Source: Uliginosibacterium aquaticum (GTDB lineage Bacteria > Pseudomonadota > Gammaproteobacteria > Burkholderiales > Rhodocyclaceae). Taken from it: DNA of 64,000 nt. Positions within the stretch are counted from its first letter, which is position 1, and the number at the start of each line of letters is the position of its first letter. Made by a program: the position numbers and the translations under genes. This document shows positions 1-64,000 of the stretch, in pieces. The stretch lies in contig NZ_JABCSC020000002.1 of the NCBI RefSeq assembly GCF_012972705.2, positions 186,001 to 250,000 on the forward strand, in the 5' to 3' direction. The notes under the pieces are model-generated. The model worked only from the letters and a program-made list of their open reading frames with translations. It was not told the DNA's origin and did no database searches.

Positions 1-168
1 ACCTGGCATGACGGGCGAGTGAGGAAAATGTCCAACGAAGAACGGCTCATTGATCGTCACGTTCTTGATCGCCGTAATGCGCTCCCCAAGCGTCATTTCG
101 ATTACCCGATCCACAAGCAGGAACGGATAACGATGCGGCAGATACTTCATGATTTGGTGAATATCCAT
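1..168 (-). CDS. fabZ: 3-hydroxyacyl-ACP dehydratase FabZ (5' part only)
   Basis: FabZ dehydrates (3R)-3-hydroxyacyl-ACP to trans-2-enoyl-ACP in fatty acid synthesis and draws on the same acyl pool as lipid A synthesis. Only the first 56 codons lie in the window; the gene runs off the left edge. The minus-strand translation begins [20 protein letters not shown] and reaches [11 protein letters not shown], the conserved FabZ N-terminus, including the catalytic histidine in the GHFP segment. The ATG lies five bases after the lpxD stop, so it is the next gene of the lpxD operon (lpxD-fabZ-lpxA is the usual order). The call is secure despite truncation. Confidence 0.95.
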
Positions 169-173
169 CCCAC

Positions 174-1211
174 TCACTTCTTGTTCTCCAATTCTTCCAG
201 TTTCTTTTCCATGTCTCGCATGCGCTCATACATCGCTTCGATTCGCTTGAAACGCGCTGCGTTGCGCATCCAATCTTTGTGCGGCTCTGCGGGGAACATG
301 GCGGTATAAACCCCGGGCTGCTTGATGTCCTTGGTCACTGCTGTGGCGCCAGATATCAGGATGTCATTGCCGATCTCGATATGACCGTTAACACCGACCT
401 GCCCCGCCAGCATGACGCGACTTCCAACACGCGAGCTACCCGCGATGCCGACCTGTGCCGCCATCGCAGTGTTGTCACCGATCACGCAATTGTGTGCAAT
501 GTGGCAAAGGTTATCGATCTTGACGCCATTCCCGATAACCGTATCATCCAGCGCGCCGCGATCCACCGTGACATTTGCACCGAGTTCGACACCATCGCCC
601 AGCACGGCGCGGCCAATCTGAGGAATTTTTTCCCAGCGACCGTCCTTGTGCCGAGCGTAGCCAAAACCATCACTTCCGACCACAGAGCCCGCGTGCAGAA
701 TGCAGTTCTTTCCGACGATACAATCTGCATACACCGTTACATTTGCGCGCAACGTGCTGCCCTCTCCGATCGAAACGCCTTGCTCGACAACACAGCCTGG
801 GCCGATCACGACATTTTCGCCCACAATACAGCCCTCTCCGACATACGCCATTGCTCCAACACTGACTGAAGCGGGCAACTCGGAGAGAACGACCGCGCGC
901 GGGTGAATCCCAGCAGAAGGACCCTTCGCAGGATTCAGTAATTGAGCCACGCGCGCAAAATAAAGATGGGGATCCGCCGCAATGATACGCGGCAAGGCAG
1001 TTTCTTCAGCCATTGAAACCGGCAAAATCACTGCAGCAGCTTGGGTACTCACCAAAGCTTGGCGATATTTAGGATGTACAACAAATCCGATCTCGCCAAC
1101 AGATGCACGCTCAAGTGGTGCGACCTGAGAAATGGACACGCTTGCATCACCCCGCAGCTCGCCACCCAGCAATTCAACAATTTCCTGCAGACTAAAATTC
1201 ACGCAGCTCAC
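174..1211 (-). CDS. lpxD: UDP-3-O-(3-hydroxyacyl)glucosamine N-acyltransferase LpxD
   Basis: LpxD adds the second 3-hydroxyacyl chain to UDP-3-O-acyl-glucosamine, the third step of lipid A synthesis in the cytosol. The 345-residue product has the small N-terminal uridine-binding domain followed by a left-handed beta helix of hexapeptide repeats (for example [17 protein letters not shown]). The catalytic His is expected in the segment [20 protein letters not shown]. The C-terminus is a charged helical extension ([17 protein letters not shown]) as in other LpxD trimers. The start is GTG at 1211, overlapping the ompH stop by four bases (GTGA), which indicates translational coupling. Confidence 0.97.
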
Positions 1212-1705
1212 CTGATGTCAGAGAGGGCCTTAAGCACCTTCTCCGTGATATCAATATTCGGGCTGAAATAGACCGCCTCCTGCAGGATCAGATCAAACTT
1301 CTCGCGCTCCGCGATCTGCTGGATCACGCGATTGGCCATATCTTGAATCCCGGCCAGCTCTTCGTTCTGGCGTTGTGCGTAGTCTTCTCTCAACGCCCGC
1401 TCTTTGCGCTGGAAGTCACGGCTGAGATCGGAAAATTCACGCTCCTTGCTGCGCCGCTCTGTATCCGGCAGAGAAGGAGCGTTTTTTTCCAGTGCAGCCT
1501 GCATGGACTGCATCTGCGACTCAATCTTACGCAACTCGGTCTGCCGTTTATCGAATTCGCGCTCCAAACGCTTCAAGGCACGCTGTGCCGGGGCGGACTC
1601 TCGCGTAACCCGCTCAGCATTCACGAATCCGATCCGCATCTGTGCCGCGGCCATACCAGGCAGGGCCAGCACCGCGCACAAGAAAGCCACAACCAGCACA
1701 CGCAT
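1208..1705 (-). CDS. skp: Periplasmic chaperone OmpH/Skp
   Basis: Skp is a periplasmic holdase that carries unfolded outer-membrane proteins to the BAM complex. The 165-residue product starts with a signal peptide (MRVLVVAFLCAVLALPGMAAA, cleaved before QMRIGFV). The mature start resembles the Skp beta-strand core, and a long charged coiled coil of about residues 45-130 forms the tentacle. The C-terminal segment FDLILQEAVYFSPNIDITEK closes the trimer body. A strong ribosome site (GAGGAG six bases before ATG) supports the start. It sits between bamA and lpxD, the conserved order, and overlaps lpxD by four bases. Confidence 0.96.
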   Translation of the reverse strand: MRVLVVAFLCAVLALPGMAAAQMRIGFVNAERVTRESAPAQRALKRLEREFDKRQTELRKIESQMQSMQAALEKNAPSLPDTERRSKEREFSDLSRDFQRKERALREDYAQRQNEELAGIQDMANRVIQQIAEREKFDLILQEAVYFSPNIDITEKVLKALSDIR

Positions 1706-1722
1706 TGCCCGCTCCTCTTTGC

Positions 1723-4029
1723 TTAATTGACCGCACCGATCATGAACTGGAAGCGCTGGGTTTCATCACCAGACTTCGGCTTAATCGGGAAGCCCAGACT
1801 GAATTTGAGCGGCCCAATCGGCGACATCCATTGAAAACCAAGACCGGTACTGTAGCGCATCTCTTGAGCCCCAAAATGCGCACCACTCACCCCCCAAAGA
1901 ACACCAGCATCAAAGAAAACGCTCAGACGCATGCTGCGATCCTTTTCCTTGACACCAGGCATCGGGAAAAAGAGTTCGGCAGTATTCACCCAGCGTTTGG
2001 TTCCGCCCAGTGTGTCGCCCGTCTCATTGCCGTTTTCATCGGTCACTTTCGCACCGAGAGAATTATCCTTATAGCCCCGAATAGTTCCAATGCCGCCAGC
2101 ATAATAATATTTGTAAAACGGGACCGGTTTTCCACCGTAACCGGTTGAATAACCAAAATCTGTACTAAGCATCAGTGAAGAGTCAGTACTGACCGGCACG
2201 TAATCCTTGAGCTGATATGTGAATTTGACATACTGCATTTCTGCAGGTGGCGTGGCAATTTCCATATTGACCTTTTGGTAAAGGCCACGCACCGGATAGA
2301 GATAGCTGTCACGCTTATCACTGGACCAACCCGCAGTCCATGCCAAGGTCGTATTATCCTCGCCGAACTGCTTGACGAAGTCTTTGTACTGCTGAGGGCT
2401 ATCGTCGTAAACGGTTGTCACCGTGTTATCAACTGAAACGCCCAGATGAATACGTTGATCCAGACCTATTGGAACGCCAAAACGAACACCGCCCCCCTTA
2501 GCGTCGCTGGCATAACGGCCAACAGAGAGCGAGTCAGTATCTGTCTTGCGTTCATAAATATCGAAGCCGCGACTGACACCATCTACTGTCCAGTACGGAT
2601 TGTCATAACTCAGCGATGCAGTGCGATTGACCTTGCCTGTATTGACGGCCAGCGACAATGCATTCCCGCTACCGAACAGGTTATTCTGGGAAATCGACGC
2701 CATAAGCCCGAGTTTATCCGTCGCAGAATAGCCCAGACCGAGGGAAAGCGAGCCGGTTGAACGTTCCTTGACGTTCACATTCAGATCAACCTGATCTGCG
2801 GCATCGGTCACCGGCACGGTATCGATTGACACATCCTGGAAAAAACCAGTGCGATCGATGCGCTGCTTGGATTTATCAACGCTGGCACGATCAAACCAGG
2901 CACTTTCCATCTGAAGCATTTCGCGGCGCACAACCTCTTCGCGCGTCTTGTTGTTACCGACCACGTTGATTCGGTTAACGTATGCACGGCGCGCAGGATC
3001 CACAAACAAGGTCAGCGAAACCGTTCGATTGGCTTCATCAAGTTCCGGTACCGCATTCACGTTGGCAAATGCATAACCATCGTTCCCCAGACGGTCAGCA
3101 ATCGCGCGAGTTACGTCATTGACCTTGGCACGGGAGTAAACATCGCCAGCCTTGAGTGTCACCAGCGCACGCAACTCTTTTTCAGGCACAAGCAACTCGC
3201 CAGCCAGCTTCACGGAACCGATCCGGTACAACTCACCTTCATTGATAGCAAGTGAAACGTAGACGTCCTGCTTGTCTGGCGTAATGGAAACCTGGGTGGA
3301 CTCAATGGAAAAATTCAGATAACCGCGATCCAAGTACCAGGAACGCAACTCTTCGATATCTGCAAGCAACTGCTGCTTCGAATACTTCGCATTGCGAAAC
3401 CAAGAGAATATGCCGCCAGACTCCTCGAGACTCATCAAGCCAAGCAACCGGTCTTCCTTGAAAGCAGATGCGCCGATGATGCGGATATTCTTGATGCGAG
3501 CAACCTGGCCCTCCTTCACTTCGAAGTTGATGGCCACACGATTGCGCTCAAGCGGTGAAACCGTGGTTCTCACCTCGGCACCGTAGTAGCTCTTGGTCAG
3601 GTAGAGGCGCTTGATTTCCTGCTCGGCCTTTTCCAGCTGGGAGCGGTCAAAAGTGCGTGACTCAGCGAGCCCAACCTCTTTGAGGCCCTTGAGCAGATCC
3701 TTGGCATCAAATTCCTTATTGCCGGAGAAGGCGATCTGCGCGATTGCTGGCCGTTCGTCAACAATAACGACCAGCACATCTTTTTCAACCTCGATACGCA
3801 CATCACGGTAAAACCCGGTGGCATACAAAGCCTTGATGGCTTTGGCGACGGCATCTTCGCTGACTGAGTCGCCGATCCGGATCGGCAAGTAGTTGAACAC
3901 CGTACCAGCCTCGGTACGCTGAACCCCTTCAACGCGGATATCCTTGACAACGAAAGGCGAGTAGGCAAAGGAAAGCGGAGACAGGAGTGCTAGGACTCCA
4001 ATCTGGATTGCAGTGAAAGTCTTTGACAT
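1723..4029 (-). CDS. bamA: Outer-membrane protein assembly factor BamA
   Basis: BamA is the essential core of the BAM machine that folds and inserts outer-membrane beta-barrels. The 768 residues begin with a signal peptide (cleaved about residue 22). Five POTRA domains follow to about residue 420, the first starting FVVKDIRVEGVQRTEAG, and then a C-terminal 16-strand barrel. The barrel holds the lid-loop motif here as GTIRGYKDNSLG, the counterpart of VRGF. The protein ends FQFMIGAVN; the C-terminal aromatic signature is less typical than usual. The ATG shares one base with the rseP stop (TGATG), so translation is coupled. Length is normal for the family. Confidence 0.97.
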   Translation of the reverse strand: MSKTFTAIQIGVLALLSPLSFAYSPFVVKDIRVEGVQRTEAGTVFNYLPIRIGDSVSEDAVAKAIKALYATGFYRDVRIEVEKDVLVVIVDERPAIAQIAFSGNKEFDAKDLLKGLKEVGLAESRTFDRSQLEKAEQEIKRLYLTKSYYGAEVRTTVSPLERNRVAINFEVKEGQVARIKNIRIIGASAFKEDRLLGLMSLEESGGIFSWFRNAKYSKQQLLADIEELRSWYLDRGYLNFSIESTQVSITPDKQDVYVSLAINEGELYRIGSVKLAGELLVPEKELRALVTLKAGDVYSRAKVNDVTRAIADRLGNDGYAFANVNAVPELDEANRTVSLTLFVDPARRAYVNRINVVGNNKTREEVVRREMLQMESAWFDRASVDKSKQRIDRTGFFQDVSIDTVPVTDAADQVDLNVNVKERSTGSLSLGLGYSATDKLGLMASISQNNLFGSGNALSLAVNTGKVNRTASLSYDNPYWTVDGVSRGFDIYERKTDTDSLSVGRYASDAKGGGVRFGVPIGLDQRIHLGVSVDNTVTTVYDDSPQQYKDFVKQFGEDNTTLAWTAGWSSDKRDSYLYPVRGLYQKVNMEIATPPAEMQYVKFTYQLKDYVPVSTDSSLMLSTDFGYSTGYGGKPVPFYKYYYAGGIGTIRGYKDNSLGAKVTDENGNETGDTLGGTKRWVNTAELFFPMPGVKEKDRSMRLSVFFDAGVLWGVSGAHFGAQEMRYSTGLGFQWMSPIGPLKFSLGFPIKPKSGDETQRFQFMIGAVN

Positions 4030-5387
4030 CAGCCGAAAAATACCCGATTGAGATCGTTGAAAAAGGCCAGTGACATCAGTAGTGCAAGGATGATCATCCC
4101 CAGCCGTTGCCCGAGCTCCTCAAGCCGCTCTGACAGAGGCTTTCCCCGGATGTACTCGATCGCATAATACAGTAAGTGTCCCCCATCCAGAATCGGCACA
4201 GGCAGCAGATTCAGCACACCAAGACTGATGCTCACCATCGCCAGAAAACGCAGGTACGTGTCAAGCCCAGCGCTGGCACTCTGACCTGCGTAGTCAGCGA
4301 TGGTCACCGGTCCGGATATGTTGCGTAAAGAGACACGCCCAGTCAGGATGTGCCCCATTACCTCTAGAGAAAAACGGCTCGTATTCCAAGTCTGCGTAAT
4401 CGCCTGAAACACCCCCTCGAAGAGGCCGTAGCGCACCTCGATTGAATCGCGCTGCAAATCAATACCATCTGTCTGCACCGCAACGCCGATACGGCCACGC
4501 GTGCTACCAGCCTGGGCTTCAGGCCGTACGGTCAGTTGCATTACCGACTCGCCACGCTGCACTTCCAGCAAAACGTCTTTTCCGGCAGAGGAGGCAATCC
4601 GCTCAACGAACTCAGCCCATATCTCGATGTGCTGCGCATTCACAGCCAGGATGCGATCTCCAGCCAGCAATCCCGCACGTGCGGCAGGACTGGCCGGCAA
4701 CGGCTTGCTAAGCACTGGCGGAATTCGTGGAGGCGGCAGCACGAGCCCCAGCTGCAACATCGGGTCGGCTGCGCGCTCGTCAATCTCGATGCCAGCAAGC
4801 GGCAGGTTCAAAGATGTAAGCTCAGCCTCACCACGCTGCACATCGAGCACAAGCACTTCTTCACTCAGCGCATTCTGCAGCAATCGTGCGCGCAACTCAC
4901 TCCAGCCACGCACATCCCGGCCATCCACGCGCAGGACGACGTCGCCTTCACGCAGTCCAGCCTGGGCAGCAACTGTCGCAGCCGGCACAGCACCAAGCCG
5001 GGCCGGCAAATCGCGGGTGCCGGCCCAAGCCAGACAGGAATACACCAGCACAGCCAGCAGAAAATTGGCCAACGGCCCCGCCAGCACGATGAGGCTGCGT
5101 TTGCCAACGGACTGAGTGTTGAATGCGCGCTCTAACTCGCTGTTCGCAACCGGAGCCTCGCGCTCATCCAGCATACGAACGTAGCCTCCAAGTGGCACAG
5201 CCGCCAGTACGAATTCCGTCTCATCCTTGCCGAAACGCCGAGAAAACATCACTGGACCAAAGCCCAGAGAAAAACGCAAAACCTTAACCCCGCACCAGCG
5301 GGCAGCCAGAAAATGGCCGCATTCGTGGATAGCTACGAGGACGGCGATAGCCAACAAAAAAGACAAGGCGTAGTGCAGGATGCTCAT
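4029..5387 (-). CDS. rseP: RIP zinc metalloprotease RseP
   Basis: RseP is the inner-membrane site-2 protease that cleaves anti-sigma factors such as RseA and removes signal-peptide remnants. The 452-residue product has the zinc motif HECGH in its first transmembrane helix, two tandem PDZ domains with carboxylate-binding loops ([14 protein letters not shown] and [14 protein letters not shown]), and the second active-site element [14 protein letters not shown] near the C-terminus. I place the start at the ATG of [10 protein letters not shown] (5387) because it overlaps the dxr stop by four bases (ATGA) and matches the family N-terminus; the longer open frame to 5429 reads through dxr. It lies between dxr and bamA, the usual order. 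Confidence 0.96.
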
Positions 5388-6574
5388 GCAGTAACCGTTT
5401 CGAGACAACGAATCTGCGCACGCGCGCACTCGCGAGCTTGTGCGTCTGCCGCCAGGACAGTATCAAGATCATTCAGCTCAACCACCCCCGCCGAATCCAG
5501 CACAGCCTCAACCACGTGGGCAATCTGATCAAAACGCAGACGACGCTCAAGGAACGCTGAAACGGCCTCCTCATTCGCCGCATTGAGAAGCGCAGGAGCG
5601 CTCCGCCCGGCCCTCAGTGCGGCATAAGCCAGCCGCAGACAAGGAAAACGCCCAAAGTCCGGCGCTTCAAAATTAAGGCGAGCGATACGGGTGAGATCCA
5701 GACTCTCGACGCCCGACCAGATCCTCTCTGGATAAGCCAGTGCGTGAGCAATCGGGGTGCGCATATCCGGATTACCCAATTCGGCAATCACAGAGCCATC
5801 TTCGTACTGCACCATGGAATGGATCACGCTCTCCGGATGGATCAACACATCAATCCGCTCTGCATCGATACCGAAAATCCAGCTCGCCTCAATAACCTCC
5901 AGCCCCTTGTTCATCATCGTGGCGGAATCAACTGAAATCTTGCGCCCCATAGACCAGTTCGGATGTGCACAAGCCTGTTCTGGGGTCACTGTACGCTGCA
6001 AAGCCGGCTCCAACTGACGGAAAGGGCCTCCCGAGGCCGTCAGCACCAGTTTGCGTACACCACTTCCTTTCAGGCCGTAGGCAAAGCCTGCAGGAAGCGA
6101 CTGGAAAACGGCATTGTGCTCGCTATCGATAGGCAATAGCACCGCACCAGATTGACGCAACGCCTTCATGAACACGTCGCCGGCCATGACCAAAGCTTCC
6201 TTATTGGCCAGCAAGACCCTCTTGCCACTGCGCGCAGCAGCCAGACAAGAGCCCAATCCAGCCGCTCCGACTATCGCCGCCATGACGGTGGTGACGTCTG
6301 GAGCGCTTGCGACCAGCTCGAGAGCCTCTGGTCCGTACAGAATTTCCGGCAACACTCCGCCAACCAGCAAACGCCTCAGCTCAAGCGCCTCACCAGGACC
6401 GGCCACAACAGCAACGCGGGGGCTAAATTGCAGACACAGCTCTGCGAGCTTGGCGACTTGACGGTGGGCACTCAGCGCAAAGACTTCATAGCGCTCCGGA
6501 TGCCGGCTCACTACATCCAGCGTACTGAGGCCGATCGAGCCCGTCGCGCCCAAAACAGTCAGAACCTGCTTCAC
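5384..6574 (-). CDS. dxr: 1-deoxy-D-xylulose 5-phosphate reductoisomerase
   Basis: Dxr (IspC) converts DXP to 2-C-methyl-D-erythritol 4-phosphate, the committed step of the MEP isoprenoid pathway. The 396-residue product opens with the NADPH-binding motif GATGSIG. It contains SASGGPFR and the metal/substrate segment [20 protein letters not shown] typical of the family. I choose the GTG at 6574, which has TGAGGAG seven bases upstream; that ribosome site itself contains the cdsA stop. An open frame to 6625 would run into cdsA. The isoprenoid product feeds uppS in the same operon. Confidence 0.96.
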
Positions 6575-6585
6575 GCCAGAACTCC

Positions 6586-7407
6586 TCAGGCCAGCTGAAT
6601 AAACAAAAGCAGTGCGCCTGCGCAAGGCATGAAAGCCAGCATTGCATCAATCCTATCCAGCACTCCACCATGCCCAGGCAACAGACTTCCTGAGTCCTTA
6701 ACTCCCGCTTCGCGCTTGAGCAAGGATTCATACAGATCGCCCATTACACATACCGCGACGGCCAGCAGCGAGAAAATCAACATGAGCGGTAGGTTCAGTG
6801 CATTCCGGATTACTGGCACAAAAAACCACAGCAACAAGCAAAAAACTAGCACTCCAGCAATCGCGCCACACACCCCTTCCCAAGTTTTACCTGGGCTGAT
6901 TTCGGGCGCCAACTTGCGTTTGCCAAAACGCCTGCCCGCAAAGAAGGCACTGATATCAGCTATGCATACCACCAGAATAGCCGCCACCATCAGCAGAGGA
7001 TCGGCACGCCGTAGCTCCAGCATTGCCATCCCACAGGAACTCAACATCAGAATTGCCGCGAAGTACTTCCAGTACCAACCGGCCGGTTCCATACGAAAAT
7101 ACAGAAAGGTGGGAACCGAAAACAGCCAGAACGAAACACTAATCAGATACAGAGCAGCGAGCAAAAACGGAAGATCTTCAATCAATTCACGCGGCGTGCT
7201 GGCGCAATAGAGTATAGGCAGCACGCTTAGCAATGCGATCACAAGCTGACCAAGCACGCCAATCTTGACCAGCCCGCACCACTCACGCACAGCAAGCAGC
7301 ACAACCAGAGAGATTAAAGCCCCCCAGGCCCAATCAGGCAGAAAAAAAATGGCCAGAATGATGCCCACACCCAGCATCAGTGCGGTAATGACGCGCTGCT
7401 TCAGCAT
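6586..7407 (-). CDS. cdsA: Phosphatidate cytidylyltransferase
   Basis: CdsA makes CDP-diacylglycerol from phosphatidic acid and CTP, the branch point of phospholipid synthesis. The 273-residue product is very hydrophobic, with about eight predicted membrane helices. Near the end it carries the CdsA signature, seen as [20 protein letters not shown] followed by LDRID. The start has an AGGA site and lies two bases after the uppS stop; the stop overlaps the dxr ribosome site. Length is normal. Confidence 0.95.
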
Positions 7408-7409
7408 AT

Positions 7410-8180
7410 TCAGTCCTGTTTGTCGGAGCCGCCGGCCAGTTGCTCACTGGTACGACCAAATCGACGCTCACGCTTGCGATAGGAGTCGATCGCCTGTGCA
7501 AAAGCAGCCTCATCAAAATCTGGCCACAGACAATCGGTGAAGTAAAACTCGGTGTAAGCCAACTGCCAGAGCAGAAAATTGCTGATGCGCTGCTCACCAC
7601 CTGTCCGGATATACAGATCAGGCTCCGGAGCGTCGGCCAGACATAGATGCGGCGCCAGATCTTCTTCCGTGTATGCCCCCCGCTTCTCGGGGCAGGAGGC
7701 CAACATAGCATTGACAGCATTCACAATATCCCAGCGCCCACCGTAGTTGGCGGCGATGGAGAGGGTGAGTGCAGTATTGCCGCCAGTCTGAGCTTCAGCT
7801 GAGCGGATGGTTTCGATCAGTTCAGAATCAAAACGAGAAAGATCGCCAATCACGCGCAGGCGAATGTTGTTCTTGTGGAGCTTTTTGACTTCTTCACGCA
7901 GAGCCTGCATGAAGAGCTGCATCAGGAATGAGACCTCATCAGCCGGACGGCGCCAGTTCTCAGAACTGAAAGCAAATAATGTCAGGTGCGAAACACCCTG
8001 ATCGACGCAAAGCTTGACGACCTTGCGCACGGTATCCAGCCCGCGCTTGTGTCCTGCGACCCGCGGCAACAGGCGCTTGCGCGCCCAGCGCCCATTTCCA
8101 TCCATGACAATGGCTATGTGCGCAGGAACATCATTACGCTCAGGAATGCCGCGAGTCGAACTGATGAGACGAGAGAGCAT
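7410..8180 (-). CDS. uppS: Undecaprenyl diphosphate synthase
   Basis: UppS (IspU) condenses eight isopentenyl diphosphates with farnesyl diphosphate in cis to give the C55 carrier lipid for peptidoglycan and O-antigen synthesis. The 256-residue product has the catalytic/binding motifs [29 protein letters not shown] and the C-terminal [20 protein letters not shown]. No good ribosome site precedes the chosen ATG, which follows frr by 33 bases. cdsA starts two bases downstream. Confidence 0.96.
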
Positions 8181-8213
8181 GAAATGGCGAACCGGACAAT
8201 TACGGCGCGCGCA

Positions 8214-8771
8214 TCAAATCTGCATTAGCTCTTGCTCTTTCTGAGCGAGCAGCTTGTCGGCTTCGGCGATGTACTTATCAGTAAGTTTTTGCACGTCATC
8301 CTGCGTGCGTCGTTCATCGTCTTCCGAGATTTCCTTGGCCTTGACTGCTTCTTTTAGGCCGTTGTTGGCATCCCGCCGCAGATTACGGATGGCGATACGA
8401 GATTCTTCAGCTTCATGACGGACAACCTTGATGAGATCCTTGCGGCGCTCTTCGGTCAGCATGGGCATCGGTACACGTACCACATCCCCCATGGTCGAAG
8501 GATTCAACCCCAAATCGGAATCGCGAATAGCCTTCTCGACCTTGGCAATCATGGGCTTTTCCCACGGCTGCACGCCGATGGTACGCGCATCCAGCAGGGT
8601 CACATTAGCGACCTGGTTGATTGGCGTGGGATTACCGTAGTAGTCAACCGTCAGGTGGTCCAACAGGCCAGCGTGTGCTCGACCGGTACGAACCTTGCCG
8701 AGGTTAGCCTTCAGGGCCTCGACGGACTTTTGCATCTTCTGTTCGGTGGTTTTCTTCAGCTCGGGAATCAT
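8214..8771 (-). CDS. frr: Ribosome recycling factor
   Basis: RRF splits post-termination ribosomes together with EF-G. The protein is the expected two-domain, 185-residue factor, from [13 protein letters not shown] to [12 protein letters not shown], with the three-helix-bundle segment [15 protein letters not shown]. Two ATGs are adjacent. I choose the second (8771) because GAGGGG then lies at a workable six-base spacing and the length matches E. coli RRF. It follows pyrH by ten bases, as usual. Confidence 0.96.
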
Positions 8772-8781
8772 CATCAGCCCC

Positions 8782-9495
8782 TCAAATATGCACCAGCGTA
8801 CCTTCGTCTTCGCCCATAACCACGCGCATCAGCGCGCCGGGCTTGAAAATGCTGAAAACCTTGATCGGCAGCTTCTGGTCGCGACACAGGGCAAAAGCCG
8901 TCGCATCCATCACCTGCAGATTGCGTGAGATTGCCTCATCGAAAGAGATTTTCGAGAAACGGGTTGCAGCCGGATCCTTGTTCGGATCAGCCGTATAGAT
9001 ACCATCCACCTTGGTTGCCTTGAGCACGATCTCGGCTTCCATTTCGGTACCGCGCAAAGCAGCTGCGGTATCGGTGGTGAAGAACGGGTTGCCCGTACCC
9101 GCCGCAAAAATCACGATCTTTCCCTCTTCAAGGTAACGGATCGCCTTGTTGCGGATATAAGGCTCGACCACCTGCTCCACGTTCAGCGCCGACTGCACGC
9201 GCGCAGCAACACCCGCAACACGCATTGCATCGCCCAGCGCCATGGCATTCATGATAGTAGCCATCATGCCCATGTAGTCGGCGGTGGCGCGGTCCATACC
9301 GGAGGCCGCGCCAGCCATGCCACGGAAAATGTTGCCACCGCCAATCACGATGCCGACTTCGACACCGAGACGCGTCACCTCCGCCACTTCCGCCACGATG
9401 CGGGACACCACACCCTGGTTGATGCCATAGGCATCATCGCCCATGAGGGCTTCACCGGAAAGTTTGAGGAGAATTCGCTTGTAGGCAGTGGGCAT
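8782..9495 (-). CDS. pyrH: UMP kinase
   Basis: PyrH phosphorylates UMP to UDP in pyrimidine nucleotide synthesis; bacterial UMP kinases are hexameric amino-acid-kinase-fold enzymes. The 237-residue product has the phosphate-binding KLSGEAL near the start, IGGGNIFRG, and the family segment [14 protein letters not shown]. The start has GGAG upstream. It sits between tsf and frr as in most proteobacteria. Confidence 0.97.
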
Positions 9496-9509
9496 TTTCC
9501 GTTCTCCGT

Positions 9510-10409
9510 TCAGCGTGCAGCAGCGGCAGCAGCGGCTTGAGCAGCCACTTCGGCAGCAAAGTCAGTCACCTTCTTCTCGATGCCTTCACCCACCAGATAC
9601 AGGTTGAAGCCAGCGATGGAGGCAGACTTGGCCTTGAGCAGTTGCTCGATGGTCTGCTTGCCGTCTTCAGCCTTCACGAAGACCTGGCCCAGCAGAGTCA
9701 CATCCTTGAGGAACTTCTGCACCGAGCCTTCCGCGATCTTCTCGATCATGGCTTCCGGTTTGCCGGCTTCCTTGGCCTTCTCGATCGCCACACGACGCTC
9801 AGACTCGATCAGCGCAGCATCGACACCGGAAGCGTCCAGCGACTTCGGCTTGGAAGCAGCAATGTGCATGGCGATATCCTTGGCCACTTGCTCTTCGCCA
9901 CCCACCAGATCCACCAGCACGCCGATCTTGGCGCCACCATGGATGTACGCAGCAATCTTGCCCTTGGCTTCGACGCGCTCGAAGCGACGGATGCTCAGGT
10001 TTTCACCGATCTTGCCGACCAGTGCGGTACGCACGGCTTCAACCGTGGCCCCCTGCAGCGGCAGAGCCGACAGCGCAGCCACGTCAGCAGGGTTGGCCGT
10101 AGCGATCAGCTCGGCAACCGACTTGGTGAAGCCCAGAAAATCATCGTTCTTGGCCACGAAGTCGGTTTCACAGTTCACTTCAACGATGGAAGCAAGCTTG
10201 CCATCCGCGGAAATGAAGGTGCCAACGATGCCTTCAGCGGTCACGCGGGCAGCAGCCTTGGTGGCCTTGTTGCCCAGCTTCACGCGCAGGATTTCCTCGG
10301 CCTTGACCATGTCGCCATCAGCTTCGGTCAGAGCCTTCTTGCATTCCATCATGGGCGCGTCAGTCTTGCCGCGCAGTTCAGCAACCATGCTTGCGGTAAT
10401 AGCCGCCAT
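9510..10409 (-). CDS. tsf: Elongation factor Ts
   Basis: EF-Ts is the guanine-nucleotide exchange factor for EF-Tu. The 299-residue product begins [20 protein letters not shown] and has the N-terminal UBA-like domain ([18 protein letters not shown]) and the conserved CETDFVAKN core motif. The C-terminus is alanine-rich. The ATG at 10409 has AGGAG seven bases upstream and matches the family start; the longer open frame to 10481 covers the rpsB-tsf spacer. Cotranscribed with rpsB. Confidence 0.97.
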
Positions 10410-10462
10410 GCTTACTCCTGAATTCAGAAAAATTACTTTGGAAACAACATGTTCGCCGCGTA

Positions 10463-10478
10463 GCCCGGACATCCGGGC
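10463..10478. repeat. Stem-loop in the rpsB-tsf spacer
   Basis: A perfect 6-bp GC stem (GCCCGG / CCGGGC, four-base loop) lies in the 96-base spacer between rpsB and tsf. No T-run follows it on either strand, so it is not a clear intrinsic terminator. It could partly attenuate transcription or protect mRNA, setting S2 versus EF-Ts levels; that is inference. Confidence 0.5.
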
Positions 10479-10505
10479 CACACCGGCGAGCGTGCAGCAG
10501 ACTTG

Positions 10506-11255
10506 TTACGCTTGTTCGGCGCCTTCTTGCACCTCGACGAATTCGTCAGAAGCGGCGGCAACGATATCCTGCACCATGTTGTTCTTACCTTCCAGCACGG
10601 CATCAGCCACGCCTTGGGCGTACAGGCGAATCGCGCGGGACGAGTCATCGTTACCCGGGATCACGTAGTCCACGCCTTCCGGCGAGTGGTTGGTATCCAC
10701 CACGCCGATCACCGGAATGCCCAGCTTCTTGGCTTCAGTAATCGCAATCTTGTGGTAACCGACGTCGATCACGAAGATCGCATCCGGCAGGCCGGCCATG
10801 TCCTTGATGCCGCCAAGGCTCTTGGTCAGCTTTTCCAGCTCGCGCTTGGCCAGCAGGGCTTCTTTCTTCGACAGACGATCGACGGAACCGTCTTCAAACA
10901 TCTGTTCCATGTCCTTCAGGCGCTTGATCGAACCCTTGACCGTCTTGAAGTTGGTCAGCATGCCGCCGAGCCAGCGCTCGTCAACGTAGGGCATGCCAGC
11001 GCGCTGGGCTTCTTCAGCGAGGATTTCGCGAGCCTGACGCTTGGTACCCACAAACATCACATTGCCCTTGTTGGCGGCCAGCTTCTTCACGAAAGCCATG
11101 GCTTCGTTGTACTTAACCAGGGTCTTTTCGAGGTTGACGATGTGGATCTTGTTGCGATGGCCGAAAATGAAGGGGGCCATCTTGGGATTCCAGAAGCGGG
11201 TCTGGTGGCCGAAGTGGACACCGGCTTCCAGCATTTGACGCATGGTCACTGCCAT
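10506..11255 (-). CDS. rpsB: 30S ribosomal protein S2
   Basis: S2 is a structural protein of the small ribosomal subunit. The 249-residue product starts [20 protein letters not shown] and contains the family signature segments [19 protein letters not shown] and [20 protein letters not shown]. The ATG at 11255 has GGAG upstream and fits family length; the longer frame to 11468 is only the leader. It is the first gene of the rpsB-tsf-pyrH-frr operon, with a promoter about 165 bases upstream. Confidence 0.98.
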
Positions 11256-11420
11256 TTTTGATACTCCAATATCAGGGTTAGCCTCCGTTCGCCGTGCCGC
11301 GCAATGCGCAGTCTTGCTGCCCCGAAGAGACAGACCCGATCCGGCGAACGTGTGGATTTTCCGGCCGCCGAGAGAAGTTCTGCGGACGACCAGCCAAGTC
11401 CGAACTGGACTTAGCCGATG

Positions 11421-11450
11421 ATTATAGCAGCGCAAAGCCCGTAGCCTCAA
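11421..11450 (-). promoter_or_regulatory. Sigma-70 promoter for rpsB operon
   Basis: On the minus strand TTGAGG (11450-11445) is followed after 18 bases by a perfect TATAAT (11426-11421). This gives a leader of roughly 160 bases before rpsB. Long rpsB leaders in proteobacteria bind S2 for autoregulation; no specific S2-binding fold was resolved here. Confidence 0.75.
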
Positions 11451-11545
11451 GCAACTCAGCGCATTCAAGCTGGCGCACAGGTTTGCCCGGTAGTGCCTTC
11501 TGGGTTAGCCTTGATACTCCCCCGATCATGAAACAGCTGTTCACA

Positions 11546-12394
11546 ATGAGCATTGTCATCAAGAGCGCCGACGAAATAGAACGCATGCGCGTCGCTGGCC
11601 GTCTTGCCGCCGAAGTACTGGATTACATCGAAACCTTCGTCCAACCCGGGGTCAGCACCGAAGAGCTCGATCGTCTGTGTCATGACTATATGGTCAAGGT
11701 ACAAGGTTGTGTGCCGGCGCCGCTGAATTACGCGCCTCCCGGTTACTCCCCATACCCTAAATCGATCTGCACATCGATCAATCATCAGGTATGCCACGGT
11801 GTGCCCGGCCCGAAAGCCTTGAAAAAAGGGGATATAGTCAATTTGGACATTACCGTCATCAAGGACGGCTTTCACGGCGACACCAGCCGTATGTTCATCG
11901 TTGGCGGAGAGAGCAGCATTCTTGCGAAGCGGCTATGCCAAATCACCCTGGAATGTCTGTGGCTAGGCATTGCACAGGTACGCCCTGGTGCACGCTTGGG
12001 CGACATTGGCCACGCCATCCAGCAACACGCTGAAGGGGCAGGCTTTTCGGTGGTTCGCGAATTTTGCGGCCACGGAATCGGACGAAAATTCCACGAAGAG
12101 CCGCAGGTTGTCCATTACGGGCGCCCCGGCACGGGCACCGAACTTCTGGAAGGCATGATCTTCACTATCGAACCGATGATCAACGCTGGCAAAGCCGCCA
12201 TCTCTGAGCTGCCGGATGGCTGGACAATCATTACCAAGGATCGTTCGCTGTCAGCCCAGTGGGAGCACACCCTCCTGGTCACAGCTGAGGGCGTAGAGGT
12301 TCTAACCAGCTCTGCCGGAGCGCCGAAGGCTCCGGATTGGATTACAGGCAGGCCGATCATTGTCCCGGCCTACCCGTCCATTCCTCGCAACTGA
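11546..12394 (+). CDS. map: Methionine aminopeptidase, type I
   Basis: Map removes the initiator methionine from nascent proteins. The product (282 residues from MSIVIKSADEIERMRVAGRL) has the pita-bread fold metal ligands in recognisable segments: VNLDITVIKDGFHGDTSRMF (two Asp), EFCGHGIGRKFHEEP (His), GMIFTIEPM (Glu) and SAQWEHTLLVT (Glu). An in-frame ATG 18 bases upstream (11528) is possible; neither has a strong ribosome site. The gene is divergent from rpsB and is followed after nine bases by glnD. Confidence 0.95.
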   Translation: MSIVIKSADEIERMRVAGRLAAEVLDYIETFVQPGVSTEELDRLCHDYMVKVQGCVPAPLNYAPPGYSPYPKSICTSINHQVCHGVPGPKALKKGDIVNLDITVIKDGFHGDTSRMFIVGGESSILAKRLCQITLECLWLGIAQVRPGARLGDIGHAIQQHAEGAGFSVVREFCGHGIGRKFHEEPQVVHYGRPGTGTELLEGMIFTIEPMINAGKAAISELPDGWTIITKDRSLSAQWEHTLLVTAEGVEVLTSSAGAPKAPDWITGRPIIVPAYPSIPRN

Positions 12395-12403
12395 GTCGTC
12401 CGT

Positions 12404-14347
12404 ATGAGTCGAGAAATTGTCGAAAGGCTGCGCGCCCGCCTGCTGCAAGGCCAGCGCTCGATCCGCAATGAATATGAACAGCACGGCACCCCAACCCGGA
12501 TGCTGCACGGCCGATCAAAGCTGGTCGACGGCATCTTGATCGAACTCTGGCAGGTGACCGGCATGCCAACCGATGCCACACTGGTCGCAGTGGGCGGCTA
12601 TGGCCGTGGAGAGCTCTATCCTTGCTCTGACGTCGACATCCTTGTCTTACTCGGGGGAGACGCAGATCCTGCGTTGAGCGAACGCATCCAGCAGTTCATT
12701 GGCCAACTCTGGGATCTTGGCCTGGATATCGGCCACAGCGTGCGTACCGTGGACGAGTGCATTGAAGAAGCCACCCGCGACGTCACCGTGCAGACCAATC
12801 TGCTCGAATCCCGTCGCCTCACGGGCAGCCAGGCGCTCTATCGGCATTTTGTTACCGGAACTACTGGCTGCTTTGACCCTGAGAGCTTCTTTCACGCCAA
12901 GCGAGCCGAGCAAGAGCAACGCTACAACCGCTTCAACCACACGCCTTACGCTGTCGAACCCAACTGCAAGGAGAGTCCGGGTGGCTTGCGTGATCTTCAG
13001 ACCATCATCTGGATAGCGCTTGCGTCAGGCCTCGGCACACGCTGGAGCGAGCTGGCGCGGCATGGCCTCATCACGCGCGAGGAAGTGAATGCCCTGCGCA
13101 AGAATGAGCGCCTCCTGCAACAGGTGCGTATTCGCCTTCACTATATTGCCAATCGCCGTGAAGATCGGCTGATCTTCGATCATCAGGAGGCATTGGCCAA
13201 AGCCTTCGGCCTCAAGGCGACCAAGGCCCGCCGCGCTTCAGAAGTGATGATGCAGCGTTACTACCTGGCGGCCAAGAAAATCACCCAGCTCAACACTATC
13301 CTGCTACAAAACCTCGGCGCTCGCTATCAACCGCTATCCTCCTGGCAGGCTCAGTGCATCAATGAACGCTTTCAAAGCCTGGGCGATCAGTTAGACATTG
13401 TTGACGACGCTATCTTCGAGCGCCATCCCAGTGCAATCCTCGAAGCCTTTCTGCTGATGGAACAGCACGCCGAGCTTAAGGGCATGACGGTTCGGACTCT
13501 ACGTGCCCTCTGGCACGCCCGCAAACTAATCACGCCGGCCTTTCGTCGTGATTCGACAAACCGCGGCTTGTTCCTACAACTACTGCAAGAGCCCCGCGGC
13601 CAAACTCATGAGTTCCGTCGTCTGAATCAGTACAGCATCCTGGGCACCTACTTGCCTAATTTCGGCCGCATTGTTGGCCAGATGCAGCACGATCTGTTCC
13701 ATGCCTACACCGTAGATCAGCACATCCTGCAGGTGCTGCGTAACGTACGCCGCTTCCTGATGGAGGAGCATGCTCATGAATATCCTCTGATGACCCGGTT
13801 GGCGAGTGAATTCGAGCGCCCTTGGCTATTGTTCATCGCGGCCCTCTTCCACGACATCGCCAAAGGGCGTGGCGGCGATCACTCAACACTGGGTATGGCC
13901 GACGCGCGCCGTTTCTGTCGCGAACACGGTCTTTCGAAAGAGGACAACCAACTGGTAGTCTGGCTCGTCCAGCACCACCTGACAATGTCGCAGATTGCTC
14001 AGAAACAGGACTTGTCAGACCCGGACGTTATCCGAAAATTTGTTGCGCTGGTCAAAACGGAACGCCGTCTGGCTGCGCTATACATCCTGACCCACGCCGA
14101 CATTCGCGGCACCAGCCCCAAGGTATGGAATGGCTGGAAGGCCAATCTGCTCGAAGCGCTATTTCTGGCATCGCGCCAGTTGCTACGCGGGAAACAGCCG
14201 GATCAAGTAATGGGTATTTCGGAGCGGCAGGAAGCCGTACGACAGAAGCTTCGCTTCTTCGGCTTGCGCCCGGACTCGGAAAGCGCCTTCTGGCGGGAAC
14301 TCGACACACTGTACTTCTTGCGCCACGACGCCGACGAAATCGCCTAG
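12404..14347 (+). CDS. glnD: GlnD nucleotidyltransferase-HD part, ended by in-frame amber
   Basis: GlnD uridylylates and deuridylylates PII proteins in response to glutamine. This 647-residue frame carries the nucleotidyltransferase motif GGYGRGELYPCSDVDILVLL (about residues 65-85), the GlnD-UR/adenylyltransferase linker and the HD hydrolase domain (LFIAALFHDIAKGRGGDHS, near residue 480). It ends ...RHDADEIA at TAG (14345-14347). The same reading frame continues with HTRMLYYR, the normal GlnD junction into the ACT domains, where family members have Trp at the TAG position. So TGG appears to have become TAG. Read through, the gene is 852 codons, normal for GlnD. A sequencing error, a real nonsense mutation or a split protein are all possible. 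Confidence 0.9.
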   Translation: MSREIVERLRARLLQGQRSIRNEYEQHGTPTRMLHGRSKLVDGILIELWQVTGMPTDATLVAVGGYGRGELYPCSDVDILVLLGGDADPALSERIQQFIGQLWDLGLDIGHSVRTVDECIEEATRDVTVQTNLLESRRLTGSQALYRHFVTGTTGCFDPESFFHAKRAEQEQRYNRFNHTPYAVEPNCKESPGGLRDLQTIIWIALASGLGTRWSELARHGLITREEVNALRKNERLLQQVRIRLHYIANRREDRLIFDHQEALAKAFGLKATKARRASEVMMQRYYLAAKKITQLNTILLQNLGARYQPLSSWQAQCINERFQSLGDQLDIVDDAIFERHPSAILEAFLLMEQHAELKGMTVRTLRALWHARKLITPAFRRDSTNRGLFLQLLQEPRGQTHEFRRLNQYSILGTYLPNFGRIVGQMQHDLFHAYTVDQHILQVLRNVRRFLMEEHAHEYPLMTRLASEFERPWLLFIAALFHDIAKGRGGDHSTLGMADARRFCREHGLSKEDNQLVVWLVQHHLTMSQIAQKQDLSDPDVIRKFVALVKTERRLAALYILTHADIRGTSPKVWNGWKANLLEALFLASRQLLRGKQPDQVMGISERQEAVRQKLRFFGLRPDSESAFWRELDTLYFLRHDADEIA

Positions 14348-14356
14348 CATACGCGG

Positions 14357-14962
14357 ATGCTATATTACCGACCACGAGGTGACGAGCCTGTCGTAAAAGC
14401 CCGACCAAGCCAGGTCGAAGCCGGCATCCAGGTCATGGTATACACCCGCGACCAACAGGATCTCTTCGTCAGATTGTGCGCTTTTTTTGCGCGCATGGGT
14501 TACAGCATCGTGGATGCAAAGATTCACACCACCAGCAACGGCTACGCTCTAGACAGCTTTGTCGTCATGGACCCCAATGAACGCGACAGCTATCGAGATG
14601 TAATCGCATTAATTGAGCATGAACTCTCCGCCAAGTTAGCACGTGCCGATATGGTTGACGCACCATCTAGTGGACGTCTGTCACGCCAACTCAAGCACTT
14701 CCCGATCGCTCCCTCCGTCTCCTTGCAGCCAGATGAACGCGGGCAGCACTACATCCTGTCGATCATTGCAGCCGATCGCCCCGGTCTGCTATTCCTGATT
14801 GCAAAAATCCTGGCAGCACATGAAGTGAATCTCCACACAGCAAAAATTGCCACACTTGGCGAACGTGCTGAGGACACCTTTCTAGTAAGCGGCCCCTTGC
14901 TGGGGAATAGCGCCAAAACAGTTCAGCTCGAAGCAGATCTTCTCGAAGCACTGAGAATCTAG
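14357..14962 (+). CDS. glnD: GlnD C-terminal ACT-ACT part, same frame after the amber
   Basis: This 201-residue segment is the glutamine-sensing C-terminus of GlnD: a short linker and two tandem ACT domains (first [20 protein letters not shown], second [20 protein letters not shown]). It is in the same frame as the upstream part and starts with ATG only nine bases after the TAG, so reinitiation by terminating ribosomes is conceivable, although no ribosome site is seen. If it is not translated, the enzyme has lost its glutamine sensor. The intact coding quality on both sides of the TAG argues that the change is recent or an artefact. Confidence 0.85.
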
Positions 14963-14971
14963 GCCGGACTA

Positions 14972-15013
14972 CACGAGGCTGACTGCGCCTCAAATTGCTC
15001 AGCCAGCCTCGTG
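14972..15013. repeat. Long stem-loop after glnD
   Basis: A perfect 10-bp inverted repeat (CACGAGGCTG / CAGCCTCGTG) is separated by 22 bases, starting 10 bases after the glnD stop. No T-run follows, so it may be a processing or Rho-assisted end of the map-glnD transcript. The right arm overlaps the end of the small minus-strand frame at 14999. Confidence 0.5.
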
Positions 15014-15226
15014 ACGACAAAGAATTCGGGCCTCGACTTCACTCAGATCCTCCTTACGTACGCTGCCGGAATCTTCCTGCAAACCAACACTCATTTCCGT
15101 GATTCGTCGCAACAAACGCAAATCATCCTCCTCACCCCTCAATCCTCCGCATGCTCGCTCGAGCAAGGCATTCATAGCCAGTAGCTGAAGCCTGCAAGCC
15201 CCCAACTCAACCTTCCTCACATCCAC
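14999..15226 (-). CDS. Possible small protein, unrecognised
   Basis: A 75-residue minus-strand frame starts at GTG with AGAGG seven bases upstream. It is soluble, charged and leucine-rich (for example LQLLAMNALLERACGGL), consistent with a small helical protein, and has one paired-cysteine possibility. I do not recognise a family. It lies alone between glnD and the Ldh gene and could be a chance frame. A longer in-frame start at 15265 exists without a ribosome site. Confidence 0.35.
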   Translation of the reverse strand: MDVRKVELGACRLQLLAMNALLERACGGLRGEEDDLRLLRRITEMSVGLQEDSGSVRKEDLSEVEARILCRHEAG

Positions 15227-15359
15227 ACCCCCACCTCTCTTTGAACCAGCACTCTGGGGCAACAACTCGCAAAAGACTCTTGCCCTACTGCTCTAGGGGC
15301 TCTTTCAGAAGCAGGAAAGATGACATAGCAGCCTCCGAACTTAACCACTAGAACACAAG

Positions 15360-15381
15360 CGGGCCGCTTTACAGCGGCCCG
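15360..15381. terminator. GC-rich stem-loop, terminator-like
   Basis: A perfect 9-bp stem (CGGGCCGCT / AGCGGCCCG) closes a TTAC loop. No strong T-run flanks it on either strand. It lies in the 14.96-15.54 kb gap, otherwise empty apart from the doubtful small frame at 14999-15226, and could insulate the Ldh gene from glnD. Confidence 0.45.
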
Positions 15382-15538
15382 AAACCGAGAAACGCAGGAG
15401 TCTTGATACTGGCGCCTGTAAGGGAGTAACGTCCGCCAAGGAAAAATCTTGAGCCTGCGTGGCAATCCGTAAGCACTAGCCCCAGGAACAAGGACTTTAG
15501 AGGGGATTTACACTTCAGACTTTCCAGAAAGGACCCCC

Positions 15539-16564
15539 ATGGACACGCCAATCCGAATCGATCATCAACAACTCGCCAGACGTATCTCAAATGTCTTGGA
15601 ACGGGCGGGAATGGAAGCCGTCATGGCAGCCGAAGAAGCATCAATAATGATCGAAGCGGACCTGCATGGAGTTCCTTCTCATGGTGTGCGGATGCTGCCT
15701 GGACTGCTCGCCGCGCTGAAAGACGGGCGCGCTACTGCCAAACCGCAGATCCGCCTTAAAACTGGCTTCGCTGCTACTTGCATGATGGATGGTGATAACG
15801 GCCCCGGCCGCAGCGTTTCAATCAGAGCAATGGATCAGGCAGTTGAGCGCGCACGCGAATTCGGCATTGGCGCATGCCTCGCCATGCATACCACTCATTG
15901 GGGGCGTGCCCATGCTTACGCCTGCCACGCCGCACAAGCCGGCATGATCGGTTTATGCACAACCAATGCTATGCCGACCATGGCCGCCTGGGGCGCTACA
16001 GGCAAGATTATTGGCAACAATCCACTTGCCATAGCCCTGCCACGCAGCAACGGGGCGGAACCTCTTGTACTGGATATAGCTATGAGCCAAGCCGCTGTCG
16101 GCAAGGTCGGGACTTGGTTACGAGAAGGACGGGAGCTACCAGCAGGGTGGGGCCTTGATGCCAATGGACAGCCCAGCACGGACGCGAAAGCGATCCTGAG
16201 CGGAGCAGTGTTACCGTTTGGCGGCCATAAAGGTGCAGGTCTGGCGCTGATAATGGAACTCATGACCGCTGCACTGGCTGGCGGAGCTTTCGGCCATGAA
16301 ATTGTGGAAAAGGATCGCAGCGGCCTCGATCCGAACTCCTGCAAGCTCTTCATCGCAATGAATCCGGATGCATTTGGAGGGCTTGAAACCCTGCATGTGC
16401 GAGTAGACAGCTATCTAAGCTACCTTGGTGAGGCCGCCCGCCCATTCACATGGCCGGGCGAGCGCGGCTGGCAGGAGCGCAAGCACAATCTGATTGCTGG
16501 CGTCCCCTTACACCCGGAAATTTTTGCACAGCTCCAGTCACTTGGGCTGCGCATAGAAGCTTGA
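15539..16564 (+). CDS. Ldh family NAD(P)-dependent oxidoreductase (malate/lactate/ureidoglycolate type)
   Basis: The family (Ldh_2) reduces or oxidises 2-hydroxy acids and related substrates with NAD(P) and is unrelated to Rossmann-fold LDHs. The 341-residue product has the expected landmarks: ADLHGVPSHGVRMLP with the catalytic His-containing SHG, HTTHWGRAHAYA, GNNPLAIALP, LDIAMSQAA, LPFGGHKGAGLALIMEL and a C-terminal ERKHNLIAGVPL. GAAAGGA precedes the ATG at proper distance. Substrate cannot be told from sequence: malate, sulfolactate, ureidoglycolate and delta-1-piperideine-2-carboxylate enzymes all belong here. It appears to be a single-gene unit. Confidence 0.88.
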   Translation: MDTPIRIDHQQLARRISNVLERAGMEAVMAAEEASIMIEADLHGVPSHGVRMLPGLLAALKDGRATAKPQIRLKTGFAATCMMDGDNGPGRSVSIRAMDQAVERAREFGIGACLAMHTTHWGRAHAYACHAAQAGMIGLCTTNAMPTMAAWGATGKIIGNNPLAIALPRSNGAEPLVLDIAMSQAAVGKVGTWLREGRELPAGWGLDANGQPSTDAKAILSGAVLPFGGHKGAGLALIMELMTAALAGGAFGHEIVEKDRSGLDPNSCKLFIAMNPDAFGGLETLHVRVDSYLSYLGEAARPFTWPGERGWQERKHNLIAGVPLHPEIFAQLQSLGLRIEA

Positions 16565-16566
16565 TT

Positions 16567-16773
16567 TCAGCGAGACAGACCCAGACGCCCCTCTTCGTAT
16601 TGCGCGAGAAGGCCCCAGCTGCGGCCACGTCGGCGTACCACGTCAAGAATCGCCATCGGCTTGATTGACATCCGTACGGCCAATGCAGCCTCCCCTGCGA
16701 TGGGCTTGCATGCTTGAGCCTGTGCCAGCAAAGGACTGTGAGCAACGACTGAATAGTTGTGTGACGACTTCAT
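16567..16773 (-). CDS. Small hypothetical protein downstream of lexA
   Basis: A 68-residue frame on the same strand as lexA starts 57 bases after the lexA stop, with a good ribosome site (AAGGAG nine bases before ATG). The product is mildly hydrophobic at the N-terminus and basic in the middle (LDVVRRRGRSWGLLAQYEEG); no signal peptide or known domain is recognised. Position suggests cotranscription with lexA and therefore SOS induction, but there is no direct evidence. It ends two bases from the convergent Ldh gene. Confidence 0.55.
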   Translation of the reverse strand: MKSSHNYSVVAHSPLLAQAQACKPIAGEAALAVRMSIKPMAILDVVRRRGRSWGLLAQYEEGRLGLSR

Positions 16774-16830
16774 TTGCTACAACTCCTTGATTTCCTGAAA
16801 TAGTGGAACACCCAGAAAGGACAAAAACTC

Positions 16831-17463
16831 TTAAAGACGCGTAAATCCATCGCGAATCAAACCAACAGCAAGCCCTTCAATAATCAGTGCTTGGTCCTTG
16901 GTATTGATCACGATTGGTTGAAAATCCTGGTTTTCTGCAATCAACTCGACAATGCCGTGCGGGCGACGCTGCAATCGCTTCACCGTCACGTCATCCTCTA
17001 CCCGAGCCACAACAATCTGACCATCTCGCGCTTCACTGCAGCGATGAACAGCAAGTAAATCTCCTTCCAGAATGCCCGCATTAATCATGGAGAGTCCGCG
17101 CACCTGCAATAGGTAGTCAGCTCTTGGAGAGAACATGCCGGGATCAACCGGCAAGTGACGCTGGATATGCTCCTGAGCCAGAATGGGGGAGCCGGCCGCG
17201 ACACGACCAATCAGAGGCAAGCCTTTCTCCTGCTCCTGCTCAATCGCCTCCTGCAGCAGGCGGATACCACGTGCAGAGCCCGACTCCAGCCTGATAGCTC
17301 CTTTTTGCGCCAATGCACGCAAATGGCTCTCAGCAGCATTCGGCGACGCAAAGCCAAAAGCTGCGGAAATTTCAACACGGGTAGGAGGAATACCGCTCTC
17401 AACAATTTTCCCGCGGATAAAATCCAGAATGTCCTGCTGGCGTCGGGTAAGTTCGCTATTCAT
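16831..17463 (-). CDS. lexA: SOS repressor LexA
   Basis: LexA represses DNA-damage genes and self-cleaves when RecA filaments form. The 210-residue product has the N-terminal winged helix ([20 protein letters not shown] through [20 protein letters not shown]), the cleavage site Ala-Gly in the segment [11 protein letters not shown], and the Ser-Lys dyad region ([36 protein letters not shown]). The usual GxSM is seen here as LSM with Asn-Ala in place of Lys-Asp after the Met. AGGAG lies before the ATG and a double operator lies just upstream. Confidence 0.97.
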
Positions 17464-17475
17464 GTTTGGCTCCTG

Positions 17476-17531
17476 TGCACAAATGTATTTTTATACAGTA
17501 CTGTATAAAAAATCAAGTACATTTTTGTGCA
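17476..17531. promoter_or_regulatory. LexA operator region (overlapping SOS boxes) at lexA promoter
   Basis: A 16-bp perfect palindrome TATACAGTACTGTATA (17492-17507) lies 29 bases upstream of lexA. It creates two divergent overlapping near-consensus LexA boxes: minus strand CTGTATAAAAATACAT (17498-17483) and plus strand CTGTATAAAAAATCAA (17501-17516). An outer imperfect dyad (TGCACAAATGTA / TACATTTTTGTGCA) frames it. TTGATT about 15 bases before TATAAA on the minus strand could be the promoter, so the operator would cover it. This is the expected autoregulation. Confidence 0.8.
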
Positions 17532-17598
17532 ATCCGTGTTTAGCACCTCACACTCACCATCAGGCGCTTAGAACTCTGATCATCAGGCACCAGAAATG

Positions 17599-17628
17599 AA
17601 AAAGCCCGCGCTTATGCGCGGGCTTTTT
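17599..17628. terminator. Bidirectional intrinsic terminator
   Basis: The stem GCCCGCGC/GCGCGGGC is flanked by A5 on the left and T5 on the right, so it terminates in both directions. On the minus strand it ends readthrough from ppiD, whose stop is 17 bases away in that direction. It also shields ppiD from the lexA side. Confidence 0.85.
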
Positions 17629-17644
17629 CATAGACAAAACTTGG

Positions 17645-19534
17645 TCAGTCTGCCTTCGTTGCTTCACGAGTCTTCACTTGCACTCCTTGGCGATTGCGGA
17701 TACCGGCAATGTAGGCACGCAAGTCTTCCTGGCCCAAAGTCAATGCAAACTGACGCCGCGCCTCCACCAACTCAGCCGAAGCAACTTCCGCACCCTTATT
17801 CACCTTCTCGATACGGTACACCGAGTAGGCGTCGCCATGAGCACTGCCTGCGTAAGCCGGAAGTTTGTCAGTCGAAACCGCAAAAATAGCTTTGCGTGAA
17901 TCGGCGCTCAACTCCGGGCTTCCACGCTTTACGCTCTTTGCTGACTTCCATCCTCCTGATACGACTTCGCCAGCCTGCAGTTTCTTGAGAGCAACCTCGC
18001 CGTCAGCCAAAGCAAGCCTGGAAGCCTCTTCGGCACGCGCCAACTCTTCGGCCCGCGACTTCACTTCATCAAAACTACGTGTCGCAACCGGCTTATGATC
18101 CAGAATGCGGGCAGAAATGACCACCCCATTCCCCAGATCAACCGCTTCGGTATTGCGCCGATTCTGCAGGGAGTCAGCCGAAAACAAAGCCGCCTGAAGT
18201 TTGGCGTTACGAAGCAGCGGAGGCAACGCCTCACGCGCCAGCCAATCGGTCTGAACCAGCGGCAAAGAGAACTTGTCCGCCACCGGCTTCAACGCATCCG
18301 GCTGCTCATAAACCATGTTCCCGAACTGGTCTGCCAACTCTGCAAAGCGCTGATTACCCATCTGCTTACGCGCCCCGGCCATGGCATCAGCCTTGACTTC
18401 GTCATAACCCTTGGCTTTGCCGCCACGACTATCTGTCAGTTGGATGATGTGATAGCCAAACTCAGTTTCCACCAGGCCCGAAATCTCACGCTGCTTCAAA
18501 GCAAAGGCGGCATCCTCGAAAGGCTTGACCATTGCGCCGCGACCGAAAAAGCCCAGATCGCCACCCTTTTCGGCGGATCCAGGATCATCTGAAGCACTCT
18601 TGGCAAGCTCAGCAAACTTGGCCGGCATCGATTTCACTTGAGCCAGAATGTCTTCCGCTTTCTTGCGTGCGGCAGCCCGAACCTCAGGCTTTGCATCAGC
18701 AGGCACCTGAACCAGGATATGGCTGGCTCGGCGCTCTTCCGAACCCTCAAATACCTTCTGGTTTTCGTCGTACCACTTGCGGGCGTCCGCCTCAGTAACA
18801 TTCAGATTACGCGTAATGCTTTCGAGACTCAGCTGAATGTACTCAAGCCTCACCTGCTCCGGTGTTTGGAAGCGCGCCTGGTTAGCATCGTAGTACTTGC
18901 GCGCTGCATCATCAGTCAACTTGACCTTGCTAGCGTAACCCGCAGCATCGAATACCAGCTCAGCCACGCTGCGCTCTTCTGCTTCAAGCGCCAGGAAGTA
19001 TTGCACACTGGGCGCAGGCGCAAATGCACTGTATGCAATCGGAAGCATGAGCTGTTGCTGCGCCATCCCTTCCCGTACTCGCTGCTCAAAGGCGGCTGGC
19101 GTTAGACCCATTGCACGCACCCTGGCTTCATACATGGGGAAGGAGAACTGGCCGTTTTCCTGAAACTCGCGCTCGCTCTTGATGTAGCTCTGCACGGCTT
19201 CCGCGCTGACCACCAAACGGCTATCAGCGATGCTGCCCTTGAGCGCCGTCTCGTTGATCAGGCGGTCAAGAACTGCTGTCTTGAATGCAGGGCTTTCTAC
19301 GTAGGCCTTGTCAAACGCTCCACCCAGCTGCTCGCGCAAGGAGTTCTCCTGATCACGCACAGCTTGATCCAACTGGTAGCTCGAAATTTCCACCTTGCCC
19401 ACCTTTGCGACCGCATCGGCACCCGGGCCGCCATTGCGGAAATAAGCATCAACGCCGAAGAAGGCAAAGGGCAGCGTAATCAGCGCCAGAAAGAGCTGGA
19501 CAATTTTTGGATTATTACGAACGGCGTCAAACAT
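17645..19534 (-). CDS. ppiD: Inner-membrane-anchored peptidyl-prolyl isomerase PpiD
   Basis: PpiD is a periplasmic chaperone anchored in the inner membrane near the SecYEG exit. The 629-residue product starts [20 protein letters not shown], a positively charged start leading into one membrane helix (to about residue 30). A SurA-like chaperone region (residues 35-200) and a parvulin domain follow near 265-365 ([46 protein letters not shown]), then a C-terminal region. I choose the ATG at 19534 by homology; an in-frame start at 19588 adds residues upstream. It follows hupB and two tRNAs, the common betaproteobacterial order. Confidence 0.92.
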
Positions 19535-19620
19535 GATTGATGAGCGACCAGTAAGAAGTTGCAGGATGAAGACCGGCACATATGACAAAGGCGAACCGTG
19601 GTTCGCCTTTGTCTTGAATC

Positions 19621-19697
19621 TGGCGGAGTGGACGGGACTCGAACCCGCGACCCCCGGCGTGACAGGCCGGTATTCTAACCGACTGAACTACCACTCC
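19621..19697 (-). tRNA. tRNA-Asp(GTC)
   Basis: A 77-base cloverleaf is present with CCA encoded. The acceptor pairs are GGAGTGG/CCACTCC, the D arm is GTTCAGTCGGTTAGAATAC, the anticodon loop is CTGTCAC with anticodon GTC, and the T arm is CGGGTTCGAGTCCCG. It is nearly identical in core to E. coli tRNA-Asp. It follows tRNA-Val by 34 bases on the same strand. Confidence 0.97.
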
Positions 19698-19731
19698 GCG
19701 AAAACCTGAAACACAGCAAGCACCGGATACT

Positions 19732-19807
19732 TGGTGGGCGCTGACGGGCTCGAACCGCCGACATCCTCCTTGTAAGGGAGGCGCTCTACCAACTGAGCTA
19801 AGCGCCC
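19732..19807 (-). tRNA. tRNA-Val(TAC)
   Basis: A 76-base cloverleaf is present with CCA encoded. The acceptor pairs are GGGCGCT/AGCGCCC, the D arm is GCTCAGTTGGTAGAGC, the anticodon stem is CCTCC/GGAGG with loop CTTACAA (anticodon TAC), and the T loop is TTCGAGC. It lies 34 bases after hupB in the same direction. Confidence 0.97.
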
Positions 19808-19841
19808 CCAACCGAAGCGCTACCAGCGCTCGCTAAGCCAA

Positions 19842-20114
19842 TCAGTTTAAAGCATCTTTCAATGCTTTGCCAGGGCGAAATTTAGGAACTTTTGCTGCTT
19901 TGATCTTGATCGCGGCGCCAGTACGGGGGTTACGGCCTGTTCTAGCAGCGCGTTTGCCGACAGAAAAGGTCCCGAAGCCGACGAGCGTGACATCATTGTT
20001 CTTCTTCAGAGATTGCTTGATGGCTGCGATGGTGGCATCCAGAGCCCGCCCAGCGGCCGCCTTCGAAATATCTGCCTGCTTCGCGATGACTTCTACCAAT
20101 TCGGATTTGTTCAC
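19842..20114 (-). CDS. hupB: DNA-binding protein HU-beta
   Basis: HU is a nucleoid-associated protein that bends and compacts DNA. The 90-residue product starts [20 protein letters not shown] and has the HU/IHF signature ([20 protein letters not shown]) with the DNA-intercalating arm proline in GRNPRTG. The start codon is GTG at 20114, preceded by GAGGGGG. In betaproteobacteria hupB usually follows lon and precedes ppiD; lon is absent here, with holB upstream instead. The 183-base spacer before it presumably holds its promoter. Confidence 0.97.
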
Positions 20115-20297
20115 AACAACCCCCTCGATGTTTGAGCGTTGAAACTGCGATAGTCATTCCATCAATCGCCGGTACGATACCTCACTCCGGCGGCAAACCT
20201 TTGCCAGAACCGGTTTTATAACAAGCCCCCTCATTGATGGTCAAGCCGCAGCGCCGCGTAAGCCGCGGAAATGAGCTAGCTCTATCCAGGACTGGAT

Positions 20298-21359
20298 TCA
20301 GCGGGTCAATAAGCGCCGGTACAGATTTAGAGCAATTTCCTCAAGAAACAAGCGTTGATTAAGCGGGTGTTGCGCCAACGGACGATGGGCGTTCATCTCC
20401 CGATAGCAGTGCAGCCATGCATCCCCATTGCCGCGCGCCAATTGCTGCAATTCAGCAGCATGATCGGCAAAAAAGCGAGGCGACAAACCCTGAGCCACCC
20501 GCACCCCATCACTGAGCCAGCGCTGCAGCCAGGACAACAAAACACTCGTCGTGAAGCCAGCCTCGGCAGCCCCTTTGGCCTTCAAGCGCGCTTCCCAGTC
20601 TGCAGCCAGGCGCAAAGGATCGCGCACACGCAGATTGGACAAGTCGGCTGCAAGTTGCTGGCGAGACACCTGCAGCGGTCCTGCTGCGAGTTCTCTAGCA
20701 GCCAATGGCAGACCACTGGCAAACCCGAGCAGCGCTGGATTGACAATGCCGGCACGCTTCATCCATTCCACGGCCTCAGCGGCATCCGGGCGCGGAAAGT
20801 CGATCACTTGGCAACGACTGCGGATCGTCGGCAACAAACGACGAGGCGCATGACTAAGCATCAAATACATAGCCAAGCCGTTCGGCTCTTCGAGCGACTT
20901 CAATAGGGCATTAGCAGCAGCCGTATTCATGGCCTCAGCCGGATCGACAATGACAATCCGGCGCCCCCCTGCATGCCCGCCCGCCCCCACTTCAAGCGAA
21001 GCCTGAAGGCCGCGCACCTGGTCAATGACGATCTGGGTGGATTTCGCCTTTTCCTTCTTCCCCCCATCACCGCCCTCCCCTTCATCATCAACCACGGCTT
21101 CGTCAGCAGCTGGAATCAGGGTAAAAAAATCTGGGTGATTCCCCGAAGCAATCCAGGTGCAATCCGGGCACTGACCGCAGGCGCCCCCGTGAGCATCCCG
21201 CTGCTGACACAGCAATGCTCGCGCCAGATGCTCGGCAAACAAACGCTTGCCACTTCCTGATGGGCCACAAAACAACAAGGCATGCGGCAAGCGCCCTTCA
21301 CGCGCCCGCAGATCACGCCATAAGGGCTGCAACCATTCCGGCAAAGCTTCAAGACTCAT
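20298..21359 (-). CDS. holB: DNA polymerase III delta' subunit
   Basis: HolB is part of the clamp loader. The 353-residue product has an AAA+ fold with Walker A-like [15 protein letters not shown], a zinc module ([17 protein letters not shown]) and the arginine-finger region [16 protein letters not shown]. The start at 21359 overlaps the tmk stop by four bases (ATGA); the longer frame to 21398 reads into tmk. Between the zinc module and sensor regions is an acidic/basic insertion ([20 protein letters not shown]) often seen in betaproteobacterial HolB. Downstream is a 183-base gap to hupB. Confidence 0.94.
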
Positions 21360-21976
21360 GCGAAACGCTCCTCCAGATGGGCCAGCACATCCGCACAAAC
21401 AAGCTCTGGTCTACGCGCTGAATTGATCACGACAATCCGCCCGCCACTTTGCTCTGCGCGCAAGAGATACGCATTGCGCACTCGCTCGAAAAAGTCTCTT
21501 TGCTCGAGTTCAAAGCGGTCTGCATGCGCCCGACCACTGACCAAACGCTGTGCCGCGATTTCAGGCGGTAGATCAAACAGGAAAGTCAGATCCGGCTGAA
21601 GCCCAGGATGCACCCACGCCTCCAGCTCCGAAAACTTTTCCGCGGGCAGCCCCCGGCCACCACTCTGATAGGCAAAAGTCGCGTCGCTGAAACGATCGCA
21701 TACAACCCAAGTCCCTCGCTTCAAAGCTGGCTCGATAAGTTGCGCCAAGTGCTCGCGACGCGCCGCAAACATCAGTAAAGCCTCGGTTTCGAGATGCATG
21801 GATTCGTGTAGCAGAAGTTCGCGCAATTGTTCCCCAAGCGGCGTACCACCAGGCTCTCGCGATTGCACGACCTCGTAAGCGTGCGAATGCACCCAGTCTA
21901 TGGTGGCTGCAATCTGGGTACTCTTCCCAGCACCATCAATACCCTCAAAGGTGATGAAACGGCCACGCATTGTCAT
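21356..21976 (-). CDS. tmk: Thymidylate kinase
   Basis: Tmk phosphorylates dTMP to dTDP. The 206-residue product has the P-loop [11 protein letters not shown], the DRF motif in [20 protein letters not shown], and the lid segment [11 protein letters not shown]-like ([14 protein letters not shown]). The ATG at 21976 overlaps the mltG stop (ATGA); an ATG six bases later is also possible. mltG-tmk-holB is the standard gene order. Confidence 0.96.
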
Positions 21977-22977
21977 GATTTCCTGCCTGCTCTCTGGTAG
22001 CGCGCCACAGCGCGGTTATGTTCATCCAGCGTACGTGAGAACTCGCTGCTGCCATCACCCCGTGCCACGAAGTAAAGATAATTGCTGGGAGCGGGATTCA
22101 AGGTAGCCTGCAAGGCAGCCTGTCCCGGCAATGCTATGGGAGTAGGTGGCAAGCCGACGCGTGTATAGGAGTTGTACGGAGTATCGGCCTGCAAATCACG
22201 CCGGCGAAGATTGCCATCGAAGCTAGCTCCCATGCCATAGATGACGGTAGGGTCACTCTGCAAAGGCATGCCAATGCGCAAGCGATTGATGAATACCGAC
22301 GCTATCAAAGCCCGGTCCGCGGCTCGACCCGTTTCTTTTTCGACCACAGAGGCCAGGATCAAGGCCTCGTACGGCGTCTTAAAAGGCAACCCCGCCGCTC
22401 GCTTTTCCCAAGCGTCCCGCAGCACCCCATCCATCCTCTGGCGAGCGCGCAACAGCAAGTCGAAGTCGCTGGCGCCGCGCGAAAAACTGTAGGTATCGGG
22501 GGCAAAGAGCCCCTCTGGAGTCTTACCGGCGAGATCGAGCCGGTGCATGAGCTCTGCATCGCTTAATTGGGCTGAGTCATGCTTCAGTTCAGGGTGAGCA
22601 TTGAGCACGGCGCGCAGGCGGGCAAAACTCCAACCCTCGACAATCGTGACATCTGCGTACGCATTGGCGCCCGTCGACATCAACTGGACCAGCTCCCAGG
22701 CCGTAATCGGCTTGTCGATACGATAGCTGCCAGCCTTGATACGAATGGAGTGCCCTGAAAGGCGAGCCAGCCAGGTCAGCACTGGCGGCCAGACATTAAT
22801 GCCTGCATCAGCTACCGTGCGCGAAACTTGCTTCATGGAATCACCACGCACAATCTCGAAATCCACGGCGTTGCTCCGCATGGTCAGTGGCTGACTACCG
22901 AACCACGCACCAGTCGCAAGCAGCAGAACGCTCAGCAATACACACAGCTTCAGGAAACGGACAAGAATGCGCAGCAT
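21973..22977 (-). CDS. mltG: Endolytic murein transglycosylase MltG
   Basis: MltG cleaves nascent glycan strands at the inner membrane and sets their length. The 334-residue product begins [20 protein letters not shown], a single membrane anchor. A LysM-like region and the YceG domain follow with the catalytic Glu in [15 protein letters not shown] and the conserved tail [10 protein letters not shown] and [18 protein letters not shown] choose the ATG at 22977 for the anchor; the open frame extends to 23268 through the divergent ygfZ start, which is unlikely. No ribosome site is evident, so the mRNA may have a very short leader. Confidence 0.93.
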
Positions 22978-23065
22978 CGACAATACGAAGGGCTTGAAGC
23001 CGGGCGGGCCCGGCGGCCTCGTATAATAACGGAAACCCCCAGACAGCCCCCTCCGGACAAATACC

Positions 23066-24094
23066 ATGACCTCAGACTTGCAAGCATTTCTGCAGACCCA
23101 AGGCGCCACCTTCGACGCGGCGTACGTAAGCTTTCTCCCCGCTCGTGACGAAACAGCGCTCGCTGCCAACGATACGGTTCTCACGCCACTGAGCCACCTT
23201 GGCCTGATTTCGGCTACCGGCGAAGAAGCCGCCAGCTTCCTGCACAACCTCGGCTCGAATGATGTCAAGAAACTCCCGCCTGGACGTGCTCAGCACAACA
23301 GCCTGAACAGCCCCAAAGGCCGCATGCTGGCAAGCTTCATTGCCTGGCACAGCACCGATGGCTATCTGCTGGCCCTGTCTGCAGACCTGCACGCCAGCAT
23401 CCTGAAGAAGCTGTCGATGTACGTACTCCGCACCAAGGTGAAACTTGCGGACGCCAGCAGCGAGCGCGTCCTGCTGGGGCTGGCAGGCACTGGAGCCGGC
23501 GCCGCACTTGCGGCGGCGGGGCTTGCTGAACCCAGTAACGCGCTGGATGTTTCACAGGGAGAGGCGCGCGTGATCCACCTCGACGGATCACGCTACATCA
23601 TTGATTGCCCAGCACAAAACGTTGAAAAGCTCTGGCAAGCATTGACCGGCGCCGGCGCCAAACCAGCCGGCACTGCGGCCTGGCGCTGGCTGGACATTCA
23701 GGCCGGCCTGCCACTGATAACATCAAAGACACAAGACGAATTCGTGGCCCAGATGCTCAACTTCGAATTGCTCGGCGGGGTGAACTTCCAGAAGGGCTGT
23801 TACCCCGGGCAGGAAATCGTTGCGCGCACGCAATACCTCGGCAAGTTGAAGAAACGCATGTATCGCGCGCATCTCGCCGCAGCCGACGATGCGGACATCG
23901 GCAGCGATCTGTATGCGCCGGAGTTCGGTGCACAATCATGCGGCAAGCTGGTCGCGCTGGAACCCTCGCCTGTTGCAGGCGTGGATCTGCTGGCCGTGAT
24001 GCAGATCTCGGCCTTCGAAGCTGGCGAAGTACACCTTGGCGCACCAGACGGCCCGCTCCTGAGTCTGGCCCCCCTGCCCTACTCGATCGACTAG
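23066..24094 (+). CDS. ygfZ: Folate-binding protein YgfZ
   Basis: YgfZ is a GcvT-like, folate-dependent protein that helps maintain certain Fe-S enzymes (for example MiaB-type). The 342-residue product has the defining motif [13 protein letters not shown] around residue 245, with its reactive Cys, preceded by [20 protein letters not shown] perfect TATAAT (23022-23027) lies 39 bases before the ATG, but no clear -35 element is placed correctly. The gene is divergent from mltG. Its stop shares the palindrome CTAG with the stop of the convergent L,D-transpeptidase gene. Confidence 0.93.
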
Positions 24095-24570
24095 GCCTCG
24101 ATTAGCACCAGCGTACCGACCGGGACTAAATCGAAGAGCTCGATAACATCCCGGTTGCGCATGCGGATACAACCATGCGAGACGGGCACGCCCATCGGCT
24201 CACTGTCTGGCGTACCGTGAATGTAGATGTAGCGGCGCATGCTATCGACGCTCCCCAGCCGATTGCAGCCAACTTCGGTACCGGACAGCCACATAATCCG
24301 GCTCAGGATCCAATCCCGCTCAGGAAATTGAGCATGAAGCCGTGGCGTCCAGACTTCTCCGGTCGGGCGACGCCCCTTGAAAACCGCATCTTGCGGCTGC
24401 CCTCCACCAATCTTGGCGCGAACAAGGTGCTGCCCGCGTGGAGTCTGATAACTCCCGGCCTTCTCGCCAACGCCAAGCGCGGCCGTCGAGATGGCATAGC
24501 GGCGGATGGTGGCTCCTGCCGCATCATACAAAGTCATGCTCTGGGTTTTGATACTGACGCGAAGATCCAC
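24091..24570 (-). CDS. L,D-transpeptidase (YkuD domain)
   Basis: YkuD enzymes form 3-3 peptidoglycan cross-links or attach proteins to the wall. The 159-residue product is a single YkuD domain with the catalytic motif [20 protein letters not shown] (His and Cys of SHGCIRM). There is no signal peptide in the GTG-started frame ([16 protein letters not shown]), so export is unclear; some family members of this short type are annotated without one. It lies 11 bases after tadA and overlaps ygfZ end to end by four bases. Confidence 0.88.
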
Positions 24571-24581
24571 GCCCTCTGCCC

Positions 24582-25264
<683 letters not shown>

Positions 25265-25276
25265 GGACGCCGCGCC

Positions 25277-25288
25277 TTATTCCCACTC
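25277..25288 (-). other. Remnant of original guaA 3' end (attachment-site half)
   Basis: On the minus strand this reads GAGTGGGAATAA, i.e. Glu-Trp-Glu-stop, the usual last codons of guaA. The current guaA ends GAGTGGGAGTGA at 30428-30417. The two share GAGTGGGA (25281-25288 and 30421-30428, direct repeats 5140 bases apart). The position, just before the DUF6116 gene and at the end of the element opposite the integrase, is as expected for the second attachment half. The repeat is short, so the exact crossover is uncertain. Confidence 0.7.
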
Positions 25289-25615
25289 AGTCATCAACGA
25301 ACTAAAAAAAACCTTGTTCGCCAATGACTTAAAAAATGCATCGCCTTCGATGCCATGAAAAGAACCATGTTCAAAAATATTTTTCTTCGTTCCCAAAACA
25401 AGCCCCCTCCTCGCTTGAAGCCCAGCGAACACCAGACAAAACATCACCCGCAATCAGCCGTGATCGCTGCTGCCACTCTCTCGACGTCGAAAGATTTGGT
25501 TCCTCGATAGGCTGAGATGATATCAGCAGGCTCTAACATGCCCACTGCCTTTCAAAACCATACGGTCCGCGCGTTGCCCGCAACGGCCACTTCAAGTGCA
25601 TCGTTCGTGGAGTGT
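25289..25615. other. Left end of the element, no gene seen
   Basis: This stretch holds no convincing frame. It is AT-richer near 25300-25390 (a run of A at 25313-25319 and several ATGs) and includes GATGCCATG near 25350, similar to the ATACCATG octamers at the other end of the element. It probably contains integrase arm sites, and it lies downstream of the 25616 gene. Confidence 0.5.
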
Positions 25616-26653
25616 TCAGAACATCCATGAGAACGGGAATAGTTGTTTGCGGCGACACTTAGTGCACTGGAAGCAATCAGCAAGAAGAAGCTTCGCGGCA
25701 TTTCTCACCGTAACCTTCAGACGCGTCTTGCAGTCAGCACATTGAATAAGTGGTGAAAGAGCTTTGCCGATGGCGTTTGCTACGGCCAGCGAGGCCTGTT
25801 CTCCCAAGAGCAAACGATACCCATTGATGGCTCGAAATGCGAGCGCAGATCGCGTACCCTTTTCCATAGGATGGATACGCTGATAAAGCGTCATTACTAG
25901 GAACGTCAAGTAAAGCAGCGCAGTTGGAAGTGACGCGTACAGCATTCTGTAGATCTCTGGATCTGCAGGACGTTTGAATATGAAATTGAAATTCTCCGGC
26001 GAGGTCTTAATCTCAATCCGATCTACAGTCACCAGATGGACGGCATGCTGAAACAATCCATATAGCCCATCTGGATTATTGACATCAAAAACCATTGAAT
26101 GAAGGTCATCTGTCCGCACCAAATCAGATAGTCCAATTTGCTCTATGGCTGCTTGTATAAGCTCGCGACGGCGGTTGCCAAGTACCTTTTGGGTGATTTT
26201 CGCTGGGTCACCAGACATAAACGCCGCGTGAAATCCATCCTCGTCGGCCACCATCCAAGTGAAGTACATCAAGTTGTCAAGCAGCGGCTTGCGCAGCAAA
26301 TTGAAGCCGGGGATTACCTTTGCCTTTTCGAAGCACCGGAGAGCCTCGTAAATGTGGTGCGCGCAATCGGAAACCATGGCCATCGTAATCGTGCTCAGCA
26401 CTACGCGACGCGCCTCTGAATGTCGTCCCAAGGCCTTCAAGACAGACAACGGTTCGTTTGTCTTCGCAAGCGCTTCAAACCTCTTGCGCTCTCTATCGCT
26501 TGAAAACTTGAACTTGACCTTATGGGCGTCGGCCCCCTCATACTCGACGAGCATGCGCGCGATTTCGTCGTGGAGGAAGAAGCAATACTCATGCGCCAAA
26601 CGAGTATCTTCGGGCAGCCACGCTAGGCGGCTGGATGGGATTAGCAAGCGCAT
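25616..26653 (-). CDS. Unrecognised accessory protein with C-terminal zinc ribbon
   Basis: This 345-residue protein has no family I can name. It is mostly helical and ends in a Cys4 module: C305-x2-C308 and C330-x2-C333 (CADCKTRL ... CFQCTKC), the pattern of a zinc ribbon. A middle segment (FNLLRKPLLDNLMYFTWMVA) resembles the helical region of HEPN-like/DUF5677 proteins, but the usual Rx4-6H motif is not evident, so this is only a suggestion. There is no signal peptide; a hydrophobic stretch near residues 237-258 (LPTALLYLTFLVMTLYQ) may be buried or membrane-associated. It is divergent from the RelA/SpoT-HTH gene, with a 170-base spacer, and the pair is the cargo of the guaA element. Confidence 0.7.
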   Translation of the reverse strand: MRLLIPSSRLAWLPEDTRLAHEYCFFLHDEIARMLVEYEGADAHKVKFKFSSDRERKRFEALAKTNEPLSVLKALGRHSEARRVVLSTITMAMVSDCAHHIYEALRCFEKAKVIPGFNLLRKPLLDNLMYFTWMVADEDGFHAAFMSGDPAKITQKVLGNRRRELIQAAIEQIGLSDLVRTDDLHSMVFDVNNPDGLYGLFQHAVHLVTVDRIEIKTSPENFNFIFKRPADPEIYRMLYASLPTALLYLTFLVMTLYQRIHPMEKGTRSALAFRAINGYRLLLGEQASLAVANAIGKALSPLIQCADCKTRLKVTVRNAAKLLLADCFQCTKCRRKQLFPFSWMF

Positions 26654-26823
26654 GAGCCTAGGCTTCTATAGTGCGGTTCAGCCCCATATTTTTTAGATAG
26701 ACTCCTGTGACATTTTGATAAAGACAAATTTTTCAGCACGCGCACCAGGCAACGACGTAATTTTTTGACTCAATTCAGGATCGTCAGCAAAGAAAATACG
26801 GAAGGGTCGCCGATCCAAGGGCG

Positions 26824-28122
26824 ATGGAAGATTTTTTCGCCTGCACTCTTGTTGTCGAGAACAGAAGCTCTATTTCAGAGGCACTAAAGGTCGTCGAAGA
26901 GATCTGCGACTTAGTGAGCCGCCGCCCTCCTGAGGAAGGGAAGACACACAAGTCTCCAGACGAGTTTTGCTTTGACGATCTGCGTCTATACGTAAAACTC
27001 AAAGCAAGCGACCAGTTGCCTCCAACTCCCCTTGACGACCTGATTTTCGAGATTCAGATCAAAACGTTTCTGCAGCATGCGTGGAGTATTGCTACACATG
27101 ATCTGGTTTACAAAGGACAAAATGTAGATTGGGGGCGCGCTCGCGTGGCATACCAGATTAAAGCAATGCTGGAGCACGCCGAAATCTCTGTTGAGCGCGT
27201 GGATGCGATGGCGGAGTCTTCTTTGTTGGCGGTTACTGATGAGAAGATTCGGAAGCTGAAGGCTGTTATTGATTGGCTTAGACGCACGTGGGACGGCGAA
27301 TGGCTCCCAAAAGACATGGTAAGACTAGCTGAGAACATTATCGCAATGTGTCAGGCTATCAGCGTAGAACTGGATGACATTTTTGAATGTGTTCGCTTAC
27401 GCTCGTTCCTTCTCACCAAGGATCAGCAATCCGCGATAGATCAGCAATTTATCGCAACGCTTGAATCACTGATTGAACTGGTATGGGACTGTGCCTGCAA
27501 ACGCCCCAAGACATCGAAAGCCCCCAACAAAGGCGTCAGCCTGAATGCCCAGCGGAGGCACGGCTTTTGCCGCTTCTGCGGGAATCTGACAGAGTTTTCG
27601 GTCTTCATTGAGACACCCAATCAGATGAGTGACGTGGAGCCCAAAGAACCCAAAGACTCATCGACACACAAAAGATTTCAACTTAGTCATCAGTTCTGCT
27701 CTGAACATCGGCCCAAGCTCGAAAGTAACGAGTGGAATCCCGCTTACCGGCAAGCACTGCGGTCTCAGGATCAGTTCGATCTTGAGCTTTCCAGACTCAG
27801 CAAGCAGTGCGCAAAGCCGGCTACTCCTCAGGTGAAATCGGGCAACAAGCTCGTTGACAGCTACTATTTCTACTATGTCTCCAACCTAACACTGCAGCCT
27901 GCAGACAAGGCGGAACTACGTAAGCAAGCACGGCTGATGGCGGACTGGAAGCTCTCCGACCGCAAAAAGCAGATCCTGATGCTTCAGTGGTCTGGACTGA
28001 ATCAATCGGACATTGCGCAAAAACTTGGCACCACGCGCCAAGCCGTATCAAAAGCTCTAGCATCAATCCCCGCAATGTTCCGCTTGTGCCAAAAACCTCG
28101 CTCACGACGTCAACCAAAGTGA
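26824..28122 (+). CDS. RelA/SpoT-like domain protein with C-terminal helix-turn-helix, probably N-terminally incomplete
   Basis: The 432-residue frame has the second half of a (p)ppGpp-synthetase-type domain: LIFEIQIKTFLQHAWSIATH (Glu76, Gln78), which aligns with the E-x-Q-x-R-T motif of RelA/SpoT synthetases, and before it MEDFFACTLVVEN, where family members have D-x-x-G-x-R. The GYxSxH signature is not evident (FCFDDLRLYV instead). A Cys-rich patch (CRFCGN near 249; FCSEH near 292) and a C-terminal helix-turn-helix (NQSDIAQKLGTTRQAVSKAL, about 392-411) follow. The same frame is open upstream of the ATG (QQRKYGRVADPRA) back to 26761. If one T is removed from the T6 run at 26761-26766, it joins another frame upstream, so a frameshift is likely. 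The function could be alarmone-related toxin or defence, or a regulator; this is unresolved. Confidence 0.7.
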   Translation: MEDFFACTLVVENRSSISEALKVVEEICDLVSRRPPEEGKTHKSPDEFCFDDLRLYVKLKASDQLPPTPLDDLIFEIQIKTFLQHAWSIATHDLVYKGQNVDWGRARVAYQIKAMLEHAEISVERVDAMAESSLLAVTDEKIRKLKAVIDWLRRTWDGEWLPKDMVRLAENIIAMCQAISVELDDIFECVRLRSFLLTKDQQSAIDQQFIATLESLIELVWDCACKRPKTSKAPNKGVSLNAQRRHGFCRFCGNLTEFSVFIETPNQMSDVEPKEPKDSSTHKRFQLSHQFCSEHRPKLESNEWNPAYRQALRSQDQFDLELSRLSKQCAKPATPQVKSGNKLVDSYYFYYVSNLTLQPADKAELRKQARLMADWKLSDRKKQILMLQWSGLNQSDIAQKLGTTRQAVSKALASIPAMFRLCQKPRSRRQPK

Positions 28123-28201
28123 CCAATTAATAGGTCGAAGCTGTCCGCATTACCAGGCACCATCAGGCACATATTTGCAAGTGACTGAAAGAGGCCAAGA
28201 A

Positions 28202-28456
28202 ATGCAGGCAACGACAAGCAAAACTCTTATCAATCGCAAGAAGTTGTTGGCGATGATTCCGCTTTCTGAGCGCACGATTTTCAACATGGAGCAGCGGGGA
28301 GAATTCCCGCGTCGCATTGCTCTGACCAGCCGAAACGTTGCATGGGACTTGGCTGAGGTCGAAGCATGGATCGAAGCGCGTAAACAGTCAGGCACGCAGG
28401 CCATGCGTCCCGGCAGCCCCTGTTCGATAAACCGGGCTATCGAATCAACATGCTGA
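28202..28456 (+). CDS. AlpA-family phage-type transcriptional regulator
   Basis: AlpA proteins are small MerR-like winged-helix regulators that control integrase/excisionase genes in P4-like elements. The 84-residue product contains INRKKLLAMIPLSERTIFNM, EQRGEFPRRI and a WDLAEVEAWIEARK tail, the usual AlpA layout. I choose the ATG at 28202, which has GAGG eight bases upstream; an upstream start at 28175 gives nine more residues. It follows the RelA/SpoT-HTH gene by 79 bases on the same strand. Confidence 0.85.
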   Translation: MQATTSKTLINRKKLLAMIPLSERTIFNMEQRGEFPRRIALTSRNVAWDLAEVEAWIEARKQSGTQAMRPGSPCSINRAIESTC

Positions 28457-28511
28457 TGAATACGAAGATGGTTCGACATCCCGACATCCTCAGCGCGGCG
28501 CGATCAAGCGC

Positions 28512-28787
28512 TTACTGCGCAGGGGCTGTCGGCGACGACTCCCAGGCTTTTATCATGGCGCCATATTCACGACGGATGCGGCCAACCTTCTCGGTATCTG
28601 TGACGTGAAGTACATTTCTCTCGGCCGCCAGCGAACGGCGTTCGGCACGCAGAGCGTCGATCCTATCTTGATTGGGAACGGGAGAATTCAGCTCCGCTTC
28701 GATCTGCTCCATCTTTATACCAATAAGGTGCCCAATGATTTCACAGGCGGATTCAAAGGCTACAGCCTGTTCTTGCGTCCATTTCAT
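28512..28787 (-). CDS. Small hypothetical protein of the element
   Basis: This 91-residue protein starts with a strong ribosome site (GGGAGGGAG before ATG). It has an N-terminal hydrophilic helix, a charged coiled-coil-like middle (RIDALRAERRSLAAERNVLH) and a C-terminal IRREYGAMIKAW segment. No family is recognised. It sits between the AlpA gene (convergent) and the integrase (same strand) and may be part of the integration/regulation module. Confidence 0.6.
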   Translation of the reverse strand: MKWTQEQAVAFESACEIIGHLIGIKMEQIEAELNSPVPNQDRIDALRAERRSLAAERNVLHVTDTEKVGRIRREYGAMIKAWESSPTAPAQ

Positions 28788-28898
28788 GGCAACTCCCTCC
28801 CTGGATTTAGCGGCTCAAAAGGGCTCGATAACCGAAGGTTCCTGCAACCACTTTAGCGGCTAAAACTGGCTTCGCTCTTCGGCACCAAGTTCTGATCA

Positions 28899-30110
28899 TC
28901 AATTGCTTGCTGCTTTCGAACGTTTCAAGGTCCACTCGTCAATCATGTTTGCCCAGTCTTGCAGCATGGCCGTGCGCTGCTCGCGGTACTCTGCCTTGTT
29001 GTAGACCGCCCGCACGCCGCGCTGTTCGTGAGCAAGGCACTTCTCGATCCAATCCGTGTTGTATCCGGCCTCGTGCAATAGCGTGCTGGCCGTTCGTCGC
29101 AAGTCATGCGGTCCAAACTTCGTAAGCGGCTTCCCTTCCTTTTGCGCAAGCCTGTACGTTAGCGTCAGCACCTGGTTGAGCGTCGCGCTGCTCATTGGTG
29201 AATCTGAGTCATACCGCGAAGGCAGCACATAGTCCGATCCGCCGGCAAATGTCTTCAGGGCGATGAATATATCCAGCACCTGCCGGGACAGGAACACCAG
29301 ATGGGGGTTGCGCCGTTTCATCCGCTCCTTGGGGATGGTCCACAACGCCTCGCTGAAGTTGATCTCGCTCCAGGTCGCATTGGTCAGCTCGCTCTTGCGC
29401 ACCATCGTCAGCAACAGCAACTTGGCTGCAGCCCGAATGGATGGCGTAGTGCCGATGCGCTCCATGTATTGGTACATCAGGGCAATTTCATCGGGCGTCA
29501 GCGCCCGGTCGCGAGGTTCGAACTTGGCGATGGTCGTCGGACGTACCAGTTCGGCCGGATTCTCTACCTTCTGGCCACGCTCGATAGCCCACCGATAGAC
29601 CTGCAGCACTACCTCGCGCGAATGGACGGCCGTCGCTGGTGCGCCTCGTTCCACGATGGCATCGGTCAGCGCCCGCAGGTCTTCGTGGGTGATTTCAATC
29701 AGCTTCTGGTTGCCGAATTTCGGCTTCAGCTCACGCTCATAGACCGCCCGGCGCATGTCTCGGGTGGAATCAGCCATCTGGTAGCCCCGCAGCCATTTCT
29801 CTGCCCACGCGTCGAAAGTTTCTGCGTCCTTGACCCGGGCCTTGTCCCGCGCCTTTTCCTTCGCCGGCGACTTGCCGTTGGCGATCATCTTCTTGGCGTC
29901 TGCCAACTGCTCGCGAGCCTCCGCCAGGGTGATACCCCCAACGCCATAGCGTCCGAAGGTGATGGTCTCTTGCCGGCCGTTGATTGAGTAGTTGTAGCGA
30001 AAAGAGATCGCGCCCGCTGGTGTGACGGCCACATAGAGGCCATCGCGGTCGTTCACCTTGTAGAGCTTGTCCTGCTGCTTCAGGTTGCGCAGCTTGGTAT
30101 CAGTCAGCAT
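28899..30110 (-). CDS. int: P4-type tyrosine integrase
   Basis: This integrase directs site-specific recombination between the element and the guaA 3' end. The 403-residue product has an N-terminal arm-binding domain (LTDTKLRNLKQQDKLYKVND to GRQETITFGRYG), a core-binding domain and a catalytic domain with the tyrosine-recombinase residues: Arg in TMVRKSELT, His335 and Arg338 in FGPHDLRRTA, His361 in LAHEQRG and probable nucleophile Tyr370 in AVYNKAEY. It appears complete. It is transcribed in the same direction as guaA, 306 bases beyond the guaA stop. Confidence 0.93.
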   Translation of the reverse strand: MLTDTKLRNLKQQDKLYKVNDRDGLYVAVTPAGAISFRYNYSINGRQETITFGRYGVGGITLAEAREQLADAKKMIANGKSPAKEKARDKARVKDAETFDAWAEKWLRGYQMADSTRDMRRAVYERELKPKFGNQKLIEITHEDLRALTDAIVERGAPATAVHSREVVLQVYRWAIERGQKVENPAELVRPTTIAKFEPRDRALTPDEIALMYQYMERIGTTPSIRAAAKLLLLTMVRKSELTNATWSEINFSEALWTIPKERMKRRNPHLVFLSRQVLDIFIALKTFAGGSDYVLPSRYDSDSPMSSATLNQVLTLTYRLAQKEGKPLTKFGPHDLRRTASTLLHEAGYNTDWIEKCLAHEQRGVRAVYNKAEYREQRTAMLQDWANMIDEWTLKRSKAASN

Positions 30111-30134
30111 GTTTTCGCCCCCAATCGGTTGCTG

Positions 30135-30288
30135 ATACCATGCTAAAAATAGCCCACCAAGAAAGATATTTGTTTATATAAAACAATACTTTCCGCGACT
30201 TCAATACCATGCCAGCCTGCGGCGTCTTTACATGGTATCGGACCTAATCATGGCATCGAAGCCAGATAGTACCATTCAAAATACCATG
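30135..30288. repeat. Repeated octamer ATACCATG near the element end
   Basis: Perfect copies lie at 30135-30142, 30204-30211 and 30281-30288, with an inverted copy CATGGTAT at 30231-30238. Near-copies lie at about 30248 (CATGGCAT) and 30269 (GTACCATT). The cluster sits between the integrase start and the guaA junction, where arm-type integrase sites are expected. Binding is inferred. Confidence 0.65.
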
Positions 30289-30343
30289 AAAAAAGTTTGC
30301 TTGACGGTGCCAGAAGATGCCAGCCAGCACCGCATTAAACATG

Positions 30344-30369
30344 AAAAAAGCCCGCAAAATCACGGGCCT
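30344..30369 (-). terminator. Intrinsic terminator downstream of guaA, inside the element
   Basis: On the minus strand GCCCG-tgattttg-CGGGC is followed by T6, a canonical intrinsic terminator about 50 bases after the guaA stop. It belongs to the element side of the junction, so the element appears to supply the end of the guaA transcript. Confidence 0.8.
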
Positions 30370-30416
30370 AGGTGTATTTTTGTGCCTGTACATGCCAAGC
30401 ACTGCCAGACGTGGAA

Positions 30417-30428
30417 TCACTCCCACTC
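30417..30428 (-). other. Attachment-site half at the guaA stop
   Basis: GAGTGGGAGTGA on the minus strand (Glu-Trp-Glu-stop) shares eight identical bases with the remnant at 25281-25288. It is the integrase-proximal junction of the element. Crossover limits cannot be set closer without an empty-site sequence. Confidence 0.65.
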
Positions 30429-31970
30429 GATCGTAGCCGGCGGCTTGCCCGACACGTCGTAGACCACACGATTAATACCACGCACCTCGTTGATGATGCG
30501 GTTGCTGACCTTGCCCAGCAACTCGTAGGGCAGCTCGGCCCACTTGGCAGTCATGAAGTCGGAGGTGCACACGGCACGCAGGGCTACGACGTATTCATAG
30601 GTGCGGCCATCGCCCATCACGCCGACGCTCTTAACCGGCAGAAATACCGCGAAGGCCTGGCTGGTCTTGTCGTACCAGTCGAAAGCGCGCAGCTCATCGA
30701 TGAAGATGGCATCCGCGCGGCGCAGCAGGTCGCAGTATTCTTTCTTCACTTCGCCCAGCACGCGCACGCCAAGGCCCGGACCCGGGAACGGGTGACGATA
30801 GACCATCTCGTGCGGCAGGCCCAGCGCCACGCCCAACTCGCGCACTTCATCCTTGAACAGCTCGCGCAGCGGCTCCAGCAGGCTCAGCTTCAAGGTATCT
30901 GGCAAGCCACCGACATTGTGGTGACTCTTGATGGTGTGGGCCTTCTTGGTCTTGGCACCAGCCGACTCGATCACATCCGGGTAGATCGTGCCTTGCGCCA
31001 GCCACTTGGCGCTGGGCAGCTTGGCGGATTCGGCCTGGAAAACTTCAACGAACTCGCGGCCGATGATCTTGCGCTTGGCTTCCGGATCAGTCACGCCCGC
31101 AAGATGGCCCATGAACTGCTCGGTGGCGTTCACGTGGATGACCTTCACACCAAGATGCTTGTTGAAGATGTTCATGACCTGCTCGCCTTCGTTCAGGCGC
31201 AGCAGACCGTTATCAACAAACACACAGGTGAGTTGGTCGCCAATCGCACGATGAATCAGCGCAGCCGCCACAGAAGAATCAACGCCACCGGACAAGCCCA
31301 GAATCACTTCATCGGAACCGACCTGCTCGCGGATCTTCGCAACGGCCTGATCGATGTAGTTCGGCATGGTCCAGGACGGATCCGCCTTGCAGATCTGCAG
31401 CACGAAGCGATTGAGCATGTCACGCCCCTTGAGGGTGTGCGTCACCTCAGGGTGAAACTGCACGGCATAGAAGCCGCGGTCTTCATCAGCAATGGCTGCG
31501 ATCGGACACGCCGCGTTGCTGGCGATGATTTTGAAGCCGGCAGGCAACGCGGTGACCTTGTCGCCGTGGCTCATCCAGACTTCGAGGAAATTTTCCCCTG
31601 CATCGCCAACCCGGTCTTCAAGGTGCTCAAACAACGCACCGCCGTGCGACTGGATCTCCGCAAAACCAAACTCACGCACTTTGCCCGCTTCGACCTTTCC
31701 ACCCAGCGCTTGCGCCATCCATTGCATGCCGTAGCAGATTCCCAGGACCGGCACGCCCAGTTCGAAAAGTTTCGGATCGGCCTGGTAGTCACTCTCGTAA
31801 ACCGAATTCGGACCGCCCGACAGGATGATGCCGGTGGGATTGAAGTCGCGAATGAAGTCGATGGAGACATCAAAGGAGTGCAGTTCGCAATAGACATGTG
31901 CTTCACGCACGCGACGTGCGATCAACTGGCTAACTTGGGAACCGAAATCGAGAATGAGGATCTTGTGCAT
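30417..31970 (-). CDS. guaA: GMP synthase (glutamine-hydrolysing)
   Basis: GuaA aminates XMP to GMP. The 517-residue product has a class I glutamine amidotransferase domain (catalytic Cys in [13 protein letters not shown]; His/Glu in FHPEVTHT), the PP-loop ATP pyrophosphatase motif [15 protein letters not shown], and the dimerisation domain ending [19 protein letters not shown]. The ending is the target site of P4-type integrases, and the last codons have been supplied by the incoming element. An MFS gene lies 6 bases upstream, between it and guaB. Confidence 0.97.
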
Positions 31971-31976
31971 GATGGA

Positions 31977-33275
31977 TCAGGGCGTGGCGGAATCGGGAAC
32001 AGAGGAAGCTGCGGCCGCAGCGGCCGCCAGCGTGGCTTTGTGCGTCATCAGATAACGCATGGCCAACACGGCAGCGGCGGCCTGCAGTGCAGCACAGAAA
32101 AAGAAAGGAGCGCCAACACGCCAGTCATGCGGCGGCAGATGCGAGACGGTGGCCAACAATGGAGCACCAAGCATTGGCGCTAGCACAGCCATCAGGCTAT
32201 TGAGCGAAGACACAGCCCCCATGGTCTGCCCCTGATTATGGGCTTCAGCCGAGTTTGAAATCAGGCTTTGTACGGCAGCCATGGCGCCAAATGCCAGCAC
32301 ATTGCAGCCGATCACGGCGTACATCATCCAGCCCTGGGTCGCCATACCCCACAGGAAGTAAGCAACAGCCCCCGACGCAAGCCCGATCGCAGCCAGCTTG
32401 CGGGCACCGAACCAGCGCAAGAAATGTTTGAGCAGGAAACCCTGCACGATCACAGACATGACCCCTACAGCAAACAGCGACCAACCGTTTTCACCCGGCC
32501 CCCAGCCAAAGCGGAAGCTATTGGACAGAACCCAGCTTGTATGCAAGATGAATTGGGCCAGCGAAGCCAGCGCAATCACTGCCACCAACGGTCCCACCCC
32601 CTTGAGTTGATTCAACTTGCGCAAGGATGCAACAGGATTAACCGCAGTACGCCATTGGATCGGCTTGCGACGCTCGAGCGGCAAAGATTCGGGCAGTACG
32701 AAATAACCATACAACCAGTTCAGGATAGCCAGCGAACCTGCGGCGAAGAACGGCAGATGCAAATTGATAGCACCAAGAATGCCGCCCATCACGGGGCCGA
32801 GAATGAAGCCCATGCCAAACATGGCCCCAAGCATGCCGAAGCGGCGCGCTCGCTGCTCAGGTGGTGTGATATCGGCCACATAGGCATTCGCCACCGCCGC
32901 ATTGGCCTGCATGGCGCCGCCAACCAAGCGAACCGCCACCAGCATCCAAAGTGAAGTAGCCAAGGCAGTCGCAAAGAAATTCAGAGCCAAACCGCAGAAG
33001 CCAAGCAGCAGTACAGGACGTCGGCCATAGCGATCCGACAGCGCGCCAAGAAGCGGCGATCCGATGAAGTTGGCAAAACCAAAAGCAAACGCCACCGCTC
33101 CATACCACCAGGCTTGCTCAACCGGATTACGGGTAAAGCTGCCGACCAGCGCCGGCAACACCGGGATGATCAAGCCAATCGAAATCATGTCGATCAGCAC
33201 GGTGATCATGATGAAACCGATCCCCGCACTACGCCCCTTGGATTGCTGTTCAGGTGCAGGTGCGGGGTGATTCAT
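31977..33275 (-). CDS. MFS transporter (TetA-like, 12 helices)
   Basis: This 432-residue major-facilitator protein has about 12 hydrophobic helices, the motif A loop GALSDRYGRRPVLL between helices 2 and 3, and the helix 5 motif GPVMGGILGAINLHLPFFAA. It resembles the TetA/drug:H+ antiporter group, but the substrate is unknown. The C-terminal tail is alanine-rich. I choose ATG 33275 over the TTG three bases upstream. It sits between guaB and guaA on the same strand, 6 bases before guaA, so it is probably cotranscribed. A purine-related substrate is possible but not shown. Confidence 0.88.
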   Translation of the reverse strand: MNHPAPAPEQQSKGRSAGIGFIMITVLIDMISIGLIIPVLPALVGSFTRNPVEQAWWYGAVAFAFGFANFIGSPLLGALSDRYGRRPVLLLGFCGLALNFFATALATSLWMLVAVRLVGGAMQANAAVANAYVADITPPEQRARRFGMLGAMFGMGFILGPVMGGILGAINLHLPFFAAGSLAILNWLYGYFVLPESLPLERRKPIQWRTAVNPVASLRKLNQLKGVGPLVAVIALASLAQFILHTSWVLSNSFRFGWGPGENGWSLFAVGVMSVIVQGFLLKHFLRWFGARKLAAIGLASGAVAYFLWGMATQGWMMYAVIGCNVLAFGAMAAVQSLISNSAEAHNQGQTMGAVSSLNSLMAVLAPMLGAPLLATVSHLPPHDWRVGAPFFFCAALQAAAAVLAMRYLMTHKATLAAAAAAASSVPDSATP

Positions 33276-33329
33276 CAAGTAATTTCCGGAAGTCTTGAGA
33301 GCAGGCCATCAGAAGACGGCCCATGCAAC

Positions 33330-34877
<1,548 letters not shown>

Positions 34878-34890
34878 TCAAGGACTCACC

Positions 34891-35397
34891 ATGAAACTGA
34901 AGCTTCTCGCCATCACCCTGGCCTGCACACTCCCTGTGGTAGCTGGCGCCCAAGTCTACACATGGAAAGACAGTAGTGGCCGCACCCATTTTTCTGACCA
35001 GCCGCCTCCCAATACCGACGCCAAAGCCGTGCGCAGCAACATGGTTCCAGAGCCGGCAGCCGCCCCCAAGAGCGCTGGCAGCCCTCCAGTGGCCAACGCC
35101 TCCGGCGTCCCTGAAGCAAAAGCCTCTGCCCCTAAAGGATGGGAGGAGCGCGACCGCGACTTCAAACAGCGACAGGCCGAGAAAGCAGAAGCTGACGCAA
35201 AACTGAAGAAGGAACAAGAAGCCAAGGCCGACAAGGAGCGCTACTGCTCCGACCTGCGGCGCAACATAGCAATGCTCGAACGTGGCGGCCGAGTCGGCAA
35301 GGCCAACGAAAAAGGCGAAAACATCCCGATGGATGATTCGCAGATGCAGGCTGAAATCTCTCGCAGCAAGGCGCAATTGGCCAAAGACTGCAAGTAA
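34891..35397 (+). CDS. Exported DUF4124-domain protein
   Basis: This 168-residue protein has a signal peptide ([20 protein letters not shown], cut before QVY). The DUF4124 domain follows, with the hallmark [19 protein letters not shown], then a proline/alanine-rich linker and a charged coiled coil ([20 protein letters not shown]) ending with paired Cys (YCSDLRRN ... AKDCK). The family is common in periplasms of gammaproteobacteria and betaproteobacteria; its function is not established. AAGGA precedes the ATG. The gene ends at a terminator shared with convergent rnfH. Confidence 0.9.
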
Positions 35398-35416
35398 GCC
35401 TGACCTGACAGTCAGC

Positions 35417-35446
35417 AAGGCCGCCTTCGGGCGGCCTTTTGCGTTT
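35417..35446. terminator. Intrinsic terminator after DUF4124 gene
   Basis: AAGGCCGCC-TTCG-GGCGGCCTT with a UUCG-type loop is followed by TTGCGTTTTT. It lies between convergent genes; the A-rich side may also serve rnfH, whose stop adjoins it. Confidence 0.85.
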
Positions 35447-35746
35447 TTACAGTTCGCCGCCGCCCTTTTTCATGACCTTCCCCTCTTCAGCACGCTTGCG
35501 CCGCACCTCTTTCGGATCGGCAATCAAAGGGCGGTAGATTTCGATCCGATCACCGTCACGCAGAGCCGTATCAAGTCGGCAAATTTTTCCATACACGCCG
35601 AACTTTCCTTGCTCGAGCGTGATCTCCGGGTGCTTCTGAAGCAGACCACACGCATTTAGCGCCTGCTCAATATTTGCGCCCTCTGCCAGTTGCAGACTGA
35701 CCAACTCTTGCTTTTCGGGCAAGGCATAACAGACTTCAATTTTCAT
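35447..35746 (-). CDS. rnfH: RnfH family ubiquitin-fold protein
   Basis: RnfH is a small beta-grasp protein (UPF0125) often paired with RatA. The name comes from Rnf clusters but its role is not settled. The 99-residue product has the family segments [40 protein letters not shown] and EIYRPLIADPKEVRRKRAEE. It overlaps ratA by four bases (ATGA). No Rnf complex genes are in the window. Confidence 0.9.
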   Translation of the reverse strand: MKIEVCYALPEKQELVSLQLAEGANIEQALNACGLLQKHPEITLEQGKFGVYGKICRLDTALRDGDRIEIYRPLIADPKEVRRKRAEEGKVMKKGGGEL

Positions 35747-36198
35747 TTGAATACAGCTCCGGAACCCTGAGCGGCCAACTGATCGGCGCGCCGGATAAAA
35801 GCCTCTACGAAACTGCCGGTAATCTGGCTGAACACCGGCCCCAACACCTTTTCAAGCAGGCTGCTGGAAAACTCGTAATGCAAAACGAACTCCACTTTAC
35901 AAGCCGCCTCAGTAAGCGGAGTGAAGTTCCACTCCCCATCAAGCTTGCGAAACGGTCCTTCGCGCAAACGCATGCGGATGCGCCGGCCAGGTTCGACTTC
36001 ATTCACAGTAGAAAAATGCGCCTTGATCCCGTGATAGCGAATATGCACCACCGCCACCACATGCTCAACACTGCGCTCAAGCACCTCCCCCCCGCCACAC
36101 CAGGGCAGAAAGGCTGCGTAATCCTCCACGCCATCAACGAGCCTGAACATAGCGTCGGCACCATGTTCAACAAGAACGGACTTTCTGATTTCGGCCAT
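35743..36198 (-). CDS. ratA: RatA/COQ10 family START-domain protein
   Basis: This family covers bacterial RatA, described in E. coli as blocking 70S assembly, and mitochondrial Coq10, a ubiquinone-binding protein. The 151-residue product has the family pattern: [30 protein letters not shown] and [13 protein letters not shown] with the C-terminal helix [20 protein letters not shown]. The ratA-rnfH pair divergent from smpB is a conserved proteobacterial arrangement. Whether it acts as a toxin or in quinone handling is not decidable from sequence. Confidence 0.9.
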
Positions 36199-36280
36199 GC
36201 GATTGAGGCTGCCTGCTGCGTCGCTGCTAGAATGCGCGATTCTAGCGGATCACGCGCCAACACTGCAGCCACGCAGCATC

Positions 36281-36730
36281 ATGAGCATCATTGACAATCG
36301 CAAAGCCTTTCACGACTACTTCATCGAGGAACGCTTCGAAGCCGGCCTTGTTCTGGAAGGCTGGGAGGTAAAGGCCATCCGTGCCGGCCGCGCGCAGATC
36401 AAGGAAGCCTACGTACTGATTCGCAGCGGCGAGATTTTCATCATCGGCATGCATATCAGCCCGCTACTCGCCGCCTCCACGCACGTTAAGCCTGACCCGG
36501 TCCGCACCCGCAAGGTCCTGCTGCACGCGAACGAGATCGACAAATTGATCGGCAAGGTTGAACGCGCCGGCTTCACCCTGGTACCACTCGACCTTCACTA
36601 CAGCAAGGGCCGAGTCAAGATGGAAATCGGCCTGGCGAAGGGCAAGAAGCAATACGACAAGCGCGAATCCGAAAAGGAACGCGACTGGGAACGCGAGAAG
36701 CAACGCCTCATGCGCGACAAAACGCGCTGA
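36281..36730 (+). CDS. smpB: SsrA-binding protein SmpB
   Basis: SmpB binds tmRNA and rescues stalled ribosomes by trans-translation. The 149-residue product starts [20 protein letters not shown] and has the OB-fold core ([20 protein letters not shown]) and the basic C-terminal tail ([20 protein letters not shown]). The ATG at 36281 matches the family; the longer frame starts inside divergent ratA. No ssrA gene was seen in the window. Confidence 0.96.
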
Positions 36731-36784
36731 CCTAGCGCAGCAAAAGCGAGCAGCGCTGTTCTCGGCGCCTCGCCACGCAACGGG

Positions 36785-36812
36785 CTGCACCCTCCAAATA
36801 AGGAGAGTGCAG
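36785..36812. terminator. Stem-loop between smpB and gltX
   Basis: An 11-bp stem (CTGCACCCTCC / GGAGAGTGCAG, one G-T pair) with a six-base loop lies between convergent smpB and gltX. No marked T-run follows, so it is a terminator candidate only. Confidence 0.5.
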
Positions 36813-36826
36813 CTAGGCCGCCCGCC

Positions 36827-38215
36827 TTACCTCAAACGCGCCAGCACTCGCTCACGCCCCAGCACCTCCAGGACGGCATCGATCGACGGCGTTTGCGCCA
36901 CACCAAGCAGCTTCACGCGCAGCGGAATTGCAAGCTGGGGCATTTTCAGACCCAACTCGCTGCAGGTTTCCTTGATCAACCCGCTCAAGGCCACCTTATC
37001 CCAGCTCACAAGGACAAGCTTGCTAGCCAGCAACGCCAGCGCCGAACAGGCGCTTTCGGTCAGGTGCTGAGCCGCCAGCTCAGCAGACGGCGCTACCTCA
37101 ACGAAGTATGACTCCACCGAATCAGCCAGCTCAACCAGGGTTGATACACGCTCCCGGTACAGTGCCACAACTGCGGCCAGCTCCGGCCCACCCTCGACAC
37201 TTACCGCGCGAGCAGCCAGACGCTTCGCCACATCAGCCGCCAACACTGACGGTTCAGTCTGCTTGATGTAATGTGCATTCAGCCACTTGAGCTTCTCGGT
37301 ATTGAACTGCGCGGCTGAGGGCGTGATGTGATCCAGATCGAACCACTCGACAAACTGCTCGCGCGAGAAGACCTCTTCGTCACCATGGCTCCAGCCCAGA
37401 CGCGCGAGATAGTTGATCACCGCCTCTTTCAGAAAACCCTCTTCGTCATACTGCATCACGCTGACAGCCCCGTGACGCTTGGAAAGCTTGGTGCCGTCAT
37501 CACCCAGGATCATCGAGAGATGCGCATAGAGCGGCACACTCGCCCCCAGAGCCTTGAGGATATTGATCTGACGCGGGGTGTTGTTCACGTGATCATCACC
37601 ACGAATCACATGACTGATACGCATATCCCAGTCGTCCACCACCACGCAGAAATTGTAGGTCGGCGTGCCATCGGCACGAGCGATAACCAGATCATCCAGT
37701 TCGGCATTGGAGATCTCGATATGCCCCTTAACCAGATCGTCCCAGGCCACCACTCCCTCGAGCGGATTCTTGAAACGCACCACCGGCTGCAATCCCTCCG
37801 GCACAGCAGGCAAAACCTTTCCAGGCTCCGGACGCCACCGACCGTCGTAACGCGGCTTCTCGCCACGCGCACGTTGCGCCTCACGGATGACCTCGAGTTC
37901 TTCCGGCTGGGTGTAACAGTGATAAGCCGTTCCAGCCGCCAGCATTTCACCAATCACCTGCTTGTAACGCTCCATCCGCTGCATCTGATAGAACGGGCCT
38001 TCGTCATGGGTCAGCTCCAGCCAGCTCATGCCATCAATGATGGCCTGGACTGCTTCGGGCGTAGAGCGTGCAACGTCAGTATCCTCAATACGCAAGACAA
38101 ACTGACCGCCATGACGACGTGCAAAGGCCCAAGAAAACAGCGCAGTGCGAGCGCCGCCGATGTGCAGAAAGCCAGTCGGGCTGGGGGCAAAACGGGTGCG
38201 AACAGGAGTGCTCAT
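36827..38215 (-). CDS. gltX: Glutamyl-tRNA synthetase
   Basis: GltX charges tRNA-Glu (class I synthetase). The 462-residue product starts [20 protein letters not shown], with the HIGH-like motif HIGG, and has KLSKRHG as the KMSKS counterpart ([20 protein letters not shown]), the stem-contact region and a helical anticodon-binding domain. The ATG at 38215 fits the family; the frame extends to 38251. No ribosome site is clear for either. Confidence 0.96.
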
Positions 38216-38268
38216 GGCTGACGGAATAGCATCAAAACGAAAGATCTGCATTTTAAGCGATGAAAGCT

Positions 38269-38297
38269 TTGACGAACCGAAAAAGCTTCCCTATAAT
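38269..38297 (+). promoter_or_regulatory. Sigma-70 promoter for tRNA-Val(CAC)
   Basis: TTGACG (38269-38274) and TATAAT (38292-38297) are separated by 17 bases, near consensus. The tRNA starts 44 bases after the -10. A GC-rich discriminator (CGGCCTC) follows the -10, as in stringently controlled stable-RNA promoters. Confidence 0.88.
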
Positions 38298-38340
38298 TCG
38301 GCCTCTCTTCTGACGGGAACGAAGTTTTTCCCAGTCATGC

Positions 38341-38416
38341 AGGCGGTTAGCTCAGTTGGTAGAGCACGTCCTTCACACGGACGGGGTCGTTGGTTCGAGT
38401 CCAATACCGCCTACCA
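38341..38416 (+). tRNA. tRNA-Val(CAC)
   Basis: A 76-base cloverleaf is present with CCA encoded. The acceptor pairs are AGGCGGT/ACCGCCT, the D arm is GCTCAGTTGGTAGAGC, the anticodon stem is CGTCC/GGACG with loop TTCACAC (anticodon CAC) and the T loop is TTCGAGT. It reads GTG codons. It is the second tRNA-Val in the window and stands alone with its own promoter and terminator. Confidence 0.95.
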
Positions 38417-38457
38417 AATATTTTTTCAGTCTGGAGTTAATGACTGAAAATCCTCAG

Positions 38458-38489
38458 AAAAGGCCTACAGCGATGCTGTAGGCCTTTTT
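38458..38489 (+). terminator. Intrinsic terminator after tRNA-Val(CAC)
   Basis: The stem AAAAGGCCTACAGC / GCTGTAGGCCTTTTT is perfect and ends in T5, 41 bases after the tRNA. The A-rich left side would make it work in both directions. Confidence 0.88.
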
Positions 38490-38957
38490 CGTTGCGCCAT
38501 ACTTCCAGCTCATGGACACCAGACTGAGTTGCAGCAGCCTGCATCTCAGCTTCTACCACGAAACTTTCGGAGGTTAAGCGTCTGACCACGCCACCTGAGC
38601 TGCGAACCCAGGACAGCGCAGTGCGTCTCGACCACCTCGAAAAGTCGCTATTGATGGCCTGCCGCCAAACATTGGGCGCAGAAAGCTTCGGTGCGAAGAT
38701 CTGGCCATAACCCCAGCAGCAAGAGCGCCTGCGAATCGTCTTCGGCCCGCGCGCGTACAAACCCATCACCAAGAAATAACGGCTCACACAAGCGATGACG
38801 ATCGCCTGACGTGCCGCCGCTACTGACTCAATCCAGGTCCCCAAAAATAGATATTCAACACAACTGGATAAGCATGGTGGAAATGCTTCGTTCCCACGCC
38901 TGAGTTGCCCTCGTAAATTGGCTGACACACAACAAAACAGCCAATTCAGGACACGTC
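38490..38957. other. Gap without a recognisable gene
   Basis: No frame here has a ribosome site, family resemblance or conserved motif. A 163-residue minus-strand frame spans most of it but runs through the tRNA terminator and looks like chance. The promoter of the downstream ABC transporter operon should lie near its right end; no clear -35/-10 pair was found. Confidence 0.5.
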
Positions 38958-39923
38958 ATGAAAAGAACGCTAGCGGCCGCCCTTCTCTTACTGAGCCTTA
39001 CCACGCAAACCTCGCACGCCACCGAGCCGCACGAAATCCGTCTCGGTTTTTCGTCCATCAATCCTGAAACCCGCATCGCCAAAGACAAGGGCTGGATCGA
39101 GGATGCACTCAAGTCACATGGCGTTACCGTCAAATGGGTCGAATCCCTGGGCAGCAACAAGAGTCTGGAATTCTTGCGTGGCAAGAACATCGACATCGCC
39201 TCGACCAGTTCGGCTTCCGCCTTCCTCGCACGCGCCAACGGCACGCCGATCAAGTTTGTGTACTGGACCGGCCGCAACTCGCACGGTGCGCCGATCCTGG
39301 TTCGCCACGACTCGCCTTACAAATCCATTACCGACCTGCGCGGCAAGAAAATCGCCGCTACCCCCGGCACCGGCCCGCTGATCTCGTTGATCGCCGCCCT
39401 GCACAAGCACGGCCTCACCGAAAAGGATGTCGAGATCGTCAGCCTGCAGCATGCGCAAGGGCGACTCGCGCTGGCTGCTGGTCGTGTCGAAGCCTGGGCC
39501 GCACTGGAGCCGGACTGGACCATCGCCGAAGTGCAGAACAAGGCCCGCATCCTGTTCGTCGACAAGAGTCTGGCCGGCGGTGGTGGGCTCAATGTGCGCG
39601 AGGAATACCTCAAGGCAAATCCGGAAATCGTGAAGATCGTACTGGCTCAATTCAATCGTGCCCGCGTCTACAGCAACCAGAATCCGGAACAAGCCATCAA
39701 GGATTTTGCCGAGTCATCCAAGGTCGATCTGGACGTTGCGCGCAAGGTCTTTCAGCGCTCGCTGGAGCAGAACGACAACCCGGAAATCGTGCCGCAAGAC
39801 GCCATCGATCTGGCTTTCTGGGGCGAGCTTTACAAGAAGCTGGGCTCGGTACCGGCCGATACGAATGTGGCCGCCGTCGTGAAGGACGTGCTGGACCCGA
39901 CCGTTTTCAAGCTGTCGAAATAA
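38958..39923 (+). CDS. ABC transporter substrate-binding protein, SsuA/TauA-like
   Basis: This is the periplasmic receptor of a nitrate/sulfonate/taurine-family importer. The 321-residue product has a signal peptide (cleaved about residue 21 after QTSHA) and the bilobed NMT1/SsuA fold: IRLGFSSINPETRIAKDKGW, GKNIDIASTSSASAFLARAN, LRGKKIAATPGTGPLISLIA and a second-lobe segment AAGRVEAWAALEPDWTIAEV. It is the first gene of a five-gene plus-strand cluster with permease, ATPase and two DszB-like proteins. The ligand is therefore probably an organosulfonate or sulfinate, but it is not determined. Confidence 0.88.
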   Translation: MKRTLAAALLLLSLTTQTSHATEPHEIRLGFSSINPETRIAKDKGWIEDALKSHGVTVKWVESLGSNKSLEFLRGKNIDIASTSSASAFLARANGTPIKFVYWTGRNSHGAPILVRHDSPYKSITDLRGKKIAATPGTGPLISLIAALHKHGLTEKDVEIVSLQHAQGRLALAAGRVEAWAALEPDWTIAEVQNKARILFVDKSLAGGGGLNVREEYLKANPEIVKIVLAQFNRARVYSNQNPEQAIKDFAESSKVDLDVARKVFQRSLEQNDNPEIVPQDAIDLAFWGELYKKLGSVPADTNVAAVVKDVLDPTVFKLSK

Positions 39924-39938
39924 GTCAGGGAGCGCACC

Positions 39939-40769
39939 ATGTCTGAACTGATCCTCAAACTGGTGCGCCCACTGGCCGCACCGGCCTGGCCCTACGCGCT
40001 GGCGCACCGCGCTGCTGCGATTGTCAGGCCCCTGATATTTCCGGCACTGATCCTCGCCGTGTGGCAAGGTCTGGGCAGCTTCTCACTGATTGACCCGGTG
40101 CTGCTGCCCACGCCTACCAAGGTGCTCGGCGCGCTGTATGAAATGGTCATCTCGGGTTATCTCAACCCGCATCTGGCCATCTCTTTCCAGCGTGTGCTGC
40201 TTGGCTTTGCCGCAGGTTCTGCTGTCGCCATCGTGATTGGTGCGCTCACCGGCTACTCGACCTGGTGGCGCTCCATCATCGACCCCACCATCCACGCCAT
40301 CCGCACCATTCCCGGCCTCGCCTGGATACCGATGTTCATCCTCTGGTTGGGGATCGATGAAGGCTCAAAGGTCGTGCTGATTGCCAAGGCTTCCTTCTTC
40401 CCGACTTATCTGAATTTCATGTCCGGCATCGCCCGGGCGGACCGCAAGCTCATCGAAGTCGGCCAGGTCTATCGGCTGCGCGGCGTCCGGCTGATCACCA
40501 AGGTACTGCTGCCGCACAGCCTGCCCTTCCTCTTCGTGGGCCTGCGCCAGTCGATGGGCGTGGCCTGGCTGGTGGTGGTGGCGGCGGAGCTGATGGGCGC
40601 CTCCAGCGGCATCGGATACGTGCTGCTCGACGGCGAAATGACCGGCCGTGCGCAGATCGTGATGGCCTGCATGATCGTCTTCGCCCTGTGCGGCAAGACC
40701 ACCGATCTCATCATCGCCCGCATCGCCCAGCGTGTGCTGAGCTGGCAAGACACGGTTGAAAAGGAATAA
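39939..40769 (+). CDS. ABC transporter permease, SsuC-like
   Basis: This is the inner-membrane channel subunit. The 276-residue product has about six helices and the cytoplasmic EAA loop (VGQVYRLRGVRLITKVLLPH, with the conserved Gly and LP) that docks the ATPase. It resembles SsuC/TauC permeases (GLAWIPMFILWLGIDEGSKV is the typical helix pair). It starts 15 bases after the receptor gene, with GGGAG before the ATG. Confidence 0.9.
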   Translation: MSELILKLVRPLAAPAWPYALAHRAAAIVRPLIFPALILAVWQGLGSFSLIDPVLLPTPTKVLGALYEMVISGYLNPHLAISFQRVLLGFAAGSAVAIVIGALTGYSTWWRSIIDPTIHAIRTIPGLAWIPMFILWLGIDEGSKVVLIAKASFFPTYLNFMSGIARADRKLIEVGQVYRLRGVRLITKVLLPHSLPFLFVGLRQSMGVAWLVVVAAELMGASSGIGYVLLDGEMTGRAQIVMACMIVFALCGKTTDLIIARIAQRVLSWQDTVEKE

Positions 40770-40782
40770 GGAAAACACCGCC

Positions 40783-41532
40783 ATGATCGACATCCAGAGA
40801 CTGGTCAAGAAGTTCGACGACTTCACCGCCCTCGGTCCGCTCGGCTTCACCTTCGACCAGGAGCGCATCCTCACCGTCATCGGCCCCAGCGGTTGCGGCA
40901 AGAGCACCCTGCTGCGCCTGCTCTCCGGGCTTGAAGCCCCCACGCAAGGCCGCATCCGCCTTGATGGCGAAACCATCAGCGGCCCGAACCCGCTCATCAG
41001 CGTTGCCTTCCAGGAACCGCGCCTGATGCCCTGGCTCACGGTCGCGCAGAACGTAGAGCTCGCCGTGTGGGATCGCCCCGATGCCGAACGCAAGGAAGCT
41101 GTACAAGCCGCCCTCGTCAAAGTGTCGCTCACCCAATTTGCCGATGCGCTGCCCAAGCAACTCTCCGGCGGCATGGCCCAACGTGTGGGGCTGGCCCGTG
41201 CGCTGGTCGGCAGCCCGCGCCTGCTCTTGCTCGACGAGCCATTCAGCGCGCTCGACCCGCTCACCCGCGTGCGCATGCAGGATCACTTGCTTGAAATCGT
41301 GGGCGACGACGGCCCCAATGTGCTGCTGATCACGCACGACATCGACGAAGCCATCGTGTTGTCGGATCGCATCATCGTGCTCGACGGCCCGCCCGCGCAG
41401 ATCCGCCGCGATCTGGTCGTCGACCTGCCCAAGCCGCGCAAACGCTCCTCGCGCGAGTTCCAGGAGATCAAGGAACTGCTGCTGGCCGACCTGCTGCCCG
41501 AGCGCATCGGTGCGCTGGAGGAAGCTGCCTGA
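40783..41532 (+). CDS. ABC transporter ATP-binding protein, SsuB-like
   Basis: This is the ATPase of the importer. The 249-residue product has Walker A IGPSGCGKSTLLRLL, Q-loop AFQEPRLMPWLTV, signature LSGGMAQRVGLARAL, Walker B LLLLDEPFSALD and switch His in LLITHDIDEA, all intact. The start at ATG 40783 (MIDIQRLVKKF) is preferred over 40756, which overlaps the permease end; AAGGA lies about 12 bases upstream. Confidence 0.92.
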   Translation: MIDIQRLVKKFDDFTALGPLGFTFDQERILTVIGPSGCGKSTLLRLLSGLEAPTQGRIRLDGETISGPNPLISVAFQEPRLMPWLTVAQNVELAVWDRPDAERKEAVQAALVKVSLTQFADALPKQLSGGMAQRVGLARALVGSPRLLLLDEPFSALDPLTRVRMQDHLLEIVGDDGPNVLLITHDIDEAIVLSDRIIVLDGPPAQIRRDLVVDLPKPRKRSSREFQEIKELLLADLLPERIGALEEAA

Positions 41533-41616
41533 TGAACGCCCGCTTCATACCTCCGCCCTGTAGCCGGCGCACCCAGCGCCAGCCCACCCCATCGCTCACG
41601 CAATAAAGGAACAGCC

Positions 41617-42696
41617 ATGACCCAAGCTCAGACCTCCGCCAGCGCACAGGAAGTGCTCTACACCATCTGCCCCGTTTTCGTGGCCTCCAACGTAGCGCTC
41701 GAACTCGGCATTCTCGACGAGGAATTCCGCCGCGTCGGCGCCACTCCGCGCTACCTGCGCTCGCTGCCGGACAACGCCGGCTGGCTGCCGCATTTCACGC
41801 ACTCCCTGCCCAAACTCTTCCGTGACGGCGGTGCGATTCCCACCATCCAGGCGCGCGCCGACCTCACCGACACCACCTTGATCGCCGCCACTTTCGCGCA
41901 GCGCGCGGGCCAGATTCTGGTGCGCACCGATTCCGGCATCCACCGCGTGGCTGATCTCAAGGGCCGCCGCATCGGTCTCACACGCAGCCTCGCTACCGAG
42001 AAGATCGACTTCGTGCGTGCCACCGCCGAACGCGGCATCGAACTCGCACTCGCCATCGCCGGGCTGGAGCGCAGCGAAGTTGACATCGTCATTCTCGAAG
42101 AAGTAGAAGCCAAGCCCGCCGCCCCAGCGAATCGCCCCGCCGAAAACTGGGGCTACCTGCATCGCCATGTTGCGCAAGACCTGTTGGCCCTGCAGGAGCG
42201 CCGCGTCGAAGCCATCTACAGCAGCCCGGCGCGCTCGGCCCCGCTGATCGCCAGCGGTGAATACAAGGTCATCGAAGATCTCGACCGCTATCCGGACTGG
42301 AGCTTGCGTGTCACCAACGGCCCCTACACCACTGCGGTCAACACCGAATTCGCCAAGGCCCATCCGGAAGTCGTCGTTGCCTGGCTGCGTGCCGCCATTC
42401 GCGCCGGTCAATGGATCAACGCCAACCGCCGCGCCGCCGCAGACATCTTTGCGCGCGTCACCACCTACCGCGATACCGAACAGATCGCCCGCCTGATTCA
42501 GGAATTCGACTTCGTCCCCAGCCTCTCGCCGCAAAACCTCGCCGGCCTCACGATCCAGAAGGATTTCCTGCGAAGCCACGGCTACGTGAAGAACGACTTC
42601 GCCATCGAAGACTGGGCTGACAGCCGCTACCTCGAAGAAGCCCACGCCTCACTGCGTGCCGAAGCCACACAAACAGGCCTGCGCAAAGCCGCCTGA
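41617..42696 (+). CDS. DszB-like putative sulfinate desulfinase, copy 1
   Basis: This 359-residue protein has the periplasmic-binding-protein fold of SsuA relatives but no signal peptide, so it should be cytoplasmic. It retains the active-site layout of DszB (2'-hydroxybiphenyl-2-sulfinate desulfinase; Cys27, His60, Arg70). Cys18 lies in LYTICPVFV, His59 in WLPHFTHS and Arg69 in FRDGGAIP; the His-Arg spacing of ten and the following GG-x-I-P match DszB. Automatic annotation would call it an ABC substrate-binding protein. Substrate unknown; cleavage of a C-S bond in an imported sulfinate is inferred. It follows the ATPase by 84 bases, with AAAGGA before ATG, and precedes a paralogue by 18 bases. 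Confidence 0.75.
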   Translation: MTQAQTSASAQEVLYTICPVFVASNVALELGILDEEFRRVGATPRYLRSLPDNAGWLPHFTHSLPKLFRDGGAIPTIQARADLTDTTLIAATFAQRAGQILVRTDSGIHRVADLKGRRIGLTRSLATEKIDFVRATAERGIELALAIAGLERSEVDIVILEEVEAKPAAPANRPAENWGYLHRHVAQDLLALQERRVEAIYSSPARSAPLIASGEYKVIEDLDRYPDWSLRVTNGPYTTAVNTEFAKAHPEVVVAWLRAAIRAGQWINANRRAAADIFARVTTYRDTEQIARLIQEFDFVPSLSPQNLAGLTIQKDFLRSHGYVKNDFAIEDWADSRYLEEAHASLRAEATQTGLRKAA

Positions 42697-42714
42697 GCCA
42701 CAAGGAGAATCACC

Positions 42715-43794
42715 ATGGGAATCCTCACTGAAACCGGCCTCGACCGCGCAGCGAGCACCGCCGTCACGCCTGTCGTCGCCCACTACACCATCTGCCCCGT
42801 ACTCGTCGCCTCAGGCGTCGCCAACGAACTGGGCTGGGTGGCCGAAGAGTTCCGCCGCGTCGGCGCCAGCCTCAGCTACCTGCGCTCCACGCCAGACGAG
42901 CACGGCTGGCTGGAGCACTACAACCACCAGTCTCCCAACCTGTTCCGCGATGGCGGCAACAGCCCGGCGATCCAGGCCAAAGCCGACATTCGCGACACCG
43001 TGTTGCTCGGCCTCACCCAGGCCCAGCCCGCCGGGAAGATCATCGCCCGGGCAGACGCCCCGATCTACAGCGTCGCCCAACTGCGCGGCAAACGCATCGG
43101 CCTCTACCAGAGCGCCATCACCGAGAAAATCGACTTCCGCCGCGCCACCAGCGAGCACGGCATCCATGTTGCCCTCGCCCTGCATGGCCTCAGCGAGAAG
43201 GATGTGGAGATCGTGAGCATCACCGCACCCGACGTGCACGTCGCCGAGCCCTCCAGCGGTCCCTCGGAAACCTGGGGTCGCCAGCGAGACAAGGCCGCAC
43301 GCGGTGTCGAACTGCAAGCGCTGGAGCGTGGCGAGATCGATGCCTACTACGAGTACGGCATTGGCCTTTCCGATACGCTGGAGCAAAGCGGAAAGTTCAA
43401 GGTGCTCGAAGACCTCGACCGCTACCCGGACTGGACACTGCGCATCGCCAACGCCCCGCGCACGCTGACCGTCAGCGCCGAGTTCGCCAAGGCCCACCGC
43501 GATGTCGTCGTCGCCTGGCTGCGCGCCGCCATCCGTGCCGGCCGCTGGATCAACGCCAACCCACAAGCCGCCGCTGCGGTCTTCGCCCGCACCACGTTCT
43601 ACCCGGAAGCCGCCGTGGCGAAACTGCTCCCCAGCTACGACCTCGTGCCCAATCTCTCGGCACAAAGCCTCGCCGGCTTGCGCCTCTCAAAAGACTTCCT
43701 GCGCGAGCACGGCTACGTGAAGAACGACTTCGACGTGAACACTTGGGCGGACAGCAGCTATCTGGAAGAAGCCCTGGCCAGCCTGCCAAGCTGA
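42715..43794 (+). CDS. DszB-like putative sulfinate desulfinase, copy 2
   Basis: This paralogue of the preceding gene is also 359 residues and also lacks a signal peptide. It keeps Cys27 (HYTICPVLV), His68 (WLEHYNHQ) and Arg78 (LFRDGGNSP), the same Cys/His/Arg layout as DszB with the ten-residue His-Arg spacing. The two copies share long segments (AKAHRDVVVAWLRAAIRAG; KDFLREHGYVKNDF; DLDRYPDW) but differ in the central region (residues 165-220) that would line the substrate pocket. This suggests different substrates or a heteromeric enzyme. AAGGAG precedes the ATG. It is the last gene of the cluster. Confidence 0.75.
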   Translation: MGILTETGLDRAASTAVTPVVAHYTICPVLVASGVANELGWVAEEFRRVGASLSYLRSTPDEHGWLEHYNHQSPNLFRDGGNSPAIQAKADIRDTVLLGLTQAQPAGKIIARADAPIYSVAQLRGKRIGLYQSAITEKIDFRRATSEHGIHVALALHGLSEKDVEIVSITAPDVHVAEPSSGPSETWGRQRDKAARGVELQALERGEIDAYYEYGIGLSDTLEQSGKFKVLEDLDRYPDWTLRIANAPRTLTVSAEFAKAHRDVVVAWLRAAIRAGRWINANPQAAAAVFARTTFYPEAAVAKLLPSYDLVPNLSAQSLAGLRLSKDFLREHGYVKNDFDVNTWADSSYLEEALASLPS

Positions 43795-43819
43795 AAGCCG
43801 GTCCGTTTAGCATGACCCT

Positions 43820-43852
43820 ATCGCTCAAGGCTGCGTCGCAGCCTTGAGCGAT
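43820..43852. terminator. Perfect 15-bp stem-loop after the desulfinase cluster
   Basis: ATCGCTCAAGGCTGC and its exact complement enclose a GTC loop, 26 bases after the stop. Only a weak T-rich tail (TTTCC) follows. It most likely ends the five-gene operon. Confidence 0.65.
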
Positions 43853-43950
43853 TTCCATTTGGCTATATGACAGCTAGTCGGCCAATGCCGTCATTCGGCC
43901 CACCTGATCTAAACGGCGGTAGTAAGAGCTAAAGCGGACTACGGACAACA

Positions 43951-44112
43951 AAACCCAAGGCGATTCAACTAGCAGCGATCATCGGCGTGGCACACCGTCT
44001 GGGGATCAAGGTCGTCGGCAAAGGCGTCGAAGCGCTGGCGTAGCTGGAGTGTCTACGCGTGCAAGGGTGTGACGAAATCCAGGGCTACTACTTCGCCCGC
44101 CCGCAGCCACAT
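43951..44112 (+). pseudogene. Degraded C-terminal fragment of an EAL domain
   Basis: EAL domains hydrolyse cyclic di-GMP. One frame reads KPKAIQLAAIIGVAHRLGIK, then VVGKGVEALA, a TAG stop (44041-44043), and LECLRVQGCDEIQGYYFARP. This is the end of an EAL domain, with GKGVE where AEGVE is expected and a stop at a usual Gln position. The N-terminal two thirds are missing (stop at 43930). Not functional; the remainder of 43.86-44.22 kb holds no gene. Confidence 0.8.
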
Positions 44113-44225
44113 TCGCCACGCTCTATCAGCAGGGTAAAACCCTGCATGCTGAGCCGGCAGCGTAGGCCTGTTGTTCAGATTCGACACCAAGAAGTCCGTG
44201 AAAGAAGTCCATGCACCATGTTTCA

Positions 44226-45542
44226 TCACCGGCGCACATGCTGCGCTTTCCTGGCCGAATAGCGCTCCATCAGTGGCGTAACCGATATGCCATGAACAAC
44301 AATCGAAACGACAACCACCGAGAGTGTCACCGCGACAATTTCGTCTGCAATGGGACGAGCCAGTCCGTGATTTATTGCGTACATCAGGTAGTAGATCGAA
44401 CCGATGCCACGAATACCAAACCAGGCAATCAAGGTGTGCTGGTCAGACAGCACGGGCGCCTTCAGCAAGCCTAGCCAGACAGAGACCGGCCTGATCACCA
44501 GGAATATCAACAGGACGACCCACGTGATCCGGAAATCAAACCGGAAGTAGGAAAGCATCGCCCCGATGATCAGCACCACAGCAAGCTCTGCAACACGCTC
44601 TAGCTGATCATTGAAGCCCTGCATCTGCTGCCGCATGAAGGCGCTGGCGTACTCGGAGTTGGTGGCAAGCGTTTCATTGGCGGTTCGGCTCTGAAGACCT
44701 GTCTCCCGCGCGACAAGCGCAGAGCTGTCCTCCGGGCGCTCCTTCACGCGCTGTAGTGCAAGTCCTGCTGCCAGTACCGCCAAAAATCCATTGGCATTGA
44801 CCATGACAGTTACGCCATAAGCCAGAGCAACCAGCCCCAGAGCCAGAAACTCGTCATGACCGACAGATTCACCGTGGCGGCTGCGCAGGTATACGACCAA
44901 ACGACCAATCAGGCTCCCCAAGAACCAGCCCGTCAGCAAGCCGCCGGAAATCGACCACAGCACATCCACACCGATCCAGCGCCAGCCCCACGTGCCAAGA
45001 TCATGCAGGCCCAGCAAGCCGAGGCCCAGCAACACGAAGGGAAATGCGGCGCCATCGTTCAGCCCACCTTCCCCGGTCAGACTGAAGCGCAAACGGTCAC
45101 GATCATTCGCCTCAAGGACTTGCACATCGGACGCCAGAACCGGATCGGTCGGCGCAAGAATGGCACCGAGAATAATCGATGCCCCCCATGGCAAACCGAG
45201 CCCGAAAACACCAATGGCACTGATCAGAAAAATGGTGATGACCATCGATACCGTCGCCAAGCGCAGCGGCAAGCGCCAACCCTTATTCGACAAGGGCAGA
45301 CCTAGTTTGAGGCCCACGGCGAACAGCGAGATCAGCACCGCAACCTCTGCCACGCGCTCGAGAACGATCGAATACGCAAACGGGTCTGGCGTAATAAAGG
45401 CCAATCCATCAGGTCCCAGCCCGTATCCGACCAGCAGATAGAGCATTGCCGTACTGACCGGAAGACGGCTCAAGAGAGTGCCAGACACGGCAATGGTCGT
45501 CAGCAAGACGCCAATGATGAGCGCCCATATTGCGAAATACAT
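44226..45542 (-). CDS. CPA1-type sodium/proton antiporter
   Basis: This is a cation:proton antiporter of the NhaP/CPA1 kind for pH and Na+ balance. The 438-residue product has about 12 membrane helices and the family motifs LVGYGLGPDGLAF, ILAPTDPVLASDVQVLE (TDP unwound helix), LTGEGGLNDGAAFPFVLL (ND carboxylate) and WFGIRGIGSIYYLMYAIN. I choose the ATG at 45542 (MYFAIWALIIGVLL); the frame extends to 45638 without support. Divergent from cfa with a 253-base spacer. Confidence 0.9.
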   Translation of the reverse strand: MYFAIWALIIGVLLTTIAVSGTLLSRLPVSTAMLYLLVGYGLGPDGLAFITPDPFAYSIVLERVAEVAVLISLFAVGLKLGLPLSNKGWRLPLRLATVSMVITIFLISAIGVFGLGLPWGASIILGAILAPTDPVLASDVQVLEANDRDRLRFSLTGEGGLNDGAAFPFVLLGLGLLGLHDLGTWGWRWIGVDVLWSISGGLLTGWFLGSLIGRLVVYLRSRHGESVGHDEFLALGLVALAYGVTVMVNANGFLAVLAAGLALQRVKERPEDSSALVARETGLQSRTANETLATNSEYASAFMRQQMQGFNDQLERVAELAVVLIIGAMLSYFRFDFRITWVVLLIFLVIRPVSVWLGLLKAPVLSDQHTLIAWFGIRGIGSIYYLMYAINHGLARPIADEIVAVTLSVVVVSIVVHGISVTPLMERYSARKAQHVRR

Positions 45543-45795
45543 GGCAGCTAGCCCCGGGCGATGAAATGAAGAGAAGCATCCTGGCAAACGCTGCGCAGCA
45601 CTCCCCGGCGAGCGTCGTTCCGCCACACGATACGCCACGCCTGCAGCTGCCTGTGTGCGCGTGCAGACAGACCGGCCGACGCAGGCCGTGCCCTACGCGC
45701 CATCCGTTCGATATCGAACATACACCGCGTGTGGCGACGCCTACTCTCGGCGTGGCTTGAGGTCCTCCTTGAGCGCATCTGCTCTGGAGTCCCCC

Positions 45796-47187
45796 ATGCT
45801 CGATTCTGCCCCCGCTGCTGTCGCAAGCTATCCGCTGCCCCAGCCCCTGCTTACCATCAACCCTGCCGGAGATGCCGCGCTGCAGCGCGGCAGCCTTGAA
45901 GCCACGCATTTGTTGAAGCACCTGTTCCGCAGCTTCGATGGGCATCTCGCTTTGCGTCTGTGGAACGGCAAGATCCTGAGCCTCGGGCAAGGCGCCCCGG
46001 TGGACGCCGCCCACGCCTTCATGCTGATCTGTCATACGCCGCAGATCGTCCGCGCCATTGTGCTGGGGCGTGATCGTCTGCGTCTGGCCGAAGCCTACTT
46101 CCGGGGCGACATCGACATTGAAGGCAGCTTCTTCGCCGCGCTGCGCCTGAAGGATCACCTGAACAGCATTTGCCTGAGTAGCCTGGACCGCCTGCGCGCC
46201 GTTTTCAAAGCCCTGCGCCTGCATGCAGCGACCCGCAGCCGGAAGAACAACACGCCGGGCAGCTCATCCCTGCACGCGCGTGTCGTGAAACGACACAGCA
46301 AAACCGAGAATCAGGGCGCGATCCAGTTTCACTACGACGTTTCCAATGTTTTTTATGCGCTGTGGCTGGACAAGGCCATGGTCTATTCATGCGCCTACTT
46401 CGAGCAGCCCGACGACACCCTGGAGCAAGCCCAGCAAGCCAAGCTGGAACATATCTGCCGCAAGCTGCTGCTCAAGTCCGGCGACCATTTTCTGGATATT
46501 GGCTGCGGCTGGGGCGCGCTCATCATTTACGCCACGCAGCACTATGGCGTGCGCGCCCACGGCATCACACTCAGCCAGCGTCAGCTTGATATGGCGCGTC
46601 ACCGCATCGCACAGGCGGGGATTGAAGACCGGGTAAGTGTCGAGCTGTGCGATTACCGCGATCTGCCCGGGCAGGACGCTTACGACAAGATCGCCAGCAT
46701 CGGCATGTTCGAACACGTCGGCCTGAAAAATCTGCCCGCGTATTTTGCCAAGGTCATCCACCTGCTCAAGCCCGGTGGTCTGTTTCTCAATCACGGCATC
46801 ACCCATGATGTCGAAGGCTGGGAAAAGACCTCCTCGACCGAATTCATCAATCGCTATGTCTTTCCCGATGGCCAGCTCGACACGATCAGCAACATCCAGC
46901 GCGGGATGGAGCGTGCCGGTCTGGAGATAGCCGATGTCGAATCGCTGCGCGCGCACTATGCACTGACACTCAGGCATTGGGTGGCACGCCTGGAGCAAAC
47001 CCATGAGCAGGCACTGGAGCATGTCAGTGAGCCGACCTGGCGCATCTGGCGTCTCTACATGGCCGCCTGCGCACTGGAGTTCGAGTCCGGCGAAATCGGC
47101 ATCTATCAGGTTCTGGCAAGCAAGCGTGTACGCAGCCCCACGGCATTGCCGCTGACCCGCCGCTACCTTTACCCGGCAGTGGCCTGA
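45796..47187 (+). CDS. cfa: Cyclopropane-fatty-acyl-phospholipid synthase
   Basis: Cfa methylates double bonds of membrane phospholipids using SAM, a stationary-phase and acid/osmotic stress response. The 463-residue product has the N-terminal lipid-binding region, YDVSNVFYALWLDKAMVYSC, the SAM motif LDIGCGWGALIIYATQHYGV, GMFEHVGLKN, and the C-terminal YMAACALEFESGEIGIYQVL with the family Cys. The ATG at 45796 has TGGAG upstream; the open frame from 45655 is much longer than the family. Confidence 0.94.
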   Translation: MLDSAPAAVASYPLPQPLLTINPAGDAALQRGSLEATHLLKHLFRSFDGHLALRLWNGKILSLGQGAPVDAAHAFMLICHTPQIVRAIVLGRDRLRLAEAYFRGDIDIEGSFFAALRLKDHLNSICLSSLDRLRAVFKALRLHAATRSRKNNTPGSSSLHARVVKRHSKTENQGAIQFHYDVSNVFYALWLDKAMVYSCAYFEQPDDTLEQAQQAKLEHICRKLLLKSGDHFLDIGCGWGALIIYATQHYGVRAHGITLSQRQLDMARHRIAQAGIEDRVSVELCDYRDLPGQDAYDKIASIGMFEHVGLKNLPAYFAKVIHLLKPGGLFLNHGITHDVEGWEKTSSTEFINRYVFPDGQLDTISNIQRGMERAGLEIADVESLRAHYALTLRHWVARLEQTHEQALEHVSEPTWRIWRLYMAACALEFESGEIGIYQVLASKRVRSPTALPLTRRYLYPAVA

Positions 47188-47346
47188 ATATCCGCGCGAA
47201 CTGTGTTCGCCATCGCACCGACCCGGGCATGCCAATGGCGCAGCCTGCATAGGTGGTCGATACACCTTTCGGCACATACAGGCTGCTGCGACGCCACTCA
47301 GGTGTCGCAGGCTCAAGCCGCCAACCACCAGATCAAGGAGGACTCC

Positions 47347-47505
47347 ATGAGTCTAGGAACCATACTTCTCATCATTCTTGTCCTGATGCTCGTCGGCGCT
47401 TTTCCGAGCTGGCCGCACAGCCAGAGCTGGGGTTATTTCCCAAGCGGCGGACTGGGAGTCCTGATCATCGTGATCATCGTTTTGCTGCTCACCGGACGCA
47501 TGTGA
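47347..47505 (+). CDS. DUF3309 small membrane protein
   Basis: This 52-residue protein has two hydrophobic stretches around a [17 protein letters not shown] hinge, the complete DUF3309 signature. These tiny proteins are common near stress genes; their function is unknown. AAGGAGGA before the ATG is an unusually strong ribosome site, suggesting high expression. The stop overlaps the next ATG (TGATG). Confidence 0.9.
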
Positions 47506-48851
47506 TGCTGATACGCACACGCCCCCGCTCACCCAGGCGCAGCTATCTGGTCATCGCAGCAAGCTGCTGTGGCCTGCTGGTAGTGGCCGCCTGTGGTGAA
47601 ATCTCCAAGCTCCCCGTATCGGCCAGCACCGGCCCCGACCCCAAGCTCGCCGAACCCCAGCAAACACGGATCCCCACCGTGAATATCGCCCCCGCTACAG
47701 GCTGGCCCGCCGGCAAGCTGCCAATGGCCATGCCAGGCGCGAAAGTCACATCATTCGCGGGCGAGCTGGCGCATCCGCGCTGGCTCTACGTGTTGCCCAA
47801 CGGTGACGTGCTCGTCGCCGAGAGCAACGCACCGAGCCGCCCGGAGAACAGCCAGGGGATCAAGGGCTGGGTAATGGGACTGGTCATGAAACGGGCGGGC
47901 GCAGCAGTGCCCAGCGCCAATCGCGTGACCCTGCTGCGTGATACCGACAGCGATGGCGTTGCGGACATGCGTTCGGTTCTGCTCGACAAGCTGGATTCGC
48001 CCTTCGGCATGGCTCTGGTGGGGAACACGCTCTACATCGCGAACACCAATGCGGTACTGAAATTCCCCTACCAGATGGGTGACACCCACATCACGGCGCC
48101 CGCTACCCAGCTCCTGGCGCTGCCTGCCGGCGCCATCAATCATCACTGGACGAAGAACATCATCGCCAGTGCCGATGGCAGCAAGCTTTTCGTGACCGTT
48201 GGCTCGAACAGCAATGTGGCCGAGCGTGGCATGGAGGCCGAAGCTGAGCGCGCGGCGATCTGGGAAGTCGATCTGCAGAATGGCTCACACCGGGTCTTCG
48301 CCTCCGGCCTGCGCAATCCCAATGGGATGGCCTGGGAGGCCAGCACCGGCGCGCTGTGGACCGTTGTGAATGAACGCGACGAAATCGGCAACGATCTGGT
48401 ACCGGACTATCTCAGTTCGGTCCAGGAAGGCGGCTTTTACGGCTGGCCCTACAGCTATTACGGCCAGCACGTCGATGTGCGGATCAGCCCGCAAGATCCG
48501 GCTCTGGTCGCCAAGGCCCGAATGCCGGATTATGCTCTGGGCGCTCATACGGCCTCGCTGGGGTTGGCATCCGCCGCTGGCAACAGCCTACCTCCCCTCG
48601 TCGCCCAAGGGATGTTCATCGGCCAGCACGGCTCCTGGAATCGCAAACCCCACAGTGGCTACAAGGTCATCTTCGTGCCTTTCCAGAACGGCAAACCGGC
48701 CGGCATGCCAGTCGATGTTCTGACCGGTTTCCTGAGCGAAGACGGCAAAGCCTATGGTCGCCCGGTGGGGGTTGCGCTCGACAAGCGAGGCGCCCTGCTC
48801 GTTGCAGATGATGTCGGGAATATCGTTTGGCGCGTCAGCACACAACCTTGA
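47505..48851 (+). CDS. Lipoprotein dehydrogenase of the PQQ-sugar/L-sorbosone type
   Basis: The 448-residue product has a lipoprotein signal with lipobox VVAAC (Cys about residue 30) and a six-bladed beta-propeller: [56 protein letters not shown] and [18 protein letters not shown]. This is the pattern of soluble aldose/sorbosone dehydrogenases that use PQQ. No PQQ synthesis genes are present in the window. The ATG overlaps the DUF3309 stop, so the two are coupled. Confidence 0.88.
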
Positions 48852-49092
48852 CGATCAGCGGTGCCTCAATCCGGTCCCCGAGCAGCAGGTCAGCCACTGC
48901 GCCGCCCAGCAACAGGGCCAACACCGGCTGGAGCACCACATACAGCAGAATCTGCAGGAAACAGCTGCCTTGCTCGCTAGCTGGCAGCTCGTTGCAAGTA
49001 TCGGCGTTTAGCCGCGCAGCTGCGAGCACTGCACTCAAACCGGCTGGAGGAGCCATCACTTGTCCTGCATCGGGCATGGCAGTGCCCTGGCT

Positions 49093-49293
49093 CTAGATTC
49101 CGGGAGAGCTGCGGCAGCTTCCGACACCTAAGGCGGCATGCTCGGCCTGGGACTTCTCGGCATAGCTCTCGACAGGGCCGGCCAGGGTGAACACGCCGTC
49201 CTCCACCATCACGCCGATACTGTCCGCGCAGATTGAAGGCTCCCACTTCAATTCGGCGATAACGTCTTCCCGAATCTGTGAATCGTTTTTCAT
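49093..49293 (-). pseudogene. BON-domain protein, truncated after one domain
   Basis: The 66-residue frame starts MKNDSQIREDVIAELKWEPS, the N-terminus of BON proteins of the OsmY kind, which normally carry two or three BON repeats. It runs through VMVEDGVFTLAGPVESYAEK and then ends abnormally (GVGSCRSSPGI). The rest of the BON fold is missing. It is probably a frameshifted or deleted remnant. The 48.85-49.09 kb stretch downstream holds no convincing gene. Confidence 0.65.
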
Positions 49294-49567
49294 GATCGTC
49301 TTCCCGGCTGACAAGGAAGGCTCAGCTTGCGCGAGATTGCCCGTCAGATCTGTAAGACAGCGCACCCAGTGCGCTGATCCGGACCCAATGCCATGCAGGG
49401 ACAAATGCGCACATGGTGCGTCAGCGTACAGACCCAAGGCTTTGCAGGCCTGCATGCTGGCTTCATTCACCGCTCTTGTCTGCTGATTTGCGGTGCTCAC
49501 GAGCAGCGCTCGCGCTCGCCCGGTTTTTCCTGCTCTGCGGCAGGCCCCCCCATCACAAGAGGTCATC

Positions 49568-50632
49568 ATGAAAACAAGCACGAGCATGACATCCGCCGTC
49601 ACGGCGGTGACGCTGTTGAGCTGCGCCCTGGCAGCTCCGGCGCAGGCGCAGGGTATCTACAACACGCCGAGCGGCCACGATTTCAATCCATCCTGGTACA
49701 TCGCGCCGAGCATCAATGGGATCAGTCCGGACGACAAGTTCGGCTCCGATGATCAGGGCGGAGGGCTGGGCCTACGCGTCGGCAAACCGCTCACCCACTG
49801 GCTCGACCTCCAGCTAGGCACAACTTACTCCCGTGCCCATGAAGGCTCGTCCAGCTACCGCCAGAACACTCTGGGGGTAGATGCGCTGTTTCTGCTTTCG
49901 CGCGAGCGCTTCCGCCCCTTCCTGCTGGCAGGTGGCGGCGCCGAGTATGACAAAGTCAATCGCCCGGATCTAAGTTCCAATGGCACATCTCCTTATCTCA
50001 ACATGGGCCTGGGCGCGCAATACTCCTTCAACAGTCAATGGGGCCTGCAAGCGGACTATCGCCACGCGGTGAGCTTCCTGCAGAACAACGATTTCGGTTT
50101 TGATCGTGGCCACAGCAATATCGTGACCGTGGCTTTGCTCTACACCTTCGACAAACCCGCTGCGCCAGCGCCGATCGCACGCAACGAAGCGCCTCCGCCG
50201 CCCCCGCCGCGAGCCATCGAAGCACCGCCCCCTGCACCGGTACCACAACGTTTCGAGCGCTACACCCTGTCGTCCACCGAGCTGTTTGATTTCGACAGCT
50301 TCGTTCTGCGCGGCTCGCAACCCAAACTGGATGAGATCTCCTCGGTCCTGAACCGCGACCCGGCGATTGAAAGCATCAATATCCTCGGCTACACGGATCG
50401 CCTGGGTTCCGACCAATACAACCAGAAGCTCTCCCAGAGCCGTGCCGAAGCGGTCAAGAGCTACCTGATCAGCAAGAGTGTGGATGCCCGCCGACTAAAT
50501 GCTGTGGGCAAAGGCGAGCGCAATCCGGTAGTGGAGTGCTCGGACAAGAAGCGCGCTGATCTGATCAAGTGCCTCGAACCCAATCGCCGTGTTGAAGTGG
50601 AAGAAATCGTCCTCCAGCGCCGCGTTCCTTAA
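49568..50632 (+). CDS. OmpA-family outer-membrane protein
   Basis: This protein links the outer membrane to peptidoglycan. The 354-residue product has a signal peptide ending APAQAQ and an N-terminal 8-strand barrel region (to about residue 200). A proline-rich linker (EAPPPPPPRAIEAPPPAPVP) and the OmpA C-terminal domain follow, with the peptidoglycan-binding segment NILGYTDRLGSDQYNQKLSQ and SRAEAVKSYLISKSVDARRL. Two cysteines (VVECSDKKRADLIKCLEPNR) mark the usual disulfide. AGAGG precedes the ATG; a terminator follows. Confidence 0.92.
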   Translation: MKTSTSMTSAVTAVTLLSCALAAPAQAQGIYNTPSGHDFNPSWYIAPSINGISPDDKFGSDDQGGGLGLRVGKPLTHWLDLQLGTTYSRAHEGSSSYRQNTLGVDALFLLSRERFRPFLLAGGGAEYDKVNRPDLSSNGTSPYLNMGLGAQYSFNSQWGLQADYRHAVSFLQNNDFGFDRGHSNIVTVALLYTFDKPAAPAPIARNEAPPPPPPRAIEAPPPAPVPQRFERYTLSSTELFDFDSFVLRGSQPKLDEISSVLNRDPAIESINILGYTDRLGSDQYNQKLSQSRAEAVKSYLISKSVDARRLNAVGKGERNPVVECSDKKRADLIKCLEPNRRVEVEEIVLQRRVP

Positions 50633-50649
50633 GGCTTTACCGCCCCCTG

Positions 50650-50675
50650 AAAGCCCGCCGCCTGGCGGGCTTTTC
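50650..50675 (+). terminator. Intrinsic terminator after the OmpA-family gene
   Basis: AAGCCCGCC-GCCT-GGCGGGCTT followed by TTCTGTC lies 18 bases after the stop. It is canonical in form. Confidence 0.85.
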
Positions 50676-50883
50676 TGTCTGGCTGGACTGCTCTTCATCG
50701 CCTCGCTCGCTCGTTTCCGCAAAACCATCAGCCAGATGACCTGAAAGGTGTGCGTCAGCGAACAGAACTGCCGCTGTGCCAGGCCTATAGTGAGCTCACC
50801 CCGACTCTGCCCTATCCAAGCATCTGACTCTGCCCAAATGGCGAGCGTAGACGCCCCTTGAACCATCACATGAGGAAACACAC

Positions 50884-51738
50884 ATGCTTCACAGCCTTAA
50901 GGATCTGGAGGGCTACGCTGTCGGCGCGATTGATGGCGATGTAGGCCACGTAAAAGATTTCTATTTCGATGACCATGCCTGGACGATCCGTTATCTGGTG
51001 GTGGAAACCAGTGAGTGGCTGGCCAGCCGCAAGGTATTGATTGCGTCGCGCGCGATCCGCTCACCTGACTGGCTGGAAAAACTGCTGCCGGTAGAGCTCA
51101 CCAAGAACCAGGTGCGGCACAGCCCGGATATCGATACGGACAAACCTGTCTCGCGCCAGCACGAGGAGCAATACCTCAGCTACTACGGCTATCCGTATTA
51201 CTGGGATGGCGTCGGTATCTGGGGCGGCAATACGCACGCCGAACTCTTCCCGCCTTCCGGGCCGGTCACAGCGGAAGGGCGCAAGGCGCTCCAGAAGGCG
51301 GACGCCATCAAGATGAGAGCCGAGCAGGCCAAACATCAGCACGACGATCCGCATTTGCGAAGCTGCAGACAGGTAACGGGCTACAAGGTCCACGCTACCG
51401 ATGGGGAAATCGGTCATGTCGATAACTTCCTCTTCGACGATTCGAACTGGAGCATCCGCTATCTCGTCGTGAATACCAGCAACTGGTGGCTTGACCATAA
51501 GGTGTTGCTGGCCCCGCAATGGTTCAAGGATGTGAACTGGCACAAGGGCTGCATCTCGATCACCTTGAACCGGCAATCCGTGATGGATGCGCCGATCTAC
51601 AAATCTGCCGAAGCGCTCAATCGGGAACGCGAGAAAGAGCTCTACAACCACTACCAGCACGTGGGCTACTGGCCACTTGAAGGCGTGGGCGACGGAGGCT
51701 GCGCACGCAAACCAGCCATCGCACGCGTTCCGCTGTGA
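50884..51738 (+). CDS. PRC-barrel protein, copy 1
   Basis: PRC-barrels are small beta-barrels found in photosynthetic reaction-centre H subunits, RimM and many stress proteins. The 284-residue product has two, near residues 5-60 (GAIDGDVGHVKDFYFDDHAW) and 160-215 (HATDGEIGHVDNFLFDDSNW), joined by a linker with HEEQYLSYYGYPYYWDGVG. It has no signal peptide or membrane helix. GAGGAAA precedes the ATG. A paralogue follows 162 bases downstream. Confidence 0.88.
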   Translation: MLHSLKDLEGYAVGAIDGDVGHVKDFYFDDHAWTIRYLVVETSEWLASRKVLIASRAIRSPDWLEKLLPVELTKNQVRHSPDIDTDKPVSRQHEEQYLSYYGYPYYWDGVGIWGGNTHAELFPPSGPVTAEGRKALQKADAIKMRAEQAKHQHDDPHLRSCRQVTGYKVHATDGEIGHVDNFLFDDSNWSIRYLVVNTSNWWLDHKVLLAPQWFKDVNWHKGCISITLNRQSVMDAPIYKSAEALNREREKELYNHYQHVGYWPLEGVGDGGCARKPAIARVPL

Positions 51739-51900
51739 ACCGGCCTTGAACCCTTCCAGAGACAGCAGCAGACACCGTCGCGCTCCACACCCCTGCTGCT
51801 CTGACGGACTCCAGAAAAGATCAGGGCACGCCAAGCGTCCTGACCCCCATTCATCCCCCAACCGTCGACATACCCGGACGAACCGCATGAGGAGAATCAC

Positions 51901-52725
51901 ATGCTGCACAATCTGAAAGATCTGGAGGGGTACACGATCAGTGCCACGGATGGTGACATCGGCCGCGTGAAGGATTTCTACTTCGATGACCATGCCTGGG
52001 TCATCCGACACATCGTGGTGGAAACCGGAGACTGGCTCGCCAGCCGCAAGGTGCTGGTCTCGCCACAGGCGATTCAATACCCCGACTGGTCAGGGAACAG
52101 ACTGCCTGTGGCAATCACCAAGGGCCAGATCAGGCACAGTCCGAAAATCGACACAGACAAGCCCATTTCCCGTCAGCATGAATCACAGCATCTCAGTTAT
52201 TACGGCTATCCGCATTACTGGGATGGGGATGATTTCCGGGATATCAAATTGCCACCGGCCCTGCTGCCGCCAGCCACATCGATCAGCAAGGCAGCAAGCA
52301 AGGCTCGACAGAGTACCGAGGTGATCACCATGAGGGCTCAGCAGACGCTGCGCCGCGACGACGATCCACATTTGCGCAGTTGCAAGCTGGTGACGGGCTA
52401 CAACATCCTTGCCACCGATGGCGAGATTGGCCACATCGACGGTTTCCTGGTCGATGAGGTGGACTGGAGCATCCGTTACCTCATCGTGAATACAAGCAAC
52501 TGGTGGCTTGGCCATCAGGTGCTGATAGCCCCGCAATGGTTCAAGGATGTGAACTGGGTCAAGCAAACAGTTTCTCTTTCACTGGACCGGCAATCAGTAA
52601 TGGATGCACCGGTGTTCAGCACGACCGAAGCACTGGACCGCCAGTTTGAAAGCGCGCTGTATGCGCACTATCAGCGCGATGCTTACTGGCCGGAGGACGC
52701 GCTGCGCGCTGGCCATATGGTGTAG
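51901..52725 (+). CDS. PRC-barrel protein, copy 2
   Basis: This 274-residue paralogue of the preceding gene has the same two-barrel layout (SATDGDIGRVKDFYFDDHAW; LATDGEIGHIDGFLVDEVDW) and the same linker motif YYGYPHYWDGD. GAGGAGAA precedes the ATG. The copies have clearly diverged, so the duplication is old. The role is probably stress-related, by family and neighbours; the precise function is unknown. Confidence 0.88.
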   Translation: MLHNLKDLEGYTISATDGDIGRVKDFYFDDHAWVIRHIVVETGDWLASRKVLVSPQAIQYPDWSGNRLPVAITKGQIRHSPKIDTDKPISRQHESQHLSYYGYPHYWDGDDFRDIKLPPALLPPATSISKAASKARQSTEVITMRAQQTLRRDDDPHLRSCKLVTGYNILATDGEIGHIDGFLVDEVDWSIRYLIVNTSNWWLGHQVLIAPQWFKDVNWVKQTVSLSLDRQSVMDAPVFSTTEALDRQFESALYAHYQRDAYWPEDALRAGHMV

Positions 52726-52840
52726 TTCCGGGGGCGGTAAATACTCCGCCGACCCGAACTTTTCGGAGGCTGCATGCGCGACCTGGCCTGAACGCCTCCG
52801 CCATACATCGCGCCCTGCGGCCAACACCGTAGCGAAGGAG

Positions 52841-53848
52841 TCAGTGGCTAGGCAACGCGATCACCTGATTCACCATCGGCTCATGGCGCTCGAATGCGGT
52901 GGCACTTTCCAGTGTGGTCACAGCAATCGCGTGCAAGGCCTCGCAGGTCAGGAAGCCCTGATGCGAGGTGATCAGCGCATTCGGAAAGCTCATCAGGCGC
53001 GCAAGGGTATCGTCCTGCAGCGGTCGGTCAGACAGATCATTGAAAAACACGCCCTCTTCCATCTCGTACACATCCAGCCCGACACCACCGACCTGACCAC
53101 GCTTGAGTGCTTCGATCAGCGCGGCCGAATCGATCAGCCCGCCCCGGCTGGTGTTGATGATCACCACACACCGGCACATGCCCGCCAGCGCCTCGGCATT
53201 GATCAGGTGGTGCGTCTGGTCAGTGAGCGGCAGATGCAGCGAGATCACGTTGGCCTCGCGCAACACGCGCTCGACACTGGCGTATTCGAACCCGATCTCT
53301 GCGGCGACCTGCGGATTCTCATACGGATCGTAGGCCAGCAGGCGGCAGCCAAAACCCCGGGCGATGCGAAGCGCACACAGGCCGATTCGCCCGGCGCCCA
53401 GTACGGCAAACGTCCTGCCATGCAAGGTAAATCCCTCCAGCCCGTCGAGCGAGAAATTCTGATCACGCACCCGGTTGTAGGCGCGGTGGGTTTTGCGCAC
53501 CAGGGTCAGCAACAAGGCAAAAGCATGTTCGGCCACCGCCTCGGGGGAATACGCCGGCACGCGTGCCACGCAGATACCGGCCTGGCCGGCAGCCGCAATG
53601 TCGATGCCGTTGAAGCCGGCCGCGCGCAGCAACACCAGCTCTACACCCAGTTGGGCTAGGCGCGCCAGCACCACAGCACCGAGCCGGCAATTGATGAAGG
53701 GGCACACGGCATCGAAGCCCTTGGCCAGCTCGACCGTTTTGTCATACAGGCGTTCTTCAAAGAAATCGAGGCTGTGTCCCACGCTGGCATTGGCGGCGCT
53801 GAGCGCCTGCTCATCATAAGGGTGAGTGTCAAATACGGCGATGCGCAT
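52841..53848 (-). CDS. D-2-hydroxyacid dehydrogenase (D-lactate dehydrogenase-like)
   Basis: The family reduces pyruvate or related 2-keto acids with NADH. The 335-residue product has the Rossmann motif VLGAGRIGLCALRIARGFGC and catalytic Arg (INTSRGGLIDS), Glu (LDVYEMEEG) and His (LITSHQGFLT), all present. It resembles LdhA, with DLSDRPLQDDTLARLMSFPN typical of D-LDH. It lies just downstream of the cyclic glucan synthase on the same strand, 20 bases after it. Confidence 0.92.
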   Translation of the reverse strand: MRIAVFDTHPYDEQALSAANASVGHSLDFFEERLYDKTVELAKGFDAVCPFINCRLGAVVLARLAQLGVELVLLRAAGFNGIDIAAAGQAGICVARVPAYSPEAVAEHAFALLLTLVRKTHRAYNRVRDQNFSLDGLEGFTLHGRTFAVLGAGRIGLCALRIARGFGCRLLAYDPYENPQVAAEIGFEYASVERVLREANVISLHLPLTDQTHHLINAEALAGMCRCVVIINTSRGGLIDSAALIEALKRGQVGGVGLDVYEMEEGVFFNDLSDRPLQDDTLARLMSFPNALITSHQGFLTCEALHAIAVTTLESATAFERHEPMVNQVIALPSH

Positions 53849-53868
53849 GGCGGAGAGCCTTCATGAAA

Positions 53869-56800
53869 TCAGCTTGCGACGAGCGGAATCCGGACGTCCA
53901 CCGCGTGCTCGCGTTGGTCATCCAGCAGTGGAATGCGCTGATCGGCTTGTGCAACGCCATCCACGCTGATTTCTATCGTGCCCTGTGCCATCTGCGTGAC
54001 CCGGATGTGATACATGGATTTGCGATAGCGGTAATGCAGCGCATATCCGGGCCACTCGGCCGGAAGGCAAGGCGCGAGCTGTAGCGTGTCGCCCACACGC
54101 TTGAGCCCGAGCAGGGATTCCAGCATCAGCCTGTACATCCACCCCGCCGAGCCGGTGTACCAGCTCCAGCCACCACGCCCGGCGTGCGGGCTCATCGCAT
54201 ACACATCGGCCGCCACCACATAGGGTTCGACCTTGTACAAGGCCGCCGCCGCAGCGGTACGGGCATGATTCACGGGGTTGATCATGTTCATCAGCGCCCA
54301 GGCCTCTTCGCGATCGCCCAGCTGCGCAAAGGCCATCGCCGCCCAGATCGCCGCATGGGTGTATTGGCCGCCGTTCTCGCGCACCCCCGGCACATAGCCC
54401 CGGATGTAGCCGGGGTTCAGGGCCGACTTGTCGAAAGGCGGATCGAGCAGCTGCACCAGCGCCTGCGCGGGGCGCACCAGCTTGTGCTTCACCGACTGCA
54501 TGGCAATCCGGGCGCGATCCAGATTTCCGCCGCCAGTGCCGGCGCCCGAGAGCACAGCCCAGCTCTGCGAGATCGAATCGATGCGGCACTCCTCATTGGC
54601 CGACGAACCCAGTGGCGTACCGTCGTCAAACCAGGCACGGCGATACCACTCGCCATCCCAGGCCTGCAACTCGATGTTCTGGCGCAGACGCAAGGCTTCG
54701 GCCTGACACAGTTCCGCGAACAGCGGGTCGCCTTGCGCGGCAGCCAGGCGGCTGAACTGGCGCAACACCTCGCACAGGAAGAAGCCCAGCCACACGCTCT
54801 CGCCCTTGCCATGAAAGCCCACCAGATTCATGCCGTCGTTCCAGTCGCCCGAGCCCATCAGCGGCAGGCCGCGCTCACCGAAGTTCAGGCCGTGCCGAAT
54901 GGCGCGCACGCAGTGCTGGTAGAGGTTCTCGCTGTCCGCCGAGCGGCCGGGCAGATCGTAGTAAGAGTCGTCCTCCGGATTGACCGGACGCCCTTCCAGA
55001 AACATCACCACTTCATCGAGCACGCCCACATCGCCGGTGGCCTGCACATAGCGGCACACGGCCAGGGGCAGCCAGAGATAATCATCCGAGCAATGCGTGC
55101 GCACCCCGCGCCCTGAAGGCGGATGCCACCAGTGCTGCACATCACCCTCATGGAACTGGCGGCTGGCACACACGAGCAGATGCGCGCGCAGCAGGCCCGG
55201 CTCGGTGTGCACCAGCGCCATCATGTCCTGCAACTGATCGCGGAACCCGAAAGCACCGCCGGACTGGTAATAACCACTGCGTGCCCACACGCGGCAAGCA
55301 AGCGTCTGGTAGAGCAGCCAGCCATTGGCCAGCACATCCAGCGCCGGGTCAGGCGTTTCCACCTGCACCGCGCCCAAGGTATGCACCCAATGCTGACGCA
55401 CGGCTTCGAGTGCCGCTCGTGCCGCGACAGCGCCCCGAAAGCGCTGCACAAGCCGGGTGGCCTCTTCGCCATCCTGCCCCACGCCGAGCCGGAAGATGAT
55501 TTCACGCGCCTGCCCGTCAGCCAACTCGAAGCTCACCTGAATGGCGGCGCAAGGATCGAAACCGGCGCCAGTCTTGCCGGAGAGACGGCTGCGCTTCAGG
55601 GCGGCCGGATGGCGCAGCGAGCCATTGCGACCGATGAACTCTTCGCGATCACCGGTGTGTGTACGCCGTGCCTCGTCCACATCGAAAAAGGCACGCCGAT
55701 CGGCAAATTCACTACCGAAGGGATTGCGCGCCAGGATAGCCCCGGTGTGGATATCGACTTCGGTACTCACATGCATCGCCGAGCGCGCACGCAGATCACC
55801 CAGAACCCATTCGACATAGCCGGTGGCTGAGAGCTGGCGCGAGCGACCGGATTCGTTGCGTACTTTCAGGACCGAGAACTTGACCGCCGCATCCAGCGCC
55901 ACATAGACCCACAGCTCCGAGTGGATACCACCGCATCGGGTCTCGAACACGCTGTAACCAAAACCGTGGCGCACCGTATAGGACGTAGCCGCAGGTGCCG
56001 GCAAGGGCGTGGACGACCAGTAATAGCCACTTTCCTCATCACGCAGATAAATCACTTCGCCACTGGCATCACTGACCGGATCGTTATGCCAGGGCGTGAG
56101 GCGGAATTCGTGAGCGTTTTCGCTCCAGGTATAGGCTGAGCCGCTCTCGGAAAGCACCGTGCCGAAACCTGGATTGGCCAGCACATTCACCCAGGGCGCC
56201 GGTGTGGCCTGATCCGGCCCCAGCACAATCACATACTCACGGCCATCAGGCGCAAACCCGCCCAACCCGTTGAACATCAGCAGTCCGGCCGGCGCCGACA
56301 CTGCGGCGGCGGACTCCAGGCGCGGCACGCGTGTCGGTTCGAAGGGGAGCGGGCGCGGATCTGCCGGGCGCCGGCTCTCCAGCTGCTCGGCCAGTCCGCC
56401 ACGACCATCGCTGATGATGACCCGCACCAGAGACTGGAACAGGATGCGATCCTCGGCTGAAATCTGCTCGGCGGCGCGCACAAAGATGCCGCCCGGCCGG
56501 TCGATCACGCTGGCATCCAGCCCTGAAGTGATCAGCCCGAGGATCTGCTCCTGCAGCCGCTGCCGGTAGCCGGCGTGATCCTCGTTCCAGATCACCAGAT
56601 CCACCGCCAGCCCCTTCAGGCGCCAATAGGCATGCGCCTGAATCATCTGGCGCACCAGATCGATGTTGGCGGCGTCGCTGATCTGCAGCAACACGATGGG
56701 CAGATCGCCTGAGATGGCATAGCCCCACAGCGCAGACTGACCGCGCCGATTCTTCACCAGCACAGCCGCCTCGGCACGCAGCCCGGCATTGGCATACAGC

Positions 56801-59800
56801 ACTGCGCCGGCCAGGCGCGCATGCAGTTGCGCGTCGGCCTCGCTGGCGTTGAGCTGGCGCAGCACCACCTGGCTATGCGTCCAGGCCAGATCGAACACAC
56901 GATCGGCGAGGTGCCGATCCTGATACTTGTCGGCCAGGCACAGTGCCATTTCACGCGTGTCGGCCATGCCGGAAACGATGTCGATGGTGGCGGTCTGCTC
57001 GGGCTCCAGCATGATGCGGCAACGAATCGCCACCACCGGGTCCAACACCGAGCCCTGCGTGCCTGAAAGCGCTGCTGCGCTCTGCAGGGCGAGCGGGCTA
57101 GCCAGACTGCGGGTACGCCCGATGAAACGCTGGCGATCTGTTTCGTAGGACATCTCGCGGATCTCGGCACCATCCACCGCCATCAGGTGCAGCATCCACG
57201 GACTATGCTCATCCGGCGCGCGCGGCCTGCGGGTGCACAAGATCGCCCGCCGTTCGGGGATGATCTCGGTCTGCACGAAGAGCTTGGAAAAAGCCGGGTG
57301 AAGCGCATCGGAGGCGGGCGTAGCCAGTACCACTTCGGCATAGCTGGTCAGTTCGACCTCACGACGGCGTCGCGACAGGTTGGTGACGCGCACCCGCCGC
57401 AGTTCGATATCGTCTTCAGGTGAAACCACGATCTCGGTATGTGTTTCAAATTGAGTGTCGCCGAGCCCGACGCCCAAACCACCGCTCAGCGCGCCGGCAA
57501 TACTGACCCCGGCGCTGACCGAATCACGCCGGCGGAACTCAGCACGGCCTTCGGAGAAAATCGCTTCATAACTGTCGGCACGCTTGCAGGTCGGCTGCCA
57601 GGCGCTGGACCAGAACTTGCCGCTCGCTACGTCACGGATATAGCAAAAGGCGCCGCGTTCATCCCGCACCGCGTCTTCCTGCCAGCGGGTGACTGCCAAC
57701 TCGTTCCAGCGGCTGTAACCTCCGCCGGCATTGGTCAGCATCACGTGGTAGCGGCCATTGGAGAGCAGCTGAACTTCGGGGTTCGGCGTGTTGGGCGTGC
57801 GGAACACACGCATCGGCAACTCGGTTTCCAGCGCCGCCGGGCTCACATCAAAACGCCTCGCGGTATGGGCAAACAAGGCCGTTGCCTTAGGGATGCGCTC
57901 CTGCAGCAAGGGCATGATGGCCTGGAACTGCAACACCGAGGCGAAACGCTTCTGCATCGGCTGTTCGAGCAGCAGGCTGGTCAGAGCCAGCAGGCTCATG
58001 CCCTGGTGATGGGCCATGAAAGCGCGCACCAGTGCGCTGGTCTTGCCACGCCGCTGCCGCGAAGGCGTGTAATCAATAGCCTCGAAGAAGCCATACAGGC
58101 CGATCGCACCATCAGCCGCCAGCCACTGCAGATTCTCGCAGGCCGCTTCGGGCTCCACCATCAAGGCCAGCACGCAAGCATAGGGAGCCACCACCAGATC
58201 TTCGGCCAGGCCTCGTTTGAGACCCAGCCCGGGCACGCCGAACGCGCGGTACTGATAGTTCAGATGCACGTCGACGGTGTTGTAGGCCGACTCCGAAACG
58301 CCCCAGGGCACGCCGCGCTGCTCACCATACTCGATCTGGCGCGCCACCGCTGCGTGGCAGGTATGGTCCAGCAAGGTGTTCTCGTAATCAGGCATGACCA
58401 GCGAGGGCATCAGATACTCGAACATCGAGCCGCTCCACGACAGCAGCACCGGCGCACCGCCGGCACTGGTCAGCAAGCGGCCGAGCGCAAACCAGCTCTC
58501 CTGCGGCAAGCGCCCCTGGGCAATCGCCACGAAGCAGCCCAGGCGGGCTTCGGAAGCCAGCAGATCGTAGTAGCCCGCGTCCAGGCGCCGGTCGCTGACG
58601 TTGTAGCCAATTCCGAGCAGATGGCGCGTACGGTCGAACAGGAAGTCGTAATCCATCAGCGCCAGCTCACCCGCCTGCTGCGCCAGCGCAGCAAGGCTGG
58701 CAAGGCGCTGCGCAGCCCGCGCACACATTTGCTGAGAGGCTTCGCCACTGCCTTGCAGTGCAGCCTCTGGCATAGCCAGATCGTTCAGGCAGGGCATGAC
58801 ACTGGCAAGGCTGGCCGCCGCGCGCAATGCGCGGGAAGGCAGCAAGAACTCCAAATCATCGAGCGCCTCGCGACATTGCCGAACGAAGGCCTGCGCCCAC
58901 ACATGCTCTTCGGCCTCCTGCTCTGGCGCCATTTCGGGCTGCCGACCGAGGCCAGAAAACAAACCGGCATTGCTGCCTGCCAGGCAGATGACCAGGGTTT
59001 CAGCCAGGCCCGCGAGGCGCAGCAGGCCGCTATGCATGCCCGGTAGCGTGAGCACAGCTTCACCCTGCAGTTGGGTGAGCGCTGCGCGCAAGGCCGCTTT
59101 CTGCCCCTGGCCCGCGCCAGCGCCGCCCTCCTCCACCAGCCGCAAGGTATCGCTCAGGCCGGCAAACACGCGCGGCCCCATGATCGGCTCGCGGGCCTGG
59201 GCCAGCAGGCCGGCTTGCAGGGTCAGGAGATGGCCGGCCAGATTGCCGCTGTCCACGGTCGACACATACAGCGGCAACAAAGGCTGCAGGGTCTGAGTGT
59301 CATACCAGTTGTAAAAATGTCCCCGGTAGCGCTCGAGTCCGACCATCGTCGCCAAGGTGCCGGCGCAACGCTCGATCAATTTTCCAGCCGGGATGTAACC
59401 GAAATCATGCGCCGCCAGATTGGCCAGCAGTGCGAGGCCGATATTGGTAGGAGAAGTGCGGTGGGCAATCGCAATGGCTCGATATTCCTGCACATTGTCC
59501 GGCGGCAGGAAATGGTCCCCGGGGCCGACAAAACGCTCGAAGAATGCCCAGGTGCGCCGCGACAGCTCACGCAAAAACTGCTGCTGTGCAAGCGACAAGT
59601 CGGGTTTGCGCGGCAATAGCGGGCGGCTCATCCAGGCGGTAATGAAAGGCGCACCCAGCCAGGCAAGCAGGATCGGCAGCGCGACCAGCCAGGCCGCAGC
59701 GCCGCGGCTGGCGAGATGGATCAGCATGGAGGCCGCAATCAGTGGGCCGATCCACTGCGTGCGCCAGGCGGCAAGGAGGCTTGAGCAGCCCGTCAGCGAG

Positions 59801-62682
59801 GATGCGCGCTCGGCCTCGCTCGACGGCTTCCACTCCAGCAGACGGCGGCGTGAAACATGCATTCGCCATAGCGTGCGCAGGATCGCATCCAGACTGGAGA
59901 GCGCCTCGTAAGGCAAACAACACAACTCGAAGGCACGCTGGGCCAGCGTGCGCCGCGCAGAGCGGGCAAGGCCGGCAAGATGCTGAACGGGCAACACTTC
60001 GTCAGCCTTGCTGAGCAACTCCATGCTCAAGGCACAGACCGCAGGCAGCAGCATCAGGCCCAGTACCCCCAGCGGCCAGAGCCAGAGCGCCGGCATGCAC
60101 AACCAGCCCGCCAGCAGGCTCGACAGGAGGGCCACTGGCAGCAGACTGCGACGCAGATTGTCGATCAGCTTCCATTGCGACAAGGGCGACAGGGGGTTGC
60201 CGAGCTTGGCCGGCACAGGCCCTTCGGTGCTGCCTGCAAGCGTCGAGCGATGGCCCGCCACATGGCGCAGGAGCCAACCCGCCAGTTGCCAGTCGCCCCT
60301 GATCCAGCGATGGCGCCGGGCCATTTCAATGCTGTAGCGGGCGGGGAAATCCTCGTACAGCTCGACATCACTGAGCAGCCCGGCGCGTGCGAAACAACCT
60401 TCCAGCAGATCGTGGCTCAGCACCTGGTTATCGGGCAGGCGCCCGCTCAGGGCCTGCTCAAAAGCATCGATATCGTAGATGCCCTTGCCGATGAAGGAGC
60501 CCTCGCCAAACACATCCTGATACACATCGGAAACGGCGCGGGTATAAGGGTCCAACCCCGGGTCTCCACCGTAGAGGCGCGCATAAAGAGAGCGGTTGGT
60601 GCCCGGCAGGCTGATGGCCACCCTTGGCTGCAGGATGCCGTAACCCTCGACCACCCGCCCCCTGGCCGCGTCATAACGCGGATGATTCAGCGGATGCGCC
60701 ATGGCACCAACGAACTGACGCGCCGCATCGCGTGGCAGCTGGGTATCGGTATCCAGGGTGATGACGTACTTCACCCCGGCCAGTGCACTCAGCTCGCCCA
60801 CTACCCGGGAGAATCCATTCCATGCATCGGCCGCATTGCCGCCCCGCAGCAGCGCATTCAGGGCCGCGAGCTTGCCGCGCTTGCGCTCCCGGGCCATCCA
60901 GACACCTTCTTGCGCATTCCAGCAGCGCCCCCGATGGAACAGGAAGAAACTGCCGGCGCCGTACTTCTCGTTCAGGCCTTCAATCCCGGCCTGCGCCATA
61001 TCCAGCAGCCCGGCATCCGCCGACAGCGTTTCCTGTGGCGCATCGAGAAAATCCGTCAGCAGGCCAAAGTGCAGACAGGCATCGCGATTGGCGAGAAAGC
61101 GGATCTCCAGTGCCTCCAGCAGATCCTCGACATTCTGTGCAGTGCTGAGCATGGTGGGCACCACCACCAGCGTGCGAAAGTTCGCCAGGATGCCTGCCGA
61201 GAAATCCATTTTCGGCAGGATCTGCGGTCGCACCAGCAGTGTGCTCAACCAGTTCACCAGCGCCAGCGCCGGCTGGCTGACCACTAGAACAACCGGCACC
61301 GACAGGGCCAGCAGCCCCCATCCGCTCACACCACCAGAGTTCGCCAGCAGCGCGGCAAGGGTCAGGAAGACTGCCGTGAGGACGAAGATGGCGCCAAGAT
61401 ACAGACTCAGCGGGTAGCGCCCGGCGAGGCGGCTGACACGCACTCCCCAGGGCAACCTGGCGCCAGCCGCCCGCTCAAGCCCGGGCAGGCCCTTGCCGAT
61501 CAGATGAAAACCGACGTGCCTGGCGCTCTCATGCTCTGCGGCGCTCGCCAGCAGCACCAGTTTGCGCGCCAGCTCCGCTTCGGAGAGCTGCCCGTATTTG
61601 GCGAGTTTCTCGGTGGCGTGACGGTAGCGATCACGGGTGGCGAAGTCCATGCAGGGGTAGATGCCTGCGGGATCCTCACGCAGGATCTGCTCGACCACGC
61701 TCATGCTTTCAACGAAGACACGCCAGTCCATCCCGCCCAGCACCCGCAAGCTGCCGATGCTGTTGCTGATGGAGACCTGGTCGGCGGCCTGCTGGCGATT
61801 TTCGAGCTGGATCAGCAGTTCGATGCTCAGGCCGGATTCGGAGAGGCGCTGCTCGATCCAGGTCAGCGGCAAGGCCAGTGCCGGGCCTCGCCCTTGCAGG
61901 CGGCGCGCCAGCTCGGCCACAAAGGCCCCCACCATCGGCGGGTTGGAACGCGCCATATCGGCAATGATCAGAATCAGGCCTTGCGGATCCTGCTCCGCAG
62001 CCTGCGTCATCTGATCGGCCCAGGCATCGGCCGTGTTGTGCTCATCCAGCGCCAGGGCGATCCGCACAGCCACGCGGCGCAAATTCTCGATCACCGCTAA
62101 GCGCAGCATGATCGGGGTAGCCCATAGCTCTCCAAGCTGCAAGGGCGTAATGCTCTGGTACGCCGTCACGAAACGCTTGAGCACCTCGGCATCGACGCGC
62201 CCGTCACCATGCGACACGATTTCAAGCGCGATGCCATATACGCGTGGGCGTCCGGCCGAGAAGCCGGGCAGGCACTCATCCAAGCGGGGCAGGCCCCGGC
62301 TGTAACCCTTGGGCAGATGGCGGCGTGCGGTGCGGATCTGCTCCTCGATGAGATAGAAGTTGTCGAGCAGCCAGCCTCCGGCAGGCGTGATACGGCGTTT
62401 CGCGGTTACCGCGCGCGTCAGCAGACTGCACACACCGATCAGCGCCGCCTCATTCTCTTCCAGGCGCCCCAGAAGCTGATCCGGTGCGCGGCCCGCTGCC
62501 AGGGTATGGCTTTGCGCCAGACCGCGGCCATGCACAGCCATCTGCTCCGAGCTGAACAACTCGGAGCGCAAGGGTTCTTCAGGATCAGGAAACAGCCACA
62601 CAGGTGCCTGCCCTTGATCGAGCGATGCCGGTGACTTCAGGTAGCGGGAAAAACGCCGGATGAATGCTGCAGGAAAGGCCAA
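53869..62682 (-). CDS. Cyclic beta-1,2-glucan synthase (NdvB/ChvB type)
   Basis: This giant inner-membrane enzyme makes osmoregulated periplasmic cyclic glucans from UDP-glucose. The 2937 residues include the N-terminal WLLDNFYLIEEQIRTARRHL, membrane helices near 427-480, 850-880 and 980-1010, and a GT84 domain with the Asp motif TLDTDTQLPRDA (about 642) and RHRWIRGDWQLAG (about 791). A glucoamylase-like region and a C-terminal GH94 phosphorylase-like domain with SGDWNDGMNLVG (about 2612) follow. It starts at TTG with AGGAG upstream, an unusual start, since no nearby ATG fits. The frame is intact over 8.8 kb. Length matches rhizobial NdvB. Confidence 0.93.
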   Translation of the reverse strand: MAFPAAFIRRFSRYLKSPASLDQGQAPVWLFPDPEEPLRSELFSSEQMAVHGRGLAQSHTLAAGRAPDQLLGRLEENEAALIGVCSLLTRAVTAKRRITPAGGWLLDNFYLIEEQIRTARRHLPKGYSRGLPRLDECLPGFSAGRPRVYGIALEIVSHGDGRVDAEVLKRFVTAYQSITPLQLGELWATPIMLRLAVIENLRRVAVRIALALDEHNTADAWADQMTQAAEQDPQGLILIIADMARSNPPMVGAFVAELARRLQGRGPALALPLTWIEQRLSESGLSIELLIQLENRQQAADQVSISNSIGSLRVLGGMDWRVFVESMSVVEQILREDPAGIYPCMDFATRDRYRHATEKLAKYGQLSEAELARKLVLLASAAEHESARHVGFHLIGKGLPGLERAAGARLPWGVRVSRLAGRYPLSLYLGAIFVLTAVFLTLAALLANSGGVSGWGLLALSVPVVLVVSQPALALVNWLSTLLVRPQILPKMDFSAGILANFRTLVVVPTMLSTAQNVEDLLEALEIRFLANRDACLHFGLLTDFLDAPQETLSADAGLLDMAQAGIEGLNEKYGAGSFFLFHRGRCWNAQEGVWMARERKRGKLAALNALLRGGNAADAWNGFSRVVGELSALAGVKYVITLDTDTQLPRDAARQFVGAMAHPLNHPRYDAARGRVVEGYGILQPRVAISLPGTNRSLYARLYGGDPGLDPYTRAVSDVYQDVFGEGSFIGKGIYDIDAFEQALSGRLPDNQVLSHDLLEGCFARAGLLSDVELYEDFPARYSIEMARRHRWIRGDWQLAGWLLRHVAGHRSTLAGSTEGPVPAKLGNPLSPLSQWKLIDNLRRSLLPVALLSSLLAGWLCMPALWLWPLGVLGLMLLPAVCALSMELLSKADEVLPVQHLAGLARSARRTLAQRAFELCCLPYEALSSLDAILRTLWRMHVSRRRLLEWKPSSEAERASSLTGCSSLLAAWRTQWIGPLIAASMLIHLASRGAAAWLVALPILLAWLGAPFITAWMSRPLLPRKPDLSLAQQQFLRELSRRTWAFFERFVGPGDHFLPPDNVQEYRAIAIAHRTSPTNIGLALLANLAAHDFGYIPAGKLIERCAGTLATMVGLERYRGHFYNWYDTQTLQPLLPLYVSTVDSGNLAGHLLTLQAGLLAQAREPIMGPRVFAGLSDTLRLVEEGGAGAGQGQKAALRAALTQLQGEAVLTLPGMHSGLLRLAGLAETLVICLAGSNAGLFSGLGRQPEMAPEQEAEEHVWAQAFVRQCREALDDLEFLLPSRALRAAASLASVMPCLNDLAMPEAALQGSGEASQQMCARAAQRLASLAALAQQAGELALMDYDFLFDRTRHLLGIGYNVSDRRLDAGYYDLLASEARLGCFVAIAQGRLPQESWFALGRLLTSAGGAPVLLSWSGSMFEYLMPSLVMPDYENTLLDHTCHAAVARQIEYGEQRGVPWGVSESAYNTVDVHLNYQYRAFGVPGLGLKRGLAEDLVVAPYACVLALMVEPEAACENLQWLAADGAIGLYGFFEAIDYTPSRQRRGKTSALVRAFMAHHQGMSLLALTSLLLEQPMQKRFASVLQFQAIMPLLQERIPKATALFAHTARRFDVSPAALETELPMRVFRTPNTPNPEVQLLSNGRYHVMLTNAGGGYSRWNELAVTRWQEDAVRDERGAFCYIRDVASGKFWSSAWQPTCKRADSYEAIFSEGRAEFRRRDSVSAGVSIAGALSGGLGVGLGDTQFETHTEIVVSPEDDIELRRVRVTNLSRRRREVELTSYAEVVLATPASDALHPAFSKLFVQTEIIPERRAILCTRRPRAPDEHSPWMLHLMAVDGAEIREMSYETDRQRFIGRTRSLASPLALQSAAALSGTQGSVLDPVVAIRCRIMLEPEQTATIDIVSGMADTREMALCLADKYQDRHLADRVFDLAWTHSQVVLRQLNASEADAQLHARLAGAVLYANAGLRAEAAVLVKNRRGQSALWGYAISGDLPIVLLQISDAANIDLVRQMIQAHAYWRLKGLAVDLVIWNEDHAGYRQRLQEQILGLITSGLDASVIDRPGGIFVRAAEQISAEDRILFQSLVRVIISDGRGGLAEQLESRRPADPRPLPFEPTRVPRLESAAAVSAPAGLLMFNGLGGFAPDGREYVIVLGPDQATPAPWVNVLANPGFGTVLSESGSAYTWSENAHEFRLTPWHNDPVSDASGEVIYLRDEESGYYWSSTPLPAPAATSYTVRHGFGYSVFETRCGGIHSELWVYVALDAAVKFSVLKVRNESGRSRQLSATGYVEWVLGDLRARSAMHVSTEVDIHTGAILARNPFGSEFADRRAFFDVDEARRTHTGDREEFIGRNGSLRHPAALKRSRLSGKTGAGFDPCAAIQVSFELADGQAREIIFRLGVGQDGEEATRLVQRFRGAVAARAALEAVRQHWVHTLGAVQVETPDPALDVLANGWLLYQTLACRVWARSGYYQSGGAFGFRDQLQDMMALVHTEPGLLRAHLLVCASRQFHEGDVQHWWHPPSGRGVRTHCSDDYLWLPLAVCRYVQATGDVGVLDEVVMFLEGRPVNPEDDSYYDLPGRSADSENLYQHCVRAIRHGLNFGERGLPLMGSGDWNDGMNLVGFHGKGESVWLGFFLCEVLRQFSRLAAAQGDPLFAELCQAEALRLRQNIELQAWDGEWYRRAWFDDGTPLGSSANEECRIDSISQSWAVLSGAGTGGGNLDRARIAMQSVKHKLVRPAQALVQLLDPPFDKSALNPGYIRGYVPGVRENGGQYTHAAIWAAMAFAQLGDREEAWALMNMINPVNHARTAAAAALYKVEPYVVAADVYAMSPHAGRGGWSWYTGSAGWMYRLMLESLLGLKRVGDTLQLAPCLPAEWPGYALHYRYRKSMYHIRVTQMAQGTIEISVDGVAQADQRIPLLDDQREHAVDVRIPLVAS

Positions 62683-62896
62683 GATCGAAAGCTCCTTCTG
62701 GAACAGGGGACCTCAGCACAGCACGCCATTCCCGGCAGTCCTCAACTGGATGCAAATACCAGCGGGCAAATTCTGCAGACAGCAGAAAATGTGAGATGCA
62801 TTAAGGCGGAGCAGCCTTGCTCACGAAGAGCGCTGTCGAAGGGAAGGAAAATGCGCATCTCCGAAACTGCCTGGGAGATGCGCCGGGCAAAACCTG

Positions 62897-63211
62897 TTAC
62901 TTGATACGGATGTCGTTCTTGACGGATTTGACGCCACCGACCTTACGCGCTACTTCAACAGCCTTGCTTGCAGCGGCCGGGGTATCCACGAAACCACTCA
63001 GCTGGACGACGCCCTTGAAGGTTTCAACATTGATATCGAATACCTTCAGATCAGCTTCGCCGAGAATCGCGCTCTTCACCTTGGAGGTGATCAGGCTGTC
63101 ATCCAGATACTCACCGGTGCCCTCCTGAGTCGAGGTGGAGGCACATCCCATCACGGACATCAAGGTGAAGGCGGTCAAAAACGCTGCGAGGTACTTCAGG
63201 GCTTGTTTCAT
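62897..63211 (-). CDS. BON-domain lipoprotein
   Basis: This 104-residue exported protein has a lipobox (SVMGCAST; Cys about 23) and one BON domain (LITSKVKSAILGEADLKVFD, VVQLSGFVDTPAAASKAVEV, GVKSVKNDIRIK). BON proteins bind phospholipid or help envelope integrity under osmotic stress (OsmY, DolP). It lies upstream of the glucan synthase gene on the same strand, with a 214-base spacer that holds no gene. Confidence 0.9.
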   Translation of the reverse strand: MKQALKYLAAFLTAFTLMSVMGCASTSTQEGTGEYLDDSLITSKVKSAILGEADLKVFDINVETFKGVVQLSGFVDTPAAASKAVEVARKVGGVKSVKNDIRIK

Positions 63212-63538
63212 GATTCACTCTCCTGGCAATTGGGAAACAGAAACGTCCACGCCGTGGGCGTTTTGACGAGCCTTCGTGCCAGCCTCCACGAATCAGCTCC
63301 GAAATGAATGGCGCTGCGTTTGGAAGCAGGACGACGGCCGATGAAGACGGGTGCTGCATGGACCACCGCAGATGCCCGAAATGAGCGCAGGCTGCGGATT
63401 CGTTTCATGAGCCAAGCGTAAGAGGATGAGTGAGGGCAGTCTGTACGCTATCGAACATTGCGTGGATTCAATCCACGCCGGGTTCGGCGTATCACCTGCA
63501 CCCCGCAACGCGTGCGGCGCGCAGGCTATTTCAGTGGT
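63212..63538. other. Spacer without recognised gene
   Basis: This region is upstream of the BON lipoprotein and downstream of the CsbD gene. It contains a near-perfect palindrome GCGTGGATTCAATCCACGC (63460-63478) and no frame with a ribosome site or family match. The BON gene promoter presumably lies here; none was assigned. Confidence 0.5.
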
Positions 63539-63763
63539 TCAGGGAATCTTGCCCGGGCGATAGTCGCGATTGCGATGCTCGAAATCGCGGATCTGGGTTT
63601 CGGCCTCCTCCTTCGTCACACCATAGGCCTCCTGGAGCTTCCCCCCCAGTTCGACGCGTTTTCCGGCAATGACATCCAGATGATCATCCGTCAGCTTTCC
63701 CCACTGCGATTTGACCCGCCCCTTGAACTGTTTCCAGTTCCCTTCAACGATATCCCAGTTCAT
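63539..63763 (-). CDS. CsbD-family stress protein
   Basis: This 74-residue protein starts MNWDIVEGNWKQFKGRVKSQ and continues WGKLTDDHLDVIAGKRVELG, the complete CsbD domain. CsbD proteins are abundant general-stress proteins of unknown mechanism. The ATG at 63763 has AGGAG upstream; the longer frame to 63865 is not family-like. Confidence 0.92.
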   Translation of the reverse strand: MNWDIVEGNWKQFKGRVKSQWGKLTDDHLDVIAGKRVELGGKLQEAYGVTKEEAETQIRDFEHRNRDYRPGKIP

Positions 63764-63908
63764 GTAAAACTCCTGTTCATGAAAACCGAGGGACGGGATC
63801 GCCCATCGGAGCAAGCATTTCCGGCAAACAGATACAAGCCCAAGCGCGGTCAGCGCCGGGGACAAGGGCGATATCAGCCCCGGTCAATACCCGCGCGCGG
63901 TCACACAA

Positions 63909-64000
63909 TTACTTGCCGAAACTGAGTTTGACCTTGGCCAGACACTGATCCTTGGCGTCGCCGGCAAAGGCACCACACTTCTGCTTTTCGACCTCGTACT
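63909..64000 (-). CDS. Small protein, C-terminal part only
   Basis: The last 29 codons on the minus strand read YEVEKQKCGAFAGDAKDQCL then AKVKLSFGK and stop. The pattern of two Cys around a GDAKDQC segment, ending in a Lys-rich tail, resembles small exported hypothetical proteins of betaproteobacteria. Family and start lie outside the window. Confidence 0.6.
   Translation of the reverse strand, partial: YEVEKQKCGAFAGDAKDQCLAKVKLSFGK

Follow-up and report, generated by a model that had tools for sequence, protein, structure and literature searches.

The 64,000-nucleotide stretch of the Uliginosibacterium aquaticum genome analysed here (the window) contains a five-gene cassette, SsuA-SsuC-SsuB-DszB1-DszB2, with all genes on the forward strand and the last two encoding homologues of the desulfinase DszB. 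We consider it probable (about 0.6) that this is a sulfur-starvation scavenging cassette, in which an SsuA-SsuC-SsuB importer would supply two independently active desulfinases that release sulfite and differ in substrate range. According to this proposal, the importer would take up organosulfur anions, DszB1 and DszB2 would each use their single Cys in the cytoplasm to attack an R-SO2- substrate at its C-S bond, with the two enzymes acting on different imported compounds, and the released sulfite would be passed to an assimilatory sulfite reductase. An importer feeding two desulfinases is the simplest reading of the cassette, and the imported compound is presumed to be a sulfinate because of the likeness to DszB and the missing oxygenases. 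The two proteins resemble related enzymes that have each specialised, more than two parts of a single complex.

Gene order and surroundings of the cassette

Both of the adjacent 359-residue reading frames reported in the preliminary description were found, and the strings quoted there for each copy were present in the translations (Table 1). DszB1 and DszB2 share one reading frame and are separated by 18 nt, with an AAGGAG ribosome site preceding DszB2. The spacing is 15 nt between SsuA and SsuC and 84 nt between SsuB and DszB1. The SsuB ORF opens with a TTG at 40756, but the likelier start is the ATG (MIDIQ) given in Table 1, with which the overlap between SsuC and SsuB disappears. The five genes are likely to form a single transcription unit; a simple scan detected no sigma-70-type promoter for the cassette. 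A hairpin scan returned five sites against 5.4 expected from shuffles, a count that is uninformative in itself, although the stem located behind DszB2 was by far the longest (15 pairs versus 5-6). No third DszB-like match was found in the 4.09 Mb host genome at E 0.001 or better with DszB1 as the query.

Table 1. Features of the cassette, in window positions
Feature	Coordinates	Strand	Evidence
SsuA-family periplasmic binding protein, 321 aa	38958..39923	+	TIGR01728 SsuA_fam 178.7 bits (cut-off 163.5); NMT1 Pfam match
SsuC/TauC-like ABC permease	39939..40769	+	BPD_transp_1 82 bits; best NCBIfam match SsuC, 181.2 bits, below its equivalog cut-off of 347
SsuB/TauB-like ABC ATPase	40783..41532	+	ABC_tran 116.7 bits; ntrCD, TauB and SsuB models each below their own cut-off
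DszB1, DszB-like predicted desulfinase, paralog 1, 359 aa	41617..42696	+	Cys18, His59, Arg69, Gly72; pLDDT 93.4; Z 31.1 to 2de3_B
Paralog-specific block of DszB1, residues 151-205	42067..42231	+	Overlaps DszB loop 3
DszB2, DszB-like predicted desulfinase, paralog 2, 359 aa	42715..43794	+	Cys27, His68, Arg78, Gly81; pLDDT 91.6; Z 31.8 to 2de3_A
Paralog-specific block of DszB2, residues 160-217	43192..43365	+	Paralog/ortholog alignment
Terminator-like hairpin behind DszB2, 16-nt perfect inverted repeat	43820..43852	+	Hairpin scan

Comparison by blastn of the window with the 17-kb loci of two cassette-bearing sister species (L024 and L025) showed that the cassette alone matches, at 79-80% identity and with additional cross-matches between the copies. 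The match begins within SsuA and stops no more than 10 bases short of the DszB2 end, and no common surroundings were detected with either locus at blastn sensitivity. On these alignments, the cassette evidently moves as a unit. A tRNA-anchored island was considered and rejected, as the region 38250-44300 contains no direct repeat of the tRNA-Val end; a 19-nt inverted tRNA match inside SsuA (39879-39897, 89%) was taken as chance. Just behind the cassette, at 43955-44130, is a gene remnant with an in-frame stop that on reading resembles an EAL domain, perhaps a scar of the cassette's arrival.

Relationship of DszB1 and DszB2 to DszB

DszB1 and DszB2 are 56% identical across 335 aligned positions. 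In phmmer searches against solved structures the top match of both was the 2'-hydroxybiphenyl-2-sulfinate desulfinase DszB (2de2), with E values of 5.8e-7 for DszB1 and 4.9e-10 for DszB2. An hhalign comparison of a 25-row family alignment with a plasmid-borne DszB gave a probability of 99.9. The predicted single-chain models were confident (pTM 0.91 for DszB1 and 0.89 for DszB2, values that say nothing on interfaces; pLDDT in Table 1), and the best fold match of both was DszB, with an rmsd of 2.9 over 319 aligned residues for DszB1 and of 2.8 over 318 for DszB2. The next match was SsuA in both cases (Z 25.1 and 25.2, respectively).

The residues named for catalysis in DszB are Cys27, His60, Arg70 and Gly73 (PMC12168087). 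By alignment, equivalents of all four are retained in DszB1 and in DszB2, as the preliminary description had claimed for the active site, while a counterpart of DszB Trp155 is absent from both. DszB1 and DszB2 are best described as predicted sulfinate desulfinases of the DszB type. The earlier term "desulfinase-like" is right at the level of homology to DszB, to which both copies are only 22-24% identical.

Divergence and distribution of the two copies

The preliminary description had located the main difference between the copies around residues 165-220, and this was borne out. With a width of 55 columns, picked to fit that interval, the least similar stretch covers residues 151-205 of DszB1 and 160-217 of DszB2, where 14 of 55 columns are identical, a value as low as this being reached twice when the match string was shuffled 10,000 times. 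The stretch aligns with DszB 170-227 and includes loop 3 (residues 180-200), one of three DszB loops able to obstruct the active site (PMC12168087). Among the three pair-carrying species, identity in the block is 0.71 within DszB1 orthologs and 0.82 within DszB2 orthologs, but 0.29 between copies; in the rest of the alignment the values are 0.84, 0.83 and 0.59, respectively. Next to the catalytic residues, the changes F60Y, T61N, A73N and I74S distinguish the copies and are consistent within ortholog groups.

Both DszB1 and DszB2 are under purifying selection, with dN/dS values (NG86, three species) of 0.20-0.27 and 0.18-0.25, respectively. The three transporter genes gave 0.13-0.23, with SsuA and SsuC (0.13-0.16) slightly below both DszB copies. 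Purifying selection, together with conservation of the block within each copy, indicates that both genes are maintained and that the block is copy-specific and not decaying. Since divergence is strongest in a block overlapping the mobile active-site loop and also affects residues beside the catalytic ones, a difference in substrate range is the most likely explanation, and the two copies probably act on two different substrates. Of the two possibilities raised in the preliminary description, a heteromer or a split substrate range, these observations favour the latter. Two points weigh against a specificity reading based on the block: of the 59 positions fixed differently in the two ortholog groups, 42 lie outside it, and the block differs between subfamilies generally (relatives not belonging to the pair groups share only 31-40% of it with DszB1 or DszB2), so this region may simply evolve fast.

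The same activity encoded twice and retained for amount alone would also account for a shared fold, catalytic residues and operon, and extra dosage could help an enzyme of this type, as DszB is described as turning over slowly and being inhibited by its product (PMC12168087). We regard this as unlikely, given that the copies are only 56% identical and that 59 positions are fixed differently between their ortholog groups (16 of them within the block, here 61 columns wide, and 42 in the remaining 280 columns of the aligned core). The earlier argument against simple redundancy holds on the paralog-specific block over the lid-loop region, the differing positions beside the catalytic residues and purifying selection on both copies. 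Equal length, which had been part of that argument, is a coincidence: the copies are offset by about nine residues, their N- and C-terminal tails differ, and the orthologs measure 354 and 369 aa for DszB1 and 359 and 361 aa for DszB2.

An obligate or allosteric heteromer, with each protein dependent on the other, was the second possibility. Adjacency and order are constant in the three species that carry the pair, and DszB2 was found solely together with DszB1 (3/3), so that DszB2 may depend on DszB1. Eight genomes of the host genus were compared. The pair is present in the same gene order in three of them (host genome G000, G005 and G006), two carry a DszB1 ortholog ahead of SsuACB without DszB2 (G001 and G004), and neither copy was found in the remaining three (G002, which is 89% complete, G003 and G007). 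G001 additionally encodes a 32% identical relative beyond SsuACB. The preliminary description had suggested checking whether both copies are always adjacent in related genomes, and the outcome speaks against a heteromer. Among ten close-relative loci, an adjacent pair was found in four (G000, G005, G006 and L027) and a single gene in six (G001, G004, L026, L044, L045 and G1079). In three genomes of family f55, presumably Pseudomonas-like, distant homologues form adjacent pairs in which Ser replaces the catalytic Cys of one copy, as might be expected of a helper subunit in those genomes. Every catalytic residue tested is intact in both window copies. Single-copy relatives and a full active site in both proteins disfavour an obligate heteromer, which we consider quite unlikely.

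These counts refer to a list of relatives that is not exhaustive: contigs were scanned by exact peptide patterns, and samples of 399, 398 and 369 genomes used for wider searches yielded no close relative except G1079 and the host's own genome. L045 represents three near-identical plasmid records; L044 and L045 were covered by plasmid records alone, and L026 and L027 by fetched stretches alone. L027 carries the label Verrucomicrobiales MAG. Of 395 genomes of the host family, 13 encode DszB-like proteins (E 1e-20 or better), ten of them at least two, so several DszB paralogs per genome are common in the family. In the six multi-copy genomes outside the genus, the listed matches are never closer than about 1.5 kb, and a tight tandem is therefore not general there.

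The close subfamily of 14 sequences forms a single clade (100/100). In the best tree, DszB1 is joined by the single-copy proteins from G001, G004 and Herbaspirillum (80/92; G001 with G004, 97/93), and DszB2 is separate (100/100). None of the following was rejected by AU tests: a recent duplication within the cassette of the three species (p 0.273), DszB2 grouped with one or the other copy of L027 (p 0.419 and 0.061), both L027 copies as one clade (p 0.307) and DszB1 and DszB2 as one clade (p 0.491). The pair may thus stem either from a recent duplication or from an old split, and the L027 pair may be the same pair.

Sulfur economy, oxygenases and related systems

After the start residue, SsuA contains no Cys or Met in 320 positions, and DszB1 and DszB2 contain one each in 358, which in both is the catalytic Cys. 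The median Cys plus Met content of the 34 other ORFs of the window taken as genes is 3.1% (minimum 1.4%), and the cassette permease (3.6%) and ATPase (2.0%) are ordinary. A single Cys and no Met are reported for DszB itself, and sulfur sparing for sulfur-starvation proteins (PMC8557817). Such sparing is good evidence, from composition, that the cassette would serve sulfur starvation and that both copies would need their remaining Cys. Low sulfur content is common to most of the DszB family (43 of 47 sequences at or below 1.2% Cys plus Met, start Met counted) and may therefore be inherited family-wide. The sulfur-richer exceptions are the L044/L045/L084 branch (4.1-6.6%) and one L046 protein (2.9%); there are hints that this branch, not being sulfur-poor, could have another role.

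A very improbable alternative is that DszB1 and DszB2 are non-enzymatic cytosolic binding proteins or sensors derived from SsuA-type proteins: the SsuA/NMT1 fold, weak TIGR01728 scores, the name "ABC transporter substrate-binding protein" given to relatives in several public records and the lack of an N-terminal signal sequence recognisable by direct reading would fit, but the scores (62 bits for DszB1 and 73.8 for DszB2) are far below the SsuA cut-off of 163.5, both models match DszB better than any SsuA structure, and the lone Cys of a nearly sulfur-free protein is the catalytic one. The missing signal suggests that both proteins are cytoplasmic.

The SsuD, MsuD and 4S routes arrive at sulfite via oxygenase steps (PMC8557817, PMC13352529, PMC11852219). 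Profile searches of the host genome, which is 99.78% complete, gave no match to PF00296, PF02668 or PF08028, although each search gave matches in E. coli and one or more genus mates. We take these families to represent the SsuD/DszA, TauD and DszC types, respectively. The gene content is not that of the 4S pathway (dszABC), as no dszA- or dszC-type gene was detected in the operon or, by PF00296 and PF08028, in the genome. As none of these oxygenases was detected, a sulfinate would have to be taken up from outside or arise by another route. For the proposed product there are four NIR_SIR matches at three places in the host genome, one of them a 566-aa two-domain protein read as sulfite reductase. 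All three oxygenase families were also unmatched in G001 and G004, while G005 gave a single match, to PF00296, and G006 has all three; absence is therefore not general to cassette carriers. It is possible, though on balance doubtful, that this mobile sulfur-sparing cassette would be an oxygenase-independent sulfur supply from imported organosulfinates (or directly from sulfonates) for bacteria lacking flavin and TauD sulfonate oxygenases, with two substrate ranges set by the lid loops.

The cassette proteins resemble DszB in fold, in the Cys/His/Arg/Gly set, and in having one Cys and almost no Met, but differ from it in their low identity and in lacking the Trp155 counterpart. Unlike the DszB system, the cassette has two copies and an SsuABC-type importer in the operon, and a DszA- or DszC-type gene neither adjoins it nor was detected in the genome. 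In Rhodococcus qingshengii IGTS8, a chromosomal "SsuA/DszB" is numbered beside SsuA, SsuB and SsuD in a table of differentially abundant proteins (PMC8557817). This group is like the cassette in placing a DszB-like protein next to Ssu transporter components, among sulfur-acquisition proteins, but it includes the SsuD monooxygenase, whereas the cassette has none and the host genome no PF00296 match, and the table mentions no pair in IGTS8 (PMC8557817). The pairs of three f55 loci (L085, L086 and L088) are also similar, with two adjacent DszB-like genes clustered with Ssu-type ABC genes; they differ in being about 30% identical to the window pair and in the Ser that replaces the catalytic Cys of one copy, and the L086 cluster also has SsuD-like genes. 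DszB-like proteins near Ssu genes are already known, and the paired, apparently oxygenase-free cassette is a variant of this arrangement. Titles and the starts of abstracts in the open-access literature revealed no description of two DszB-like genes in an SsuABC cassette. If our main reading is true, an importer coupled straight to two desulfinases, in a genome unmatched by three oxygenase families, would make bacterial uptake of sulfinates as such directly testable, and comparison of the two loops could show how DszB specificity is determined.

Other relatives were observed in different contexts. In L085 (7856-8911), L088 (7906-8961) and L086 (7317-8708), the copy with the Cys to Ser change is free of cysteine and adjoins an intact copy, and could possibly be a natural pseudoenzyme partner. 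G572 is a fourth genome with an adjacent DszB-like pair, and Ser likewise replaces the catalytic Cys in single proteins of L047, L056 and L059. Relatives in L044 (5466-10894, a Rhizobium leguminosarum plasmid) and L027 (13491-15539) lie beside ATP-driven reductases of the double-cubane/2-hydroxyacyl-CoA dehydratase type (HGD-D/BadFG genes); HGD-D was matched in none of the eight genomes formed by the host and seven genus mates, so a link to such reductases does not explain the operon. In Herbaspirillum autotrophicum (L026, 5935-11365), a single DszB1 relative is located between a rhodanese with a gene read as TauD-like and a molybdopterin oxidoreductase.
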